A stretch of DNA of 64,000 bases. Source: Gluconobacter sp. P1C6_b (GTDB lineage Bacteria > Pseudomonadota > Alphaproteobacteria > Acetobacterales > Acetobacteraceae). Below the pieces are notes generated by a model. The model searched no databases, had not been told where the DNA came from, and saw only the letters and a program-made list of their open reading frames with translations. The stretch covers positions 1-64,000 of the forward strand of contig NZ_JACRVU010000003.1 of the NCBI RefSeq assembly GCF_018811945.1. Reading direction: 5' to 3'. Position numbers and translations under genes: made by a program. Of this stretch, positions 1 to 64,000 are shown piece by piece (position 1 is the stretch's first letter; each line of letters starts with the position of its first letter).

Positions 1-449
1 CTCCTTTCGTCCCCGTCCAGATTCATCCCCCCGTCCCGCCCGCCGAGGTCACGGCCGTCGCCGACGCGGCAAGCCACACGGCGCCTCTGCCGGATGGCGG
101 GATGCGGATCCTGTTCCCGAGCGGAAGCGAAGCGCTGAACGCAGACAGCCTCAAGGCGCTTCAGGACTACGGAACCGAGCTTTCCCATCATCCCGAGCAG
201 CGCATCGCGCTGATGTCTTACGCGGCGCTGCCCGGCGATGACGTGTCCATGCCGCGCCGCATCGCGCTGGCACGTGCGCTGGCCGTCCGCTCGATCTTCA
301 TTCACGCAGGTGTCGCCACGACCCGCCTCTACCCCCGCGCGCTGGGGCGTCCGGATGCGGGAGACACTGCACCTGCTGACCGGCTGGATGTTGTCATCGA
401 GACAAATCCTGCCGACACCCCCGCCTCTTCCGCAAACGGCATGCCATAA
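1..449 (+). CDS. OmpA-like domain protein, C-terminal part (5' end outside window)
   Basis: The reading frame is open from base 3 with no stop before 447..449, so the gene begins outside the window. The first methionine inside is at 102. The visible part has a Pro/Ala-rich linker, then an OmpA-like fold: a 'RILFPSGSEALNADSLKAL' strand-helix opening, followed by 'MPRRIALARALAVRSIFIHAGV', which resembles the S-x-x-R-A-x-x-V-x-x-x-L helix of peptidoglycan-binding OmpA domains. It probably sits in the periplasm and contacts the cell wall. It lies 18 bases upstream of the MotA/TolQ-like gene and is likely co-transcribed with it and the MotB-like gene. The N-terminus, signal peptide and full length cannot be seen, so its exact family is open. 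Confidence 0.6.
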   Translation, partial: PFVPVQIHPPVPPAEVTAVADAASHTAPLPDGGMRILFPSGSEALNADSLKALQDYGTELSHHPEQRIALMSYAALPGDDVSMPRRIALARALAVRSIFIHAGVATTRLYPRALGRPDAGDTAPADRLDVVIETNPADTPASSANGMP

Positions 450-467
450 AATCAGGAAAGACACGCC

Positions 468-1604
468 GTGACACGTCCTACGACCTATCTGCTCCGAATG
501 GCCGTTTTCCTTGTCGCGGTCGGCCTTCTGGCCGCGACAATGGGCACGACCCTGCTCCATGCTTTCAACGCGAACCCCAAGCTCGATGCCATTATCCTCG
601 GTGTGCTCCTGCTGGGCATCCTGTGGAACCTCCATGTCGTCCAGCGCCTGATGCCGGAAGTGCAATGGGTTGAACTCCTGCGTCAGCCCCGCGCCGGGCT
701 GGCCGCACCCAAGGCCCCGCGCCTGCTCGCACCCATGGCCAGCATGCTGGCGGCCCGCAACCGCACGGACCGCCTGACGCTCTCGACACAGACGACACAG
801 GCCATGCTCGACAGCCTGTCCTCGCGTCTGGATGAAAGCCGGGAAATCTCCCGCTACATGACGCAGCTCCTGATCTTTCTGGGGCTGCTGGGCACGTTCT
901 ACGGGCTTCTCCTGACAGTCAGTTCCATCGCCTCCGTTATCGGCGGCATGTCCGCAGGCGGCGGGGACATGGACGTCATGTTCAACCAGCTCAAGACAGG
1001 ACTGGCCGGCCCGCTTGCCGGCATGTCCACGGCGTTCTCGGGCTCGATGTTCGGTCTGGCCGGCGCACTGGTTCTCGGCTTTCTGGATCTCACGGCCGGA
1101 CAGGCCCAGACCCGTTTCTTCAACGAACTGGAAGAGTGGCTCGCTGGCGTCACGCGTGTCAGTGGCAGCACGTCCATCGACAGCGACGGCGCGCCTGTCC
1201 CCGCCTATGTTCAGGCCCTGCTCGAACAGACGGCTGAAAATCTGGAAACGCTCCAGAACGCCGTCTCCCGCAGCGAAGAAAACCGTGTCCGCGAACTGCA
1301 CATGCTCGACAGCCTGCAGGAACGCCTGCGCGGCATGACGGATCTGCTTGCTGCCAACCAGCAGCTGATGACCCGCACGGCCGAAACCCAGACTGCCCTT
1401 CTGCGCCATATGGGCGATGAGGGTCCGGGTTCGCAGGGCACGGCCCTTCTACGGATCGAAACCCATCTCAACCGCCTGATTCAGGAACTGCATGAAGGCC
1501 GCGCCCAGACGATCGGCGAGCTTCGCAACGACCTCCGCGTTCTGGCCCGCACGATTGCGGCAGCGTCTGGCAATACGACGCCCCCTCCCGGCAGGCAGGG
1601 CTGA
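468..1604 (+). CDS. MotA/TolQ/ExbB-family proton channel protein
   Basis: The 378-residue inner-membrane protein starts with GTG. It has two N-terminal hydrophobic segments (about residues 10-33 and 40-57), a cytoplasmic loop, and a pair of membrane helices around residues 133-165 and 185-215. The stretch 'LGLLGTFYGLLLTV' followed by 'TAFSGSMFGLAGAL' is the MotA/TolQ/ExbB channel signature. A C-terminal cytoplasmic tail of about 140 residues is rich in Glu, Arg and Leu and looks like a coiled coil. The next gene, 3 bases downstream, encodes the expected single-span OmpA-domain partner. Together they probably form a 5:2 ion-driven unit that does work on the cell wall. No flagellar genes are near, so stator function in motility is unproven. 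Confidence 0.8.
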   Translation: MTRPTTYLLRMAVFLVAVGLLAATMGTTLLHAFNANPKLDAIILGVLLLGILWNLHVVQRLMPEVQWVELLRQPRAGLAAPKAPRLLAPMASMLAARNRTDRLTLSTQTTQAMLDSLSSRLDESREISRYMTQLLIFLGLLGTFYGLLLTVSSIASVIGGMSAGGGDMDVMFNQLKTGLAGPLAGMSTAFSGSMFGLAGALVLGFLDLTAGQAQTRFFNELEEWLAGVTRVSGSTSIDSDGAPVPAYVQALLEQTAENLETLQNAVSRSEENRVRELHMLDSLQERLRGMTDLLAANQQLMTRTAETQTALLRHMGDEGPGSQGTALLRIETHLNRLIQELHEGRAQTIGELRNDLRVLARTIAAASGNTTPPPGRQG

Positions 1605-1607
1605 TCC

Positions 1608-2609
1608 ATGGCCCGGCGCAGACGCGGATCACACAACGCCCTCGATGCCTGGCCCGGCTATGTGGACGCCCTGTCCACCCTGCTGATGGTCGTGACATTC
1701 GTCCTGCTGGTGTTCGTCGTGGGGCAACAGTTCCTGTCGGTCTCACTATCCCGGCGCGAACACACGCTCGATGCCCTGCAGAAACAGCTGGCCGAACTGT
1801 CGCACATGCTGTCGATGACAGAGGACAAAAATAAAAGCCTGTCCTCCACTGTCGCTACGCTGGCCGACGAAAAGCAGCATAATCAGGCCCAGCTCCAGAC
1901 CCTTTCGACCCAGATCGCCGCCCTGACAGGGCAGCTCCAGTCGAAAGATCAGGCTCTGGCTTCGGCTGATGACACGAGCAAACAGCAGAACAGCAAGATC
2001 TCGGACCTGCAGGCCCAGATCGAGGAACTGACCCGCCAGCTTCAGGCGATCAGCAACGCCCTCGACATCGAAAAGAAAGCCGAACAGGGCAAGGACGCCC
2101 AGATTGCAGACCTTGGCAGCAAGCTCAATCTGGCGCTGGCGGACAAGGTCAATCAGCTCAAACGCTATCGTTCGGAATTCTTTGGACGCCTGCGGGACCT
2201 GCTGAAAGACCAGAAGGGCGTGAACGTCGTGGGAGACCGCTTCGTCTTCCAGTCGGAAATCCTGTTCCCGCAGGGGAGTGCCGACCTGACGCCGGAAGGT
2301 CGCAAGGAAATCACCACCCTTGCCCACACATTCAAGCAGGTCGCCTCAACGATCCCGACCGATCTTCCGTGGATCCTGCGCGTGGATGGTCATGCCGACC
2401 GGCAACCGATCCACAGCGCCTTTCCCAGCAACTGGGAGCTGTCGTCCGAACGTGCCATCACCGTGGTCAAGCTGCTCATTGCCGAAGGTGTGGACCCGCA
2501 CCATCTGGCTGCGACAGGCTTTGCCGACTACCAGCCTCTGGACGCTGCCAGCACACCGGCGGCCTATGCCAGAAACCGCAGGATCGAGTTCCGTCTGACG
2601 GACCGCTGA
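1608..2609 (+). CDS. MotB-like peptidoglycan-binding protein (OmpA domain)
   Basis: The 333-residue product has a basic cytoplasmic N-terminus, one membrane span at about residues 21-42, a long Gln/Leu-rich coiled coil (residues 50-180), and a C-terminal OmpA domain (about 205-333). Asp20 in 'WPGYVDALSTLLMV' sits where MotB, TolR and ExbD carry the proton-accepting aspartate. The OmpA domain shows 'DGHADRQP' and 'NWELSSERAITVVKLL', the usual diaminopimelate-binding region. It pairs with the MotA/TolQ-like channel immediately upstream. In the family the coiled coil spans the periplasm and the OmpA domain grips peptidoglycan. The gene is followed by a strong terminator, closing the transcription unit. 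Confidence 0.8.
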   Translation: MARRRRGSHNALDAWPGYVDALSTLLMVVTFVLLVFVVGQQFLSVSLSRREHTLDALQKQLAELSHMLSMTEDKNKSLSSTVATLADEKQHNQAQLQTLSTQIAALTGQLQSKDQALASADDTSKQQNSKISDLQAQIEELTRQLQAISNALDIEKKAEQGKDAQIADLGSKLNLALADKVNQLKRYRSEFFGRLRDLLKDQKGVNVVGDRFVFQSEILFPQGSADLTPEGRKEITTLAHTFKQVASTIPTDLPWILRVDGHADRQPIHSAFPSNWELSSERAITVVKLLIAEGVDPHHLAATGFADYQPLDAASTPAAYARNRRIEFRLTDR

Positions 2610-2619
2610 TCCTTCTTCC

Positions 2620-2647
2620 GCCTGCCTTTTCACAAAGGCAGGCTTTT
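2620..2647 (+). terminator. Rho-independent terminator after the MotAB-like operon
   Basis: A perfect 10-base-pair stem (2620..2629 with 2634..2643) closes on the loop TCAC and is followed by TTTT. It lies 11 bases after the stop of the MotB-like gene and separates that operon from lepA. Confidence 0.85.
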
Positions 2648-2693
2648 GCGCAGATCTACTGACATTTCTGCGATAATCCCTTATGTAGCAGCC

Positions 2694-4496
2694 ATGACCG
2701 ATACCCCGCTCTCCCTTATCCGCAATTTCTCGATCATCGCTCATATCGATCACGGCAAATCGACGCTGGCCGATCGCCTGATCCAGGCCTGTGGCGCGCT
2801 GACCGCGCGTGAGATGAAAAACCAAGTCCTCGATTCGATGGAACTCGAGCAGGAGCGCGGGATCACTATCAAGGCGCAGACCGTGCGCCTGACCTATCCG
2901 GCCAAGGACGGCAAGGTTTACACGCTGAACCTGATGGACACGCCGGGCCATGTCGACTTCGCCTATGAAGTCAGCCGCTCGCTCGCCGCCTGTGAAGGCT
3001 CGCTGCTGGTCGTAGACGCCTCGCAGGGCGTGGAAGCCCAGACGCTGGCAAACGTCTATCAGGCTCTCGATGCCAATCACGAGATCGTCCCGGTCCTGAA
3101 CAAGGTCGATCTGCCGGCAGCCGAGCCCGAGCGCGTTCGTGCCCAGATCGAGGATGTGGTCGGCATCCCGGCTGATGACGCGGTCGAAATCAGCGCCAAG
3201 ACCGGCCTGAACATCGAAGGCGTGCTCGAAGCCCTCGTCCAGCGCCTCCCCGCCCCGACAGGCGATGCCGAAGCCCCGCTTCAGGCCCTGCTGGTGGACA
3301 GCTGGTACGATGCCTATCTGGGTGTCATCATTCTCGTGCGTATCAAGGACGGCCGTCTCAAGCGTGGTGACCGCATCCGCATGATGCAGACCGGCGCGAC
3401 CTACCATGTCGATCAGGTCGGCGTGTTCCTGCCGAAGATGCAGTCGGTCGAGAGCCTCGGCCCGGGCGAGATGGGCTATATCAACGCCGCCATCAAGACC
3501 GTCGCAGACTGCAATGTCGGTGACACCGTCACGCTCGACAAGCGCCCTGCCGAAAAGGCCCTGCCGGGCTTCAAGCCCTCCATTCCCGTGGTGTGGTGCG
3601 GCCTCTTCCCGATCGACGCGGACGATTTCGAAAAGCTGCGTGACAGCCTGGGCAAGCTGCGCCTGAACGACGCCTCGTTCCACTTCGAGGCCGAGACCTC
3701 GGCGGCGCTGGGCTTTGGTTTCCGCTGCGGCTTCCTCGGCCTGCTGCATCTGGAAATCATTCAGGAGCGCCTGTCCCGCGAGTTCAATCTGGACCTGATC
3801 GCGACCGCCCCGTCCGTGGTCTACAAGATGCACATGACGGATGGTACGGTCGAGGAACTGCACAACCCGGCCGATATGCCCGAGCTCAGCAAGATCGAGA
3901 TGATCGAAGAGCCGTGGATCAAGGCGACCATCATGGTGCAGGACGAGTATCTCGGTCCGGTCCTGACACTGTGCTCCGAGCGCCGTGGCATCCAGGTCGA
4001 TCTGACCTATGTCGGTAACCGCGCGATGGCGGTCTACCGTCTGCCACTGAACGAAGTGGTGTTCGATTTCTACGACCGCCTGAAATCCATCAGCCGCGGC
4101 TATGCCTCGTTCGACTACCAGATGGACGGCTACGAGGAGAGCGATCTCGTCCGCATCTCCATCCTCGTGAACCACGAGCCGGTCGATGCGCTGTCCTTCA
4201 TCTCCCATCGCACCGTCGCCGAACAGCGCGGCCGCTCGATCTGTGCCAAGCTCAAGGACCTGATCCCCAAGCAGCTGTTCAAGATCGCCATTCAGGCGGC
4301 CATCGGCTCCAAGGTCATCGCCCGTGAAACGATCGGCGCGCTGTCCAAGGACGTGACGGCCAAGTGTTACGGCGGTGACATTTCCCGCAAGCGCAAGCTT
4401 CTGGACAAGCAGAAGGAAGGCAAGAAGCGCATGCGGCAGTTCGGCAAGGTCGAAATCCCCCAGAGCGCCTTCCTCGCTGCCCTGAAGATGGACTGA
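2694..4496 (+). CDS. lepA: Elongation factor 4 (LepA), ribosome back-translocase GTPase
   Basis: The 600-residue GTPase acts on the ribosome, binding stalled or mistranslocated elongation complexes. The start ATG at 2694 is chosen over an in-frame upstream ATG because LepA proteins characteristically begin '[25 protein letters not shown]'-like, and the length then matches the family (about 600). The G1 loop AHIDHGKST is at residues 16-24, and DTPGHVDF and NKVDLP follow. The C-terminal half carries the LepA-specific 'SRGYASFDY' region and the Lys/Arg-rich tail '[16 protein letters not shown]'. No Shine-Dalgarno is visible. A GATAAT -10-like hexamer at 2672..2677 would give a leader of only about 10 bases. 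Confidence 0.97.
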
Positions 4497-4506
4497 TCCC
4501 TGCCTT

Positions 4507-5913
4507 ATGTCGAAAAGCGCCGCCATCCTGTTCGTTCACAATGACGTCGACACGATCGGATGGTGGCTCGCGCATCATGCGACCATCGGGTTTTCAACCC
4601 TGATCGTCTGTGATGATCATTCGACTGACGGAACAGCCGCGGTTCTGTCCAACGCGGCCACGCTCTACGACATCCGCGTCCACTCTTCCGATACGACCCT
4701 GACCGGACGGCTGGACCGTCAGACCCGCTTCCACAAAATGGCCCTGGAGCAGGGCAGGAACGAATTCGACTGGATGATGATCCTGGCGGCGGATGAATAT
4801 CTGCATTTTGAAACCGCCCGATCCGTCGCGGAGTTCACTGCCGCCGCATCCGCCACCATGCTTCCGGTGAACTGGTGCCTGTTTGGTTCGTCAGGCCGCA
4901 CGGTTCCCTCCCCCCTCTCGCCGATTGAGACCTTCACGCGGCACGGCCTGTTGAGCCTGCCCGATCATCGCGTCGTCCGACATCTTGTCCAGCCCCGCCG
5001 CATCGGCAACACTCTGCCCGATCCGTTTTCCGCGCTTGAGAGAAACGCGACCTGGTCTGACAGCCGTATCCTTCATTTTGCCGCCAGCGATCATGAAAGC
5101 TTCCTGCGGCGCAACTCAAGCGCCACGCCGGACAAAGCCTGGCAGAACTTCGACCGCAACGACGCCGAATATACAGGCGCGAGCCGCTGGCTGCCGGAAA
5201 GCCGCCGGATTGCCTCTTCCATCGTACAGGCGTCGCTGACGGATCTGTACTGGCGCCTCAAAGCTACCGTCACCCATGCAGACCGGGCCGTTCTGCAGGA
5301 TCTCGGCCTGACACCGGCACAGCTTTCCGCGCCGTCATCCCGCCGCACACCTCCACAGTTCCATTTCTGCATGCTCGGCAAGACGAAGCAGCTGATGAGG
5401 GACATGCAGACGGGCTCTCTCGTATCTGTCGGGGCGGGAGAGGTGAACTTCGGCCGTTACAACCCCCTGATCATGGCACTCGAAGTGTCGGACGCGGATG
5501 TCTGGAACGCCTGCCTCTTCACGGAAAACCCGCTTCCCGGGCGCTACCTTTCCCTTCCCGGTTCGCCCACACTTCTGCCGATGGTGCCGCTTCATGTCAT
5601 GATCGCGGAAAATACGGTCCTGTCGCCCGTCAATGGCGAAGAAATCCGGATTGCCATTCCCGACCATGCCCTGACCAAGATCGACGCCACCACGGCACTC
5701 TACACGCGGATGACATCGTTCATGGTGCTGACAGCGGAAGGGCATGGTCTTGCCGACCTCCTGCGCGGGATCGACCGGCTGCCAGCGCCAGACGCCAGCA
5801 CGCTGGGCTGTGCCATCGCGATGCTTGCCCCCGAAGATGCCAAACGGCTCGCGCAGACCTTCCCCGGCCTGATCCCGCAAAGCCTCGTGCCGGTGCGTCC
5901 GCCTCAGTCCTGA
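4507..5913 (+). CDS. Glycosyltransferase family 2-like protein
   Basis: The 468-residue cytoplasmic protein has an N-terminal GT-A-like fold. 'AAILFVHNDVDTIGWWLAHHATIGFSTLIVCDDHSTDGTAAVL' matches the opening strand and D-D-x-S-T-D-G-T loop of family 2 transferases of the PF13704 type. 'MMILAADEYLHF' near residue 95 is a plausible nucleotide-sugar and metal-binding acidic motif. The C-terminal 200 residues are not recognised. It begins 10 bases after the lepA stop and is probably transcribed with it. The 3' end overlaps the convergent haem oxygenase-like gene by 10 bases. The sugar donor and acceptor cannot be inferred; surface polysaccharide is the default guess. Confidence 0.75.
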   Translation: MSKSAAILFVHNDVDTIGWWLAHHATIGFSTLIVCDDHSTDGTAAVLSNAATLYDIRVHSSDTTLTGRLDRQTRFHKMALEQGRNEFDWMMILAADEYLHFETARSVAEFTAAASATMLPVNWCLFGSSGRTVPSPLSPIETFTRHGLLSLPDHRVVRHLVQPRRIGNTLPDPFSALERNATWSDSRILHFAASDHESFLRRNSSATPDKAWQNFDRNDAEYTGASRWLPESRRIASSIVQASLTDLYWRLKATVTHADRAVLQDLGLTPAQLSAPSSRRTPPQFHFCMLGKTKQLMRDMQTGSLVSVGAGEVNFGRYNPLIMALEVSDADVWNACLFTENPLPGRYLSLPGSPTLLPMVPLHVMIAENTVLSPVNGEEIRIAIPDHALTKIDATTALYTRMTSFMVLTAEGHGLADLLRGIDRLPAPDASTLGCAIAMLAPEDAKRLAQTFPGLIPQSLVPVRPPQS

Positions 5914-6461
5914 AGTTCGGCACTCTTCCGGAACCGCCCGAACGTCGCGACCGCGCCTTCCGTCACGGCCTGCCGACGCGCGCCATCACTTTCATCCAGA
6001 TACTGCCCGAGCTGCTCAAGAAACGCCGGCCATTCTCCCTTCTGGTGAAACGCCGACAGATAGGCCCGGGGCAGTCCTTCTCCCACCCGCCCGGACAGAA
6101 CACGCCCGCCAAGCCGCGAGCCTTCCAGCACATACAGAACGCCCATCGCCGTGCCGTCACTTTCCGGCAGGCACTCCGCCTGCACGGCAGGGACAGCCAG
6201 TCCCATCTGGCACAGATCATCCTTCAGAAGCTCCGCCCGCGGACGCCAGACCGGCACTGAAGACGCATGTCGGCTGAGATACACCTCCGCCCCTACAAGC
6301 ACGCGCGCATGAGCCGTCAGGAAGGCCCCATAGGATTGCGGATCCGCAAGATCGAACCGGGAAAATGCCTCATCGACTGCCTCATGGGCCTTCCGGCTGA
6401 CACGCCGCAGTTCCGCCAGACCAGAGTTCTTCTGCTCATCGGCGCCTCCAACTGTCTCCAT
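5904..6461 (-). CDS. Haem oxygenase-like protein (bacterial HemO/BphO type)
   Basis: The 185-residue protein matches the small bacterial haem oxygenase fold. His26 in 'LRRVSRKAHEAVDEAF' is in the position of the proximal haem ligand, and 'GVLYVLEGSRLGGRVLSGRV' is the distal-helix glycine-rich segment typical of BphO-like enzymes. It would cleave haem to biliverdin, CO and iron in the cytoplasm. I start it at ATG 6461 because GGAAGA lies nine bases before that codon; an in-frame ATG at 6479 has no such site. No bacteriophytochrome or haem-uptake gene lies nearby, so a role in iron recovery is more likely than chromophore supply, but this is inference. Confidence 0.8.
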   Translation of the reverse strand: METVGGADEQKNSGLAELRRVSRKAHEAVDEAFSRFDLADPQSYGAFLTAHARVLVGAEVYLSRHASSVPVWRPRAELLKDDLCQMGLAVPAVQAECLPESDGTAMGVLYVLEGSRLGGRVLSGRVGEGLPRAYLSAFHQKGEWPAFLEQLGQYLDESDGARRQAVTEGAVATFGRFRKSAELQD

Positions 6462-6575
6462 TCGTGCTGATCTTCCCATGCGCTGTGAAACCGTTCCCGG
6501 TTCTGTCCGTAATTAGAGTGACTTGCAACGACCAGTTTCTTTCTGACACGCCCCCGGATTTCGGAGAATACCCCG

Positions 6576-8732
6576 TTGAGCAGCACCCCGCCCCGACCCG
6601 CTTCCCCTTCCGATGGCCACACTACCCGCCCGGGAAAGCGCCATCCGATCCTGAAAATCGTCGGGGGGGTGCTGGGAACACTGGTGGCTGCCATCGTCAT
6701 CCTGATCCTGGTCTGGCAGTGGGACTGGTTCGTTCCCTATATCGATCGCAAGGGCACAGCAGCCCTGCACCGTCCCGTCAGCATCGCGCATCTGCATGTC
6801 GGCCTTGGTTTCAAAACCACCGTCACGGTCGATGACCTGAAAATCGGTCAGCCGGAAGGCTTCGAGAAAGAGAAGGACGATTTCGCCTCCGCCAAGGCCA
6901 TTACCGTCACCGTCGATGTCTGGCGCTATCTGACGGGTGGGGGGCTCTCCCTGCCGCTGATCCGCGCCGACACCCCCAAAGGCGATATCGTCTCGCTGCT
7001 CAACGGCACAAACAACTACAGTTTCGCATCCTCTTCCGATCCGTCATCGCAGACGCCCTCATCGTCCACCACGGCCCTGCCGAAACTCGGCAAGATCGAA
7101 ATCAATGACGGCGATATCCGTCTGGCTCTGGCGAAACTCAAGACGGACATGCATGTCCTCATCCATACCGAAGAGCCGAAAAACGGTGACGACGGGCATC
7201 TCGTTATCGACCTCAAGGGCCGGTACGCGCAGGCCCCGATCACAGGCCATATCGTCGGTGGCGCCCTGCTCGGCCTGACGGATACAACACACCCCTATCC
7301 GATCGACGGACGCCTCGCCAACGGCCCAACCTATGTCACGCTGCGCGGCACGGTTGACGATCCGATCCACTTCCAGGGGACCAATCTGGCACTGCACTTC
7401 GCCGGCCCGGACATGGCGCTCCTCTACCCGCTGACGGGCGTCCCCATCCCGCAGACCCCGGCCTACAGCGTGACCGGCAATCTGGCCTATTCCGACCGCG
7501 CGATCCGTTTCCAGAAATTCGAGGGCCACATGGGCTCTTCGGATATTGGCGGCGACATCAACGTCGATCCGCATCAGAAACCGATCTTCGTGGAAGCCAC
7601 GCTTCATTCGCACTCAGTCGACCTGGCTGATCTGGGCGGCTTCATCGGCGCGCAGCCCGGCGAGGCAAAGAAAGCCGAACCGGCCAGCGCCCGCGTCCTG
7701 CCTGACAAGAAGATCAATGTCCCCAAGCTCAATGCCGCAAACGTCCATCTGACCTATCACGGCGATCACATCCGCAATAAAAACTGGCCGCTGGACAATA
7801 TTGACGCGGAGCTGAACGTTCGCGACGGCGCCATTGACCTCAAACATCTGACCTTCGCAACCGGAACAGGCACCATCTCCGCGAATGCCACGCTGGAGCC
7901 GACGAAAAACGAACAGTTCCACACCCGCTTCCGCCTCGATGTCTCGCGCCTGCCGCTGTCGCGCATCATGACGTCCAGGGACATGTTCCAGGGGGAAGGC
8001 ACCATCGGCGGTCACGTGACCCTGACCTCAACCGGCAATTCGGTCGCAACGCTCGTCGAAAACGGCGACGGCGGTACCACCCTCGTGCTGGATCGCGGCG
8101 GCGATGTTACGGCACTGCTGCCAGATCTTCTGGGCCTCAAACTGGGATCTGCCGTCCTCTCCGCCCTTGGCATCCCGGACCGCTCCAAGCTGGAATGCCT
8201 CGTCGCCGATCTGCCGCTGAAGGACGGCATCGTGCACACCAACTCCATGCTCCTGCAGACCGGCACCACCCGGACGATGGGCACGGGAACCGTCAATTTC
8301 CACAAGGACACGCTGGACTACGCGGTCACGACACGCTCGATCGGACCACAGATCCTGTCCCTGCCGGGTGCTGTCCATATCTTTGGCTCCATGAAAAGCC
8401 CGACGATCCTGCCCGGCGCGGAACTGATCGGTCGCGTCGCGGCCTCCGTGGGCCTCGGGATCGTTTTCCCGCCAGCAGCCCTGATCCCGACGATCCAGCT
8501 TGGCGTCGGCAAAGGCTCCGCCTGCGAAAAAGCCATTCTGGAAGCCAACGAGCATCCGGCCGCTGGCATTGCTCCTGGCAAAACCACAGGTACTGGCCCC
8601 AGCAGCGTTCCGCACCCTGCACAGGCACGGAGTGTAACCCATGCTGCTGGAAAAGCTGCAAAAACCCCACACCGCCGCCTCTCACCGGCTGAAGTCCGCC
8701 AGGCATGGGAGAAAAAATCGAACCCGAAATGA
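6576..8732 (+). CDS. AsmA-family envelope protein
   Basis: The 718-residue product is anchored by one N-terminal membrane span (about residues 29-49) and extends into the periplasm. The segment 'VWQWDWFVPYIDRKGTAALHRPVSI' right after the span is the AsmA opening. 'RFRLDVSRLPLSRIM' and the C-terminal region 'YAVTTRSIGPQILSLPGAVHIFGSMKSP' match the conserved AsmA C-terminal domain. AsmA-like proteins are long bridge-type lipid-transfer proteins linking inner and outer membranes. The start is TTG at 6576, with GGAG about nine bases upstream. The extreme C-terminus (about residues 670-718) is low-complexity and basic. It lies divergent from the haem oxygenase-like gene with 114 bases between them. 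Confidence 0.85.
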   Translation: MSSTPPRPASPSDGHTTRPGKRHPILKIVGGVLGTLVAAIVILILVWQWDWFVPYIDRKGTAALHRPVSIAHLHVGLGFKTTVTVDDLKIGQPEGFEKEKDDFASAKAITVTVDVWRYLTGGGLSLPLIRADTPKGDIVSLLNGTNNYSFASSSDPSSQTPSSSTTALPKLGKIEINDGDIRLALAKLKTDMHVLIHTEEPKNGDDGHLVIDLKGRYAQAPITGHIVGGALLGLTDTTHPYPIDGRLANGPTYVTLRGTVDDPIHFQGTNLALHFAGPDMALLYPLTGVPIPQTPAYSVTGNLAYSDRAIRFQKFEGHMGSSDIGGDINVDPHQKPIFVEATLHSHSVDLADLGGFIGAQPGEAKKAEPASARVLPDKKINVPKLNAANVHLTYHGDHIRNKNWPLDNIDAELNVRDGAIDLKHLTFATGTGTISANATLEPTKNEQFHTRFRLDVSRLPLSRIMTSRDMFQGEGTIGGHVTLTSTGNSVATLVENGDGGTTLVLDRGGDVTALLPDLLGLKLGSAVLSALGIPDRSKLECLVADLPLKDGIVHTNSMLLQTGTTRTMGTGTVNFHKDTLDYAVTTRSIGPQILSLPGAVHIFGSMKSPTILPGAELIGRVAASVGLGIVFPPAALIPTIQLGVGKGSACEKAILEANEHPAAGIAPGKTTGTGPSSVPHPAQARSVTHAAGKAAKTPHRRLSPAEVRQAWEKKSNPK

Positions 8733-8814
8733 AAAGATATGATCCGGCCCGTGGCAGGAACGGCTTTTTTGACTATAGCTTGGCCCAGCCATTCCCTGCC
8801 CCCGGAGCGTCCGC

Positions 8815-10149
8815 TTGCTGCTATCCAGACTCGACCGCTGGTTCCATATCACGGCCCGCGGTTCAACGATCCCACGTGAGATCATTGCCGGACTGACAGT
8901 TTTCGGAGCCATGGCCTATATCGTGGCCGTCAATCCCGCCATTCTCTCGGCGGCTGGTCTGGACCGCCACGACATGGTCATGACGACCATCGCTGGTGCA
9001 GTCGCCGGTACGCTCCTGATGGCGCTCTGGGCCAGACTGCCGATCGCTCTTGCCCCCGCCATGAGCAGCAACGTTCTGTTCGCGCAGGTCGTCGTCCAGC
9101 AGGCTCATGTCAGCCCGCGCACGGCCTTCACGGTCGTTCTGTTCAGTGGCCTGTGCTTTACGGCTCTTTCCCTGAGCCAGATCCGCCAGCGCATCATCCG
9201 CGGCTTTCCGCCTTCGATCGTCCTCGGAATCCAGATCGCCCTCGGCGCCTTCATCGCCCGGATCGGCCTGACCACCGGCGGGATCGCCGTCCCCTCATCC
9301 GAAGGTCTGACTTTCGGGGCCCTGAGCAACCCGTCCGTCCTGCTCAGCATGGCTGGCGTTGTCCTGAGCGCCATCCTTGTCGTGCTGCGTGTCCCGGCAG
9401 GTCTGCTCATCGCCATCCTCGCCATTACCGTGGCCGGTCTCTTCATCCAGACGCCTTCCGGCCCGATCACGCATCTGCCCGCGCAGCTTCTGGACTGGCC
9501 GCACTACCCGACCAACCTCTTCCTGCCCTTCGATTTCCACGAATATTTTTCCCATCTTGGGCTGCTCGTCCCCATCACTCTCTACTTTCTGCTAAGTGAT
9601 TTCTTCGACGCAACCGCGACCATGATGAGCGTCGCCCACCGCGCCGGTCTGGACGGAACAGTCGAGAAACCCGCTCTCGATCATCGCGCCTTCGGCTCCG
9701 ACGGTGCCGCGAGCATCATTGGCGCCTCGCTCGGAACCTGCACGGTCTCCGCCTATGTCGAGAGCCTTGCAGGCGTTGAAGCTGGTGGTCGCACGGGACT
9801 GAGCGTACTGGTCGTCGCCGTCCTGTTTGCCCTGTCTTCGGTGTTCTGGCCGCTCATCACCGCCATTCCGGCCATTGCCACGGCCCCCGTGCTCATTCTC
9901 GTGGGACTGAACATGCTCGGCAGCCTCAGCCGGGTCGCCGAAACGCCCGCAGAAGCCATCCCGCCCCTGACGATGCTGCTCATCGCAGGTGTGACGGGCA
10001 ATTTCATGCTGAGCCTGTCGTGCGGCCTGCTGATCTATACTGCCCTCGCCATCGCCATGCGCCAGTTCCAGCGCCTGACGCCCATCGTTCTCGGCCTGGA
10101 TGCCGCCTTCGTTTTTTACATGATCCTTCAGGCCCACATGGGCGCATGA
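8815..10149 (+). CDS. NCS2/AzgA-type purine permease
   Basis: The 444-residue inner-membrane transporter has about 12-14 hydrophobic segments. The N-terminal 'STIPREIIAGLTVFGAMAYIVAVNP' and 'SDFFDATATMMSVAHRAG' are diagnostic of the AzgA branch (adenine/guanine/hypoxanthine-proton symporters). 'SIIGASLGTCTVSAYVESLAGVEAGGRTGLS' is the conserved substrate-site loop. The start is TTG at 8815, with GGAG at 8804..8807 seven bases upstream. The exact base transported (adenine, guanine, hypoxanthine or xanthine) cannot be read from sequence. It is transcribed alone or after the AsmA-like gene, 82 bases away. Confidence 0.9.
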   Translation: MLLSRLDRWFHITARGSTIPREIIAGLTVFGAMAYIVAVNPAILSAAGLDRHDMVMTTIAGAVAGTLLMALWARLPIALAPAMSSNVLFAQVVVQQAHVSPRTAFTVVLFSGLCFTALSLSQIRQRIIRGFPPSIVLGIQIALGAFIARIGLTTGGIAVPSSEGLTFGALSNPSVLLSMAGVVLSAILVVLRVPAGLLIAILAITVAGLFIQTPSGPITHLPAQLLDWPHYPTNLFLPFDFHEYFSHLGLLVPITLYFLLSDFFDATATMMSVAHRAGLDGTVEKPALDHRAFGSDGAASIIGASLGTCTVSAYVESLAGVEAGGRTGLSVLVVAVLFALSSVFWPLITAIPAIATAPVLILVGLNMLGSLSRVAETPAEAIPPLTMLLIAGVTGNFMLSLSCGLLIYTALAIAMRQFQRLTPIVLGLDAAFVFYMILQAHMGA

Positions 10150-10223
10150 CCACTTTCCAGACGCAGTTTTAATCCTTTTTTCATGACTTCCGGGCAGGCT
10201 GTCTGTCATGATTTCCTGCTCCG

Positions 10224-10233
10224 CCCCCCCCCC
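10224..10233 (+). repeat. Homopolymeric run of ten C in the 5' end of a glycosyltransferase-like gene
   Basis: Ten consecutive C lie 16 bases after an ATG at 10208. Read from that ATG the frame is wrong for the downstream protein. With nine C the same ATG would read straight into the conserved N-terminus that is encoded just downstream. This is either a slipped-strand contingency tract or a sequencing or assembly error. Confidence 0.8.
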
Positions 10234-10286
10234 GCCACGTCTTCATTGCCACACCCTGCTTCGGTGGCACCGTCACACTGAGCTAC

Positions 10287-10985
10287 ATGCAGTCCCTCAT
10301 CGGCTGCATGGCCGCAGCCCCGACCCACAACCTGCAGCTGACGCTCTCCACCATCGGAAGCGATGCCCTCATCACCCGGGCACGGAACACGCTGCTGCAT
10401 CAGTTCGTGACCATGACCAATGCATCCCATCTTCTCTTCATCGACAGCGACATCGGCTTTTCCATCACCGACATTCTCGCCCTTCTGGATGCAAATCGTC
10501 CCCTGATCGGCGGAACTTATCCCCTGAAATCCCATTACTGGGACCACGATACGGACCGTTTCATCGCCGCCGGAGAACCGGCCGCCACGGCCAGCCTGCG
10601 CTATGTCGGCGACTGCACCGCACTACACGACGGCAGCGCACCCGGCGAGATCGCGACCGTCTCCTATATTGGCACCGGCTTCATGCTCATGACGCGCCAG
10701 ATGGTGCTCGACATGATCGCCCATTATCCGGAAACGCGTTACAGCCGCATCGACGCCAGAACCGAAGGCAACAGTCCGAACGCCCCGCCCTCAGACGCCT
10801 ACGCCCTTTTCGACTGCCTGATCGAGCCCGAAACCCGTACCTATCTTTCCGAAGATTTCGCGTTCTGCCGTCGCTGGATCGCGATGGGCGGAAGCGTCTC
10901 GCTGCACCGCGGCCTCTCCCTGACACATACCGGCAGCACGACATTCAAAGGTGACCTGGCCATCCGGACCCTCCCCCTTTCCTGA
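10287..10985 (+). CDS. Glycosyltransferase-like protein, N-terminus out of frame at poly-C tract
   Basis: From ATG 10287 the open frame gives 232 residues, but conserved-looking sequence continues upstream in the same frame from about 10239 ('VFIATPCFGGTVTLSY') with no start codon before a stop at 10209. The natural start is probably ATG 10208 in another frame, joined if the C run were nine instead of ten. The protein has 'LLFIDSDIGF', a D-x-D-type sugar-nucleotide site, and 'LSEDFAFCRRW', typical of GT-A glycosyltransferases of this hypothetical family. These are often found in phage or surface-polysaccharide islands. A phage-like lysis pair follows on the opposite strand. The substrate is unknown. 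Confidence 0.65.
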   Translation: MQSLIGCMAAAPTHNLQLTLSTIGSDALITRARNTLLHQFVTMTNASHLLFIDSDIGFSITDILALLDANRPLIGGTYPLKSHYWDHDTDRFIAAGEPAATASLRYVGDCTALHDGSAPGEIATVSYIGTGFMLMTRQMVLDMIAHYPETRYSRIDARTEGNSPNAPPSDAYALFDCLIEPETRTYLSEDFAFCRRWIAMGGSVSLHRGLSLTHTGSTTFKGDLAIRTLPLS

Positions 10986-11061
10986 TCCCCAAACCGACCC
11001 GATCCGATTTCCGACGCCACTTGCCACTATTCGGTCATATTGAAACGGTTTAAGTACTCAT

Positions 11062-11101
11062 GCGGTGTCGGGAGCGTGATGCATACATTCCCCGACACCG
11101 C
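11062..11101. terminator. Perfect 11-bp inverted repeat between convergent genes
   Basis: GCGGTGTCGGG at 11062..11072 pairs perfectly with 11091..11101 around an 18-base loop. It lies between the 3' ends of the glycosyltransferase-like gene and the leftward phage-like gene, as a bidirectional terminator would. No T run follows on either strand, so the function is inferred from position. Confidence 0.5.
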
Positions 11102-11111
11102 TCCCCCACAT

Positions 11112-11591
11112 TCAGACCATGACCGCCTGCCGGAAATACGGAATATTACTTAGCGGGTCCGCCGCACCCGCAGCCGTGTTGTAATACTGCTTGTGAAAAC
11201 GGCTGAGAGCGGCCGGATCACTCGTCGACGGTAAGGGCGCTGAAACCCTGTAATACCGGATACGCGCCATCGCGGACGCATATCTCAGGTTTGAAACCAG
11301 CTGGGCGCTCCTTGGCAGATCCTGCGAAAGCATTCCCTGCAGAATCCGCTCAAACCGCTTTCCGACCGGATAACACAGAAAATTGACCCAGCAGTCGTCA
11401 TGCGTCGCAGGCTCCATCTGCCATAGCCCCAGAGCCGGTCCCCCACCGATCTGCCTGACATAAGTCCCCCGGCTCTCCGCCAGAGCCGTTCCCGTTACCA
11501 GATTGACCGCAACATCTCCGTCAAGTCCCAGCGCCGCCAGCGCCGGAGCAACCACCAGATGCTTGAGCTGGCCCGCATCAATTCCGCTCAT
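11112..11591 (-). CDS. Phage-like lysozyme-fold protein (putative endolysin)
   Basis: The 159-residue protein contains 'VTGTALAESRGTYVRQIGGGPALGLWQMEPAT'. This resembles lytic transglycosylase and phage lysozyme cores: a helix ending in a catalytic Glu followed by Ser-x-Gly, then a G-x-G-L-x-Q segment. I infer that it cleaves peptidoglycan. No signal peptide is visible, fitting a holin-dependent endolysin. It lies 10 bases after the holin-like gene on the same strand. No capsid, tail or integrase gene is nearby, so this is a remnant or domesticated cassette. The precise lysozyme family is uncertain. Confidence 0.55.
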   Translation of the reverse strand: MSGIDAGQLKHLVVAPALAALGLDGDVAVNLVTGTALAESRGTYVRQIGGGPALGLWQMEPATHDDCWVNFLCYPVGKRFERILQGMLSQDLPRSAQLVSNLRYASAMARIRYYRVSAPLPSTSDPAALSRFHKQYYNTAAGAADPLSNIPYFRQAVMV

Positions 11592-11601
11592 GCCGCTGCC
11601 C

Positions 11602-11946
11602 TCACTTCGTGCTCAGGGACAGGGCAAAATGCACCATGCCCGTCCCCAGAATGGATGTGGCCAGCGTGATGATCCCGGTAATGACCGCCCGTCCCCCGAT
11701 CAGGCGATCCAGCTTGCCGTTGACGACGCGATTTCCCTCGTCAACCTTCGTTTCCAGCAGCTTCATCTGATCCCGCAGAGACGAGATTTCCTGCCGCATC
11801 TCGGTCCGCAGTTCCTCGTATCGATCCGACAGCCCACCTGCGATCGTCTCCAGCCGCAGAACCCGGTCCTCAAGCATCCGAAGCGTATAAGCGCGTCTCT
11901 CATTTCCATCAGCCAGACTGATTGTCAGGCCTTCCCTGTCCGACAT
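11602..11946 (-). CDS. Holin-like small membrane protein with coiled coil
   Basis: The protein is 114 residues from ATG 11946; an in-frame TTG at 11958 would add four. A G-rich stretch lies just before the ATG. Residues about 25-75 form a charged heptad-like coiled coil ('MLEDRVLRLETIAGGLSDRYEEL' then 'EMRQEISSLRDQMKLLETKV'). A single membrane span near the C-terminus ('VITGIITLATSILGTGMVHFAL') follows. This layout matches XhlA-like or DUF1515-like phage proteins that assist holins. It precedes the lysozyme-fold gene by 10 bases, giving a two-gene lysis module. No hits can be confirmed here; function is by architecture and context. Confidence 0.5.
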   Translation of the reverse strand: MSDREGLTISLADGNERRAYTLRMLEDRVLRLETIAGGLSDRYEELRTEMRQEISSLRDQMKLLETKVDEGNRVVNGKLDRLIGGRAVITGIITLATSILGTGMVHFALSLSTK

Positions 11947-11962
11947 GCCGTCCCCCAAATAA

Positions 11963-11992
11963 AAAAAGCGCTCCCCGAGGGGAACGCTTTTT
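11963..11992. terminator. Bidirectional Rho-independent terminator
   Basis: AAAAAGCG (11963..11970) pairs with CGCTTTTT (11985..11992), enclosing TCCC/GGGA around loop CGAG with one mismatch. Read leftward it ends in a long T tract. It sits immediately upstream of the holin-like gene, where no leftward gene needs terminating. Confidence 0.8.
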
Positions 11993-12078
11993 GTGGCATT
12001 AAGCCATTAATATAGAAACAAACACGCCGTTTATCAATGAAAACCTGAAAACCACCATCAGCCAAAGGAAAACCCGCC

Positions 12079-12107
12079 TTGGCCCTCCTGACGGATAGGC
12101 GCATAAT
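12079..12107 (+). promoter_or_regulatory. Putative sigma-70 promoter of tusA giving a near-leaderless mRNA
   Basis: TTGGCC (12079..12084), a 17-base spacer and CATAAT (12102..12107) precede the tusA ATG at 12116. Transcription would start about 12114, leaving almost no leader, and no Shine-Dalgarno is visible. Confidence 0.45.
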
Positions 12108-12115
12108 AGTGCCCC

Positions 12116-12370
12116 ATGAGCGCTCCCCCGACAGAAACACTCCTTGACCTGCGTGGCCTGGCCTGTCCGATGCCTGTTCTCAAAGCCAATCGTGCGCTTC
12201 GGGACATGCCACCGGGTGCGAAGCTGCGCATCCTGGCAACAGACCGCGCTTCCGTGGCGGATTTCCAGTCCTACTGCCGCGAAACCGGCCATGCGCTCAT
12301 TGCGTTTACGGACACCGCAGGCGTTCTTTCCTTCATGATCCGGCGACGTGCAGAAACGTCACCGTCCTGA
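12116..12370 (+). CDS. tusA: TusA/SirA-family sulfur carrier protein
   Basis: The 84-residue protein belongs to the TusA/SirA/YeeD family. 'LDLRGLACPMPVLKANRAL' contains the defining C-P-x-P motif with Cys17 as the persulfide-carrying residue. In the family it passes sulfur from a cysteine desulfurase to tRNA thiolation or molybdopterin pathways. Alpha-proteobacterial members have several possible partners, so the exact acceptor is not known. No tusBCDE genes are close. The next gene, xseB, begins 97 bases downstream and may have its own promoter. Confidence 0.88.
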   Translation: MSAPPTETLLDLRGLACPMPVLKANRALRDMPPGAKLRILATDRASVADFQSYCRETGHALIAFTDTAGVLSFMIRRRAETSPS

Positions 12371-12467
12371 AGAAACTCCAGCGTTCCCATGCTCGGGGCT
12401 GGCAAAACCTGTCTTCTGCCTGTAATCCCCTCGCTACCTTGTTCCAAAGTGTGCCTTGAGGCTTTTC

Positions 12468-12719
12468 ATGCCCGAACCCATTGATGCCATGTCTTTCGAG
12501 GATGCCCTCTCCGAACTGGAGCGGATCGTCCGCGGCCTTGAAGGCGGCCAGATGAAGCTTGAGGACGCTATTTCCGCCTATGAACGCGGTGCTGCCTTGC
12601 GCAGGCACTGTGATGCGAAGCTGGGAGAGGCCGAGATGCGTGTCCGCGCCATCGTGCAGAACGATGACGGCACGACAGGCACGGAGCCTCTTGCCGATAC
12701 CGGAGAGTCCGGCCGATGA
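12468..12719 (+). CDS. xseB: Exodeoxyribonuclease VII small subunit
   Basis: The 83-residue protein matches XseB: 'MSFEDALSELERIVRGLEGGQMKLEDAISAYERGAALRRHCDAKLGEAEMRV' is the full family signature of two antiparallel helices. It associates with XseA in a complex that degrades single-stranded DNA. I start at ATG 12468 because TTGAGG lies six bases upstream; a TTG at 12456 in frame would add four residues. The stop overlaps the ispA start by four bases (ATGA), so the two are translationally coupled. The order xseB-ispA-dxs is conserved in many Proteobacteria. Confidence 0.93.
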   Translation: MPEPIDAMSFEDALSELERIVRGLEGGQMKLEDAISAYERGAALRRHCDAKLGEAEMRVRAIVQNDDGTTGTEPLADTGESGR

Positions 12720-13621
12720 ATGCCCCTACCACGTCTGTTTCCCTGAAGGACGCGCTCGCCCGCGCCTGTTCCGAGATCGAAAACACGATCGACACCCTGC
12801 TGCCCATGGTGCCGGGAGACGAGTCCGTTCTCATTGAAGCCATGCGTTACGCAGCCCTCGGTGGCGGCAAGCGTCTGCGTGGTTTTCTGGCGGTCGAAGT
12901 GGCCACTCTGTTCGGCGCAGACCGCAAGGCCGCCCTGCGTGTCGCCGCCTCGGTCGAACTGCTGCACGCCTATTCGCTGGTGCATGACGATCTGCCGTCC
13001 ATGGACGATGACGATCTGCGACGTGGCCAGCCGTCCACGCACAAGCAGTTTGACGAGGCCATCGCGATTCTGGCCGGTGACGCCCTTCAGACCCGCGCTT
13101 TTGAAATCCTTGTCGAGCCCGAAACCAGCCCCAACGCGACCGTCCGGGCCAATCTGGCCCTTGCGCTTGCGCAGGCTTCCGGATCGGCCGGCATGGTTGG
13201 CGGTCAGGTTATTGATATCCGCGGCGAAGGCCGCGCCCTCCCTCTGGATCAGGTCCGCCGTCTGCACGCCCTGAAGACCGGCGCTCTCATCCGCTATGCC
13301 GCCGAGTCCGGCGCCATTCTGGCCGATGTGGACGACGCCCGCCGCGCCGCCATCGTCGCCTATGGCCGCGATCTCGGTACGGCGTTCCAGGTTGCGGACG
13401 ACGTTCTGGACTCCACAGCCACCGCCGAGGAACTCGGCAAAACCGCAGGCAAGGACGAAGCCAGCGGAAAATCAACCTATGTCTCCCTGCTCGGCATTGA
13501 TGGTGCCCGCGCCGAAGCCCGTCGCCTGAGCGACCGGGCCCGGGAGGCCCTTTCATCTTTCGGTGCACAGGCCGACGCCCTCAGGGCTCTGGCAGATTAT
13601 GTCGTCGAGCGCAGGAACTGA
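12716..13621 (+). CDS. ispA: Farnesyl diphosphate synthase (polyprenyl synthetase)
   Basis: The 301-residue cytosolic enzyme condenses isopentenyl diphosphate with DMAPP and GPP to make farnesyl diphosphate. It shows '[10 protein letters not shown]', the first Asp-rich motif '[17 protein letters not shown]' and the second '[23 protein letters not shown]', in the usual spacing for short-chain synthases. FPP feeds undecaprenyl phosphate, ubiquinone and, in acetic acid bacteria, hopanoids. It overlaps xseB by four bases and is followed four bases later by dxs, which makes the upstream precursor DXP. Confidence 0.95.
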
Positions 13622-13625
13622 TCCC

Positions 13626-15608
13626 ATGAGCAAGAAGTCCTCCACGATTCCCACCTATGGCCGCTATCCGGAGCTGGATCGCGTCCGCTTCCCTGCTGAC
13701 ATGCGGAACCTGTCCGTCGACCAGCTCAAGCAGCTCGCCGATGAACTGCGCTCTGAAACCGTCGATGCCGTCTCCACCACGGGTGGCCATCTCGGCGCCT
13801 CCCTTGGCGTTGTCGAACTGACCGTTGCCCTGCACGCCGTCTTCAACACGCCGGACGACCGCATCATCTGGGACGTCGGACATCAGGCCTATCCGCACAA
13901 GATCCTGACGGGCCGCCGTGACCGCATCCGTACCCTGCGCCAGCCCGAGGGCCTGTCCGGCTTCACCCGCCGCGCGGAAAGCGAGTACGACCCGTTCGGC
14001 GCCGCCCATTCCTCCACATCGATCTCGGCTGGCCTCGGCATGGCCGTGGCGCACCATCTGCGCGCGGAAGAAGACCCGAGCTATCACGAGCGCAACGTCA
14101 TCGCCGTGATCGGCGACGGCTCGATCTCCGCTGGCATGGCTTACGAAGCCATGAATAACGCGGCTGTCGCAGGCCCCGGTGCGAACCGCCTGATCGTGGT
14201 GCTGAACGACAACGAAATGTCGATCGCTCCCCCGGTCGGCTCGATGTCGGACTACCTGTCCCGCCTGATGTCCTCGCGCCAGTTCTTCAGCCTGCGCGAT
14301 CTGGCTGGCAAGGTCGCCAAGCGTCTTCCGGGCAAGATCGAGCGCACGGCCAAGCGCGCCGAGGAATATGCCCGCGGCATGATCACGGGCGGCACGCTGT
14401 TCGAAGAACTCGGCTTCTATTATGTCGGCCCGGTCAACGGCCACGACATGAGCCAGCTCGTGCCGATCCTGCGCAACCTGCGCGATGCTGACGATCAGGG
14501 GCCGATCCTGCTGCACATCATCACCGAGAAGGGCCGCGGCTACAAACCCGCAGAAGCCGCCGGTGACAAGTACCACGCCGTCAGCAAGTTCAACGTCGTC
14601 ACGGGCGAGCAGAAGAAGGCCCCGGCCGGTCCGCCGAGCTACACGTCCATCTTCAGCCGCGAACTGATGCGCCGCGCCAAGACCGACGACAAGCTGATCA
14701 CCATCACGGCCGCCATGCCGTCCGGAACGGGTCTGAACGCTTTCGCCAAGGCCTATCCGGACCGCTTCTTCGACGTCGGCATTGCCGAGCAGCACGCCGT
14801 TACTTTCGCTGCCGGTATTGCGTCGGAAGGTCTGCGCCCGTTCTGCGCGATCTATTCGACCTTCCTGCAGCGCGCCTACGACCAGGTCGTCCATGACGTC
14901 GCCCTGCAGAATCTGCCGGTCCGCTTCGCCATTGACCGCGCCGGTCTGGTCGGTGCCGATGGAGCCACGCATGCCGGTGCCTTCGACCTGAACTATCTGT
15001 GCTGCCTGCCGAACATGGTGGTCATGGCGCCGTCCGACGAAGTCGAACTCCTACACGCCACGGCCACGGCCTGCGAATACGATGCCGGCCCGATCGCCTT
15101 CCGCTACCCGCGCGGCAGCGGCATTGGTCTGGACCTCCCGGAAAAGGGCGAAGTTCTGGAAATCGGCAAGGGCCGCATCGTGCGAGAAGCCCGCCGCGCA
15201 CCAAACGCCCGCGGTGGCGTCGCCATCCTGTCGCTCGGCCCCCGCATGCACGAATCCCTGCGCGCAGCCGATCAGCTCGCCGCACAGGGCGTTCCTGTCA
15301 CGGTCGCCGATGCCCGCTTCGCCAAGCCGATCGACAAGGCACTGGTTGAAGACCTCGCGCGCCAGCACGAAGTCTTCATCACGATTGAAGAGGGCGCCAT
15401 TGGCGGCTTCAGCAGCCTCGTCGTTCAGCACCTCGCCGAAACCGGCCTGCTGGACAAGGTCAAGTTCCGCCCGATGGCCCTGCCGGATCGCTACATCGAT
15501 CACAACACGCAGGACGCCCAGTACGAAGATGCAGGCCTGACCGCACCGCATATCGTACGCACCGCGGCAGACGCCCTTGGCGTCGAAGTCGCCCAGCAGT
15601 CCGCCTGA
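13626..15608 (+). CDS. dxs: 1-deoxy-D-xylulose-5-phosphate synthase
   Basis: The 660-residue thiamine-diphosphate enzyme joins pyruvate and glyceraldehyde 3-phosphate in the first step of the MEP isoprenoid pathway. The start ATG 13626 lies four bases after the ispA stop; a longer frame from 13563 overlaps ispA and is rejected. Visible motifs include '[16 protein letters not shown]', the ThDP site '[19 protein letters not shown]' and 'DNEMSI', and the transketolase pyrimidine-binding domain with '[17 protein letters not shown]'. The length fits the family (about 620-660). It is part of the xseB-ispA-dxs-tlyA run. Confidence 0.97.
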
Positions 15609-15615
15609 ACGACTG

Positions 15616-16377
15616 ATGGCCAAACGCCGCGCCGACCAGCTCCTCGTTGACCGGGGGCTGGTCGAAAGCCGGACACGGGCGCAGGCCCTGATCATGGCGG
15701 GCCTCGTCTATACGAGTGACCGCCGGATCTCGAAGGCCGGCGACCAGCTCCCCGAAGATGCTCCCCTCGCCCTCAAGGGGCAGGACCATCCTTGGGTGTC
15801 ACGTGGCGGCCTCAAGCTGATCCACGCCATCGAACATTTCGGGCTGGACCCGAAAGGCCGCATCGCCATCGATGTCGGCGCCTCGACCGGCGGTTTCACG
15901 GACGTCCTGCTGACCCATGGTGCCGAAAAGGTCTATGCCGTGGACGTCGGACACGGTCAGCTTGCCTGGAAAATCCGCTCGGATGAACGCGTCGTCGTTC
16001 TGGAAAAAACAAACGCCCGCGCCCTGACGGCCGAGCAGATCCCCGAACCCGCCGGGATCGTGGTCTGCGATGCCAGCTTCATTGGCCTGCGCACCGTCCT
16101 ACCCGCAGCCCTTGAACTCACGACGCCAGATGCCTGGGCCGTAGCACTCATCAAGCCCCAGTTCGAAGCCGGGCGCGGCGAAGTCGGTGCGAAAGGCGTC
16201 GTCCGGGACCCGGCCGTCCACGACCGTGTCTGCGAAGAAATCCGGGAATGGTTCGCTTCCCTCCCCGGCTGGGAAGTCCTCGGGATCGAGGCCAGTCCCA
16301 TTACCGGTCCTGAAGGCAATCGCGAATTCCTGATCGCGGCCAGAAAAACCGGCACGGCACAGGCCGCCGCGGAATAG
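15616..16377 (+). CDS. TlyA-family rRNA methyltransferase / haemolysin-like protein
   Basis: The 253-residue protein has an N-terminal S4 RNA-binding domain ('RADQLLVDRGLVESRTRAQALIMAGLVY') and an FtsJ-type SAM methyltransferase domain with 'IAIDVGASTGGFTDVLLTHGA' as motif I. TlyA proteins 2'-O-methylate ribosomal RNA; the older haemolysin label came from heterologous expression. The start ATG 15616 lies seven bases after the dxs stop, and the 39-base longer frame overlaps dxs. It is commonly found next to dxs in alphaproteobacteria, so co-transcription is likely. Confidence 0.9.
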   Translation: MAKRRADQLLVDRGLVESRTRAQALIMAGLVYTSDRRISKAGDQLPEDAPLALKGQDHPWVSRGGLKLIHAIEHFGLDPKGRIAIDVGASTGGFTDVLLTHGAEKVYAVDVGHGQLAWKIRSDERVVVLEKTNARALTAEQIPEPAGIVVCDASFIGLRTVLPAALELTTPDAWAVALIKPQFEAGRGEVGAKGVVRDPAVHDRVCEEIREWFASLPGWEVLGIEASPITGPEGNREFLIAARKTGTAQAAAE

Positions 16378-16394
16378 TTTTCTAAAATAGTTTT

Positions 16395-16440
16395 ACGGGG
16401 AAGACCGCGCTTTTCCTTTGGAACTGCGGGTCTCCCCCGT
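16395..16440 (+). other. Long imperfect hairpin in the rlmN leader
   Basis: The arms 16395..16410 (ACGGGGAAGACCGCGC) and 16425..16440 can pair over about 14 positions with few mismatches. The hairpin ends 17 bases before the rlmN ATG and has no trailing T run, so it is a leader structure rather than a classic terminator. Confidence 0.45.
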
Positions 16441-16457
16441 GCTATGGCTCCGCCGCC

Positions 16458-17681
16458 ATGACAGCCGTAATCCATCCCGATATCCGCCCCCGAATCAATT
16501 CCGTCGCCTCTGACGATCTGAACGCTGCCGAACGCGAGCGCATCCATGCGAAATCCGCCCTGTTCGCACCGCCCGAGGCACGCCTTGCGGACGGGCGGCG
16601 CGATCTGGTGGGCCTGTCACGCGAAGAGCTGGCCGCGCTCATGACTGAAATCGGCGAGAAGCCCTTCCGCGCCAAGCAGCTCTGGCACTGGATCTACCAT
16701 CAGGGCGCGACCGATTTTTCGGCAATGACGACCATCGCCAAGCCCATGCAGGCCAAACTCGCCGAGCATTTCGTCGTCAGCCGCCCCACGACCGCAACCG
16801 AACAGACCTCCGTGGACGAGACGCGTAAGTTCCTCTTCCGCTTCCGCGACGGTCAGGAAGCCGAAACCGTCTACATCCCGGATCGTCGGGAAGACCGCGG
16901 GGCCGTCTGCATTTCCTCGCAGGTCGGCTGCACCCTGTCCTGCACCTTCTGCCATACCGGCACGCAGAAGCTTGTCCGCAATCTCGGCCCGGCCGAGATC
17001 GTCGGCCAGTTCATGGCCGCGCGCGACAGCTACGGCGAATGGCCCAGCCCGAGCGCAGACATGCCGCGCTACCTCTCCACCATCGTCCTGATGGGCATGG
17101 GCGAGCCGCTCTACAATTACGAGAACGTCGCCAAGGCCATGCGGATCATCATGGATGGCGAAGGCATCGCGCTCTCCCGCCGCCGCATCACGCTCTCGAC
17201 GTCCGGCGTGGTCCCGATGATGGACCGCTGCGGCGATGAGCTCGGCATCAATCTTGCCATTTCGCTGCACGCCGTGACCAACGAACTGCGCGACCAGATC
17301 GTCCCGCTCAACCGCAAATATCCGATCGAAGAGCTGATCGCGGCCTGCCGCCGATATCCGGCTGCGTCCAACTCCCGCCGCATCACTTTCGAATACATCA
17401 TGCTCCGTGGCGTGAACGACAGCGAAGCCGATGCCCGCGAGCTCGTACGTCTGATCCGTGATCTGCCAGCCAAAGTGAACCTGATCCCGTTCAATCCTTG
17501 GCCCGGATCGGATTTCCAGCCCTCGACCCGCCAGCAGCTCACGAAATTCGCAAACATCGTGATGGATGCCGGTTTCGCATCTCCCATCCGCACCCCGCGC
17601 GGTCAGGATATCCTTGCGGCCTGCGGTCAGCTGAAGACCGAAAGCGAGCGCCAGCGCCGCTCCGCTACCCCCGACGCCTGA
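16458..17681 (+). CDS. rlmN: Dual-specificity 23S rRNA/tRNA (adenine-C2) methyltransferase RlmN
   Basis: The 407-residue radical-SAM enzyme methylates C2 of A2503 in 23S rRNA and A37 in certain tRNAs. The CxxxCxxC iron-sulfur motif is Cys158, Cys162 and Cys165 in '[15 protein letters not shown]'. '[16 protein letters not shown]' and '[14 protein letters not shown]' are the family's SAM-binding segments. The C-terminal 'ILAACGQLK' carries the cysteine that forms the methyl-transfer adduct. The N-terminal 40 residues before the 'LVGLSREEL' domain are longer than in E. coli RlmN. It follows tlyA after an 80-base gap containing a hairpin. Confidence 0.95.
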
Positions 17682-17758
17682 CATTCGCCCGGTTTCCCTC
17701 TTCCCCCCGAGATGCTAGAAACGCTTCTCAAACGAAACACACCAAGGACCACGCAGTT

Positions 17759-18991
17759 ATGAGCGCCCACCAGGACGTCAAGAAAGTTGTGCTCGCCTAT
17801 TCTGGCGGCCTGGACACTTCGGTTATCCTCCGCTGGCTCCAGAAGACCTATAACTGCGAGGTCGTCACCTTCACTGCCGATCTCGGCCAGGGCGAAGAAC
17901 TGGAACCGGCTCGCAAGAAGGCCGAGATGTTCGGCGTCAAGGAAATCTTCGTCGAGGATCTCCGCGAAACCTTCGTCAAGGATTTCGTGTTCCCGATGTT
18001 CCGGGCCAACACGCTTTACGAAGGCCAGTACCTGCTGGGCACGTCCATCGCCCGTCCGCTGATCGCACAGCGCCAGATCGAGATCGCCGAAGCCGTCGGT
18101 GCCGATGCCGTGGCTCATGGCGCAACCGGCAAGGGCAATGATCAGGTCCGCTTCGAACTCGGCTATTATTCGCTCAAGCCGGACGTGAAGGTCATTGCAC
18201 CGTGGCGCGAGTGGGACCTGACGTCCCGCACGAAGCTGCTCGCCTTCGCCGAAGAGAACCAGATCCCGGTCACAAAGGACAAGCGCGGCGAAGCGCCGTT
18301 CTCCGTGGACGCAAACCTCCTGCACTCCTCTTCCGAAGGAAAGCTGCTCGAAGACCCGTCGATTGGCGCCGAGGAAATTGTCTTCCAGCGTACGATCTCG
18401 CCGGAAGCCGCTCCTGACGTCGCAACCGAAATCACCATCGATTTCGTCAGCGGTGACCCGGTCGCCATCAACGGCGTCGAGATGACCCCGGCAACCCTGC
18501 TGACCCGTCTCAACGAACTGGGCCGTGACAACGGCATCGGCCGTCTCGACATCGTGGAGAACCGTTTCGTGGGCATGAAGTCCCGCGGCATCTACGAAAC
18601 GCCGGGCGGCACGATCCTGCTGGCGGCCCACCGTTCCATCGAAAGCATCACGCTCGACCGCGAAGCTGCCCATCTCAAGGACAGCATCATGCCGCGCTAT
18701 GCCGAGATCATCTATAACGGCTTCTGGTTCTCTCCGGAGCGCCGGATGCTTCAGGCCCTCATCGACACCAGCCAGCATTCCGTGACCGGCCGTGTCCGCA
18801 TGCGCCTGTACAAGGGCAATGTAACCTGCGTGGGTCGTGAAAGCCCGCACAGCCTGTATGATACCCGCGTCGTGACTTTCGAGGACGACGAAGGCGCCTA
18901 TAATCAGCAGGATGCTCAGGGCTTCATCAAGCTCAACGCCCTGCGCCTGCGGCTTGGCGGCCAGATCGGCCGTCGCGGCGGCACGCTCTGA
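17759..18991 (+). CDS. argG: Argininosuccinate synthase
   Basis: The 410-residue enzyme makes argininosuccinate from citrulline, aspartate and ATP in arginine biosynthesis. '[15 protein letters not shown]' (residues 10-24) is the N-type ATP pyrophosphatase P-loop. '[15 protein letters not shown]' and '[17 protein letters not shown]' are the citrulline- and aspartate-binding signatures. The start is ATG 17759, with AAGGA about 11 bases upstream; the longer upstream frame runs back into rlmN and is rejected. It is a stand-alone gene with no argH nearby. Confidence 0.97.
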
Positions 18992-19017
18992 TTTCTCAAC
19001 AGACTCCCCGGGGGACC

Positions 19018-19518
19018 ATGACCAGTCTGATCCGTCTTACATCCGCTTTCGCCCTGTGTGGCGCCCTCGCCCTGACAGGGTGCGCCGGTGGCCACAAGCA
19101 GGTGGATGATTCCGACCTGACACCCGAGCAGTTCATGGCGAAAATCCATGCAACGCCAGGCGTCAAGACCCTCCCGGACGGCCTGTCCTACAAGGTTCTC
19201 CAGTCGGGCCCAAAAGATGGTGAAAGCCCGCATCATGGCTCCACCATCATGGTCATCTACGAAGGCCGTCTGCCTGATGGCGGCATCTTCGACAGCTCTG
19301 ACCAGCATGGCAGCGGCGCCTATATGGAAATGCCGCTCGACGGCCTCGTACAGGGCTGGCTCGAAGCCCTGCCCATGATGCATGTCGGTGACGAATGGAT
19401 GCTCTACCTTCCGCCGAATCTCGGCTACGGCAAGCGCTCCATGGGCATCATCCCGCCCAACAGCCCGCTGATCTTCAAAATCCGTCTTCTAGGCGTCAAT
19501 AACGGCGGCCAGCAGTAA
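19018..19518 (+). CDS. FKBP-type peptidyl-prolyl isomerase lipoprotein
   Basis: The 166-residue protein has a lipoprotein signal: hydrophobic residues 5-20 then LTGC with Cys22 as the lipidation site. The remainder is an FKBP domain ('HHGSTIMVIYEGRLPDGGIFDSS' and 'YLPPNLGYGKRSMGIIPPNSPLIFKIRLL'), the Mip/FklB-type fold. It would be anchored in the periplasm and help fold exported or outer-membrane proteins. The N-terminal helical dimerisation domain of Mip is missing or reduced. It starts 26 bases after argG and may share its transcript. Confidence 0.88.
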   Translation: MTSLIRLTSAFALCGALALTGCAGGHKQVDDSDLTPEQFMAKIHATPGVKTLPDGLSYKVLQSGPKDGESPHHGSTIMVIYEGRLPDGGIFDSSDQHGSGAYMEMPLDGLVQGWLEALPMMHVGDEWMLYLPPNLGYGKRSMGIIPPNSPLIFKIRLLGVNNGGQQ

Positions 19519-19523
19519 CAGCC

Positions 19524-19561
19524 CCCTTTCCGGATCAGACCTCAGGGTCTATCCGGAAGGG
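19524..19561. terminator. Bidirectional hairpin between FKBP gene and tdk
   Basis: The arms 19524..19541 and 19545..19561 pair over about 15 positions with two bulges. The three-base loop 19542..19544 is the stop codon of the leftward tdk. There is no T run on either strand, but the position between convergent genes suggests termination. Confidence 0.5.
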
Positions 19562-20084
19562 TCCAGTGCGCATCACAGCGTGCCTCATAAAGTTCCTGAT
19601 CGCCCGTCTCCAGCAGATGTCCAGTCTCGTGGGTCTTCGCGGTCCACGCCGCTGGCGCTCCACAGACATGGCATCGCGCCGTCAGGGCAATGACTTCATC
19701 CGCCTCATCCATCAGCCGCGTCATGACGTCGAAGGGCACACGCCGGTAATCGGTATCCAGCCCCCCGACCGTCACATCCGCACCCCGCGCACGTGCAGTC
19801 CGGATATCCTCAACGATATCGCCATGGTAATGCGGCGCCACCCAGAACTGCCCCTCATCCAGAACGATATGACTGTAGCGGTCCGCATCCTCGGGCCAGG
19901 CATTCGCGGAAACCGCCGCAAGATGCGACCCGTCCCGACTCACCAGTTCCGAACCATCGCGCGTATCAAACCCGGGCTTGAGCGCCAGAACATCCGCCTG
20001 CCGCTTTGCCGCGGCAATCAGATGCGCGGATTTGCCCGCAAACATGGGCCCCACATACAGTACAAGACGTCCCCTGACGGTCAT
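19542..20084 (-). CDS. tdk: Thymidine kinase
   Basis: The 180-residue type II thymidine kinase phosphorylates thymidine in the salvage pathway. 'LVLYVGPMFAGKSAHLI' is the P-loop, 'HIVLDEGQFW' holds the catalytic Glu, and 'GLDTDYRRVPF' is the lasso/substrate segment. 'CHVCGAPAAWT' with a downstream Cys-x-x-His forms the zinc site. The start is ATG 20084, with AAGGAG seven bases upstream; a much longer in-frame extension to 20273 would overlap the divergent cytochrome gene and is rejected. The stop lies in a hairpin loop shared with the convergent FKBP gene. Confidence 0.93.
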   Translation of the reverse strand: MTVRGRLVLYVGPMFAGKSAHLIAAAKRQADVLALKPGFDTRDGSELVSRDGSHLAAVSANAWPEDADRYSHIVLDEGQFWVAPHYHGDIVEDIRTARARGADVTVGGLDTDYRRVPFDVMTRLMDEADEVIALTARCHVCGAPAAWTAKTHETGHLLETGDQELYEARCDAHWTLPDRP

Positions 20085-20178
20085 GATTGCTCCTTCCGAT
20101 AGCGCCATGAGCCCTATTCCTACCGTTTTGCCAAGCCCGGCCTTGCTGAAACGCCTTTGAAAATGCCACAACGTCAGT

Positions 20179-20664
20179 GTGATCAGAATTGACCCTGCTG
20201 TCCGGCTTCCCCTGTTTCTCGCCATTTCCATGGTGATTGTCTTCGTGATCGGCCATGCCTGGGAAAATCGCATTCAGGCTCCGCGCGAATACTCCAATGA
20301 ATGCAGTATCTGCCATCACGGCGGCCACGGTCAGGTCTCTGAAATCGCCCCAATTTTCGGACGCGTCGGCCCGATTGCCCAAACACCGGCCGGTCATCAC
20401 TATCTCGTTGACGTCCTTGTTTACGGACTGGACGGCTCCATCACAGCTGGCGGCGGCCACTACAACGGCGCCATGCCGTCATTCCAGCGTCTGCCCGACG
20501 ACGAGATCGCACGCATCCTGACCTTCGTCGCGAGTCAGGAAATGTCCGGCAGTGCCCCCACTTTCACCGCGGCAGACATTGCCGCGGCTCGCAAGCATCC
20601 GATGTCCGCAACGGAAGTTCTGCAGGAACGGCAGAAGCTGGACCTCCAGACACCCGTTCGATGA
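20179..20664 (+). CDS. Membrane-anchored mono-haem cytochrome c
   Basis: The 161-residue protein starts with GTG. An N-terminal hydrophobic helix (about residues 8-27) acts as an uncleaved anchor or signal peptide. A class I cytochrome c domain follows, with the haem motif Cys42-x-x-Cys45-His46 ('ECSICHHG') and 'GAMPSFQRLPDDEIARILTFV', whose Met is the likely sixth ligand. It lies in the periplasm and could shuttle electrons between dehydrogenases and an oxidase. No oxidase gene is adjacent, and no Shine-Dalgarno is evident before the GTG. It is divergent from tdk, 94 bases away. Confidence 0.85.
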   Translation: MIRIDPAVRLPLFLAISMVIVFVIGHAWENRIQAPREYSNECSICHHGGHGQVSEIAPIFGRVGPIAQTPAGHHYLVDVLVYGLDGSITAGGGHYNGAMPSFQRLPDDEIARILTFVASQEMSGSAPTFTAADIAAARKHPMSATEVLQERQKLDLQTPVR

Positions 20665-20712
20665 AACGTGTCATCCCTTCCCTGATTTTTGCAGAAACTG
20701 AAGACTGAATTC

Positions 20713-21702
20713 ATGCAGCGCGTATTTTCCGGCATCCAGCCAACCGGCATTCCCCATCTGGGCAACTATCTCGGAGCAATCCGCAACTGGGCCACGCTGC
20801 AGGCAGATCATGACTGCGTCTTCTGCCTGGTGGACCTGCATTCCATCACCATGCCCTGGGATCCGCAGACCCTGCGTGCACAGACCCTCGGCTCGACGGC
20901 ATGCCTTCTTGCAGCCGGAATCGAACCCACGCGCCTGTACAACCAGTCCGCCGTCAGTGCCCATGCCCGTCTCGGCTGGATCTTCAACTGCGTCTCCCGC
21001 CTCGGCTGGCTCAACCGCATGACCCAGTTCAAGGACAAGGCCGGCAAGAACCGCGAAAACCACTCGGCTGGTCTGTATGTCTATCCGAACCTCATGGCCG
21101 CCGATATTCTGGCTTTCCACGCCACCCGCGTTCCCGTGGGCGAAGACCAGCGTCAACATATCGAGCTTACCAACGATATCGCCCAGAAATTCAATCACGA
21201 CATGGGTGTGGAGTTCTTCCCGCAGGTGGAAGCCTTTATCCCGCCTGCCGCCGCCCGCGTCATGAGCCTGCGCGACGGCAGCAAGAAGATGTCCAAGTCC
21301 GATCCGTCAGAACAGAGTCGCATCGTCCTGACCGACACCGCAGACGACATTGCGTTGAAGATCCGCCGCGCCAAGACCGACTCTGAACCGCTTCCCAGTG
21401 AAATGGACGGCCTGAACGACCGACCGGAAGCCCGTAATCTCGTTTCGATCTATGCCGCAATGTCGGATGAAACGCCCGCCACCGTCCTCAGCCGCTTCAG
21501 CGGTCAGGGCTTTGGCCCGTTCAAGAATGCCCTCGCCGATCTTCTGGTAGAGCGTCTGGCTCCAGTTGCCAGCGAAACACAGCGCCTGCTTCAGGATGAG
21601 ACGCATCTTCTGTCGGTTCTGCGTGCCGGTGCGGAACGCGCCAACAGCATTTCAGAACCGATCGTTCAGGAAGCCGAACGCCTGGTCGGCTTCCTGCGCT
21701 AG
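20713..21702 (+). CDS. trpS: Tryptophanyl-tRNA synthetase
   Basis: The 329-residue class I synthetase charges tRNA-Trp. 'RVFSGIQPTGIPHLGNYLGAI' near the N-terminus contains the HIGH-like HLGN, and 'DGSKKMSKSDPSEQSRI' contains KMSKS. 'PVGEDQRQHIELTNDIAQKFN' is also family-typical. ATG 20713 gives the standard 'MQRVFSG' start; an in-frame TTG at 20689 would add eight residues. The gene ends only three bases before the stop of the convergent lpxB. Confidence 0.96.
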   Translation: MQRVFSGIQPTGIPHLGNYLGAIRNWATLQADHDCVFCLVDLHSITMPWDPQTLRAQTLGSTACLLAAGIEPTRLYNQSAVSAHARLGWIFNCVSRLGWLNRMTQFKDKAGKNRENHSAGLYVYPNLMAADILAFHATRVPVGEDQRQHIELTNDIAQKFNHDMGVEFFPQVEAFIPPAAARVMSLRDGSKKMSKSDPSEQSRIVLTDTADDIALKIRRAKTDSEPLPSEMDGLNDRPEARNLVSIYAAMSDETPATVLSRFSGQGFGPFKNALADLLVERLAPVASETQRLLQDETHLLSVLRAGAERANSISEPIVQEAERLVGFLR

Positions 21703-21705
21703 GAT

Positions 21706-22953
21706 TTAGTGGCTGGACGACCGGGAAACCGGCTCGTTCAGCAAATCCATGATCTCGGCCGCCGCCGCATCCGCGGGCGTACCCACAGGCGGCGAGAGCT
21801 TATCGAGCACATCGGCAAACGCCATGCGCTGCTTTTCCACCATCTGCTGATCGCTCAGCAGCCTGGAAACCGTCTCGGCCAGCTTCCTTGGCGTGCAGTT
21901 TTCCTGAAGCAGCTCAGGCACCACCTCCCGCCCGGCCAGCAGATTGACCATCGCCACATGCGGCACCTTGATCAGACGCCGCGCAATCGTCGCCGTCACG
22001 GGATTAACCCTGTAGGTCACCGCCATCGGCACATTGCCCATCGCAAGCTCAAGCGTGGACGTCCCTGACTTGGTCAGCGCGCACTGAGCGGCCGCAAATG
22101 CATCATGCTTGTCATGGATGTCAGTGACGATATGCGGCTGGATCGGCCATTTGCGGATCAGCTGGCGGATCGTCGGCGCAATCACGGGTGCCACCGGAAT
22201 GACCGGACAGATATCCGGATACTGCACCCGCAGGATATCCAGCATCTTGCGGAACACTGGCAGAAGCCGGGGCGCTTCCGAACGTCGGCTGCCCGGCATC
22301 AGGATCACGACCGGCGCATGAGCGGGGATATTGTGCCGCAGCCGGAAGCGCTGGGCATTCCCCTGCCGCACACCGGACTGAAGCACCGGATGCCCCACAA
22401 ACCGCCCTTCCAGCCCACGCTGTGCAAACCAGTCCGGTTCGAACGGCAGAAGGCACAGCAGCCTGTCCCAAAGCCCCGGGAATTCCTTGACCCGCTTTTC
22501 ACGCCAGGCCCAGACCTGCGGCGCGACATAATGCACGCGCTTGATACCTGAGCGCTCGATTTTCTGAAGCAGACGCAGGGTGAAGCCCGGGCTGTCGATC
22601 GTCACGACCAGATCTGGCTTGCGCAGTTCGATATCCTGCACCGCTTCGAGCAGACGCTGAGAGAGCTGCCGCAAACGGGGCACAACCTCGACCAGTCCCA
22701 TGACTGCCAGATCGCTCATGGGAAACAGGCTGTGCAGCCCGAGCGCTTCCATGCGCCCGCCCCCGACGCCAGCGAAAACCAGCGACGGGTCCTGCGCATG
22801 AAGCGCCTGCATGAGACGTGCGCCAATCACGTCCCCGCTGGCCTCACCTGCCAGAATCCAGATCACCCGCCCGTAACGGGGTAAGGGCGCGGCCTTTTGG
22901 GAAGGGTCCGCCGAGGACTGTCCGTCAGATCCGGATTCTGGAAGAGAGTTCAT
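21706..22953 (-). CDS. lpxB: Lipid-A-disaccharide synthase
   Basis: The 415-residue GT-B-type (family 19) transferase joins UDP-2,3-diacylglucosamine and lipid X to form the lipid A disaccharide at the cytoplasmic face of the inner membrane. 'WILAGEASGDVIGARLMQAL' is the N-terminal signature; 'VHYVAPQVWAWREKRVKEF' and 'ALTKSGTSTLELAMGNVPMAVTYRV' are conserved catalytic and UDP-binding regions. A 27-residue low-complexity N-terminal extension precedes the fold. The start overlaps the pheT stop by four bases, an unusual coupling of lipid A and tRNA synthetase genes. Confidence 0.95.
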   Translation of the reverse strand: MNSLPESGSDGQSSADPSQKAAPLPRYGRVIWILAGEASGDVIGARLMQALHAQDPSLVFAGVGGGRMEALGLHSLFPMSDLAVMGLVEVVPRLRQLSQRLLEAVQDIELRKPDLVVTIDSPGFTLRLLQKIERSGIKRVHYVAPQVWAWREKRVKEFPGLWDRLLCLLPFEPDWFAQRGLEGRFVGHPVLQSGVRQGNAQRFRLRHNIPAHAPVVILMPGSRRSEAPRLLPVFRKMLDILRVQYPDICPVIPVAPVIAPTIRQLIRKWPIQPHIVTDIHDKHDAFAAAQCALTKSGTSTLELAMGNVPMAVTYRVNPVTATIARRLIKVPHVAMVNLLAGREVVPELLQENCTPRKLAETVSRLLSDQQMVEKQRMAFADVLDKLSPPVGTPADAAAAEIMDLLNEPVSRSSSH

Positions 22954-25418
22954 CGACGCAGCACAGCCCCTGTTGCCTTAAGAACCGCAGCTTCCACCGA
23001 TTTGGAAACCGCTTCAAGCTGCGTATCCGTAAGACTCTCGCTCTGTGGCTGCAAGACCACTTCCACGCCGAGCGAACGATGTCCTTCCGGCAGACTGCCG
23101 CCCTCGAACACGTCAAACAGCCGGACATCTTGCACCAGATTGCGATCCGCCATCCGCGCGGCCTTCAGAACCGCCTGGATTTCCACATCCGGCCCCGCCA
23201 CGAAAGCGAAATCACGCCGGACAGGCTGCAACGGCGACAGAACAGGCGCGGCTTTGCGCTTGGCCTTCGGCAGCGGCACCTGATCCAGATAGACCTCGAA
23301 CGCCACCACGGTTCCGCTCAGTCCCAGCGCCCGCGCAACACGCGGATGCAGTTCGCCGAACGTCCCCAGAACCATCTTCGGCCCCTGCCGCACCTGACCC
23401 GACCGGCCCGGATGATAGAACACCGGCGCATCAGACGTAACCGACAGCGCCGCTTCCGGCACGCCCAGCGCAACAAGAGCCGCCGTCAGATCGGCCTTTG
23501 CGTCCCAAAGCGTCGCTTCATGCGCCGCAACACCCGGCTCACGTGCCGTCAGACCAGCCCGCAGGCCCGCCAGACGCAGATGCTGCCCGGTCGCATCAAA
23601 GCTCGGCCCAACCTCGAACAGCGCCCCCTCACCCGACAGACCCAGGCCACGGGCCAGATTGCGTGACAGGGCCCGTGCCAGATTGATCAGTGGCGTCGGA
23701 CGGAGCTGATCCAGATCAGTGGCAATCGGGTTCAGCAGATGCTGCGTTTCCGGCACATCGCCGAACAGGGCCGCATCATCCTGCGCCACGAACGAGAACC
23801 CGACCGTCTCGGTCAGCCCGCGTGCCGCACAGACACGACGCAGCAGAGCCGCACGCGCCTGAAGCGGCGTGACGGCCGGAGCCGGCACAACCGTCGTCTG
23901 CGGCAACGCAACCGCCGGAACATTGTCCAGCCCGTAAAGCCGCAGCACTTCCTCAAGAAGATCGCATTCCGCTTCCATTGCCTGAACATGGCTGGCAGCG
24001 CGACTGGCCACGTCTTCATCCAGCGTCGGGGCCTGTGCCAGAACCTGCCCCGAGGCAATGTCATTGCGCCAGGACGGCACCAGGAACGTCGCGGCGTCTT
24101 CCGTCCGTTCCGTCACCTCAAAACCCAGATGCTCAAGGGAGCGCACGGCATCGTCAGCCGCGATATCCACACCACCCAGCGTCTTCAGACGCTTAAACCG
24201 CAGCGTCGCCGTACGCTTCCAGTCCGGCAGGGCGCCAGCCTCGGTGATCTCGCTGACTTCACCGCCACACAGATCGCGGATCATGACCGTCGCGGCTTCA
24301 AGTCCGTTGAGAACCTGCGCCGGATCAATCCCGCGCTCGAAACGCTGCCGCGCATCGGTGTGAATGGCCAGACGACGTCCCGTCAGGGCAATCCGCACAG
24401 GATCAAAGAGGGCGGATTCCACGAACACATCGGTCGTGTTCTCATCCACGCCACTGCTCTCGCCGCCAATCAGACCGGCAAGCGACTGCACACCGGCTTC
24501 ATCGACAATGACCATGTCCTCGGTGCCCAGCACATATTCGCGCCCATCAAGCCCCGTAAAGGTCTCGCGGGCCGCATGCGTCACCGTAAGCGTATCGCCT
24601 TTAAGTTTTGCAACATCAAAGACATGCAGCGGACGGCCGAGATCATAAGTGAGGTAGTTCGTCACATCGACGAGCGCCGAGATCGGCTTAACCCCGACCG
24701 ATTCCAGACGACGCTGCAGCCAGTCCGGGCTCGGCCCGTTCTTCACACCCCGGATCACACGCCCGACGATATACGGGCAGGCCGGATGCTCGATCTTCCA
24801 CGTCAGCGGCGAGGGGAAATCCCCTTCCACCGCTTCCGTCAGCCAGGGCTTCAGATGCCCGATCCCGCCGGCTGCCAGATCCCGCGCAATGCCCCGGATG
24901 CTGAGCGCATCGCCACGATTGGGCGTGATGGCAATTTCGATGACCGGATCATCCAGCTCGGCATAAGCGGCGTAGGACTCTCCGATCGGAGCTGTTTCGG
25001 AAAGTTCGGCAATGCCATTGCTTTCCTCACCGATCCCGAGCTCACGGAGCGAACACAGCATGCCGCCGCTGTCCTGCCCGCGGATCTTTCCCTTCTTGAT
25101 GGTGATGTCGAGCCCAGGAATATAAGTCCCTGGAGCCGCAAAGATCACATGCAGACCAGCGCGCGCATTCGGCGCACCACACACGACCTGCACGTCTTCA
25201 AAACCGCCGCCAGCGGCAACCCGACAGACCTGAAGCCGGTCTGCATCCGGATGGCGGTGCGCTTCCACGATCTTGGCAGTTCTGAAACCCACCAGACGGT
25301 CAGCTGGGTTTTCAACACCCTCGACCTCAAGCCCGATGACATTCAGCCGGGCACAGATCTCTTCGACAGAAGCTGTAAAATCAAGATGTTCGCGCAGCCA
25401 GGAAAGAGAGAACTTCAT
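22950..25418 (-). CDS. pheT: Phenylalanyl-tRNA synthetase beta subunit
   Basis: The 822-residue beta chain of the alpha2-beta2 enzyme has the expected domain order. An EMAP/tRNA-binding domain (about residues 40-150, 'VCGAPNARAGLHVIFAAPGTYIPG') comes first. The B3/B4 editing domain ('NRGDALSIRGIARDLA', then 'SALVDVTNYLTYDLGRPLHVFD') follows, then B5 ('RFKRLKTLGGVDI'). The catalytic-like core and a C-terminal anticodon-binding FDX-ACB domain ('PLQPVRRDFAFVAGPDVEIQAVLKAAR') complete it. It begins one base after the pheS stop. The length fits bacterial PheT (about 800). Confidence 0.97.
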   Translation of the reverse strand: MKFSLSWLREHLDFTASVEEICARLNVIGLEVEGVENPADRLVGFRTAKIVEAHRHPDADRLQVCRVAAGGGFEDVQVVCGAPNARAGLHVIFAAPGTYIPGLDITIKKGKIRGQDSGGMLCSLRELGIGEESNGIAELSETAPIGESYAAYAELDDPVIEIAITPNRGDALSIRGIARDLAAGGIGHLKPWLTEAVEGDFPSPLTWKIEHPACPYIVGRVIRGVKNGPSPDWLQRRLESVGVKPISALVDVTNYLTYDLGRPLHVFDVAKLKGDTLTVTHAARETFTGLDGREYVLGTEDMVIVDEAGVQSLAGLIGGESSGVDENTTDVFVESALFDPVRIALTGRRLAIHTDARQRFERGIDPAQVLNGLEAATVMIRDLCGGEVSEITEAGALPDWKRTATLRFKRLKTLGGVDIAADDAVRSLEHLGFEVTERTEDAATFLVPSWRNDIASGQVLAQAPTLDEDVASRAASHVQAMEAECDLLEEVLRLYGLDNVPAVALPQTTVVPAPAVTPLQARAALLRRVCAARGLTETVGFSFVAQDDAALFGDVPETQHLLNPIATDLDQLRPTPLINLARALSRNLARGLGLSGEGALFEVGPSFDATGQHLRLAGLRAGLTAREPGVAAHEATLWDAKADLTAALVALGVPEAALSVTSDAPVFYHPGRSGQVRQGPKMVLGTFGELHPRVARALGLSGTVVAFEVYLDQVPLPKAKRKAAPVLSPLQPVRRDFAFVAGPDVEIQAVLKAARMADRNLVQDVRLFDVFEGGSLPEGHRSLGVEVVLQPQSESLTDTQLEAVSKSVEAAVLKATGAVLRR

Positions 25419-25419
25419 G

Positions 25420-26490
25420 TCACACGCCCTCCGTCAGCGTGGCAGGCGAGAACGCCGAAAATCCGTAATGACGCAGCCAGCGCAGATCACTTTCGTAGAA
25501 AGACCGCAGATCGGGAATGCCATTCTTCAGCATCGCCAGACGCTCAATCCCCATCCCGAACGCAAATCCCTGCCATTCGGCCGGATCAAGCCCACAGTTC
25601 GCCAGAACCCGCGGATGGATCATCCCCGAGCCCAGAACTTCCAGCCAGTCGGACCCGCCACCAATCTCGCCAGTCGCCTTTGACCAGCCAATATCAACTT
25701 CCATGGAAGGCTCGGTGAACGGGAAATAGGATGCCCGGAAACGGACAGGCAGGTTGGGCTTGTCGAAATAGACGCGCAGGAACTCGATCAGGCAGCCCTT
25801 GAGATGGCCAAGCGTGATATTGCGATCGACCACAAGACCTTCGCACTGATGGAACATCGGCGAATGGGTCGCGTCATGATCGGCACGATAGGTACGGCCG
25901 GGTGCAATGATCCGGATCGGCGGCTGCGACCCAAGCATGGTGCGGATCTGCACCCCAGAGGTCTGCGTCCGCAGAACCCGCGGCTCCCCGTCCTCATTTT
26001 TCGGCGGCAGATAGAACGTGTCGTGCTCGGTCCGGGCGGGATGATGCTCCGGCGTATTGAGGGCAGAGAAATTATGCCACTGACTCTCGATGTCCGGCCC
26101 TTCGGCGACGGAGAAGCCCATCGCGCCGAAAATGGCCGTCATTTCCTCAATGGTCCGGCTGATGGGATGGATGGTGCCCGTCACGATCGCAGGCGCCGGC
26201 ATCGTCACGTCCACGCGCTCGGAGCGCAGACGGGCCTGAAGCGCCTCTTCCTCAATATCGCGGCCACGGGCCTCGATGGCAGCCGTCAGTTCGTCACGCA
26301 GGCGGTTCAGAGCCTGACCGCGCTCCTTGCGTTCCTGATGCTCGAGCTTGCCCAGTTGCTTGAGCAGCCCCGTCAGCGCGCCGGACTTGCCCAGCGTACC
26401 AACGCGGATCGCGTCCCACTGCGCGCGATCCTGCGCCCCGGCCAGCGCAGCCAGCGTGTCATTCCTGAGTATATCGAGATCGTCAGCCAT
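25420..26490 (-). CDS. pheS: Phenylalanyl-tRNA synthetase alpha subunit
   Basis: The 356-residue catalytic subunit of PheRS shows class II motifs: 'HPISRTIEEMTAIFGAMGFSVAEGPDIE' (motif 1 region), 'YRADHDATHSPMFHQCEGLVVD' (motif 2 loop and Phe binding) and 'FGMGIERLAMLKNGIPDLR' (motif 3). I place the start at ATG 26490 ('MADDLDIL'); a frame that extends to 26556 reads through the terminator hairpin after rplT, so those 22 residues are not real. The N-terminal coiled coil that binds tRNA covers about residues 1-90. It is followed one base later by pheT. Confidence 0.96.
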   Translation of the reverse strand: MADDLDILRNDTLAALAGAQDRAQWDAIRVGTLGKSGALTGLLKQLGKLEHQERKERGQALNRLRDELTAAIEARGRDIEEEALQARLRSERVDVTMPAPAIVTGTIHPISRTIEEMTAIFGAMGFSVAEGPDIESQWHNFSALNTPEHHPARTEHDTFYLPPKNEDGEPRVLRTQTSGVQIRTMLGSQPPIRIIAPGRTYRADHDATHSPMFHQCEGLVVDRNITLGHLKGCLIEFLRVYFDKPNLPVRFRASYFPFTEPSMEVDIGWSKATGEIGGGSDWLEVLGSGMIHPRVLANCGLDPAEWQGFAFGMGIERLAMLKNGIPDLRSFYESDLRWLRHYGFSAFSPATLTEGV

Positions 26491-26510
26491 ACCGCCCATC
26501 CCCTGCAGCA

Positions 26511-26548
26511 CAAAACAAAACGGGCCGTCCTGATAACAGGACGGCCCG
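26511..26548 (-). terminator. Strong Rho-independent terminator between rplT and pheS
   Basis: A 12-base-pair perfect GC-rich stem (26521..26532 with 26537..26548) with a TTAT loop is followed, read leftward, by TTTTGTTTTG. It lies 39 bases after the rplT stop and 21 bases before the pheS ATG. It may fully separate the two units or act as an attenuator for pheST. Confidence 0.85.
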
Positions 26549-26587
26549 CCAGTCACCAGACCCCCAAAGGGATCAAGCCGGAAAAGC

Positions 26588-26944
26588 TCAGCCGAGAGCG
26601 GCCTGAGCCTTCTTCACGATTTCACCGAAAGCGGCGCTATCGTCAAAAGCAATGGCGGCGAGGACCTTACGGTCGATCTCGATGCCAGCCTTGTCCAGAC
26701 CGTTGATGAAGCGGCTGTACGTCAGACCATGCTCGCGGACGGCAGCATTGATACGCTGGATCCACAGGGCGCGGAAATCACGCTTCTTGTTGCGACGGTC
26801 ACGATACGCATAACGCAGCGCCTTCTCGACGCGCTCCAGAGCGATACGGTAGTTCGTAGACGAACGGCCGCGATAGCCCTTGGCGAGCTCGAGAACCTTC
26901 TTGTGACGGGCGTGCGACGTTACGCCCCGCTTGACACGTGCCAT
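26588..26944 (-). CDS. rplT: 50S ribosomal protein L20
   Basis: The 118-residue basic protein, '[27 protein letters not shown]', is a textbook L20 N-terminus; the C-terminal globular part reads '[24 protein letters not shown]'. It binds 23S rRNA early in large-subunit assembly and in several bacteria represses its own operon. It follows rpmI by 13 bases in the usual order, but the infC gene normally upstream is absent here. Confidence 0.98.
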
Positions 26945-26957
26945 TTACCTTATCTCC

Positions 26958-27158
26958 TCAGAGCCCGTAGGGCGCCCACTGCTTGATTGTCTTCGCATCC
27001 ATGTCCGTCATGGTCTGGGGACCACGGTTGGTGCGCTTCATCTTCTGCGGACGGTTGATAAGGCCATGGCGCTTGTTGCCCGGGCCGCACATCACTTTGC
27101 CGGTCGCGGTGATCTTGAACCGCTTCTTGACCGACGACTTGGTCTTCATCTTGGGCAT
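26958..27158 (-). CDS. rpmI: 50S ribosomal protein L35
   Basis: The 66-residue protein '[22 protein letters not shown]' is an unmistakable L35. The start is ATG 27158, with GGGAG six bases upstream; a 45-residue in-frame extension to 27293 reads through a leader hairpin and is rejected. It is first in the rpmI-rplT pair. The 310-base upstream region contains a stable stem that could carry autoregulation. Confidence 0.97.
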
Positions 27159-27468
27159 TTCGGTCTCCCTCGCCGTAAACGATTGGTCCCTCACACAGTA
27201 AGGACTCTGCACGGCCGGGCATGCCACTCGTGGCCCGGACGCGTGCGCGGAAGCGGTGTCCTTATCGTAAGCCCAAGTGGCCTGCAAGCTCATTATTTTC
27301 TTGAACGCTCAATCATAAGTCCTTCCTTTCCTCAAGTCACGACGACGTGAAAGTCCTCACAGTGACGTGAGCAAGATGAACCTTCTGACATCTTGACCCT
27401 TGACGGTCATCCATGTGCTTTGTCCGGAAGTCACCGTGATGCATCAGAACAACAGATCCAGGAACATC
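27159..27468. promoter_or_regulatory. Divergent intergenic region (rpmI / glucose dehydrogenase) with leader hairpin
   Basis: This 310-base gap holds no convincing gene. An imperfect stem at about 27210..27247 (GCACGGCCGGGC against GCCCGGACGCGTGC) would lie in the rpmI leader and is a candidate for ribosomal-protein feedback. Towards the dehydrogenase gene there is an imperfect palindrome TCACGACGACGTGA at about 27337..27350, and TTGAC-like boxes at about 27384..27404. I cannot assign exact promoters. Confidence 0.4.
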
Positions 27469-29895
27469 ATGAGCACAACATCCCGGCCAGGGCTCTGGGC
27501 CCTGATAACGGCCGCGGCATTCGCGCTTTGCGGCGCGATCCTTACCGTTGGCGGCGCATGGGTCGCTGCCATCGGCGGCCCTCTCTATTATGTCATCCTT
27601 GGCCTGGCACTTCTCGCCACGGCTTTCCTCTCCTTCCGGCGCAATCCGGCTGCCCTCTATCTGTTTGCAGTCGTCGTATTCGGAACGGTTATCTGGGAAC
27701 TCACCGTTGTCGGTCTCGACATCTGGGCCCTGATCCCGCGCTCGGACATCGTCATCATCCTCGGCATCTGGCTGCTGCTGCCGTTCGTCTCCCGCCAGAT
27801 CGGCGGCACGCGGACGACCGTCCTGCCTCTCGCCGGCGCCGTTGGCGTTGCGGTTCTGGCCTTGTTCGCCAGCCTCTTCACCGACCCGCATGACATCAGC
27901 GGCGAACTGCCGACTCAGATCGCAAACGCCTCCCCCGCCGACCCGGACAATGTTCCGGCCAGCGAGTGGCACGCTTATGGTCGTACGCAGGCTGGTGACC
28001 GCTGGTCCCCGCTGAACCAGATCAACGCGTCCAACGTCAGCAACCTCAAGGTCGCATGGCATATCCACACCAAGGATATGATGAACTCCAACGACCCGGG
28101 CGAAGCAACGAACGAAGCGACCCCGATCGAGTTCAACAACACGCTTTACATGTGCTCGCTGCACCAGAAGCTGTTTGCGGTTGATGGTGCCACCGGCAAC
28201 GTCAAGTGGGTCTACGATCCCAAGCTCCAGATCAACCCTGGCTTCCAGCATCTGACCTGCCGTGGCGTCAGCTTCCACGAAACGCCGGCCAATGCGACGG
28301 ATTCCGATGGCAACCCCGCACCGACGGACTGCGCCAAGCGCATCATCCTGCCGGTCAACGATGGCCGTCTGGTTGAAGTCGATGCCGACACGGGCAAGGC
28401 CTGCTCCGGCTTCGGCACCAACGGCGAAATCGATCTGCGCGTTCCGAACCAGCCTTACACGACGCCCGGCCAGTACGAGCCGACGTCCCCGCCGGTCATC
28501 ACGGACAAGCTGATCATCGCCAACAGCGCCATTACCGATAACGGTTCGGTCAAGCAGGCCTCGGGCGCCACGCAGGCATTCGACGTCTACACCGGCAAGC
28601 GCGTCTGGGTGTTCGATGCGTCCAACCCGGATCCGAACCAGCTTCCGGATGACAGCCATCCTGTCTTCCACCCGAACTCCCCGAACTCCTGGATCGTGTC
28701 GTCCTACGACCGCAACCTGAACCTCGTGTACATCCCGATGGGCGTGGGTACTCCCGACCAGTGGGGCGGTGACCGCACGAAGGATTCCGAGCGTTTCGCT
28801 CCGGGTATCGTCGCACTGAACGCTGACACGGGCAAACTCGCCTGGTTCTACCAGACCGTTCATCACGACCTGTGGGACATGGACGTTCCGTCCCAGCCGA
28901 GCCTCGTGGACGTGACGCAGAAGGACGGCACACTTGTTCCGGCCATCTACGCCCCGACCAAGACCGGCGACATCTTCGTCCTCGACCGTCGCACCGGCAA
29001 GGAAATCGTCCCGGCTCCGGAAACTCCGGTTCCCCAGGGCGCCGCTCCAGGTGATCACACCAGCCCAACCCAGCCGATGTCGCAGCTGACCCTGCGTCCG
29101 AAGAATCCGCTGAACGATTCCGATATCTGGGGCGGCACGATCTTCGACCAGATGTTCTGCAGCATCTACTTCCACAGACTGCGCTACGAAGGCCCCTTCA
29201 CGCCGCCGTCGCTCAAGGGTTCGCTCATCTTCCCGGGCGATCTGGGAATGTTCGAATGGGGTGGCCTGGCCGTCGATCCGCAGCGTCAGGTGGCTTTTGC
29301 CAACCCGATCTCCCTGCCGTTTGTCTCCCAGCTGGTTCCCCGCAGCGCAACCAACCCGCTCTGGCCTGAAAAGGACGCCAAAGGCACGGGTGGTGAAACC
29401 GGCCTGCAGCACAATTATGGCATTCCGTATGCCGTCAACCTGCATCCGTTCCTGGATCCGGTGCTGCTGCCGTTCGGCATCAAGATGCCGTGCCGCACGC
29501 CGCCCTGGGGCTATGTCGCCGGTATTGACCTGAAGACCAACAAGGTCGTCTGGCAGCACCGTAACGGCACCCTGCGTGACTCGATGTATGGCAGCTCCCT
29601 GCCGATCCCGCTGCCGCCGATCAAGATCGGTGTCCCGAGCCTCGGTGGCCCGCTCTCCACGGCTGGCAACCTCGGCTTCCTGACGGCGTCCATGGATTAC
29701 TACATCCGTGCGTACAACCTGACGACGGGCAAGGTACTGTGGCAGGACCGTCTGCCGGCTGGTGCTCAGGCAACGCCGATCACCTATGCCATCAATGGCA
29801 AGCAGTACATCGTGACCTATGCAGGCGGACACAACTCGTTCCCGACCCGCATGGGCGACGACATCATCGCCTACGCCCTGCCCGATCAGAAGTGA
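27469..29895 (+). CDS. gdhM: Membrane-bound PQQ-dependent glucose dehydrogenase (quinoprotein)
   Basis: The 808-residue enzyme oxidises D-glucose to gluconolactone on the periplasmic side and passes electrons to ubiquinone; this drives gluconate production in Gluconobacter. Residues 1-140 contain five membrane helices and the rest is an eight-bladed quinoprotein propeller, with repeated A-x-D-x-x-T-G-x-x-x-W motifs that dock PQQ and 'HHDLWDMD' in the active site. The sequence closely matches, from memory, the published G. oxydans enzyme. His788 (His787 without Met) is the residue whose replacement by Asn was reported to broaden specificity to maltose; here it is His, the glucose-specific form. 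The start is ATG 27469, after AGGAAC. Confidence 0.97.
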   Translation: MSTTSRPGLWALITAAAFALCGAILTVGGAWVAAIGGPLYYVILGLALLATAFLSFRRNPAALYLFAVVVFGTVIWELTVVGLDIWALIPRSDIVIILGIWLLLPFVSRQIGGTRTTVLPLAGAVGVAVLALFASLFTDPHDISGELPTQIANASPADPDNVPASEWHAYGRTQAGDRWSPLNQINASNVSNLKVAWHIHTKDMMNSNDPGEATNEATPIEFNNTLYMCSLHQKLFAVDGATGNVKWVYDPKLQINPGFQHLTCRGVSFHETPANATDSDGNPAPTDCAKRIILPVNDGRLVEVDADTGKACSGFGTNGEIDLRVPNQPYTTPGQYEPTSPPVITDKLIIANSAITDNGSVKQASGATQAFDVYTGKRVWVFDASNPDPNQLPDDSHPVFHPNSPNSWIVSSYDRNLNLVYIPMGVGTPDQWGGDRTKDSERFAPGIVALNADTGKLAWFYQTVHHDLWDMDVPSQPSLVDVTQKDGTLVPAIYAPTKTGDIFVLDRRTGKEIVPAPETPVPQGAAPGDHTSPTQPMSQLTLRPKNPLNDSDIWGGTIFDQMFCSIYFHRLRYEGPFTPPSLKGSLIFPGDLGMFEWGGLAVDPQRQVAFANPISLPFVSQLVPRSATNPLWPEKDAKGTGGETGLQHNYGIPYAVNLHPFLDPVLLPFGIKMPCRTPPWGYVAGIDLKTNKVVWQHRNGTLRDSMYGSSLPIPLPPIKIGVPSLGGPLSTAGNLGFLTASMDYYIRAYNLTTGKVLWQDRLPAGAQATPITYAINGKQYIVTYAGGHNSFPTRMGDDIIAYALPDQK

Positions 29896-29920
29896 TCTGA
29901 CAAGACCCTCCGGGCCATGA

Positions 29921-29956
29921 AAAAGGGGAGATGCCATCAGGCATCTCCCCTTTTTT
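29921..29956. terminator. Rho-independent terminator after glucose dehydrogenase
   Basis: The stem GGGGAGATGCC / GGCATCTCCCC is flanked by AAAA on the left and TTTTTT on the right, with loop ATCA. It begins 26 bases after the stop codon. Confidence 0.9.
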
Positions 29957-29979
29957 CATTTCGGCCGACTGGCGGAAGA

Positions 29980-30001
29980 TACAATCGTTACATAAGGTAA
30001 C
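29980..30001 (+). promoter_or_regulatory. -10 box TACAAT followed by inverted repeat GTTAC-ATAAG-GTAAC
   Basis: TACAAT at 29980..29985 is a good -10 hexamer. The perfect repeat GTTAC (29987..29991) and GTAAC (29997..30001) would cover the transcription start of the downstream secreted-protein gene, a typical repressor position. No good -35 is visible. Confidence 0.4.
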
Positions 30002-30027
30002 AAATCATCCCCGATAAGAGGCACATC

Positions 30028-30681
30028 ATGAGACTGTCCGTCATCCGCCCGCTTCTGGCCCTGACCATCCTTCTTGCGGGCAGCAGCCTGCCCGCTCAGG
30101 CCGAAGAGCATCCTTTCGGCGCGATGCTGGATCCCCATCATCACAGCCTTCTCATTTACCCGCCGGCCGAACTTGAATTTCACAAAAGCGGAACGGCTCA
30201 TGTCCGCTGCACCATCAGCGCTGCCGGAATAGCTACGGATTGCCAGTCTTCCGCTTCACAACCGGATTTCGGCCTCGCAGCCGAGCAGATGGCCTACAGT
30301 TCGACATTCCTGCCCACCTACCAGAACAACGTGGCCGTGCCCGGCACATGGGAGAAGACCTACACCTTCCATGCCTCCCCCGACCTGACGACGCCGTTGC
30401 TCGACAAGGCCCATACGCCCCCGCCCCATTATCCCGAAGCCGCCGACGCTGCCGGAATTGGCGGTCATATCACCGTACTCTGTCAGATCGACCAGATAGG
30501 CGCTGCGCATGACTGCACCGTCAGTGACGGGCCGCCCATCCTGCAACGCGCTTCGCTCGCCTATTTCAGCCTTGCCAGATATTACCCGGCCCTCAGGGAC
30601 GGACAGCCCGTCGCAGCACAGTATCGGGGGAACATCACCTGGGACACGACCCATCCCGTGGACCAGCAGGGTTTCCGCTAG
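30028..30681 (+). CDS. Secreted protein with two TonB-C-like repeats
   Basis: The 217-residue protein has a cleavable signal peptide (residues 1-25, ending AQA). Two similar halves (about residues 43-115 and 125-207) each show a 'G-x-x-x-V-x-C-x-I/xxxGxxxDC' strand pair followed by a 'YYPAxxxGxPV' or equivalent end. This is the TonB C-terminal-like fold seen in free periplasmic proteins. It has no membrane anchor or Pro-rich spacer, so it is not a standard TonB energy transducer. Shine-Dalgarno GAGG lies six bases before the ATG. Function unknown; it may bind an outer-membrane receptor or cell wall component. Confidence 0.65.
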   Translation: MRLSVIRPLLALTILLAGSSLPAQAEEHPFGAMLDPHHHSLLIYPPAELEFHKSGTAHVRCTISAAGIATDCQSSASQPDFGLAAEQMAYSSTFLPTYQNNVAVPGTWEKTYTFHASPDLTTPLLDKAHTPPPHYPEAADAAGIGGHITVLCQIDQIGAAHDCTVSDGPPILQRASLAYFSLARYYPALRDGQPVAAQYRGNITWDTTHPVDQQGFR

Positions 30682-30788
30682 GCTGCCGGTACAAGACAGC
30701 TTGCACGCCGCTCGCAACGTATTGCATTCTTTTCTGAAAGCCGGGACGCGTTCCCCGTAACCCGGCACCGCTCTGGAGATCATACCCC

Positions 30789-31019
30789 ATGCCGTTCCGT
30801 CGTCTCTCCGTTGCCGCGTTCGCCGTTCTGGCGCTCGGTACCCAGATGGCCCATGCCAAGCCCTGTCGCGACGACAAGGGCAAGTTCACGAAATGCGAAG
30901 CTCCCCAGAAGCCGAGGCCCTGCCGGGACGCAAAAGGGAAATTCACGAAGTGCCCGACGCCCCCCAGCGGCACGACAGCTGCGACCAGCGCCACCCCGTC
31001 GGCAAGTCGCCCGCAGTAA
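30789..31019 (+). CDS. Small secreted protein with duplicated PCRDxKGKFTKC motif
   Basis: The 76-residue protein has a signal peptide (about residues 1-23, ending AHA). Two copies of P-C-R-D-(D/A)-K-G-K-F-T-K-C follow, then a Ser/Thr/Pro/Ala-rich tail. The mature protein therefore has four cysteines in two identical 10-residue cysteine-to-cysteine loops, likely disulfide-bonded in the periplasm or outside. I know such CRDxKGKF repeats only as uncharacterised acetic-acid-bacterial proteins. It is followed closely by a strong terminator and seems monocistronic. Confidence 0.7.
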   Translation: MPFRRLSVAAFAVLALGTQMAHAKPCRDDKGKFTKCEAPQKPRPCRDAKGKFTKCPTPPSGTTAATSATPSASRPQ

Positions 31020-31037
31020 GATTATAATTTCTGCAAT

Positions 31038-31074
31038 AAAAAACCCCGCCGGCTTTGAGCCTGCGGGGTTTTTT
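31038..31074. terminator. Bidirectional Rho-independent terminator
   Basis: AAAAAACCCCGC (31038..31049) pairs with GCGGGGTTTTTT (31063..31074). It lies between the small secreted protein gene and the convergent sufE gene and serves both. Confidence 0.92.
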
Positions 31075-31078
31075 ATTT

Positions 31079-31513
31079 CTAGTGTGACGCGCGCTTCTGA
31101 ATGGCCTGCGCCATGGCCTCGACCCCGTTCCCACGGTTCGTCGAAAGCGCCTTGACCAGTCCCATATCATGCAGAAACACAGGGCTTGTTCCCAGAATTT
31201 CCGATTTCGGACGGCCGGAATAAACCCTCAGCAGAAGCGCCACGAGTCCCTGAACGATCGCGGCATCCGACGCCCCGGCGAAAAACAGCTTTCCATCCCG
31301 TTCAACCGCTTCAAGCCAGACCTGGCTCTGACAGCCCGGAACACGATGGGCATCATCCTGCCACTCTTCCGGAAATGGCGGCAGCTTGCGTCCCATCTCG
31401 ATGATGTACTGATACCGCTCCATCCAGTCATCAAACAGACCCAGCTCGGCCTCGATCTCCTCGATAGCCGCAGCAGCCGTGTCCTCCGGGGGAACAAGAT
31501 AGGCATCACTCAC
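31079..31513 (-). CDS. sufE: SufE-family cysteine desulfuration protein
   Basis: The 144-residue protein accepts persulfide sulfur from the desulfurase SufS and passes it to the SufBCD scaffold for iron-sulfur cluster assembly. Cys61 in 'DAHRVPGCQSQVWLEA' is the sulfur-accepting residue. The flanking 'YIIEMGRKLPPFPEEW' and 'FFAGASDAAIVQGLVALLLRVYSG' are also family-typical. No other suf gene is adjacent. The gene starts 57 bases after the end of a leftward kinase operon and may belong to its transcript. Confidence 0.93.
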   Translation of the reverse strand: MSDAYLVPPEDTAAAAIEEIEAELGLFDDWMERYQYIIEMGRKLPPFPEEWQDDAHRVPGCQSQVWLEAVERDGKLFFAGASDAAIVQGLVALLLRVYSGRPKSEILGTSPVFLHDMGLVKALSTNRGNGVEAMAQAIQKRASH

Positions 31514-31570
31514 GTGTCACAATCTCCAATTCACAGGCCCAATGCCGCCAGCCGGCGCAGAACCGGCCTG

Positions 31571-33508
31571 CTATGACGCGCCAACGTCAACAGAACGCAT
31601 GGTTTCGGCAACGGCCCTCTGCAGACTTTCCTGCGTAAAGGGCTTCGGCAGAAGAAGCCCGTTTTCAGGGGCCGGCATATCATCTGTATGCCCACTGATA
31701 AACAGCACCCTCAATCCGGGCACGGCCTGCAGCAATGCTTCCGCACAGGCCAGACCATCATGATCCGGCATCCTCATATCAATGATCGCAAGCTCGAAGG
31801 GAGACGCCGGATCAACACGCTTCAGCGCATCCGCCAGCGAGGCAACAGCCGTCACCTCATGGCCATCCTGAGCCAGGAATCCGGCCGTCACCATTCGCAC
31901 GGGCGCTTCATCATCCAGTACCAGAACCTTCAGGCGCCGTTCGAGCTTCGCACCCTGAAGCTGCGGCACCGCAACCCGTTCCTGACTGCCCCGCGCCACA
32001 GGAAGCATCAGCGTCATGCGCGTCCCCCTGCCCACGACACTATCAACAATAATTTCGCCATAACTCCGGCTCAGAAAGCCATACACGCTGGACAGACCCA
32101 ACCCGGTCCCACGCCCGACATCCTTGGTCGTAAAGAAGGGATCAAAAATCCTTGCCGCCACTTCCGGCGGCATACCTTCGCCTTCATCCACGACCTCCAG
32201 CGCCACCGCCCGATCCGGACAGCATTCCGCGGGAAGACCCGTCCGCTTCTGCTCGACAACATGCGCACTGATCCGCACCGTCCCGCCATCCGCCATGGCA
32301 TCCCGCGCATTCACACACAGGTTCAGGAGCGCCATTTCAAGCTGGTCCGCATCCGACCAGACCAGCGGCAGATCCGGCGGCAAGTCTTCCACACACAGTG
32401 CGCACGGGGCCGCCGATGCCGGGACACCGCGCTTTTTGAGGCTCTGACGCAGAAGATCCGTCAGCCCTGGAAGCAACTGCCCCAGCGACACCGCCGACAA
32501 ACGCGCCTCGCGCGGGCGTCCGAACTGAAGCAGCCGCCGCGTCAGAACAGCCCCGCGCTGGGCAGAATCCGCTGCATTGCGAAGCAGCGCCAGAGAGGCT
32601 TCATCAAACTCCGCGATATCCTCCAGAAGCTCGAGAGATCCTGAAATTGCCGCCAGCAGATTATTGAAATCATGCGCGATACCGCCAGCCAGCGTCCCAA
32701 GCGACTGAAGCTTCTCGGCCTGACGCAGCCGTGATTCCATAACAACACGGGATGTCACATCCCGGTCCATGCTGACCTGCCAGGCATCTGCCCGGGAGGC
32801 GCCTTCCGGCCAGGCAAGAGCCAGCCGCGTCAACTCATGCCAGCGCGTGACAGAACGGCCCTCTCCTTCAGTAAGAACCTCTCCGACCAGACGCTCTTCC
32901 TGCCCCGAAATACGCACATCCTCACGCATGGCGATGATCTCGGGCCAGAGATTTTCGGGAAAATGGGCCTGCTCGTTCTCGGCCCCGCTCTCGGATTCAT
33001 CCCGAACATTACTGCGGATGCACCGCCCGTCCCGATCCGAAAAGACGAGTCCGATCGGCAGCGCTTCCATCAGCCCCCGCAGAAGCGCCTGCTCCGTTCT
33101 CAGAGCACGCTGCGCCAGACAGTGCTGCGTAACTTCGCCGACCAGCGAACGCAGAGCATCCGCATCCCAGGGTTTGTGCACATAGGCCTGCACCTGCCCC
33201 TGGTTCAGCGCGGAGACGACCGCCTCCAGATCCGCATATCCCGTCAGAAGAATGCTACGGGCATCCGAAAATGCCCGGGCCTGCATCAGCAACTGGTCTC
33301 CGGTCAGACCGGGCATCCGCTGATCGGAAATGATGGTCGCCACATCCCTGTGCGCCCGCAGCAGATCCAGCGCCTTCAGCGGATCCGTGGTGGACAGGAT
33401 TTCATACTGGTCTTCCAGCAGATCCGTCAGGGCGACGAGGATCTCCTCCTCATCGTCAACCAGCAGGATCAGGGGGCGCGACGGCCCCTTGGCACTCCAG
33501 AAAGTCAT
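31571..33508 (-). CDS. Hybrid histidine kinase (REC-PAS-like-HisKA-HATPase-REC)
   Basis: The 645-residue cytoplasmic protein has an N-terminal receiver domain with phospho-acceptor Asp62 ('IISDQRMPGLTG'), then a PAS-like segment (about 140-250). The HisKA domain has His279 in 'LAGGIAHDFNNLLAAISG', and an HATPase domain follows ('DEGEGMPPEVAARIFDPFF', 'GRGTGLGLSSVYGF'). A C-terminal receiver carries Asp577 ('LAIIDMRMPDHDG'). There are no membrane spans. The start ATG 33508 overlaps the upstream kinase stop (ATGA); an upstream in-frame start to 33574 lies inside that gene. The F-N-N-L type kinase is typical of phosphorelay hybrids. The output partner and signal are not seen nearby. Confidence 0.92.
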   Translation of the reverse strand: MTFWSAKGPSRPLILLVDDEEEILVALTDLLEDQYEILSTTDPLKALDLLRAHRDVATIISDQRMPGLTGDQLLMQARAFSDARSILLTGYADLEAVVSALNQGQVQAYVHKPWDADALRSLVGEVTQHCLAQRALRTEQALLRGLMEALPIGLVFSDRDGRCIRSNVRDESESGAENEQAHFPENLWPEIIAMREDVRISGQEERLVGEVLTEGEGRSVTRWHELTRLALAWPEGASRADAWQVSMDRDVTSRVVMESRLRQAEKLQSLGTLAGGIAHDFNNLLAAISGSLELLEDIAEFDEASLALLRNAADSAQRGAVLTRRLLQFGRPREARLSAVSLGQLLPGLTDLLRQSLKKRGVPASAAPCALCVEDLPPDLPLVWSDADQLEMALLNLCVNARDAMADGGTVRISAHVVEQKRTGLPAECCPDRAVALEVVDEGEGMPPEVAARIFDPFFTTKDVGRGTGLGLSSVYGFLSRSYGEIIVDSVVGRGTRMTLMLPVARGSQERVAVPQLQGAKLERRLKVLVLDDEAPVRMVTAGFLAQDGHEVTAVASLADALKRVDPASPFELAIIDMRMPDHDGLACAEALLQAVPGLRVLFISGHTDDMPAPENGLLLPKPFTQESLQRAVAETMRSVDVGAS

Positions 33509-35325
33509 GCTGCACGACCAGTCGCCACCGGCCCCTCCTCGGTCATGCGAACGGGCAGACTCATCCGGAAACATGCTCCGATCCCGCGCCCGTCCGGCAG
33601 ATTGGCGTCCGTTACCTCAATCACCCCGTCATGCGCCTCCATGACGCTATAGGCAATGGCCAGCCCCAGACCTGTCCCGGTTCCCACGGGCTTGGTCGTG
33701 AAGAACGGATCGAAAATCCGCGTCCGCAGGTCAGGCGGCAGCCCCGGCCCGTCGTCACTCACCCTCATTTCGTAGCGTCCGTTTTCCAGACGCGAGGCGA
33801 TGACGATCCTGCCCCGCACAATATCTCCGTCCGTGGACATATCCGCCAGCGCATCGGCCGCATTGGAAATGATGTTCATGACAACCTGATTAAGAAATGC
33901 CGGCTGGCAGACCAGTTCGGCCGGCGCCTGAAGATCTTTCTGCACGATGATCCCCGGCCCCAGCTTGTGCGCCAGAAGAGCCAGCGCCGTTTCCAGCGCG
34001 GCCGGAACATCGACCTTCTGGAACGAGCTTTCATCCAGCCGTGAAAACCGCCGCAGGCTCAGAACAAGGTTCTGGATCCGCTGCAAGCCGAGTTTCATGG
34101 ACTCCAGCCGCGACATCCCCTTTTTCGTCAGGGACATCGCCTCGTCGGAGGCATTCACTCCCTGCAACCGCTTGAGAGTGCGCGTCACCGTATCCGCATG
34201 TGCGATCGTAAAGGCGAGCGGATTGTTGATTTCATGCGCAATGCCCGCAACCAGCTCACCCAGTGACGCCATTTTCGCCGTTTGCACGAGCTTGGACTGC
34301 GCCTGCAGAAGCCGCTCGTTCGTCCGCGCCAGCTCCATGTTGGCCTGCGCCAGCGCCTCGGCCATTTCCGCCTTGGCACGCGCAGCTTCAAGCGTCAGGG
34401 CGTTCTGCTGACGCTCGATTTCCTGCTGCCGGAATTCGTCCTGCGCCATCCTGCGCTGCGCCAGCGTCCGGATCCGCATGGCCAGCGCCTCAAGCGCAAT
34501 GTCACTGGGGACGAGATCATCAATCCCCGCCTCGAAGAACTCACCGGAAGACTGCCGCCGGAAACGCGACGCCTCCACGATCCCCAGCGTCCGGAACGGG
34601 ATCCCCCCCGCCTCCAGAACTGCCTGACGACGCGCATCCAGAAGACGACAGAACTTCAGATCCTCATCCCCGCTGCCCAGTTCCAGCACCAGACAGTCGG
34701 GACTGTCCGCGCCCCGCAGCCAGCCCCCTTCGATCAGATCATCGGAACGCTCGATGGACGTGACAGTATGCCCGTCACGCCAGAGCAGTTCTCCCAGAGT
34801 GGTTTCGGGCACATCCTCGACAACTTCTTCCTCGTCTTCATCCTCGCGCGGAGAATTGACGATCACAATCCGCGCCCGTCGCAGGCGGGATGCCTCGTCA
34901 ACCTGAAGGAGTTCCGGCCCTTCCCGAAGAAGGGCCCGCATCCGCAGAACCATGAGATCCGGATGAGCCGACTTGGAAATATAGGCGTCCGCGCCGCTCT
35001 CCAGCCCCTCACGCTCCACACCCGGCGACGCATCCTCGGTCAGCATCAGGATCGGGATGTTCCGGGTCAGCGCATCCAGGCGCAGCCGCCGCGCCAGCTG
35101 ACCACCACTCATCCCCGGCAGTTCGGTACAGGCGACCACCAGATCCGGCATAGTCTCCTCGATCGTGCCCAGCGCCTCCTCACCACTCGTGGCGCAGGTC
35201 AGGGCAAACCCTTCCTTCACCAGAACCTGAACAATCTGCCGGGCGTGGTCACAATCGGGCTCCACGAGGACCACCCGAGGCATGTTCGGCGTTACCAGAG
35301 GCATCTCGAACTCAGGAAAAGGCAT
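33505..35325 (-). CDS. Histidine kinase with two degenerate receiver domains
   Basis: The 606-residue cytoplasmic protein contains a receiver-like domain (residues 16-135), a second receiver-like domain (150-290), a coiled coil (300-350), HisKA with His364 in '[19 protein letters not shown]', and HATPase ('[19 protein letters not shown]', '[15 protein letters not shown]'). In the first receiver the aspartate position is Cys66 ('[15 protein letters not shown]'), though the conserved Lys ('YISKSA') remains. In the second it is Glu215 ('[11 protein letters not shown]'). Neither can be phosphorylated in the usual way. The start is uncertain: ATG codons at 35325, 35304 and 35283 are all in frame. 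It is transcribed with the hybrid kinase downstream, overlapping it by four bases. Confidence 0.85.
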
Positions 35326-35441
35326 GACAGCACGGGAAAGTTTGCATTGGCGTTCTCTTGCAGCTAGTCCGAGATGGACTATTCGTCCGTTTTCAGGGGC
35401 GAAGACTAACTCCCGTTGCCGGACCACTGGAAGCCATATCT

Positions 35442-35852
35442 ATGGACATGCAGCCCCCATCCCATATCACGGACCGCCTTCTGGGCCGCAGCAGCCGCAG
35501 CGATTCATCGCTCACCACGTCCTCCATGATCCGGACGGGCATCTGGTCAGTCTGCTATTTCGCTTTCTATCTGGCCCAGCAGATCGCCGAGCTTCTGGCA
35601 CCTCTCCTGCTGATTCTGGGAGTGGGCTGGTACATCCTTCCACATATCGTCAATGCGATCACCACAAGCGCTGCTACGGCCGATCCGCAGGCCCGTGACA
35701 TCATGAACCATGTGGCTGGGACCCTGCCGAACCATCTGCAGATCGGCTCTCACCTCGTCACGCCGGGCTCCCTGATTTTCGACGGTATCCTGCTCATGGC
35801 CATCGCCGCGATCGGAGCCACGGTCTCGGCGCTCGCCGCCCGCAACATGTAA
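35442..35852 (+). CDS. Small integral membrane protein of unknown function
   Basis: The 136-residue protein has a polar N-terminus, a hydrophobic segment at about residues 33-68 (one long or two short spans, 'IWSVCYFAFYLAQQIAELLAPLLLILGVGWYIL' region), a loop of about 40 residues and a C-terminal span (about 111-132). I do not recognise the family. The start ATG 35442 is chosen because GGAAG lies about 10 bases upstream; a longer in-frame start at 35358 would overlap the divergent kinase promoter. The kinase gene starts 116 bases away on the other strand; the two could share a promoter region. Confidence 0.6.
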   Translation: MDMQPPSHITDRLLGRSSRSDSSLTTSSMIRTGIWSVCYFAFYLAQQIAELLAPLLLILGVGWYILPHIVNAITTSAATADPQARDIMNHVAGTLPNHLQIGSHLVTPGSLIFDGILLMAIAAIGATVSALAARNM

Positions 35853-35864
35853 GATACGCAGGGG

Positions 35865-36359
35865 TCAGGAGAAATGCCCGGCCCCAGGCAAAAACCCGAA
35901 AACGCCAGCGCCCTTGCAGTACCACAGCGCGGCAACCCCGCCCCCCGCCAGAACAAGACTGGCGCCCCAGGCGGCAATCCAGGCTCCGGTGGACCCGATC
36001 ATCGACGGACCAGCCGTATCTGTGGGCACCTGCACGTCCCCAGCCGACCGCGAATGCAGGACTGCGGAACGGCGCACATTGCTGCGGCTGGCCATGGCCC
36101 CTGTCGCCCGAAACATCCCTTCTGTTCCGGAAACCGGCGAATCCGCAACAGCAGGTGCCGCCGCAACCCCTTCTTCCGGCACCTCAAAAACTTCAGGCGC
36201 AGCGACAGCCCCGTCAGGCGCCTCTTCCGGTTTCGAAACTGCGGGCGCGCCCAGCTCCCAGCTGTCTCCACAGTTGGCGCAGCGCAGACGCTTGACCCCT
36301 TTTGCCAGCGCCTCCGGGACCTCAAAGACTGCATGACAGTGGGGGCATTCAATGCGCAT
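35865..36359 (-). CDS. Zinc-ribbon (MJ0042-type) single-span membrane protein
   Basis: The 164-residue protein opens with 'MRIECPHCHAVFEVP' and 'RCANCGDSWE': Cys5, Cys8, Cys27 and Cys30 form an MJ0042-type zinc ribbon. A Pro/Ala/Glu-rich linker (about 35-95) follows, then a membrane span near residues 127-146. Such proteins are common and uncharacterised in alphaproteobacteria, often beside the division ABC transporter genes ftsE-ftsX, as here (divergent, 123 bases). The role is unknown; a link to envelope or division control is inferred only from location. Confidence 0.75.
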   Translation of the reverse strand: MRIECPHCHAVFEVPEALAKGVKRLRCANCGDSWELGAPAVSKPEEAPDGAVAAPEVFEVPEEGVAAAPAVADSPVSGTEGMFRATGAMASRSNVRRSAVLHSRSAGDVQVPTDTAGPSMIGSTGAWIAAWGASLVLAGGGVAALWYCKGAGVFGFLPGAGHFS

Positions 36360-36437
36360 TCAATCAATCCCTTCGACAGTCGGCTCCGATCCGGCCTAGC
36401 CTGATCCGTGTGCTTGCCTGTTATGACGAAATGATCG

Positions 36438-36452
36438 TTATTAAATGGTTAA
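36438..36452 (-). promoter_or_regulatory. Candidate CtrA-binding site upstream of ftsE
   Basis: On the minus strand the sequence reads TTAACCATTTAATAA. This contains the CtrA half-site TTAACCAT and the spacing TTAA-N7-ATAA, one base from the full TTAA-N7-TTAA consensus. It lies 31 bases before the ftsE ATG in an AT-rich patch of the divergent gap. Confidence 0.45.
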
Positions 36453-36482
36453 TAGATTGCCCGCCTTTTCAATGAAAGCCTC

Positions 36483-37184
36483 ATGATCCGCCTCCTGAAT
36501 GTCTCGATGATGCCCCCCGGCGTGGGACAACCCGTTCTGCGGAATCTGACGCTCACCGTCGCGCAGGGGGAGTTTCGCTGGCTGCTCGGACCGTCCGGAG
36601 CCGGAAAATCGAGTCTGCTGCGCCTCCTGACGCTCGAAACGCGCCCTTCAGCTGGTCAAATGGACCTGCTTGGCATGTCCGTCAGTCAGGCCAGCCGGGC
36701 CACGCTGCGGAACCTGCGGCGAAGGATCGGGTTTGTTCCCCAGGACTATCGCCTGATCGGGGAATGGACTGTGTTCGACAATGTGGCTCTCCCGCTGAGA
36801 CTGCGCGGCGCCTCCGAACGCGACACCAGACGCGAGGCCTTCGCCGTTCTGGAATGGCTGGACGTCGCGCATCTTGCTGACAAGCGTCCCGGAACCCTTT
36901 CCGGCGGCGAACAGCAGCGTGCCGCCATTGCCCGCGCCCTGATCGGCCGTCCGGAAATCCTGCTGGCCGACGAACCCACCAACGCCCTTGAGGACGCCCA
37001 GGCCCGTCGCCTGCTGGCCACGTTTCAGGAACTGGTGGACATGGGCACGACCGTCATCGTCGCCACCCATAATGAAGCGCTGGTCCGCGAAGCTCCGGCC
37101 GCGTCCATCGTCCTTCAGGACGGCACACTCGCCGGGGCCGATACTCAGGACGGAATCGCCGCACGCCGGAGCGACAGAGCGTGA
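36483..37184 (+). CDS. ftsE: Cell division ATP-binding protein FtsE
   Basis: The 233-residue ABC ATPase works with FtsX to activate peptidoglycan hydrolases at the septum. Walker A is GPSGAGKS at residues 36-43. The Q-loop 'IGFVPQDYRLIGEWTVFDNVALPL' is FtsE-typical, and 'LSGGEQQRAAIARAL' and 'ILLADEPTNALE' are the signature and Walker B. In Walker B the usual GNLD is NALE. It overlaps ftsX by four bases (GTGA). The segment before the start contains a likely CtrA site. Confidence 0.9.
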   Translation: MIRLLNVSMMPPGVGQPVLRNLTLTVAQGEFRWLLGPSGAGKSSLLRLLTLETRPSAGQMDLLGMSVSQASRATLRNLRRRIGFVPQDYRLIGEWTVFDNVALPLRLRGASERDTRREAFAVLEWLDVAHLADKRPGTLSGGEQQRAAIARALIGRPEILLADEPTNALEDAQARRLLATFQELVDMGTTVIVATHNEALVREAPAASIVLQDGTLAGADTQDGIAARRSDRA

Positions 37185-38089
37185 GCGCCCCTGTCTCCCC
37201 CGGCCTGCGCTCCGGCAGCCTGCCACTTCTGGTCGCACTCATGACCCTGCTGGCCGGGCTCTCGCTCGCCGGGCTGACAGGCGTGCAAACCCTGGCTGAA
37301 GGCTGGGCCGGCGCCGCACGCAACGCCACCACAATCGAGATCCCGTCCGACACTCCCCAGCTTGAAGACCGCACCCGCGCACTCATCCAGACGCTTCACA
37401 AAACGCCAGATATTACCACCGTCCGGGAACTTTCCCCTCAGCAGGTGCAGACCCTTCTCGCCCCCTGGCTCGGGCAGGTCTCGGACAGCGGGCATCTCCC
37501 CGGCCTTTCCCTGCCCGTCGTTCTGATCGTCGCCCATACCGGAACGCCTGATCTGGGCAGGGTCGTGCATGAGGCCCTGCCAGAAGCCGTCGTGGAAGAA
37601 GACCGCCGCTGGGGAGAGCGACTCAACGGTCTGGGAAGCAGCCTTGTTGCCTGCGCCTGGCTTGCGGTCAGCCTTATCGCCGCCATCGCGGTCCTTTCAG
37701 TTGGCATGACCGTGCGCCGCTCCGTGATGGCCCAGCGCAAGGCCGTCGAGATCGTCCATTTCCTCGGTGCCGGAGATGTGACGATCTCCAGCCGCATTGC
37801 TGGCAGAGCTGCCCTGCTGAGCCTCGCCGGGGGCCTCGCCGGACTGTTCTTCCTGAGCCCGGTCATCACAATGCTCGCGCGAAAACTGGCCCCCTTCTCG
37901 CATGACGCCGGGCCAGCGGCCCTGCCTGCAACAACATGGCAGACCATGCTGGCAAGCTGGTGGAACACCCTGCACGTCCTGCCCCGCCTCCTTCTCGAAG
38001 AGCTTGGCGCCCTGCCTTTGATTGCCGCCTGCCTGGGCTGGCTTACCGCCCAGACCGTCGTACTCGTCTGGCTCCGGCGGCTGCCATGA
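37181..38089 (+). CDS. ftsX: Cell division protein FtsX
   Basis: The 302-residue permease-like partner of FtsE has an N-terminal membrane span (about residues 12-32) and a periplasmic domain to about residue 145. Three further spans lie at about 150-175, 203-228 and 275-295, which is the FtsX fold. 'RRSVMAQRKAVEIVHFLGAGDVTISSRI' is the conserved coupling segment after the second span. The start is GTG 37181, overlapping ftsE. The periplasmic loop would bind an amidase activator such as EnvC. The stop overlaps the next gene (ATGA), so ftsE, ftsX and the YdcF-like gene form one tight unit. Confidence 0.88.
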   Translation: MSAPVSPGLRSGSLPLLVALMTLLAGLSLAGLTGVQTLAEGWAGAARNATTIEIPSDTPQLEDRTRALIQTLHKTPDITTVRELSPQQVQTLLAPWLGQVSDSGHLPGLSLPVVLIVAHTGTPDLGRVVHEALPEAVVEEDRRWGERLNGLGSSLVACAWLAVSLIAAIAVLSVGMTVRRSVMAQRKAVEIVHFLGAGDVTISSRIAGRAALLSLAGGLAGLFFLSPVITMLARKLAPFSHDAGPAALPATTWQTMLASWWNTLHVLPRLLLEELGALPLIAACLGWLTAQTVVLVWLRRLP

Positions 38090-38679
38090 AACGGCTGTTC
38101 CTGACATGTCTGGCTCTGGGCGGGCTCTGGCTGGCGGGATTCGCATGGTTCATTCAGGACGCGAGCAAGGCTTCCGTCACGGCTCCCGTCTGCGACGGCA
38201 TCGTCGCCCTGACTGGCGGAGAACAGCGCGTCGATACGGGCATTACGCTCCTGCGGGGCGGATACGGGCACCTGCTTCTGATTTCGGGAGTCGGCCCCCA
38301 TGTCACGCTGCAACACATCCTGCATCTCCAGCAGGAATCCCTGTCCTCCCCACTGGCAGAGCGCATCACGCTGGGCCGCCGCGCCACCAGCACGATCGGC
38401 AACGCCCACGAAACCGCCCAGTGGGCCCGTGACAATCACCTCCACCGCCTTCTGGTCGTCACGGCCGGCTATCATATCCGCCGGGCAGTTCTCGAAATCC
38501 ATCGCGTGGCTCCGGATCTGGCCCTCTCCCCCTATCCGGTCGTGCCCCTCGCCCTTCAGGCGCCCCTCTCCCGCCGGACCCTGTTCCTGATGTTCCGCGA
38601 GTATAACAAGTTCCTCGGCGCGGAAATCTGCGTCCTAACCGGTCTGCCGGATGGCCGGGAAGGACTGGACGGCACCTGA
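38086..38679 (+). CDS. YdcF-family (DUF218) envelope protein
   Basis: The 197-residue protein has an N-terminal membrane anchor (residues 3-19), then a DUF218/YdcF fold: 'DGIVALTGGEQRVDTGITLLRGGYGHLLLISG', 'GRRATSTIGNAHETAQWA' and 'LLVVTAGYHIRRAVLEI'. Family members include SanA and ElyC, linked to envelope integrity and lipid-carrier metabolism, but the enzymatic activity is unsettled. It overlaps ftsX by four bases and precedes plsC by 42 bases. Coupling to ftsEX suggests an envelope role. Confidence 0.85.
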   Translation: MKRLFLTCLALGGLWLAGFAWFIQDASKASVTAPVCDGIVALTGGEQRVDTGITLLRGGYGHLLLISGVGPHVTLQHILHLQQESLSSPLAERITLGRRATSTIGNAHETAQWARDNHLHRLLVVTAGYHIRRAVLEIHRVAPDLALSPYPVVPLALQAPLSRRTLFLMFREYNKFLGAEICVLTGLPDGREGLDGT

Positions 38680-38721
38680 CAGCCCTTGTGTCCAGACCGC
38701 TTTTCTGGTGTGCAGAACACC

Positions 38722-39474
38722 ATGATGAGCATTCTGCGCGGCGTCCTTTTCAATCTCTATCTTTTCTGGATCACCCTGTTCATGGGCCTCGGAACCATTC
38801 CGATCCGCCTGATGAAAAACCAGGAACTGGCCCTGTCCTACGCGAAGCTCTGGGCACGGGCCGTTCTGGCAGGCTTCACGCGGATCTGCTCGGTCCGCAT
38901 CGAAGTCACGGGACGCGAGAACCTGCCCCCCGGTCCGCTGCTGATCGCCTCGCAGCACCAGTCCTTTTTCGACGGCTTCATCTGGATGACCCTCGTTGAC
39001 CGGCCCGACTACATCATCAAATCCGAACTGACCCGTATTCCCGTCGTCGGCCCGATGCTGCTGCTGACCGGCATGATCGCCATCGACCGGAAGGCCGGAT
39101 CGAAAGCCCTCCGCAACATGATGCGGGACACCAAGGCGGCCCATGCCGATGATCGCCAGATCATCATTTTCCCCGAAGGCACCCGTACCCTTCCCGGAGA
39201 GCGCCATCCGATCCAGCCCGGCATCGTCGCCCTGGCACGACAGGCAGACGTTCCCATCGTGCCCGTCGCCACCGATTCAGGCCTGTTCTGGGACCGCAAT
39301 GCCTGGCTCAAACGTCCGGGAACCCTGCACGTCGTCATCGGCCAGCCTCTGCCACCGCAACAGAAGCGCAGGGCCTTCACACAGGCTCTGGAGAGCGCAT
39401 GGGATGAACTGTGCACAACCCATACCCTTCCCCGCGATCCTGTGGATAACTCTGTGGACCCGGAAAACGCATGA
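38722..39474 (+). CDS. plsC: 1-acyl-sn-glycerol-3-phosphate acyltransferase
   Basis: The 250-residue membrane-associated acyltransferase makes phosphatidic acid from lysophosphatidic acid. The HX4D motif is 'SQHQSFFDGF', 'KSELTRIPVVGPML' is block II, 'FPEGTRTLPGE' is block III and 'VPIVPVATDSG' is block IV. An N-terminal hydrophobic helix anchors it. I start at ATG 38722; a GTG-type start further upstream is possible and no clear Shine-Dalgarno is seen. The last codons contain a perfect DnaA-box sequence on the reverse strand. It feeds CDP-diacylglycerol to psd and pssA encoded elsewhere in the window. Confidence 0.92.
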   Translation: MMSILRGVLFNLYLFWITLFMGLGTIPIRLMKNQELALSYAKLWARAVLAGFTRICSVRIEVTGRENLPPGPLLIASQHQSFFDGFIWMTLVDRPDYIIKSELTRIPVVGPMLLLTGMIAIDRKAGSKALRNMMRDTKAAHADDRQIIIFPEGTRTLPGERHPIQPGIVALARQADVPIVPVATDSGLFWDRNAWLKRPGTLHVVIGQPLPPQQKRRAFTQALESAWDELCTTHTLPRDPVDNSVDPENA

Positions 39475-39672
39475 CCGGACTGCAAAAAACTGAAATCTTT
39501 CAGGAGCATTCCAGACCCGACGTGTTCCTGACGTCCCATCTCTGACAGAATCTCCATATCCCCTGGTTTTCTGACGTTTTCAGGGTTTCACAACTCCACA
39601 AGCTCCGCTTGAGATCACACGTTCGTGAGCGCTTCCCAACGTTTTGGAGCTTCTTTCAATGGCTGGGGATAA
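39441..39672. other. plsC 3' end and intergenic gap with DnaA-box-like sequences
   Basis: TGTGGATAA (reverse complement of the DnaA box TTATCCACA) lies at 39441..39449. Partial matches are TGTGGACCC at 39453..39461 and TGGGGATAA at 39664..39672. The gap from 39475 to 39723 otherwise holds no supported gene and only weak hairpins. It is not strongly AT-rich. Confidence 0.35.
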
Positions 39673-39723
39673 AACAGATGGGACTTGACCAATCCCGCAG
39701 CCACACCTGAAAAGACATGCTCA

Positions 39724-40788
39724 ATGGCTCGTCCATTCTTTACTGTCCGTTACAGCCGATCTGCTGTGGTATTGATTGCGGTCCTCGCAATATCCGCAGC
39801 GCTGGATACAGTCTTCTGGCTCCGGACAGTCCACCGGCTGGAAGCCACGGCCCGAACCGCCCTGACCGCCGCGCGCGAAAATGGCTGGAGGGTTGAGACG
39901 ACTCCACCGCGCAGGGGCGGCTGGCCCTTCGGAGCCTGGGTGGAACTCAACCGCCTGAACGGCACACACCCCGCCTCAGTCGCGTCTCCTTATGATGCGG
40001 GATGGGCCGGTGAGAAAATCCGTTTGGGCGGATCATGGCTCTCCCTGTTCCATGTAGGGCTTCCACTTTCCCTGACAGGCCATCAGGCCGTCCGTCTCGT
40101 CGTGAATGAGAATGTTCTGACCGTGCTGACATCCGGCCTTCAGATCCGCTTCCGCAATCCGGATAATGTGGTCTTTTCGGCGCCCCGGCTTCAACTGGCC
40201 TTCTCTGGCAGATGGCCGGACAAACAGTTCTCCACGCAAACCCTGTCCGGACGCCTCATCCGGTTTCCCGCTGCCCGCCCGGATGCCACACGCCTCGGCA
40301 TCATCGCGCATGCCACCACAGTCAATGGTTTTCCCCTGCCCTATGGCTTCTCCAGCGATCTGCGCAACGGACGTCTGGCAATCGCCCTGACAGCATCGCA
40401 GTCATCGCCGGGCCTTTCGCTGCTCGACGCCACATCCTACGGACGCCTCATCCTTCAGGATGCATCCGCGTCTCCCGTTCCGGCCTCCTCGGACAACCGG
40501 ATCACCCTGACAGGCTCCCTCGCGCTACCGGAGCAGGACGGCACGCTCACCTTCACCATGACCCACTGGCAGGAACTGGCGGCTCGTCTGCTCGACCGTC
40601 CGGAAATAGAGTCGCATCTTGCTCCCGACCTTCAGGCAGCGCTGCAAAAACTGCTGCAGAAAGCATCCGCCATCCCCGCCATGAAAGAGCGCCCCTTCTC
40701 GCTCTCCATGCCCGTCGTCAATGGTCAGATCCTCCCCGATGCGCAGGTGGTTTCAGCACTTATCAGCCAGGGTTTCAGAGCCCCCTGA
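39724..40788 (+). CDS. DUF2125 periplasmic protein
   Basis: The 354-residue protein has an N-terminal membrane span (about residues 13-33) and a periplasmic body. Features such as 'GRLILQDAS', 'GWPFGAWVELN' and repeated beta-rich stretches match the DUF2125 family of alphaproteobacteria, which is uncharacterised. The start could be ATG 39724 or a TTG at 39685 that adds 13 residues. It is transcribed alone and ends 219 bases before cioA. There is no catalytic motif; a scaffold or lipid-binding role is only a guess. Confidence 0.7.
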   Translation: MARPFFTVRYSRSAVVLIAVLAISAALDTVFWLRTVHRLEATARTALTAARENGWRVETTPPRRGGWPFGAWVELNRLNGTHPASVASPYDAGWAGEKIRLGGSWLSLFHVGLPLSLTGHQAVRLVVNENVLTVLTSGLQIRFRNPDNVVFSAPRLQLAFSGRWPDKQFSTQTLSGRLIRFPAARPDATRLGIIAHATTVNGFPLPYGFSSDLRNGRLAIALTASQSSPGLSLLDATSYGRLILQDASASPVPASSDNRITLTGSLALPEQDGTLTFTMTHWQELAARLLDRPEIESHLAPDLQAALQKLLQKASAIPAMKERPFSLSMPVVNGQILPDAQVVSALISQGFRAP

Positions 40789-40815
40789 ACACCCGGAATA
40801 ATCCCGGATACCGCC

Positions 40816-40829
40816 TTGATTTTTGTCAA
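40816..40829 (+). promoter_or_regulatory. FNR/FixK-type box upstream of cioAB
   Basis: TTGATTTTTGTCAA fits TTGAT-N4-GTCAA, the ANR/FixK form of the FNR-family consensus. It lies 179 bases before the cioA start codon, in a 219-base gap with no gene. This would place the oxidase under an oxygen-responsive Crp/Fnr regulator. Confidence 0.65.
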
Positions 40830-41007
40830 AATCATGTCCGGAGTATCAAACTTTTTCTGGCAAAATACGTTTAGAAGGTTCAAAAGACGGCAACACGCGA
40901 AGAGATCACAACTTCGTTATCCTGTTGTGCGTGCGTGAGGCCCCTGGGGAGCCGACATCCTTCCTGCCGGTCTTTGCGTTTCGCCATCTACCCAGAAGGC
41001 AATCGAC

Positions 41008-42435
41008 ATGTTTGGCTTGTCGGCTCTATTCCTGGCGCGTTTCCAGTTCGCGTTTACGGTCGGGTTCCACATCGTGTTCCCGGCATTCTCGATCGGTCTC
41101 GCAGCCTATCTCGCAGTCCTCGAGGGCCTTTGGCTCAAAACGGGTCGCAGCGCCTATCTCGACCTTTTCAAATACTGGCTGAAAGTTTTCTCCGTCGTCT
41201 TCGGCATGGGCGTGGTCTCCGGCCTTGTCATGTCCTACGAATTCGGAACCAACTGGTCGTCGTTCTCACAGAAAGCCGGTCCGATCCTCGGTCCGATGCT
41301 GGCCTATGAGGTCATGACGGCCTTCTTCCTTGAAGCCGGCTTCCTCGGCGTCATGATGTTCGGCCTCAACCGCGTCGGCAAAGGCCTGCACTTCGCGGCC
41401 ACCTGCATGGTCTCGATCGGCACGCTGATCTCCATGAGCTGGATCCTGTCGTCCAATTCCTGGATGCAGACCCCGCGCGGCTATCGCATCGACGAGGCCA
41501 CCGGCCGCTTCCTGCCGGTTGATTGGTGGCAGATCGTCTTCAACCCTTCCTTCCCGTACCGTATCGTGCACATGGGCCTCGCAGCCTTCCTGTGTGTGGC
41601 ATTCATCGTCGCAGGCGTGGCGGGCTGGCATCTGCTCAAGGCCCGTCGTGAAGGTCGTCAGGCGTCCGAACAGGTCCGCCTGATGTTCTCCATGGCCATG
41701 TGGATGGCTGCCATCGTCTCCCCGATCCAGGTTCTGGCCGGCGACACGCAGGGCCTGAACACGCTGGAATACCAGCCAGCCAAGATCGCCGCTCTCGAAG
41801 GTGACTGGGAGTCCGAAAGCCGCGCGCCGGAACTTCTGTTCGGTATCCCCGACATGAAGAACGAGACGACGCATTTCAAGATCGCCATCCCTTACCTGGG
41901 TTCGCTGATCCTGACGCATAGTCTGGATGGCAAGGTGCCGGGTCTGAAGGACTATCCGAAGGAAGACCGTCCCTACTCCCCGCTGCTGTTCTTCTCCTTC
42001 CGCATCATGATCGCGCTCGGCATGCTGATGGTGCTGGTCGGACTGTGGTCGCTGTATCTGCGCTGGAAGGGCAAGCTCTACGATACGCCGCTTCTGCACC
42101 GTATCGCGCTGTTCATGTCACCTGCGGGCTTCCTGGCCCTGCTCTGCGGCTGGATCACGACTGAAGTCGGCCGTCAGCCCTTCACGGTCTATGGCCTGCT
42201 GCGGACCTCCGACAGCGTCTCCCCGATCGCCCTGCCGAACATCGCGACTTCGATGATCGCTTTCGTCATCGTCTATTTCATCGTGTTCACAGGCGGCATC
42301 ACCATCCTGCTGCGGACCTTCGCGGAAGAGCCCCATCCGGATCAGCATGGTCCGGCCGAAGATCAGCCCCAGCGCGCTGCGGGTACAACACAGGTCTCCC
42401 ATCAGCCCCAGCCCGACGCTGGCATGGCGGAGTAA
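41008..42435 (+). CDS. cioA: Cyanide-insensitive bd-type ubiquinol oxidase subunit I
   Basis: The 475-residue, roughly nine-span membrane protein binds haems and quinol. Haem ligand candidates are His21 ('FTVGFHIVFPAFS') and His188 ('YRIVHMGLAAFL'); Glu101 and Glu109 in 'AYEVMTAFFLEAGFLG' are the conserved proton-path acids. 'TEVGRQPFTVYG' is the GRQPF signature of the CioA branch. The Q-loop is short, as in cyanide-insensitive forms, which in acetic acid bacteria are low-affinity, low-coupling oxidases. The C-terminal tail (430-475) is polar and His/Gln/Pro-rich. AAGG lies eight bases before the ATG. Confidence 0.96.
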   Translation: MFGLSALFLARFQFAFTVGFHIVFPAFSIGLAAYLAVLEGLWLKTGRSAYLDLFKYWLKVFSVVFGMGVVSGLVMSYEFGTNWSSFSQKAGPILGPMLAYEVMTAFFLEAGFLGVMMFGLNRVGKGLHFAATCMVSIGTLISMSWILSSNSWMQTPRGYRIDEATGRFLPVDWWQIVFNPSFPYRIVHMGLAAFLCVAFIVAGVAGWHLLKARREGRQASEQVRLMFSMAMWMAAIVSPIQVLAGDTQGLNTLEYQPAKIAALEGDWESESRAPELLFGIPDMKNETTHFKIAIPYLGSLILTHSLDGKVPGLKDYPKEDRPYSPLLFFSFRIMIALGMLMVLVGLWSLYLRWKGKLYDTPLLHRIALFMSPAGFLALLCGWITTEVGRQPFTVYGLLRTSDSVSPIALPNIATSMIAFVIVYFIVFTGGITILLRTFAEEPHPDQHGPAEDQPQRAAGTTQVSHQPQPDAGMAE

Positions 42436-42440
42436 GAACC

Positions 42441-43466
42441 ATGACAGAAACAGCCGGCTTCTGGCTCCCGGTGGTCTGGGCGCTGCTCGCAGCAACAGCC
42501 ATCTTCCTCTATATCTGCCTCGATGGTTTCGACCTCGGGATTGGCATCCTCTTCCTCAAGGAAAAGGACCACGATCACCGCAACCTCATGGTCAACACCG
42601 TCGCCCCCGTCTGGGACGGCAACGAGACCTGGATGATCTTCGGTGGCGCCGCGCTCTATGGCGTCTTTCCGGTCGCCTATGGCACGATCCTTCCTGCACT
42701 CTACCTGCCGGTCCTGTTCATGCTTCTGGCCCTGATCCTGCGCGGCGTATCCTTCGAGTTCCGCTTCAAGTCGGAATCGCCCATGAGCCAGTTCTTCTGG
42801 GACACGGCCTTCTGCGGCGGTTCCTTCGTAGCGGCCTTCATGCAGGGCGTTATCCTCGGGACGCTCGTGCAGGGCATCAAGGTCGAGAACAACGTGTTCG
42901 TCGGGTCCAGCTTCGACTGGTTCTCTCCGTTCGCCCTGTTCTGTGGCCTTGCCGTGGTCATCGGCTATGCGCTTCTCGGCGCAACCTGGCTCCTGTGGCG
43001 CTGTGAGGGTGAACTGCACGACACGATGCGCAGAGTCTCCTTCGGTCTCGGCGCGCTGATGCTGATCACGATCGCCCTGGTTTCCGCCTGGACGCCCATG
43101 CTGCACACCACCTACATGCAGCACTGGCTCGCCATGCCGCAGCTCGCACTGGTCGCTCCGGTTCCGGTCGCTGTCGTCGTGCTGGCGGGCGTCCTGTTCA
43201 TGGGACTGCGCAACCCGCGCTCGCACCTGCTGCCGTTCGTTGCAACACTGGGCCTGTTCTTCCTGTGCTTCAGCGGCCTTGGTATCAATGTGTGGCCTTA
43301 CATCGTGCCGCCGACCATCACCATCTGGCAGGCTTCCTCTCCGCCGGAGAGCCAGACCTTCCTGCTGGTCGGCACGATGTTCCTGCTGCCGCTGATCCTC
43401 TCCTACACGGCGTATTCGTACTACGTATTCCGCGGAAAGATGTCCGCCGGACATCACTACCACTAA
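42441..43466 (+). CDS. cioB: Cyanide-insensitive bd-type ubiquinol oxidase subunit II
   Basis: The 341-residue membrane protein has eight predicted spans. It begins 'FWLPVVWALLAATAIFLYICLDGFDLGIGIL', a clear CydB/CioB opening, and contains 'TVAPVWDGNETWMIFGGAALYGVFP' and 'RGVSFEFRFK'. It forms the heterodimer with CioA that reduces oxygen to water with electrons from ubiquinol and does not pump protons. It starts five bases after the cioA stop and is followed 18 bases later by a small membrane protein. Confidence 0.96.
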   Translation: MTETAGFWLPVVWALLAATAIFLYICLDGFDLGIGILFLKEKDHDHRNLMVNTVAPVWDGNETWMIFGGAALYGVFPVAYGTILPALYLPVLFMLLALILRGVSFEFRFKSESPMSQFFWDTAFCGGSFVAAFMQGVILGTLVQGIKVENNVFVGSSFDWFSPFALFCGLAVVIGYALLGATWLLWRCEGELHDTMRRVSFGLGALMLITIALVSAWTPMLHTTYMQHWLAMPQLALVAPVPVAVVVLAGVLFMGLRNPRSHLLPFVATLGLFFLCFSGLGINVWPYIVPPTITIWQASSPPESQTFLLVGTMFLLPLILSYTAYSYYVFRGKMSAGHHYH

Positions 43467-43484
43467 GAACAGGGAGCCCGGCCC

Positions 43485-43634
43485 ATGCGGATCGAATACG
43501 GACAGCCCGAACAGAAACCGGGTTTCCTGAACTGGATGAAACGTGTGGGCTGGTTCGTAGCGATCTGGGCTGGCGGCGTTGTTGTCGTCGGCCTCGGCGC
43601 CGAACTGCTCAAGAAGATCATCTTCGGCTGGTAA
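43485..43634 (+). CDS. Small single-span protein of the cio operon (DUF2474-like)
   Basis: This 49-residue protein has a polar, Gln-rich start, 'NWMKRVGWFVAIWAGGV' leading into one membrane span (about residues 21-41), and a Lys-rich C-terminus. Shine-Dalgarno AGGGAG is eight bases before the ATG. It lies 18 bases after cioB and before the operon terminator. Small subunits (CydX, CydY, DUF2474) often stabilise bd oxidases, and this matches the DUF2474 pattern K-R-x-x-W-F-x-x-x-W. The assignment rests on position and pattern. Confidence 0.75.
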   Translation: MRIEYGQPEQKPGFLNWMKRVGWFVAIWAGGVVVVGLGAELLKKIIFGW

Positions 43635-43653
43635 CGGCCGGACAAGCCTTCAT

Positions 43654-43688
43654 AAAAAAGCCCCGTCTCTTTCGAGCGGGGCTTTTTT
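43654..43688. terminator. Terminator closing the cio operon
   Basis: AAAAAAGCCCCG (43654..43665) pairs with CGGGGCTTTTTT (43677..43688). It lies 19 bases after the small protein and also faces the convergent gloB. Confidence 0.92.
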
Positions 43689-43695
43689 TATGCCT

Positions 43696-44412
43696 TCAGA
43701 ACGTATCCTTTTCCCTGCGCAACCGCGCAAACGTCGCAACATCCGGCGCCAGCAGGAAGGGATTGGTCTTCCGCTCCACATCCAGACTCACCGGGAGCGT
43801 CGGCCGTCCCGCTTCCAGCAGTTGTTCGACTTCTGCCGCCCGCGCCTTCAGGGCTTCGTTGTCCGGATCAACATGGAGCGCGAAAGCCAGATTGGAGCGG
43901 GTATATTCATGCCCCGCGCAGACGAGCGTCCTATCCGGCAGACTGTCATAACGATGCAGACTGTCGAACAGTTCCTGTGCCGTCCCTTCCAGCAGCCGCC
44001 CGCATCCCAGACTGAACAGCACATCCCCGCAGAACAGCGCCGGAACCCCGGGCACGACATACGACACATGCCCCACCGCATGGCCCGGCGTGGACAGAAC
44101 CCGGATCTGCGCACTGCCCAGCGAGAAGCTGTCCCCGTCCTCGACGTCATGATCCAGCCGGGGCAGCCATTCCCTTTTCTGACGCGGTCCATACACTTTC
44201 GCGCCATAGCGCTCGCGCAGCGCGTCCGTACCCGCTGTATGATCGGCGTGATGATGGGTCAGCAGGATCATGTCGAGCCGCCCCTCCCCGATTTCGTCCA
44301 TGATTGGCCCCGCTTCACCGGGATCCACAACGGCGCGCTGACCCTCCATCGCGGTCAGCAGCCAGGCATAATTGTCGGAGAGAACCGGAATCGGCTTGAT
44401 ATCGAGTGGCAT
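43696..44412 (-). CDS. gloB: Hydroxyacylglutathione hydrolase (glyoxalase II)
   Basis: The 238-residue metallo-beta-lactamase-fold enzyme hydrolyses S-lactoylglutathione in methylglyoxal detoxification. 'LLTHHHADHTAGTDAL' (T52-H-H-H-A-D-H58) is the metal motif, and 'STPGHAVGHVSYV', 'FCGDVLFSLGCGRLLEGT' and 'VCAGHEYTRSNLAFAL' complete the glyoxalase II signature with C-terminal 'ERKTNPFL'. The start ATG 44412 has AAGGGGA seven bases upstream; a longer frame to 44496 crosses into the divergent gene. It is divergent from a methyltransferase, a common alphaproteobacterial pair. Confidence 0.94.
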   Translation of the reverse strand: MPLDIKPIPVLSDNYAWLLTAMEGQRAVVDPGEAGPIMDEIGEGRLDMILLTHHHADHTAGTDALRERYGAKVYGPRQKREWLPRLDHDVEDGDSFSLGSAQIRVLSTPGHAVGHVSYVVPGVPALFCGDVLFSLGCGRLLEGTAQELFDSLHRYDSLPDRTLVCAGHEYTRSNLAFALHVDPDNEALKARAAEVEQLLEAGRPTLPVSLDVERKTNPFLLAPDVATFARLRREKDTF

Positions 44413-44452
44413 GACTGTTCCCCTTGGAGTGTCCTGCTGATGAGGTAGCTGC

Positions 44453-45193
44453 ATGCTGACGTCCCTGGCCCGCATCCGTTCCGATGATGCCGCCACTTTC
44501 TATGAAAGCCGACAGGGCCAGCGCACGGCGCTGCTTCTCAACGGCCGCCTGCAGAACATCATGCCCCCCATGCGCGGCCGAAGGATCCTCGGAATAGGCT
44601 ATACAGCCCCCTATCTTCCGGAAAGTGCGGAATTTGCCGTTTCGGGCCGCCTCCTGCACCCGCAGACGCAGCGAACCACCCGCCCCACCCGAAGCCAGAC
44701 ACGGAACATCTCCTGGGCGGACTGCATCGTCAGCAGCGGACGCCTGCCCTTCGACGACCTTTCGATGAACGCCGTCCTCGTGGTCCACGGCCTCGAATTC
44801 ACCCGCTTCGCTCCGGACTTCCTCCGCGCCATCTGGCGCACCCTCAGCGATGACGGCATCCTGACGCTGGTCGTTCCCAACCGTTCCGGCTACTGGGCAC
44901 ACACGGACGCCACCCCTTTCGGTCACGGCATCCCCTACAGCAGCGGCCAGCTGACGCGCCTGCTCGATCAGGCCCTGTTCCGGATCGAACACCATTCCAC
45001 CGCCCTGATGACCCCACCCGCCGCACTGTCGGTGACGCATGGCCGCCTGATGGAACGGGCAGGCCGCACACTGCGCCTGCCCTGCGGCGGAGTGCATGTC
45101 GTCACGGCCCGCAAGAACGTCTATGCGGGAACGCCCCTGATCGACGAAAAACTGTGTGTCCCGCTCCCCCGACAGGTGGCCGAGCCCGCCTGA
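44453..45193 (+). CDS. SAM-dependent methyltransferase-like protein
   Basis: The 246-residue protein has a class I methyltransferase outline. '[13 protein letters not shown]' is motif I (G-x-G-Y in place of G-x-G-x-G), '[20 protein letters not shown]' is motif IV-like and '[41 protein letters not shown]' is the post-motif region. Homologues are usually found divergent from gloB in this order. The substrate is unknown. There is no signal peptide. Motif I departs from consensus, so SAM binding should not be taken for granted. Confidence 0.75.
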
Positions 45194-45282
45194 AGGCGGC
45201 AGACGCAGAAAACCTGCCCGAAAAACGCCTTCTTTGTGGCGAATTCTTGACCCTCCCGCCGTGTGCCGTAAGAGTGCGTTCC

Positions 45283-45960
45283 ATGTCGCTGATCCAGTCC
45301 TTCAAGCTTGTCCTGTCGCCGCCGCATCGCGCCGCGACTCCCTTCCTCCTCGCGGGTTCGCTCGTCGGGCTGCTCGGACGGGCCACGCCCTGGCGTCCCA
45401 CGCGCCTGCTGGGTAACGCCGGCATCGCTTTCACGGCGTTCTGCCTCTACTTCTTCCGCGACCCCAAGCGCGTCCCGCCACCCCGCACGGATCTGGTGCT
45501 GGCCTCCGCTGATGGCCGCGTTACGTCCGTCGCCCTCGTCACCCCGCCTGCCGCTCTTGAAATGGGCCATACCCCGGTCTGGCGCGTCTCGACGTTCCTG
45601 TCCGTGCTGAACGTCCACATCAACCGCATGCCAGCGGCCGGTGAAGTGACGAAGATTGCCTATCACGCTGGCAAATTCCTCAATGCCAGCCTCGACAAGG
45701 CCTCCGAACACAACGAGCGCAACGAACTGCGCCTGACGCTGCCGGACGGTCGCAATATCGGCGTTGTCCAGATCGCCGGGCTGATCGCACGCCGCATCCT
45801 GTGCTTTGTCGAAGAAGGTGACCGCGTGGAAGCCGGCGAGCGCTTCGGCCTGATCCGCTTCGGCTCGCGCACCGATGTCTACCTGCCACCCGGCGTTGAA
45901 CCCCTGGTTGTGGAAGGACAGACCATGGTTGGTGGCGAAACTGTCCTGGCGAAGCTCTGA
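45283..45960 (+). CDS. psd: Phosphatidylserine decarboxylase proenzyme
   Basis: The 225-residue membrane enzyme converts phosphatidylserine to phosphatidylethanolamine. It self-cleaves between Gly194 and Ser195 in '[15 protein letters not shown]', which creates the pyruvoyl cofactor; this short form is the alphaproteobacterial type. '[18 protein letters not shown]' and '[21 protein letters not shown]' are family-typical. I use ATG 45283; the frame extending to 45154 overlaps the methyltransferase gene. A TTGACC box at 45247..45252 suggests a promoter very close to the start. It is followed 14 bases later by pssA. Confidence 0.93.
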
Positions 45961-45974
45961 GCCAGACACCGTTC

Positions 45975-46856
45975 ATGACCACACCGCCAACGGTTGAACC
46001 CATCCGCCCCGCCAAAAGACGCCGCATCCGACGCAGGCTCCGACGCATGGGGCGCAATCCCCGCACCCGCGTGCGGGGCCCGTCGTTCAACCGCCTCATC
46101 CCCAATATCATGACCATGCTCGGCCTCTGCGCCGGGCTTAGCGGCATGCGTTTCGCGCTCGAACACCAGTTCGAACCCGCGGCCGTGGCCCTGCTGATCG
46201 CCGCCTGCATCGATGGTCTGGACGGGCGGATCGCCCGCCTGCTCAAGGGCGCCACCCGCTTCGGCGCGGAATTCGACAGCCTGTCGGACTTCGTGTGCTT
46301 CGGTGTAGCACCCTCCTTCGTGCTGCTGATGTGGTCGCTCGAACATGCCGGACGATACTCGTTCGTCCCCTGCATCCTGTTCACGGTGTGCATGGCGCTG
46401 CGTCTCGCCCGCTTCAATGCGAGCCTCGATGACGACGACAAACCGGAATATTCCTACAGCTTCTTCACGGGCGTTCCCGCCCCTGCCGGAGCCGGGCTGG
46501 TGCTGTTCCCGGTCTTCCTTGGCCTTGAAGCCGACCGCCTTCATGCCGGGGGGCTGGCCGCCTTCGCCCGCCTGCCCATCGTCTCGGCCGTCTGCCTGAT
46601 CTTCACGGGGCTGCTTCTGGTCTCGACCCTGCCGGTCTGGTCCTTCAAGAATTTCAAGGTCCCGGCGCGTTACGTCCTGCCCCTCATGCTGGGAACAGGC
46701 CTCTACGCCGCTCTTCTGGTCGCGGACCCCTGGGGCGCCCTCGCGGGAGCCGGACTGCTCTATATTGCGATCCTGCCCTTCTCCCGCCGCTCCTATCACC
46801 GCCTGAAACAGGCAGCGGAAGAGATGTCGGAAACGGTGGAAGAAGAGCCCGCCTGA
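45975..46856 (+). CDS. pssA: CDP-diacylglycerol-serine O-phosphatidyltransferase
   Basis: The 293-residue integral membrane enzyme makes phosphatidylserine from CDP-diacylglycerol and serine, the substrate of psd upstream. The CDP-alcohol phosphotransferase motif is 'DGLDGRIARLLKGATRFGAEFDSLSD' with the D-G-x-x-A-R...G...D...D pattern. The N-terminal 40 residues are strongly basic (Arg-rich). About eight membrane helices follow. Psd and PssA in one operon give the whole PE branch. The gene ends just before a strong terminator. Confidence 0.94.
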   Translation: MTTPPTVEPIRPAKRRRIRRRLRRMGRNPRTRVRGPSFNRLIPNIMTMLGLCAGLSGMRFALEHQFEPAAVALLIAACIDGLDGRIARLLKGATRFGAEFDSLSDFVCFGVAPSFVLLMWSLEHAGRYSFVPCILFTVCMALRLARFNASLDDDDKPEYSYSFFTGVPAPAGAGLVLFPVFLGLEADRLHAGGLAAFARLPIVSAVCLIFTGLLLVSTLPVWSFKNFKVPARYVLPLMLGTGLYAALLVADPWGALAGAGLLYIAILPFSRRSYHRLKQAAEEMSETVEEEPA

Positions 46857-46873
46857 AGCAAAACAAGCCAACA

Positions 46874-46910
46874 AAAAAAAGGCCGCCCGGTTATCCAGGC
46901 GGCCTTTTTC
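46874..46910. terminator. Bidirectional Rho-independent terminator
   Basis: The stem AAAAAGGCCGCC (46877..46888) pairs with GGCGGCCTTTTT (46899..46910). It lies between convergent pssA and the ROK kinase. Confidence 0.92.
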
Positions 46911-46930
46911 ATATCCTGTATGTGACGGAC

Positions 46931-47866
46931 TTATTCCGTCACGTCCCACAGCCATGCCGCACCACGTACGCCGGAGCTGTCACCATGCTTGTTCCGCACG
47001 ATCGGCGTTGTGCAGACCGGCGTAATCACATGCTTGGCCAGAAGCGGCGGCACACGCTCATACAGCGTGTGCAGGTTGGACACGCCACCACCGAGAACGA
47101 TCACATCCGGGTCAAGAAAGTTGATGACCATCGCGCAGGCCCGGGCAAAACGCTCGGTATAACGGCCCAGAGCTGCGATCGCAGCCTGATCGCCATTGGC
47201 GGCCGCATCTTCGATCCCGGCCGTATTGCGATGACCCGGGCCCTTCCAGTCCGCCGCCAGTGCCGGACCGCACAGATAACGCTCCATGCAGCCCTTGTTC
47301 CCGCAGAAGCAGTCACGCGCGGGCATGTCTTCTTCCGTCGGCCAGGGCAGAGGCAGATGCCCCCACTCTCCTGCAATATGATGACGCCCTTCAAGAACGC
47401 GGCCGTTATTGACGATGCCCGCCCCCATGCCGGTCCCGATGATGACACCGAACACCGTCAGCATGCCCTTGGCCGCACCATCGGCCGCTTCGGACAGGGC
47501 AAAGCAGTTCGCGTCATTTTCCGTCCGGACCGGACGCGCCAGAGCGGATTCCAGATCCTGACCGAAAGGCTGGTTGTTCAGCCAGGTCGCATTGGCGTTC
47601 TTGATCAGACCGGTCTCAGGGGAGATCGATCCGGGGATGCCGATGCCCAACGTGGACGTATGCTGCCCGGCCGAAACGCGGTGGCTCGGCACCGCGCCCA
47701 GACGGCGGTCCACATCCGTCACCAGATCACGAATGGCCAGAACGGCTTCATTATAGATACCGGGATTGGGAATGCGTTCACGCAGGACGAGATCGCCCGA
47801 ACGATTCAGAACGGCAATTTCGATCTTCGTGCCACCAAGATCAATTCCAAGGCGATAATCAGCCAT
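46931..47866 (-). CDS. ROK-family sugar kinase (fructokinase-like)
   Basis: The 311-residue ROK kinase has 'LGIDLGGTKIEIAVL' (phosphate 1 motif), catalytic Asp118 in 'ENDANCFALSEA' and 'GVIIGTGMGAGIV'. The ROK zinc site is His170 ('GEWGHLPLP') with Cys186, Cys188 and Cys193 in 'CFCGNKGCMERY'. It phosphorylates a hexose or amino sugar with ATP in the cytosol. Fructose is the common substrate in Gluconobacter, but N-acetylglucosamine or glucose is possible. It is convergent with pssA and lies downstream of the hydrogenase-like cluster, separated from it by 165 bases. Confidence 0.9.
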   Translation of the reverse strand: MADYRLGIDLGGTKIEIAVLNRSGDLVLRERIPNPGIYNEAVLAIRDLVTDVDRRLGAVPSHRVSAGQHTSTLGIGIPGSISPETGLIKNANATWLNNQPFGQDLESALARPVRTENDANCFALSEAADGAAKGMLTVFGVIIGTGMGAGIVNNGRVLEGRHHIAGEWGHLPLPWPTEEDMPARDCFCGNKGCMERYLCGPALAADWKGPGHRNTAGIEDAAANGDQAAIAALGRYTERFARACAMVINFLDPDVIVLGGGVSNLHTLYERVPPLLAKHVITPVCTTPIVRNKHGDSSGVRGAAWLWDVTE

Positions 47867-48031
47867 CTCTAGCCCTGTGCTCTATACGGTGACCTGAAAG
47901 ACAGGCGACCGAACCTCATGGAAAACGCATCCAGTGCGTCCATCTGCTTTAACGCGAAACCGTGTCACGGCAAGCCGTCGGGGGACAAAACTTCGTTGTT
48001 TCAGGAAAATTCCGACACCCGGACAAACCGT

Positions 48032-48517
48032 TCAGACCTGCGCCAGTTCCTGCAAAGCCCGCAGAATATCGTCGGGCGACGGCGGACATCCCGCAATCGA
48101 ACGCCGCACCGGTGTCAGCGCCTTCAAGCCCCCCAGCGTCGCATAACCGGCCGGAAAAGGACCGCCATCCACCGCGCAGGCTCCTACAGCAATCAGGCTA
48201 CGGCCTGGCGGCATGGCCCGCCACACCCGGTCAACCATTTCGGCGCAGACGCGCGTCACCGCTCCAGTCAGCAGCAGCCAGTCCGCATCCGCCGGATCGC
48301 TCACACAGACAAAACCCGCCTGCTCCAGCGCGAACGCACTGCCATTGAGGGACTCGATCTCCATGAAGCATCCCTCGCAGCCACCGGTCTCAAGGACATA
48401 CAGCCCGATCGGACGCTCCCGCCGCGGAACTGCTCCTTCCGCAGACGGCCGCCCGCGCGTTGCATCCATGAAAGCGTAAAGCAGGCTCAGAGGCCCCGTC
48501 CGTTGCACAGTCTTCAC
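48032..48517 (-). CDS. Hydrogenase-4/complex I-like small subunit (HyfI/NuoB family)
   Basis: The 161-residue protein starts with GTG overlapping the stop of the large-subunit gene (GTGA). It keeps all four ligands of the proximal [4Fe-4S] cluster: Cys47 and Cys50 ('GGCEGCFMEIE'), Cys114 ('VGACAVDGGPF') and Cys144 ('IAGCPPSPDDIL'). This is the NuoB/HycG/HyfI pattern. The short length and lack of further cysteines match group 4 hydrogenase and NuoB-type subunits. It is the last gene in the leftward six-gene cluster. It should sit at the membrane arm junction with the large subunit and accept or donate one electron pair. Confidence 0.85.
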   Translation of the reverse strand: MKTVQRTGPLSLLYAFMDATRGRPSAEGAVPRRERPIGLYVLETGGCEGCFMEIESLNGSAFALEQAGFVCVSDPADADWLLLTGAVTRVCAEMVDRVWRAMPPGRSLIAVGACAVDGGPFPAGYATLGGLKALTPVRRSIAGCPPSPDDILRALQELAQV

Positions 48518-49953
48518 AGCGCAATCCCCGCCGGTGAAATCCCGATCGAGCCCAGAGCCGCCGGCACCCGGCTGACAGGATAGCCCCGCAGCATCGCGCC
48601 CAGAACCGGAAGAAGGGACACGCCCGGGTCCCGCACATGCAGACTCTCGATCCGCCCGTCTTTCAAGCGCACCCAGTACCACACGTCTCCGCGCGCGCCC
48701 TCGGCCACACCAATACCCTCATCCGTCCGGTCCGGCGCGGGCTCGTCGTCTTCCAGACCGATACTCCCCAGGATCCGCTCCAGCAGCTTCAGGGAGTCGC
48801 GGATTTCCGCAAGCCGCAGTCCTTCACGCGCCCGGGCATCCCCCTGGCTCGATCCTGTCGCCCGCAACGCTTCCAGCCGCATTCCGGCCTCCCGCCGCCG
48901 CATATCCATGCTGCGACCGCTCGCGCGCCCGGTCACGCCCCCCACGGCAAAGCGCTCCGCAAGCCGCACATCCAGAACCGCGAACCCGTCCAGACGCGGC
49001 GCAAAAACCCGGTGAAGTTCTTCCAGCGCCGCAAGACGGGGCTGCATCGCCGCATGAACGGCCTGAGCCAGTGGCACGATCTCAAGACCTTCGCGAAACC
49101 CGTCACAGGCCACCATATCCATCAGACGACGCGAAACCCCCTGCTCCGCACAGGCCCGCGCAATGGCTTCCCGCGCATGATCGCAATGCGTCGCGAACAG
49201 TTCCGCATCCACACCCCGCGCCGTCCGGGCCATATCGAACAGATGGAGCGACATCCGCTCGATCTCCAGCAGAAGCATCCAGACATCCCGGATCCCCGGT
49301 CCCGGAACCAGTCCACGCGCCTGCGCCACAGCCCTCGCAAAGGCCAGCGGATGCGCCACGAACCCACCCGCCGTCATCCGCGACACCAGCGGCATGGCCT
49401 CTTCCGGCGTCCGTCCCAGCAGGCGCGACATGACCCCGCGATGCGCCCCGCCTGCACAGACCTCCACACTCCGGACCTTGCCCTTCAGAACCTCGAAGGA
49501 CAGCTCCAGCGGTCCGCTTAGCCCCGTTTGCTCGGGACGCAGCAGATGGCGTCCCGCCAGCGGCCGCAATCCTCCCGCCGCCGGTCCCGGACGGGACGAC
49601 AGCGGCCAGGTGGACGTCCAGCCGCCCTCATCCAGCGCCGGCGCTCCGTTCCCGCGGGCATCCATCGCTTCCACGCCATACAGGTCATACGCCACGCGTT
49701 CGCCCCACTCGGCCCCCGCAAAACGCGAGGACGGCGCGAGATACCGCCGCTCTTCCACTGCCGTACTCGCCACAAGCGGGCGATCCCCTTCCAGCAGCAG
49801 CACATAGGCACGGGCATCATCCGCCCAACAGGATATCAGCGGCAGCGTCGTACCCGGCGCGGACAGCATCGCGCTCCACTGTTCGGCATCAAGATGATAA
49901 TGCGACAGCGCAACCCGCTCGCCGCTGCGGATCATCCGCCCCATACCGATCAT
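48514..49953 (-). CDS. Hydrogenase-4 large-subunit-like protein lacking NiFe cysteines (HyfG/NuoCD-type)
   Basis: The 479-residue protein fuses a NuoC-like N-terminus ('SRFAGAEWGERVAYDLYGVEAMD') to a NuoD/HyfG-like body. The segment 'SRMTAGGFVAHPLAFARAVA' aligns with the hydrogenase motif R-x-C-G-x-C-G-x-A-H; the two cysteines are Thr194 and Gly197 here. At the C-terminus 'RDPGVSLLPVLG' aligns with D-P-C-x-x-C: Gly444 and Leu447. Both nickel-binding pairs are therefore gone, so it cannot be a [NiFe] hydrogenase. The ATG 49953 overlaps the upstream stop. The subunit may instead form a quinone-like or other substrate cavity, as NuoD does. Confidence 0.85.
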   Translation of the reverse strand: MIGMGRMIRSGERVALSHYHLDAEQWSAMLSAPGTTLPLISCWADDARAYVLLLEGDRPLVASTAVEERRYLAPSSRFAGAEWGERVAYDLYGVEAMDARGNGAPALDEGGWTSTWPLSSRPGPAAGGLRPLAGRHLLRPEQTGLSGPLELSFEVLKGKVRSVEVCAGGAHRGVMSRLLGRTPEEAMPLVSRMTAGGFVAHPLAFARAVAQARGLVPGPGIRDVWMLLLEIERMSLHLFDMARTARGVDAELFATHCDHAREAIARACAEQGVSRRLMDMVACDGFREGLEIVPLAQAVHAAMQPRLAALEELHRVFAPRLDGFAVLDVRLAERFAVGGVTGRASGRSMDMRRREAGMRLEALRATGSSQGDARAREGLRLAEIRDSLKLLERILGSIGLEDDEPAPDRTDEGIGVAEGARGDVWYWVRLKDGRIESLHVRDPGVSLLPVLGAMLRGYPVSRVPAALGSIGISPAGIAL

Positions 49954-51041
49954 GGCCGCCACCCCGTCACCGGATGCCAGATCAGAAACAGCGGACCACA
50001 CAGCCCCCCCAGCAGCAGAACCGCCTGCATCACCGCCACCATGCCCCGCTCTCCCCGCGCAAACGCCGGCAGAAGCGTCCTGTGCCGCACAGACCACAAA
50101 GCAGGCAGCAGACACACCACCAGCAGAACAAGCTGCTCCGTTTCAAGCGAACGCCCGATCCCGACAAGTGCAGAGAACACCGGCCAGGGCGCAGCTCCGG
50201 CCGCGATCCCGTCCTCGCCATCAGCCGCCCCACGCAGATCCAGAACCGCAAGCCCGAGCGCCGCAAGCAGCAGCAGGACCAGCGCCGTGCCTTCCCCGGT
50301 CGCGGCCGCCAGGGCCCCCAGGGCAGACAGCATCGGCAGGGACATGTTCCGGCCCGAAGAGCGTGACGAGACGAGCATGATGATCGTCCCGAACCCCGCA
50401 ATCAGCATCAGCAGATGAACCAGTGGATACGCACTCAGCCGGAACATCAGCATGAGTGCCGAAAACCGCAGTCCTGTATCCATAAGTGCGGCCTCAGGCG
50501 CCGGAGCCGGCGACGGCCCAAGCCCCGCCACCATGCACAGCCCCACCGTCAGCAGCACCGCACCAAGCGACGACTGCTGCATCGGAAGAAGCGACGCCCC
50601 CAGAAGCCCCAGAACCACACCGCCCAGCCGGCTGCGCGCCATGTCCCAGACAACGAGCGCCCTGCGCGGCCCACGCCCCTCGCGCCAGGCCAGCAGAACC
50701 GTTCCCGCGCCACACAGGACCGTCACGGCAAAAGCCGAGTGAATGTTCAGTGCCAGAAGCGCACAGCCCGTCACCAGAAACGGCAGGATCCGCCCGGTCC
50801 GGTCCTGAGCCTGTGGCAGAAGCAGTGGAATGGCCGTCACGATACACGAACATGCCGCTGCCAGCGCATCCGTTCCCGGCATGAGCCAGACAGCCAGCGG
50901 CGTAATGACGAGCCCGGCCACGGCAAAGGTCTGACTGCTGGCGGACTGGCGGTTTTCCGGCGTCAGAAGGAGCAGAAACGCCGCCAGAAGCGGCCAGACC
51001 GTTACGGCAAACAGCGTTCCGACAGGAGCAAGCGGATGCAT
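49950..51041 (-). CDS. Reduced antiporter-like membrane subunit (HyfF/NuoN family)
   Basis: The 363-residue protein has about 11-12 hydrophobic segments. The part 'PAPEAALMDTGLRFSALMLMFRLSAYPLVHLLMLIAGFGTIIML' resembles the HyfF/NuoN region around the discontinuous helix (consensus with A-E-A-P...L-x-x-G). However, the P-L-H-x-W-L-P motif before it is reduced to 'AGLGPSP', and typical channel Lys residues are not evident. HyfF is normally over 500 residues. The start ATG 51041 overlaps the HyfE-like stop. Assignment is by weak motif and by position between HyfE-like and HyfG-like genes. Confidence 0.65.
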   Translation of the reverse strand: MHPLAPVGTLFAVTVWPLLAAFLLLLTPENRQSASSQTFAVAGLVITPLAVWLMPGTDALAAACSCIVTAIPLLLPQAQDRTGRILPFLVTGCALLALNIHSAFAVTVLCGAGTVLLAWREGRGPRRALVVWDMARSRLGGVVLGLLGASLLPMQQSSLGAVLLTVGLCMVAGLGPSPAPAPEAALMDTGLRFSALMLMFRLSAYPLVHLLMLIAGFGTIIMLVSSRSSGRNMSLPMLSALGALAAATGEGTALVLLLLAALGLAVLDLRGAADGEDGIAAGAAPWPVFSALVGIGRSLETEQLVLLVVCLLPALWSVRHRTLLPAFARGERGMVAVMQAVLLLGGLCGPLFLIWHPVTGWRP

Positions 51042-51562
51042 CACACGTCCTCCACCCTGCGCCACGCCAGACGCGGCAGAAGCGTCACACCCAGCGCCCC
51101 CAGAACACCCCACAGGCTCAGCGCCGCCGCAAAAAGCGGCCATGAATGCAGCACGCAGGCCACGACAACCAGCCCGTCCGCAGCCCGCAGAAGCCCGGTG
51201 AACTGAACCAGCGGCGTCCCCCACGCAGCACCGCAAAGACCGCCCAGAACCGCTCCGGCCCCCAGAACAGGCGCAAGCCCCAGACCCGCACCGGACAGCC
51301 CGAGCGCAAGCAGCAGCACAAGCGTCCCGACAACCGGCAGAACAGCGGCCCGGTCCGGCGCTTCAGGCGCAAACCGCCGCAGCCAGGCCCAGGCCAGCAC
51401 ATTCAGCCCGACCAGCGCCGCGGACGTCAGAAGCGCCATCAGCCCCGAACAGACCGTCGCCCCCGCGAAAGCACAGACCGCCCCGTAAAGCGGTAGCCCC
51501 CTCCCGTCCTTGCCCAGCCCCGCCAGCGCCAGAAGCAGCAGTAATCCAAACCCGACGATCAT
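51041..51562 (-). CDS. HyfE-like membrane subunit
   Basis: The 173-residue protein has about six hydrophobic spans and almost no charged residues outside 'RRFAPEAPDR'. The order, length class and composition fit HyfE (about 216 residues), an Mrp/NuoK-related component. 'LAPVLGAGAVLGGLCGAAWGTPLVQFTGLLRAADGLVVVA' is the most conserved-looking segment. The start ATG 51562 overlaps the upstream stop by four bases. It is named mainly from its place between HyfC-like and HyfF-like genes. Confidence 0.6.
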   Translation of the reverse strand: MIVGFGLLLLLALAGLGKDGRGLPLYGAVCAFAGATVCSGLMALLTSAALVGLNVLAWAWLRRFAPEAPDRAAVLPVVGTLVLLLALGLSGAGLGLAPVLGAGAVLGGLCGAAWGTPLVQFTGLLRAADGLVVVACVLHSWPLFAAALSLWGVLGALGVTLLPRLAWRRVEDV

Positions 51563-52428
51563 GTGCCGAACCTCCCCGCCAAAGCCAGAAGAAGCGCCAC
51601 CCCCGCAAACAGCGCCGTCAGCCGGGCACTCCGCTCCTGCGCCGTCAGACGCAGCCCGACCGCCACCGCGACCGTCAACACCAGCCGTCCGCCCAGCGCC
51701 AGCAACCCAAGCCACCAGCCCTGCACGCCACCCTGCACCAGCCCCACACTCACCGGCAGCGCCAGATCCGCCAGTAGCAGCAGCCAGCCGCAGTTGAGCA
51801 CATCGGCAATACTGCGCGTGGCCTCACGTTCATGACGGTCCCGAAGTCCGGACAGCATCAGCGTCACGTCGTCCGAGCGCAAAGGCGGACATGCAATCCC
51901 GAGCGCCAGCGCACAGGCCGCCAGCGCCCCTTCCAGACCCGGCTCAGGCTCGATATGCAGCATTGCGCACAGACCGGACAGACCGTCCGTCCCCGGTGCG
52001 GCCAAAGCAATCAGGGCCTCGGTCAGACACAGGAGCAGAACTGCTGGCACCAGACGCGCCCCTTCGCCCTGCACCAGACCCGGCCCCAGAAATCCGCGTC
52101 CCAACAGCACGACCAGCCCGATAACAAGCGGATCAGCCAGTGACGATAAAACGGACCCGGTCGTGACTGCGGGCAGACACACAAGCGTCAGCACACCTGC
52201 CGTGAGGGCCAGCGCCGGACGTCCGCCCAGCGGAGCCTGCAACAGCGCTCTCCAGAAACGCATCGCCTGCAACAAACGGAACCGTACTGTCCCGACCGAC
52301 CGCCCCGCCAGCCAGAACGGCAGGCTGTCCAGACACCAGCCCATCACCGGCGCCAGAACGAGAAGCAAGCCCAGCTGAAACAGCGCTTCCAGCACGGACA
52401 GCAGAATCAACCCGATCTCATGCCCCAT
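51559..52428 (-). CDS. HyfC/NuoH-like membrane subunit
   Basis: The 289-residue protein has about eight spans, fitting HycD/HyfC (about 310-320 residues). 'LLVLAPVMGWCLDSLPFWLAGRSVGTVRFRLLQAMRFWRALL' resembles the N-terminal P-L-x-G...R-R-G-P-x-x-x-Q-x-x-x-D-x-x-K-L motif, and 'PPLRSDDVTLMLSGLRDRHEREATRSIADVLNCGWLLLLADLALPV' the region after P-x-D-x-P-x-T-H-L-E-L. Several glutamates normally seen in the latter are missing (the H-L-E-L part reads T-L-M-L). The stop of the upstream gene and its ATG share one base (TGATG). Confidence 0.68.
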   Translation of the reverse strand: MGHEIGLILLSVLEALFQLGLLLVLAPVMGWCLDSLPFWLAGRSVGTVRFRLLQAMRFWRALLQAPLGGRPALALTAGVLTLVCLPAVTTGSVLSSLADPLVIGLVVLLGRGFLGPGLVQGEGARLVPAVLLLCLTEALIALAAPGTDGLSGLCAMLHIEPEPGLEGALAACALALGIACPPLRSDDVTLMLSGLRDRHEREATRSIADVLNCGWLLLLADLALPVSVGLVQGGVQGWWLGLLALGGRLVLTVAVAVGLRLTAQERSARLTALFAGVALLLALAGRFGT

Positions 52429-53780
52429 CACGCCATCACTCCCAGCACCGCCAGAACGAGGCCAAGAAGCACAAGCCAGAGCCCCACCGCGCCCTGACGC
52501 AGATCGGGAAGGACAGGAGCCTTCACGCCCCGGACTGCCATGAAGCGACGCCGCCCTGCCACGATGACGCAACGTATTTTCCAGCCCAGGGACGGCGCTT
52601 CGTCAAACAGGCCGTCCCCTACCGAAAGCAGGTTTCCCAGCGCCGGAAGAAGCGTGGAGGCCGCCTGCACAATCCCGCCGGCAACCCGCCATGGACGCAC
52701 CAGCACACACCACAGAACTGCCCCTGTCAGCACAAAAGCCGGCAGCCGCAGAGAGGCTCCATCCCCGCCGCCCATACGCCAGACTGGCCAGACCCATTCC
52801 CCCCCCATGAAATGCAGGACCGGACTGACCACTCCGAACACCAGAGCGGGCAGCAGCAGACTTCCAGCCCCCACCAGCAGGACGGAAACGCCCGAAACAC
52901 GTCCCTGCCACGCACTGAACACCCGCCCCACAACCAGAATATCCGACAGACCAAGCAGACAGAGCAGCAGGGCAACCGCTACTCCAAGCACGCTCCACCC
53001 CTCGACGCCCGCAGCCATACCAAGCGCAGCGTGAATCCCGAGCCACAGGACAACCAGCCCCGGCAAAGGCGGAAACGGCAGCCGCAACACCGACAGCACC
53101 GGAAACACGCGTCCCAATGCGGCCGTCAGAACCAGCAGTGACAGATCGAGAAGTGTGGCTTCCAGTGCAATCCGGGCACAGACCGCAAGACCTTCCGCCT
53201 GCGCCGCCACGACCAGAACCATCAGAAGAACAGACCGCAAAAGCCCCAGATCTCCCGGACGACAGGCCCCGAGCACAGAGCGGCCAAGCAACCCGATCAC
53301 AGCGGCCCCAAGCCCCGCAACAAGCTCTGCCGAAACCGCCGCCGGCGCATGCCAGACCAGCGATACGCCCAGAATACCCATCACGGCAGGAAATGGTCCG
53401 CCCTCCTGCTCGCCGCCAGACCGGCGCACCAGCGCGGACCAGAACAGGACCAGCAACACTGCCAGCACGACGAATGTCTGAGCAGGAAACAGCGCGGACA
53501 GCAGCAGAGCCGGAACGCTCCATACTGCCGGACAGGCCTCCCGGTCCTGAGCCGCGATCACACCCAGCGCGACAGCCTGAACGGCTGGCGACAGGCCCAG
53601 AACCGCAGCCAGCGTCGCCAGACAGAGAACCACGGCTCTCCCCGGCCGCCCCGGCTGCATCGCCTGCACACAGGCAGGAATGACCAGAAGCGCCAGGCAG
53701 AGAGAAACCGGATCAACGTGGAAAAGGGAGGCGAGAATATGCAGGGCGCGGTCCGGACAAGAGGTGGAAACGGACCGCAA
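52428..53780 (-). CDS. Antiporter-like membrane subunit (HyfB/NuoL family, shortened)
   Basis: The 450-residue protein has about 13 spans. 'ALHILASLFHVDPVSLCLALLVIPA' looks like the D-x-L-S N-terminal motif of NuoL/HyfB, and 'RLPFPPLPGLVVLWLGIHAALGMA' like the P-P-L-x-G-F-x-S-E-W-L segment. The usual P-L-H-x-W-L-P and K-A-L-L-F motifs are not recognisable. HyfB is about 670 residues, so this is much shorter. TTG 53780 is the only usable start close to the aldo/keto reductase end, because an in-frame stop lies just upstream; the true N-terminus is uncertain. It is first of the six-gene cluster, 12 bases after the reductase. Confidence 0.65.
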   Translation of the reverse strand: MRSVSTSCPDRALHILASLFHVDPVSLCLALLVIPACVQAMQPGRPGRAVVLCLATLAAVLGLSPAVQAVALGVIAAQDREACPAVWSVPALLLSALFPAQTFVVLAVLLVLFWSALVRRSGGEQEGGPFPAVMGILGVSLVWHAPAAVSAELVAGLGAAVIGLLGRSVLGACRPGDLGLLRSVLLMVLVVAAQAEGLAVCARIALEATLLDLSLLVLTAALGRVFPVLSVLRLPFPPLPGLVVLWLGIHAALGMAAGVEGWSVLGVAVALLLCLLGLSDILVVGRVFSAWQGRVSGVSVLLVGAGSLLLPALVFGVVSPVLHFMGGEWVWPVWRMGGGDGASLRLPAFVLTGAVLWCVLVRPWRVAGGIVQAASTLLPALGNLLSVGDGLFDEAPSLGWKIRCVIVAGRRRFMAVRGVKAPVLPDLRQGAVGLWLVLLGLVLAVLGVMA

Positions 53781-53792
53781 TCATCACGACCG

Positions 53793-54638
53793 TCAGATCA
53801 TGGCGAGAGATACCTTGCGTTTCGGCGGAGGGAAAGCACTGTCCAGCGTTTTGAGATCCGCATCCGTCAGACTGATCTCCAGACTGGCCAGATTTCCGGC
53901 AACATGCTTTGGAGAGCCAGCCTTCGGAATGGCCATTACATTCGGCCGGCGCAGCACCCAGGCCAGCGCGATCTGCGCCGGATCAGCAGGCCCCAGGGAC
54001 GTCTCATGCCGCGACGCCACGTCCTTCAGCGCCGGATGTTCCAGAAGCTCTCCACCCTGCCCGAGCGGCGAATACGCCATCGTCACGGTGTCCGATTTCA
54101 GATCATGATCCAGAAGATCGAACTCAGTTCCACGATGTTCCAGATTGTAGAGAACCTGGTTGACCAGACAGTTCCCCGACAGGCTCTCGACCTCCTCCAT
54201 GTCATCGACATCGAAGTTCGAAACACCCCAGCCCCGGATCAATCCGTCATCCTTCAGATCCTCGAACGCGCGGATCGTCTCCTCAAGCGGCGTCCCCCCG
54301 CGCCAGTGCAGCAGATAAAGGTCCAGCCACTCCGTATCGAGATGCTTCAGTGAACGTCGGCACGCCTTGCGCACACCGTCATAAGACGCATTGGACGGCA
54401 CGACCTTGCTGACGAGATAGACATCATCACGCATATCCGCGATGGCCTCACCCACCAGCTTTTCCGATCGGCCATTGCCGTACATCTCGGCCGTATCAAT
54501 AACCCGCAGACCGGCCTCAAGCCCCTTGCGCAGGCTTTCGACCTCATCCGTATGCCGGGCCGCACTGTCGCCGACATTCCAGGTTCCCATTCCAAGCGCG
54601 GGAACCGTAACACCATTCCTGAGTGTGACTGTCTTCAT
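53793..54638 (-). CDS. Aldo/keto reductase
   Basis: The 281-residue NAD(P)H-dependent oxidoreductase is a single-domain TIM barrel. The catalytic tetrad is Asp48, Tyr53, Lys78 and His111 ('VIDTAEMYGNG', 'LVSKV', 'YLLHW'). 'IALAWVLRRPNVMAIPKAGSPKHVAGNL' is the C-terminal cofactor-binding region, with Lys favouring NADPH. It reduces aldehydes or ketones; the substrate is unknown. AGGAA lies seven bases before the ATG. It is 21 bases after a Rieske oxygenase gene and 12 bases before the hydrogenase-like cluster, all on one strand, so co-transcription is likely. Confidence 0.92.
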   Translation of the reverse strand: MKTVTLRNGVTVPALGMGTWNVGDSAARHTDEVESLRKGLEAGLRVIDTAEMYGNGRSEKLVGEAIADMRDDVYLVSKVVPSNASYDGVRKACRRSLKHLDTEWLDLYLLHWRGGTPLEETIRAFEDLKDDGLIRGWGVSNFDVDDMEEVESLSGNCLVNQVLYNLEHRGTEFDLLDHDLKSDTVTMAYSPLGQGGELLEHPALKDVASRHETSLGPADPAQIALAWVLRRPNVMAIPKAGSPKHVAGNLASLEISLTDADLKTLDSAFPPPKRKVSLAMI

Positions 54639-54659
54639 GACTGTTTCCTGTCTGTGTCT

Positions 54660-55784
54660 TCAGACAACGACAGGATCAGCCGGCTGTTCCCTCGAAACTT
54701 CAGTCTGCGCCGTCGTATCCGTTCCCGGCGCGACACCGTTCTGCGCCAGAAGATCCCGCAGTTTCCGCACGATGGGGAAGACCTCGACGTTATGATCGCC
54801 CCCCAGTTCGCGCCAGGCATTCTGCTCCAGTTCCATGATTTCACGGTCTTCTTCAAAGATCCGGTGCGTGAAGATACCCAGCGCAGGCCAGATCATGTCG
54901 ATCAGGAACGGCGTCTTCGGCCGCAGCACCGACAGCAGGCCGAAACACTGGGTGCTCATGCCATCCGCCATATTGGGCACATAAACGCTGAACAGTTCCA
55001 TGATCAGATCGCCGTCCTTGTCATGGATTTTCAGGCTCTGATACGGATAGGTCGTGCGGATGCTGACGACCTCCTCGACCGGCTGCTCCCGGTTCGGATC
55101 ATCATGATGCTTGCCGAAAATCAGGCGTTCCGCCAGGGGCTGCTGGTTTCCAGTCCGCGCGAAGCTGTAGCGCGCCTCGATGAAGTTCTCGCCCGCGTCC
55201 TGCCCAAGGAAACGCGCCCTGATCTGCCCCATCTGGCGGCGGTGCAGGAACTGATGGTTCATGTCCATCAGGTTTTCATGCATGAACGTGTAGTGGCATT
55301 TCACGACTGGACTGAAACGCCGCGTCTTGAACGCCGGATTGTCCACCTGCGCCAGAGGCGGCAACGGAACACTCTCCGCTTTTTCCGCATCGCCCGGGAA
55401 AATAAAGATCATCCCGCCCGCCTCACGACAGGGATACGTCTTCACACCATTCGGCAGCTTGCCCTTGCCCAGATACGGCACATCAATGCACCGCCCGGAA
55501 CGGCCATAGGCCCAGCCGTGATAGCAGCACTGGACCGCCTCACCGCTGACCTTGCCCAGACTGAGCGGAACCTGACGGTGCGCGCAGCGGTCTTCGAGCG
55601 CGAAGACACTTCCTTCTTCGGGACGTACCAGTGCAATGGGAAAGCGCCCGAACCGTCGCCCGATCGTCTTGCCGCGCTTGAGATCCTTAGACCAGGCCAG
55701 CGGATACCAGAAGTCGGGATTGATATCGACGCGACGAAGATCAATTTTCAAAGGCGCGGGGGAAGAATTCGTGGGCTCTGGCAC
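54660..55784 (-). CDS. Rieske non-haem iron oxygenase
   Basis: The 374-residue protein has a Rieske [2Fe-2S] domain (Cys67-x-His69 and Cys86-x-x-His89: 'EDRCAHRQVPLS', 'AVQCCYHGWAY'). The mononuclear iron site follows in 'HENLMDMNHQFLHRRQMG', with Asp174, His177 and His181. This is the alpha-subunit layout of ring-hydroxylating or O-demethylating oxygenases. A dedicated reductase or ferredoxin gene is missing nearby. The start is GTG 55784. The C-terminal 40 residues are polar. The substrate is unknown. It leads the leftward unit with the aldo/keto reductase and the hydrogenase-like genes. Confidence 0.9.
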   Translation of the reverse strand: MPEPTNSSPAPLKIDLRRVDINPDFWYPLAWSKDLKRGKTIGRRFGRFPIALVRPEEGSVFALEDRCAHRQVPLSLGKVSGEAVQCCYHGWAYGRSGRCIDVPYLGKGKLPNGVKTYPCREAGGMIFIFPGDAEKAESVPLPPLAQVDNPAFKTRRFSPVVKCHYTFMHENLMDMNHQFLHRRQMGQIRARFLGQDAGENFIEARYSFARTGNQQPLAERLIFGKHHDDPNREQPVEEVVSIRTTYPYQSLKIHDKDGDLIMELFSVYVPNMADGMSTQCFGLLSVLRPKTPFLIDMIWPALGIFTHRIFEEDREIMELEQNAWRELGGDHNVEVFPIVRKLRDLLAQNGVAPGTDTTAQTEVSREQPADPVVV

Positions 55785-55868
55785 AGTCAGGCGTCCTCTC
55801 CAGTGGAATGAACGGCACCCCGGTTACGGAGCGTCTTCCATCAAGGGTCTCAGACACAATTTGAAACC

Positions 55869-56312
55869 TTACCCCGCCTTTTTCCAGCCCCGCTCTTCCT
55901 GTTTCCAGTACACGAGATTGTGACCGGAAGATTTCATCGCCACCCAGCGTTGTCTTGCCCGCTGAACAGATTGCGGATTTCCGCCATCGAACAGATCGAA
56001 AATCCTCGTAAAGGGCGCGAACTCATCGCTCCCCGCGCCATCCACGCGGAACAGAAACCGTGCCCCGTTTGGCACGTCCTCGTCCTCGGTCAGCCAGATC
56101 GGCTGCCGGTCTGCGTGGCCGCTTTTGGCGGTGCCATGCGGAAGCCAGACCGGATCTCGGCACGCCCAGAGCGCCGCATCCAGCGCCATGACCGCAGCCG
56201 CATCCGGACACCGCACAAGCGCACGCTCGCCCGCATCCAGCGTCCGACCCAAAAGGGCCGGAAGCGCTTCTTCAAGCGGCGTACGCGTCAGATGATAGAA
56301 CCCGACATCCAC
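55869..56312 (-). CDS. holC: DNA polymerase III chi subunit
   Basis: The 147-residue protein starts with GTG. 'VGFYHLTRTPLEEALPALLGRTLDAGERALVRCPD' and 'IWLTEDEDVPNGARFLFRVDG' match HolC, which links the clamp loader to SSB. The tail 'RQRWVAMKSSGHNLVYWKQEERGWKKAG' is the alphaproteobacterial C-terminal form. It lies 16 bases after pepA, an arrangement conserved in alphaproteobacteria. The Rieske gene starts 84 bases further along on the same strand. Confidence 0.9.
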   Translation of the reverse strand: MDVGFYHLTRTPLEEALPALLGRTLDAGERALVRCPDAAAVMALDAALWACRDPVWLPHGTAKSGHADRQPIWLTEDEDVPNGARFLFRVDGAGSDEFAPFTRIFDLFDGGNPQSVQRARQRWVAMKSSGHNLVYWKQEERGWKKAG

Positions 56313-56328
56313 AGCGTGGTCCCGCTCC

Positions 56329-57801
56329 TCAGGCGCTGGCTTCCTGGGCCTTCACGAAACAGTCCAGCAGACGCACACCAAAGCCGGTCGCACCCTTCGG
56401 CGCGATAGCGGACGCCTTGGTCTTCCACGCCGTCCCAGCGATATCCAGATGCGCCCAGTCCGTGTCGCCCACGAAGCGCTTGAGGAACTCCGCCGCCAGG
56501 ATCGCACTGCCCGGACGGCCGCCGATATTCTTCATATCGGCAATGTCCGAGTTGAGCTCGCGGTTATAGGCCTCGCCCATCGGCATCCGCCACAGACCTT
56601 CGCCCACCTGCGCCCCGGCCTCGGCCAGTCCCTTCGCCAGCGTATCGCTGTTGCTGAACAGACCCGCGTTCTCGTAGCCAAGGCTGACCACGATCGCGCC
56701 CGTCAGCGTCGCCAGATTGACCATGAGCTTCGGGCTGAACCGCTTGCGCGTATAGGACAGCACATCCGCCAGAACGAGGCGTCCCTCTGCGTCGGTGTTC
56801 AGAACCTCGATCGTCTGACCGTCATAGGCCCGCACGATATCGCCCGGACGCTGCGCCCCGCCAGACACCATGTTCTCGACAAGGCCCACCACACCAATCG
56901 CATTGACCGGTGCCTTGCGACGGGCCAGCGCACTCATCAGGCCGATCACGGTCGCAGCGCCGCCCATATCGGTCTTCATCTCGTCCATGCCAGCTGCAGG
57001 CTTGATGGAAATACCGCCGCTGTCGAACGTCACGCCCTTGCCGATGAACGCCAGAGGGGCCTCGCTGCCACCGCCATCATGACGGACAATCACCGTCCGT
57101 GGCTTGTGGATGCTGCCCTGCGCCACACCCAGAAGCGCACCAAAGCCCAGCTCCGTCATGGCCTTCTCGTCGAGAACCTCAACCGTCAGGCCAAGTTCAC
57201 GCAGTTCTTCAATACGCTGCGTAAAGGTCTGGGGATAAAGCACATTCGGTGGCTCGCTCACGAGATCCCGCGTCAGGATCACACCCTGCGACACCGCATC
57301 CAGAGCCGTCCAGCGCGTCTGCGCCGCCGCCACATCGGATACCGCGACATGCAGCGTCTTCAGAACCGGAGGGCTGGTGGGCTTCTTCGTGCGGTACACA
57401 TCGAAATCATAGGACGCCAGACGCGCGCCCAGAGCCGCGTCCGGAGCAAACTGCTCCAGCCCTTCAGAAAGCGTCAGAACCGCGCTCTCGACACCGTCCA
57501 GCAGCCGCACCGCACGACCGGCCGCGTTCTCGACCGCCACGGCATCCACAGCAGCACCACCCTTGGGTTGCACGCCAGCGAGCACGATCTGCGACAGCCC
57601 CTCGGCCGGCGCCGGGAGCACCACGCTCTGCCCGGCCTCACCCTTGAAGCCTTTCAGCGCAACGGCGCGCGAAACCGCCCCGGCGGAAGCCTTGTCCAGC
57701 GCAGCAAACGTCTCACCAGACGCCGCATCGCACAGCAGGACAACAGCCCTGGGCGCATCCGCCGAAAATGCTGGAAGGGAATCGAAAATCACTGAAAGCA
57801 T
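56329..57801 (-). CDS. pepA: Leucyl aminopeptidase (M17 family)
   Basis: The 490-residue cytosolic metallo-aminopeptidase has 'GKGVTFDSGGISIKPAAGMDEMKTDMGGAA' (metal-binding Lys/Asp) and the signature 'NTDAEGRLVLADVLSY'. The N-terminal third is the regulatory alpha/beta domain, and the catalytic domain starts near residue 180. In E. coli PepA also binds DNA; that role is not testable here. It is divergent from the secreted-protein gene at 57904 and leads a leftward unit with holC. Confidence 0.96.
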   Translation of the reverse strand: MLSVIFDSLPAFSADAPRAVVLLCDAASGETFAALDKASAGAVSRAVALKGFKGEAGQSVVLPAPAEGLSQIVLAGVQPKGGAAVDAVAVENAAGRAVRLLDGVESAVLTLSEGLEQFAPDAALGARLASYDFDVYRTKKPTSPPVLKTLHVAVSDVAAAQTRWTALDAVSQGVILTRDLVSEPPNVLYPQTFTQRIEELRELGLTVEVLDEKAMTELGFGALLGVAQGSIHKPRTVIVRHDGGGSEAPLAFIGKGVTFDSGGISIKPAAGMDEMKTDMGGAATVIGLMSALARRKAPVNAIGVVGLVENMVSGGAQRPGDIVRAYDGQTIEVLNTDAEGRLVLADVLSYTRKRFSPKLMVNLATLTGAIVVSLGYENAGLFSNSDTLAKGLAEAGAQVGEGLWRMPMGEAYNRELNSDIADMKNIGGRPGSAILAAEFLKRFVGDTDWAHLDIAGTAWKTKASAIAPKGATGFGVRLLDCFVKAQEASA

Positions 57802-57903
57802 GATGGTCCTGTCGTCCGAAACATGAAGTCGTTGCCTCCGTTATCGGGAACACCGACCGCCCATACAAGTCCTCCCCTCACCCGGCATGAAGAAAGAACA
57901 CCC

Positions 57904-58554
57904 ATGCGCCGTTCTCTCCTGAAGCTCCTGCTCTGCTCCGGCCTCGCTTTCGCTGCACAGCAGGGTCATGCGGCTACCGCCAGCACCAGAAGCACTGCAG
58001 AAATCACGGACATCCAGCCGATCCTGATCGGCAACAGCCCCGTCACGGTTCATCCAGCAGGTTTCCCCGCCATGACCATCACCCCACTCTGGCGCGAAAA
58101 CGGAAACGCATGGGGCTATACCCTGTATGCCGTCAGCACCCCCGATACCGTGCAGCCCTCCCGCACGACCCTCGTGGACACGCAGGACGCAGACCATAAT
58201 GGTCGGCTTCTCGACATGTTGCAGGACATTCCCCACACCGGCGAAGACGCGATCCAAACCATCCATTTCGCATCCGGCCGCGTGAACGGGAAACCCGGAC
58301 TCCTGCTGTTCGTGAGCACCCGCGATATCGGCACACATCCCGTCCCGCAACTGAGCCCGGCCCATATCCGCGTCTACCAGTTGACGGAAGGAGACGGAGA
58401 ACCGGGCAGCACACCGTTCTATTTCGCGCTCCGCACCACGATTCAGTCTCCCGTCACGACATGCCACGCGGATATCGCGCTGAGTGCCGCGACGAAAATC
58501 ATGTTTGCAAAATGGAACGGAGATCAGAAGCCTGTCCCAACCTGCCCGCAATAA
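57904..58554 (+). CDS. Secreted protein of unknown function
   Basis: The 216-residue protein has a signal peptide (residues 1-23, ending GHA). The mature part is beta-rich with 'GNAWGYTLYAVSTP', 'VDTQDADHNGRLLDMLQDIP', 'GLLLFVSTRDI' and two Cys near the end ('TTCHADIAL', 'PTCPQ') likely forming a disulfide. I do not recognise the family. The start ATG 57904 is chosen over 57823 because the signal peptide then begins at the Met. It is divergent from pepA and 50 bases upstream of cysQ, possibly co-transcribed. Confidence 0.55.
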   Translation: MRRSLLKLLLCSGLAFAAQQGHAATASTRSTAEITDIQPILIGNSPVTVHPAGFPAMTITPLWRENGNAWGYTLYAVSTPDTVQPSRTTLVDTQDADHNGRLLDMLQDIPHTGEDAIQTIHFASGRVNGKPGLLLFVSTRDIGTHPVPQLSPAHIRVYQLTEGDGEPGSTPFYFALRTTIQSPVTTCHADIALSAATKIMFAKWNGDQKPVPTCPQ

Positions 58555-58604
58555 CTGCCGCATCAGCACATGACGCAAAAGCCATCTTGGAGTAGGCTGG
58601 GCGA

Positions 58605-59402
58605 ATGACTTCTGCCTCACCCATCACCGTCCCTGCGGACGATGACCGCGCCCTTCTGGCCCTGGCGTTCCGGCTTGCGTCCGAAGCCTCGGACATCATC
58701 AACACCATCCGCGAACGCGGCTTCCGGACGGACATCAAGGACGATGCCTCCCCCGTCACGGAAGCGGACCACGCCTCCGAACATCACATCCTGTCGGGCC
58801 TGCGCGCGGCCTGCCCGTCCATTCCCGCCATCGGCGAGGAAGAAATGTCGGCCGGGATCCGGGTGAACGCGGAAGACGCCTACTGGCTGGTCGATCCCCT
58901 CGACGGGACACGTGGCTTTGCCTCGGGCGGAAAGGACTTCACCGTCAATATCGGCCTGGTCCGCCATGCCCGTCCGGTTCTGGGCGTGGTCGCCCTTCCC
59001 GGTTATGGCCTGATCTACAGCGGCGGACAGGGCCTCGGCGCCCACCGTTCAGACGGCACAAACAGCACGCCGATCCATACCGCCACGCCGCCTGCGGAAG
59101 GACTGCGCGTTCTGGCCTCGAGCCATCACGGCAATCCCGAACTTCTGGAACGCTGGCTCGCAGGCCGCAAGGTCGCCTCCGTCGAGAAGCTGTCGTCCTC
59201 GGTCAAGTTCATGCGTGTGGCCGAAGGTGCTGCGGATTTCTATCCCCGCTTCGGCCCCACGATGGAATGGGACACGGCCGCCCCCCAGGCCATTCTTGAA
59301 GCCGCAGGCGGCGCCCTGCTCGACGAGAGCGGCACGCCCCTGCGTTATGGCAAGCCGGACCGGCTGAACGGCTCATTCTACTGCACCGGAGGCGCATCTT
59401 GA
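58605..59402 (+). CDS. cysQ: 3'(2'),5'-bisphosphate nucleotidase CysQ-like
   Basis: The 265-residue inositol-monophosphatase-fold enzyme removes the 3'-phosphate from PAP or PAPS. 'WLVDPLDGTRGFASGGKDFTVNIGLV' is the metal motif DPLDGT in its CysQ context, 'AIGEEE' supplies a metal-binding Glu, and 'PTMEWDTAAPQAILEAAGG' is the second metal motif. The last fits CysQ better than HisN or SuhB. The stop overlaps the next gene (TTGA). Confidence 0.88.
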   Translation: MTSASPITVPADDDRALLALAFRLASEASDIINTIRERGFRTDIKDDASPVTEADHASEHHILSGLRAACPSIPAIGEEEMSAGIRVNAEDAYWLVDPLDGTRGFASGGKDFTVNIGLVRHARPVLGVVALPGYGLIYSGGQGLGAHRSDGTNSTPIHTATPPAEGLRVLASSHHGNPELLERWLAGRKVASVEKLSSSVKFMRVAEGAADFYPRFGPTMEWDTAAPQAILEAAGGALLDESGTPLRYGKPDRLNGSFYCTGGAS

Positions 59403-60412
59403 GCGACACGCTTCATACCGAGCGTCTGACAGCCACCCCCGAGGGCATCCGCCGCGCCGCCGAACTCCTCAAGGCTGGAAAGCTGGTCGCATTCGGAACC
59501 GAGACCGTCTACGGCCTTGGCGCAATCGCCTCGTCCGATACAGCCGTTGCAAAGATTTTCGCCGCCAAGGGACGCCCGCGCTTCAACCCGCTCATCAGCC
59601 ATCTCCCCGATGCTGAAAGCGCCTTCGCACAGGCTTCGCTGAGCGGCAGGATGGAAGAAATCGCCCATGCGCTGGCCGAGCGTTTCTGGCCCGGCCCCCT
59701 GACGATGGTGCTGCCCCGCTCTCCGGATTCAGCCGTCTCCGACCTCGCGGCGGCTGGCCTGTCCACGCTGGCGCTGCGTGTTCCGCGCGGCAAAACCGCC
59801 CTGGCCCTGCTCCGCGAAGTCGGTACTCCCGTTGCCGCCCCATCCGCGAACGTCTCGGGCACGGTCAGCCCGTCCGATGCGTTTCACGTCCTGCGCTCGC
59901 TGGACGGACGGATCGACGCGGTTCTGGATTCCGGCCCCTGCTCCATCGGCGTGGAAAGCACCGTGCTGGACCTGACCCGCGAAGTCCCCGTCCTCCTGCG
60001 TCCGGGTGGCGTAACGCTCGAAGAGTTGACCGAACTGTGCGGCTCCATCCGCCATCCGGACGATTTTTCCGAAATCGCCCCGGCCTCGCCCGGAAGACTG
60101 GCCTCGCATTACGCCCCGAGCCTACCCGTCAGGCTGGACGCGACCTCCATCGCCCCCGATGAGGCCCAGCTCGCTTTCGGCACGCCCCTTCCCGGCGCCG
60201 GACTGACATGGAACCTGAGCGAGAGCGGCAATCTTGAAGAAGCCGCGGCACGCCTCTTCGCCGGACTGCGCTTTCTGGATGCGGAAGGGACCCGTCGTGG
60301 CCTGAAAACCATCGCCGCCCAGTCGATCCCCCGCCATGGGCTCGGCCTCGCCATCCGGGACCGTCTTCGCCGCGCCGCCGAACCGCGCCCCCATGACGCG
60401 CGCCAGACCTGA
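59399..60412 (+). CDS. Threonylcarbamoyl-AMP synthase (Sua5/TsaC family)
   Basis: The 337-residue protein makes threonylcarbamoyl-AMP for t6A modification of ANN-decoding tRNAs. The YrdC core reads 'GKLVAFGTETVYGLGAIASSDTAVAKIFAAKGRPRFNPLISHL', with 'VESTVLDLTREVPVLLRPGGVTLEEL' later. A C-terminal Sua5 domain (about residues 220-330, starting 'SPGRLASHYAPSLPVRL') shows it is the long Sua5 form rather than short TsaC. The TTG start overlaps the cysQ stop. Confidence 0.93.
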   Translation: MSDTLHTERLTATPEGIRRAAELLKAGKLVAFGTETVYGLGAIASSDTAVAKIFAAKGRPRFNPLISHLPDAESAFAQASLSGRMEEIAHALAERFWPGPLTMVLPRSPDSAVSDLAAAGLSTLALRVPRGKTALALLREVGTPVAAPSANVSGTVSPSDAFHVLRSLDGRIDAVLDSGPCSIGVESTVLDLTREVPVLLRPGGVTLEELTELCGSIRHPDDFSEIAPASPGRLASHYAPSLPVRLDATSIAPDEAQLAFGTPLPGAGLTWNLSESGNLEEAAARLFAGLRFLDAEGTRRGLKTIAAQSIPRHGLGLAIRDRLRRAAEPRPHDARQT

Positions 60413-60414
60413 GC

Positions 60415-60897
60415 ATGGCCCGCGCCCCGGACCCCAGGGAAATCAAGATCCTGTCGGACATTCTGGCGCTGGTTCTGGATGAACAGCCGGGCCATGCGGC
60501 GACCGCTCTGGAACGGATCCGCCAGATGGCCCGGCGTGACGGTGTCACGGGCGGCGCGCTGAAAAACCTGTTCACCACCCGCATCGGAACCATATCCGGC
60601 AAAGACGAAACCGACCGCGAAAAACGTCTCCGGGAGCAGATCTCCGGCCTCGAACGCCGCCTCGGCCAGAGCGAGTCCGACACCCGCACCGCACAGACGC
60701 GCCTGGGACGCTGCCAGAATGATCTGGGGCTGATCCAGATGGAACTGGCAACCCTGCGCATGCAGAGACCCTGGCGCTACATCGCCATCGTCTTCGCCGC
60801 CGGTGCGGGTCTTCTGGTCGGCATTGCCGGAACACAATTCTATCACAGCCTGTCGGTCACAAGGGCGCCCATCGACCGGGCCTCCTATCTGCGATAG
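60415..60897 (+). CDS. Coiled-coil single-span membrane protein of unknown function
   Basis: The 160-residue protein has an N-terminal helical region ('ILALVLDEQPGHAATALERIRQMARRDGVTGGALKNLF') reminiscent of the N-terminus of DUF2786-like proteins. A charged coiled coil (about 66-118) and a C-terminal membrane span (about 120-140) follow. It starts two bases after the Sua5-type gene and is therefore likely co-expressed with cysQ and tsaC. No catalytic motif is seen. Confidence 0.55.
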   Translation: MARAPDPREIKILSDILALVLDEQPGHAATALERIRQMARRDGVTGGALKNLFTTRIGTISGKDETDREKRLREQISGLERRLGQSESDTRTAQTRLGRCQNDLGLIQMELATLRMQRPWRYIAIVFAAGAGLLVGIAGTQFYHSLSVTRAPIDRASYLR

Positions 60898-60954
60898 AAA
60901 CTGTTTCGTTTTTTCGCCTTCCTCCCGCCACGCGCTAGGGATAGATGAAGGGCC

Positions 60955-62127
60955 ATGGCCTCATCCTCCGGAACCTCCGGGCGGCAGATCCTGCCTCTGC
61001 TCGACCGCTACATTCTCCGCCAGCTTCTCATCGCCCTGCTGGCGCTGACGGGAGGAGCGACGGCACTGATCTGGCTGACCCAGTCGCTGCACTTCGTCTC
61101 GATGGTGGTCCAGCACGGCCTTTCACTGCGGGTTTTCATCCAGCTCACCTCGCTGATGCTGCCATCCTTTATCGCCGTGATTCTGCCGATCACGACATTT
61201 CTCGTCGTGCTTTTCACCTATCAGCGGATGGTCGGCGACCGGGAACTCACGGTCATGCGCGCGGCCGGCCGCTCACCGCTGGAACTTGCGAGGCCAGGGC
61301 TGCTCTGCGCGTTCTTCTCGGTGATCCTGTGCTACGTCCTGACCCTGTGGCTCGCGCCCGTTTCGTACCATGCGTTCCATCGATACGAGTTCCAGATCCG
61401 CAACCGCATGGCGGCCTTCCTGCTTCAGGACGGCGTATTCACCAGCCTGTCCAACGACATGACGGTCTATGTGCGCGGCCGCACCAGTGACGGTCAGCTG
61501 CATGGCGTGCTGGTCGAAGACGATCGCGACCCCGATTCCCACACCACGATCCTCGCGGAACGCGGCACCATGGTCGTAGTCAACGACCAGCCGCGCGTCG
61601 TCCTGTATGACGGCTCGCGCGAGGAAATCGACCGCCATACAGGACGGCTGAATGTCCTGACCTTCGGACGCAACACCATCGATCTCACCTCGTCGCGCCA
61701 GCACAACCACGAAGACCGGGACCCGGACGAAATGTCCCTGCGCGAGCTGTTCCATCCCGATCCTCATGAAGTCTCAGAGCGCGACCGTGGCAAGAACATC
61801 GTCGTGGGATGGCGTCGGCTCACCTCACCGCTGACGGCCCTGTCCTTTGCGATGATCGGTCTGGTCACCGTGCTCCGGGGGGCCTTCTCCCGTCACGGCA
61901 ATATCACGCGCCCCCTGATCGCCATCCTTACGGTCGTCGGGCTGCTGGCCATCTCGCTCATGCTCCAGAACCTCGCCGGGCGGCACCTCGCGCTGGTGCC
62001 TCTCATCTGGCTTGAGGCCATTCTCCCGGCCGTCGTCTGCGCGGGCATGCTGTTCCTCGAACAGTGGACCGGAACCGTGCGTCAGACCGCCCCGGCCACC
62101 CTGACATCCCCGGGGCCCGCCCGATGA
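60955..62127 (+). CDS. lptF: LPS export ABC transporter permease LptF
   Basis: The 390-residue inner-membrane permease of the LptB2FG complex extracts lipopolysaccharide for export. It has six spans with a large periplasmic beta-jellyroll domain (about residues 130-290) between spans 3 and 4. 'LLDRYILRQLLIALLALTGGATALIWLTQS' and 'ERMVGDRELTVMRAAGRSP'-like ('QRMVGDRELTVMRAAGRSP') are LptF/G family signatures. It overlaps lptG by four bases. The LptA/LptC/LptB partners are not in the window. Confidence 0.93.
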   Translation: MASSSGTSGRQILPLLDRYILRQLLIALLALTGGATALIWLTQSLHFVSMVVQHGLSLRVFIQLTSLMLPSFIAVILPITTFLVVLFTYQRMVGDRELTVMRAAGRSPLELARPGLLCAFFSVILCYVLTLWLAPVSYHAFHRYEFQIRNRMAAFLLQDGVFTSLSNDMTVYVRGRTSDGQLHGVLVEDDRDPDSHTTILAERGTMVVVNDQPRVVLYDGSREEIDRHTGRLNVLTFGRNTIDLTSSRQHNHEDRDPDEMSLRELFHPDPHEVSERDRGKNIVVGWRRLTSPLTALSFAMIGLVTVLRGAFSRHGNITRPLIAILTVVGLLAISLMLQNLAGRHLALVPLIWLEAILPAVVCAGMLFLEQWTGTVRQTAPATLTSPGPAR

Positions 62128-63314
62128 GAGCCATCCCGTCCCCCCGTCTGGGCCCCTGGCTGACATCCCTGTTCCAGGCACTCAGCACCCGCGACGAACA
62201 TGCCGGGTTCTCCACGACCCTGGCGATCTACATTGCGCGGCAGTTCATGCTGAGTACCCTGTCCATGGTGCTGGCCCTGACCGGGCTGGTGTCCCTGTTC
62301 GATTTCATCGACCTGCTGCGCCGCGCGGCAACCCGGCCCAACGTCCCGGCCAGCCTCATCGTCAAGATCGCGGCCCTGCACGTTCCTTACTACATCATCT
62401 ACGTCCTCCCCTTTGGCATCCTGCTGGGCGGGATCGTCTGCTTTTCCCGCCTGACGCGCTCCTCCGAACTCATCGTGGCGCGCGCCGCGGGCATTTCCGC
62501 CTGGCAGTTCCTCGCCAGCCCGCTGGCGTGCGCCCTGCTGACCGGCCTGCTGACGACAACCGGCATCTCGGCCCTGTCCTCGACCATGTTCCGCAGCGCC
62601 GAAATGCTCGACCAGACCTATCTGCGCACCGGCGGCGGCCCCCTGACGCTCAATGGAGGCGCCCTGTGGCTCAGACAGTCCGATGACGGTCTGGTTCCGC
62701 ACGGTGTTGCGATCCTGCATGCCCAGGACGTCCATCTCATTGACGGCGCACTGAAGGTTTCGGGCGTCTCGATCTTCCGCCTCGATGACCGGGACCGCCT
62801 GATCGTCCGCGTCGAAGCGCCCCAGGGCGCGCTGGGCGATCACCAGTGGATCCTGCACGGAACCTCGGTGCTCCACCCCGATCACCTGCCGCAGCAGATC
62901 GGAGACATGACCCTGCCCTCCGATCTGACGGTCAGCCGCGTTCAGGAAAGTTTCGCATCGCCGGACACCCTCTCCGTCTTCGCACTTCCGGGCTTCATCA
63001 GCCTTCTGGAGCGCTCGGGATTCCCCTCGATCCGGCACAGACTTCATTTCCAGTCGCTACTGGCCCTTCCCATTCTGGCCGGGACCATGGCATTGGTATC
63101 CGCAGGCTTCTCGATGCGCCCGACACGGCGCGGCGGCGTAGCCCGGATGCTGGGATCGGGAATCGCCGCAGGCTTTGCGCTGTTCACCATCTCGAAAGTG
63201 GCCGAACAGTTTGGTGAATCCGGCGCCCTGCCGCCGGTTCTTGCCGCATGGGCGCCGACAGGTGCGGGGCTCTGCCTCGCGGTGGCCCTTTTGCTGCACA
63301 TGGAGGATGGTTGA
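62124..63314 (+). CDS. lptG: LPS export ABC transporter permease LptG
   Basis: The 396-residue partner permease of LptF has six spans, a periplasmic domain and 'IYIARQFMLSTLSMVLALTGLVSLFDFIDLLRR' at the N-terminus, typical of LptG. 'RLTRSSELIVARAAGISAWQFL' is the coupling-helix region that contacts LptB. I start it at ATG 62124 (overlapping lptF), not at an earlier in-frame codon inside lptF. It shares one base with the lptD start (TGATG). Confidence 0.93.
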   Translation: MRAIPSPRLGPWLTSLFQALSTRDEHAGFSTTLAIYIARQFMLSTLSMVLALTGLVSLFDFIDLLRRAATRPNVPASLIVKIAALHVPYYIIYVLPFGILLGGIVCFSRLTRSSELIVARAAGISAWQFLASPLACALLTGLLTTTGISALSSTMFRSAEMLDQTYLRTGGGPLTLNGGALWLRQSDDGLVPHGVAILHAQDVHLIDGALKVSGVSIFRLDDRDRLIVRVEAPQGALGDHQWILHGTSVLHPDHLPQQIGDMTLPSDLTVSRVQESFASPDTLSVFALPGFISLLERSGFPSIRHRLHFQSLLALPILAGTMALVSAGFSMRPTRRGGVARMLGSGIAAGFALFTISKVAEQFGESGALPPVLAAWAPTGAGLCLAVALLLHMEDG

Positions 63315-64000
63315 TGACGGTGCCCCTGTGGCTCCCAACACGCGCCCGCAGACGCGCTTCGTTCGTCGGGGCCACGCTGATGGCTGGAACCGCGCTCGTG
63401 GCGCCGCAGAAGATGTCTGCCAACACGATGCAGCGCGACAATTCCCACGTCATCGTCATCGGAAAGCCAACATCCCAGACCGATCCCCTGACCTACCTTG
63501 CGGATAGCGAAAGCTATGCCAAGAACGGCCTGATCACATGGGAGGGCAATGTCCGCGTCTGGCAGGGCGATCACGCCATGCGCGCCGACCGCGTGACCTA
63601 TGACCGCAGCACCGGCATCCTGTCCGCCAAGGGCCATGTCGCCGTCGTGGAACCCGATGGCAGCACGACCTATGCCGATTATGTCGAGTTCAGCCATGGC
63701 ATGCATGACGGCATCGGCAGCGGCATCTATATTCGCATGGAAGACAACGCCAAGCTCGCTGGCAACGGCATGCGCCGCACGAACGGGATGCTCAATGACC
63801 TGACGCATGCCGTCTACACGGCCTGCAAGATCTGCGAGAAGAACCCCGACCTGCCTCCGTTCTGGCAGTTCCAGGCCTTCGACGCGACGCAGGACGTGCA
63901 GCACAAACGGCTCGAATTCGATCATGCCTGGCTGAAAATGCTCGGTCTGCCGGTTTTCTATTTCCCGTTCTTCTCCATGACCGATCCGTCCGTCAAACGG
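63314..64000 (+). CDS. lptD: LPS assembly outer-membrane protein LptD, N-terminal part (3' end outside window)
   Basis: The reading frame is open to the window edge: 229 codons. A signal-peptide-like N-terminus with a basic stretch ('RARRRASFVGATLMAGTALVAP') is followed by an OstA/LptA-like beta-jellyroll ('YLADSESYAKNGLITWEGNVRVWQGDHAMRADRVTYDRS', 'GHVAVVEPDGSTTYADYVEF'). The start of the barrel linker ('VYTACKICEKNPDLPPFWQF', 'VFYFPFFSM') follows, including a C-x-x-C. LptD inserts LPS into the outer leaflet. It is coupled to lptG. Confidence 0.93.
   Translation, partial: MTVPLWLPTRARRRASFVGATLMAGTALVAPQKMSANTMQRDNSHVIVIGKPTSQTDPLTYLADSESYAKNGLITWEGNVRVWQGDHAMRADRVTYDRSTGILSAKGHVAVVEPDGSTTYADYVEFSHGMHDGIGSGIYIRMEDNAKLAGNGMRRTNGMLNDLTHAVYTACKICEKNPDLPPFWQFQAFDATQDVQHKRLEFDHAWLKMLGLPVFYFPFFSMTDPSVKR

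Follow-up and report, generated by a model that had tools for sequence, protein, structure and literature searches.

The minus strand between positions 53780 and 48032 of the window (the whole 64,000-nucleotide stretch of DNA that was analysed) is filled by six ORFs, which are predicted to encode a relative of complex I and hydrogenase-4 that is neither a hydrogenase nor a pump and that is kept as a membrane-bound one-cluster relay, sensor or scaffold; we put the probability of this reading at roughly one half. We infer that the six proteins assemble into a membrane complex descended from a NiFe-less ancestor of the hydrogenase-4/complex I type which, judging from the lost NiFe ligands and pump residues, would neither produce hydrogen nor pump ions by the known mechanism. 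The architecture would be retained, with the subunits G and I placed on a membrane base of C, E, F and B and the lone putative [4Fe-4S] cluster of I held against that base. There it might act as a one-electron relay or a redox/oxygen sensor serving a partner, or it might be a structural cluster within a scaffold. The job of the complex is probably unlike that of its relatives, and any positive role offered for it here, be it relay, sensor or scaffold, is guesswork.

The genes follow the order B-C-E-F-G-I (HyfB-, HyfC-, HyfE-, HyfF-, HyfG- and HyfI-like), and neighbouring genes overlap by one base (B/C and E/F) or four bases (C/E, F/G and G/I) when read from the sequence. The ORFs and the sequence thus confirm the six intact leftward genes in this order with 1–4 base overlaps that were described in the initial annotation, which was also correct in reporting HyfA/HyfH and HyfD to be absent: the arrangement matches E. 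coli hyf minus the A, D, H and J genes. Neither the ORF list nor the domain search revealed a ferredoxin-type or dehydrogenase subunit among the six genes. The likely protein lengths are 438 (B), 289 (C), 173 (E), 363 (F), 479 (G) and 161 (I) residues. The start of B is probably the CTG codon at 53744, giving 438 residues; the ORF is open to a TTG codon at 53780, from which the protein would have 450 residues. A start-codon comparison of related loci (two at contig ends, L111 and L112, skipped; L128 and L032–L034 uncounted) found no conserved ATG, GTG or TTG start for B. None of the six genes contains an internal stop in the 26 sequences compared for each, the window included, two of the 26 B sequences being partial owing to contig ends.

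G (48514–49953, minus strand) is an HyfG/NuoCD-like large subunit that matches Complex1_49kDa (PF00346; 6.8e-13) and I (48032–48517, minus strand) is an HyfI/NuoB-like small subunit that matches Oxidored_q6 (PF01058; 1.5e-23). Profiles of the two proteins compared with solved structures gave E. coli HycE (2.4e-55) and HycG (6.8e-39), respectively, as the best matches. The window comes from a Gluconobacter: in a named scan of 37 loci, G is 98% identical to the protein of G. potus and 97% identical to that of G. oxydans. Motif windows show that G is devoid of the NiFe cysteines: an alignment to HyfG of E. coli has neither of the two CxxC pairs in any of 39 G sequences from the Acetobacteraceae, a set that includes the window and relatives in which the pump residues are intact. 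The four cluster cysteines of I are invariant in all 19 aligned rows and are present in all 25 genus loci besides the window. Seven of nine further I genes that do not adjoin G match the same cysteine pattern; L136 has all four cysteines in a variant motif and L134, a distant relative, has lost one. The four cysteines are suited to a single N2-type [4Fe-4S] cluster. The I protein of the window carries a CxxC motif of the hydrogenase type and not the tandem CC motif that characterizes the N2 subunit of respiratory complex I. The Ehr-type identity proposed at first therefore holds for the soluble core, from which the NiFe cysteines are absent and in which the four cysteines of I are kept.

Alignment of G with Thermus thermophilus Nqo4 places Ser, Ala and Gly at the positions of His38, Tyr87 and Asp139, respectively; we take the first two to be quinone-site residues of the 49-kDa subunit and the third to be a coupling residue. 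The suggestion that the complex exchanges electrons with quinone is unsupported because the His and Tyr positions are occupied by Ser and Ala. The substitutions also bear on an unlikely alternative, a working Ehr-type oxidoreductase without pumping, in which a donor would reduce the cluster of I and electrons would pass on to quinone or to another acceptor near the membrane. The retained cluster cysteines fit such an enzyme, but all three Nqo4 positions, whose roles are presumed, have changed and the six genes supply no ferredoxin-type or dehydrogenase subunit. Redox coupling has been suspected for Ehr complexes in other bacteria, according to the accessible part of PMC6349859, which would also favour an oxidoreductase.

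The four membrane ORFs gave no credible match in Pfam and NCBIfam searches, in which only G and I could be named, and only G and I matched E. coli Hyf proteins at E values up to 1. At E values up to 0.1, Proton_antipo_M matches none of the 30 B and 30 F proteins from the clade but all six canonical F proteins, one from E. coli and five from Acetobacteraceae. The names used here were assigned from the gene order, the intermediate sequences and the predicted fold. C (51559–52428, minus strand), a HyfC/NuoH-like membrane anchor, is connected directly to canonical HyfC by profile comparison (97.6% over 279 columns). Direct comparisons of clade with canonical profiles are weak for the other three (75.0% for B, 13.7% for F and 2.1% for E), and stepwise comparison through intermediates was used for these. 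The steps from the clade to the intermediates and from the intermediates to canonical proteins scored 99.2 and 96.5% for F (49950–51041, minus strand), a shortened HyfF/antiporter-like subunit, 97.6 and 77.6% for E (51041–51562, minus strand), a HyfE-like membrane subunit, and 88.5 and 99.9% for B (52428–53744, minus strand), the last value being to E. coli HyfB and relatives. The AlphaFold model of F (pLDDT 86.4, pTM 0.89) returned 57 Foldseek matches at E values up to 0.001, with TM scores of up to 0.76 by query length; the 50 matches listed of these 57 are all complex I, NDH, Mrp, MBS or FHL chains. For the AlphaFold model of B (pLDDT 84.0, pTM 0.82) the top eight matches are antiporter-like chains of complex I/NDH, followed by unrelated proteins, with a best TM score of about 0.4 and no match with an E value under 0.001. 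The profile similarity of the membrane genes to Hyf and Nuo subunits, whose absence the initial annotation had named as a refutation, is thus missing from the direct searches, whereas the stepwise profiles and the predicted fold of F point to descent from Hyf-type subunits. By the same profiles and models B is a remodelled HyfB/antiporter-like subunit and the weakest of the subunit assignments. It measures 404–492 residues in the clade versus 554–679 in the pump-intact relatives except L066, and F of the window (363 residues) is likewise shorter than its pump-intact counterparts (483–526 residues).

Eight positions associated with pumping (in B and F alike, the Glu of TM5 and of TM12 and the Lys of TM7 and of TM10) were scored in 40 rows by alignment to E. 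coli Hyf, with three loci lacking a detected F (L067, L068 and L070) scored on B alone, and with L056 (contig end) and L059 (a near copy of L058) omitted from the alignments and the tree. The window keeps none of the eight aligned Glu/Lys positions, which are occupied by uncharged residues or gaps, although clade B sequences align poorly across these regions. All eight are present in E. coli, L057, L062 and L071, six in L066, whose B spans two ORFs, and five in L060; the 34 remaining rows (33 besides the window) keep none or one. The acidic motif of C is also lost in the window, as seen in motif windows. Independently of any alignment, F and C of the window contain no lysine at all and B contains two (residues 386 and 405); other members of the genus have 0–8 lysines in F, 0–3 in C and 0–14 in B. 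An energy-converting machine, as first envisaged, is difficult to reconcile with the disappearance of the aligned ion-translocation residues from B and F and of the acidic motif from C. Changes in the E-channel of HycD lower hydrogen production by E. coli FHL by 98–99% and the HycC changes E391A and D354A lower it by 45%, and several other antiporter residues of HycC are dispensable for hydrogen production (PMC9474812, in the portion available). Owing to this dispensability, loss of such residues bears on ion movement and not on redox chemistry.

The membrane arm might have acquired new charged residues in place of the canonical ones, creating a rewired path for ions or small molecules. Conserved charges do lie within predicted helices (Asp188, Arg192 and His209 in F and His235 in B), and C, which has no structure model, retains a conserved Asp221. 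Of the 14 conserved charged positions in F, however, eight are in loops or at helix ends and six inside predicted helices; the corresponding numbers for B are three elsewhere and six of nine inside helices, four of these six being in one helix near the C-terminus. On the predicted models, this distribution suits interfaces in part. With F and C of the window free of lysine and the canonical Glu/Lys positions now uncharged or deleted, we regard a rewired path as quite improbable, and a non-pumping complex remains the preferred reading.

In a tree of the large subunit computed by a quick method, 32 Acetobacteraceae rows with none or one of the eight residues form a clade (SH-aLRT 99), and a separate clade of five rows (support 95) keeps five to eight. 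L061 and L070 branch apart from the 32-row clade and have also lost the pump residues; loss may therefore have occurred more than once in the Acetobacteraceae. Relatives with the pump intact, partly lost and fully lost make up a natural series on which ideas about coupling can be tested.

Median dN/dS values (NG86, up to 16 pairs) show purifying selection on each of the six genes: 0.170 for B, 0.106 for C, 0.041 for E, which is the most constrained, 0.079 for F, 0.071 for G and 0.092 for I. The flanking ROK kinase and aldo/keto reductase genes gave 0.017 and 0.061, respectively. Decay, which the initial annotation had named as a refutation, would bring dN/dS close to 1; the range of 0.041–0.170 is far from this and, together with the unbroken frames of the 26 sequences compared for each gene, rules out a decaying operon. 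All 26 genus genomes contain a full-length G, and all 26 contain I; in four of them the match to I ends in a flagged stop, which is probably the terminal stop of the gene. Among 200 Acetobacteraceae genomes, 182 contain a G-like match, a count that takes in NuoD of complex I. Forty neighbourhoods were read (the 20 best after that of the window, the next nine and 11 picked lower down). Of 41 loci, 22 were reached by an iterated profile of B, and 11 showed no I next to G. The possibility that the FeS subunit had been lost was considered and ruled out, as a whole-genome search recovered I in all 15 genomes searched, in eight of them at a place separate from G. Neighbouring genes were compared across 51 loci, made up of 41 neighbourhoods and ten regions around displaced I genes. 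The pepA and holC families each occur near at least 27 of the 51, an aldo/keto reductase lies upstream of B in at least 20 (it is away from the complex in L035–L042), and a family beginning like the phosphatidylserine decarboxylase of the window, whose own copy falls outside the slice compared, occurs in at least 21. These neighbours were rejected as a functional clue since they reflect vertical descent and do not point to a function.

The genome from which the window derives has no Complex1_49kDa hit other than G and no second NuoB-type hit (a second hit occurs in one of the 26 genus genomes). Matches to Proton_antipo_M and NADHdh are absent from it, with positive controls in 13 and 11 of 14 genomes, respectively. 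HypD was not found (positive control in four of 14 genomes), which bears out for this protein the earlier remark that hyp genes are lacking. The Acetobacteraceae offer a precedent for a relic kept purely for structure: bc1 and COX1-like proteins that have lost their cofactor ligands are reported to be retained in this family and are perhaps structural, for example in stabilizing complex I (PMC10715153, in its available sections). A comparable relic is quite improbable here, as dN/dS lies far below 1, internal stops are absent and the window genome provides no canonical complex I to stabilize, so that stabilization of complex I, as suggested for the deranged bc1 complex, does not fit.

Relatives of complex I are usually understood as coupling redox chemistry to ion pumping. 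A clade in which the known active residues are gone from both halves and whose genes are nevertheless under selection raises the question of what the architecture itself is good for. Transposon knockouts of the industrial organism G. oxydans exist as a published collection (described in the available part of PMC8602642), which makes the function directly testable. The main texts of two knockout papers on this species make no mention of hydrogenase, hydrogenlyase, NADH, respiratory, complex I or oxidoreductase. No description of the complex in acetic acid bacteria was found in the open-access literature as represented mostly by listings, and the main text of PMC10715153 contains neither 'Hyf' nor 'Ehr'. 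The deranged bc1 and COX1-like proteins resemble the present case as respiratory proteins retained in Acetobacteraceae after ligand loss, although the complexes differ.

Ehr (energy-converting hydrogenase-related) complexes are relatives of group 4 NiFe hydrogenases without the Ni/Fe ligands, for which Mrp antiporter-like subunits have been described and charge translocation is suspected (PMC6349859, accessible part). The complex encoded in the window shares with them a large subunit of the group 4 type that is devoid of NiFe ligands and a NuoB-like small subunit with the [4Fe-4S] cysteine set, and differs in that its antiporter-like subunits (so by predicted fold for F, weakly so for B) lack the aligned ion-translocating residues. 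Its features are not those of a group 4 [NiFe] hydrogenase (Hyf/Hyc), as there are no NiFe cysteine pairs and no HypD was found in the genome, nor those of a respiratory complex I, as the quinone-site His and Tyr of G are Ser and Ala and I has no tandem CC. A possible parallel is a six-gene hyc-like set of mycobacteria. With E. coli hydrogenase-4/formate hydrogenlyase the complex of the window has in common the subunit order and the homology of G and I; it lacks the NiFe ligands and the A, D, H and J genes, and its membrane arm is remodelled. The closest match in composition is provided by plasmids pTA1_4 of Rhizobium ruizarguesonis (L176) and pHY1 of Methylovirgula (L177), which carry the six genes in the same order, are also NiFe-less and have the annotated names hyfB, NuoH, hyfE, hyfF, NuoC and NuoB. 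Compared with L176, five proteins of the window (B, C, F, G and I) show 22–33% identity. Both plasmid operons keep the pump residues (8/8 by inspection) and the C motif, neither of which is present in the window, and their B (673 and 665 residues) and F (487 and 482 residues) are longer than those of the window (438 and 363 residues). The hyfBCEFGI gene content, being already annotated on these plasmids, is not new. Because operons of identical composition stand there, the six-gene set is not a product of gene loss, and the description of the complex as reduced in this sense fails; the reduction lies inside the membrane proteins. Judged from the sequences, the unusual part of the complex is its membrane arm rather than its gene content.

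The gene for the antiporter-like membrane subunit B probably starts at a CTG codon. This in-frame CTG, at position 53744 on the minus strand of the window, lies ten codons 5' of the conserved Asp8 of B and is present in all 20 genus sequences read, the window included (six further genus sequences, four of them more distant and two at contig ends, were omitted from the count). The assignment is based on this conservation and on the lack of an alternative in most of the sequences: in 15 of the 20, the stretch from the upstream stop codon to Asp8 lacks any ATG, GTG or TTG in frame. Directly upstream of B and on the same (minus) strand is a gene for an aldo/keto reductase (window 53793-54638), which is preceded, again on the minus strand, by a gene for a Rieske-type oxygenase (window 54660-55784). 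The aldo/keto reductase family adjoins the complex genes in 20 of the 51 loci compared.

The gene for the FeS subunit I has been relocated outside the remaining operon yet retained in eight of the 15 genomes searched (loci L129-L136). The I protein of L134, a single distant relative, has GGSGGC in place of the first cluster cysteine of the others. A second NuoB-type gene was found in one of the 26 genus genomes (G219, contig C189, 56345-56683), and its presence there suggests that this genome encodes a true complex I.
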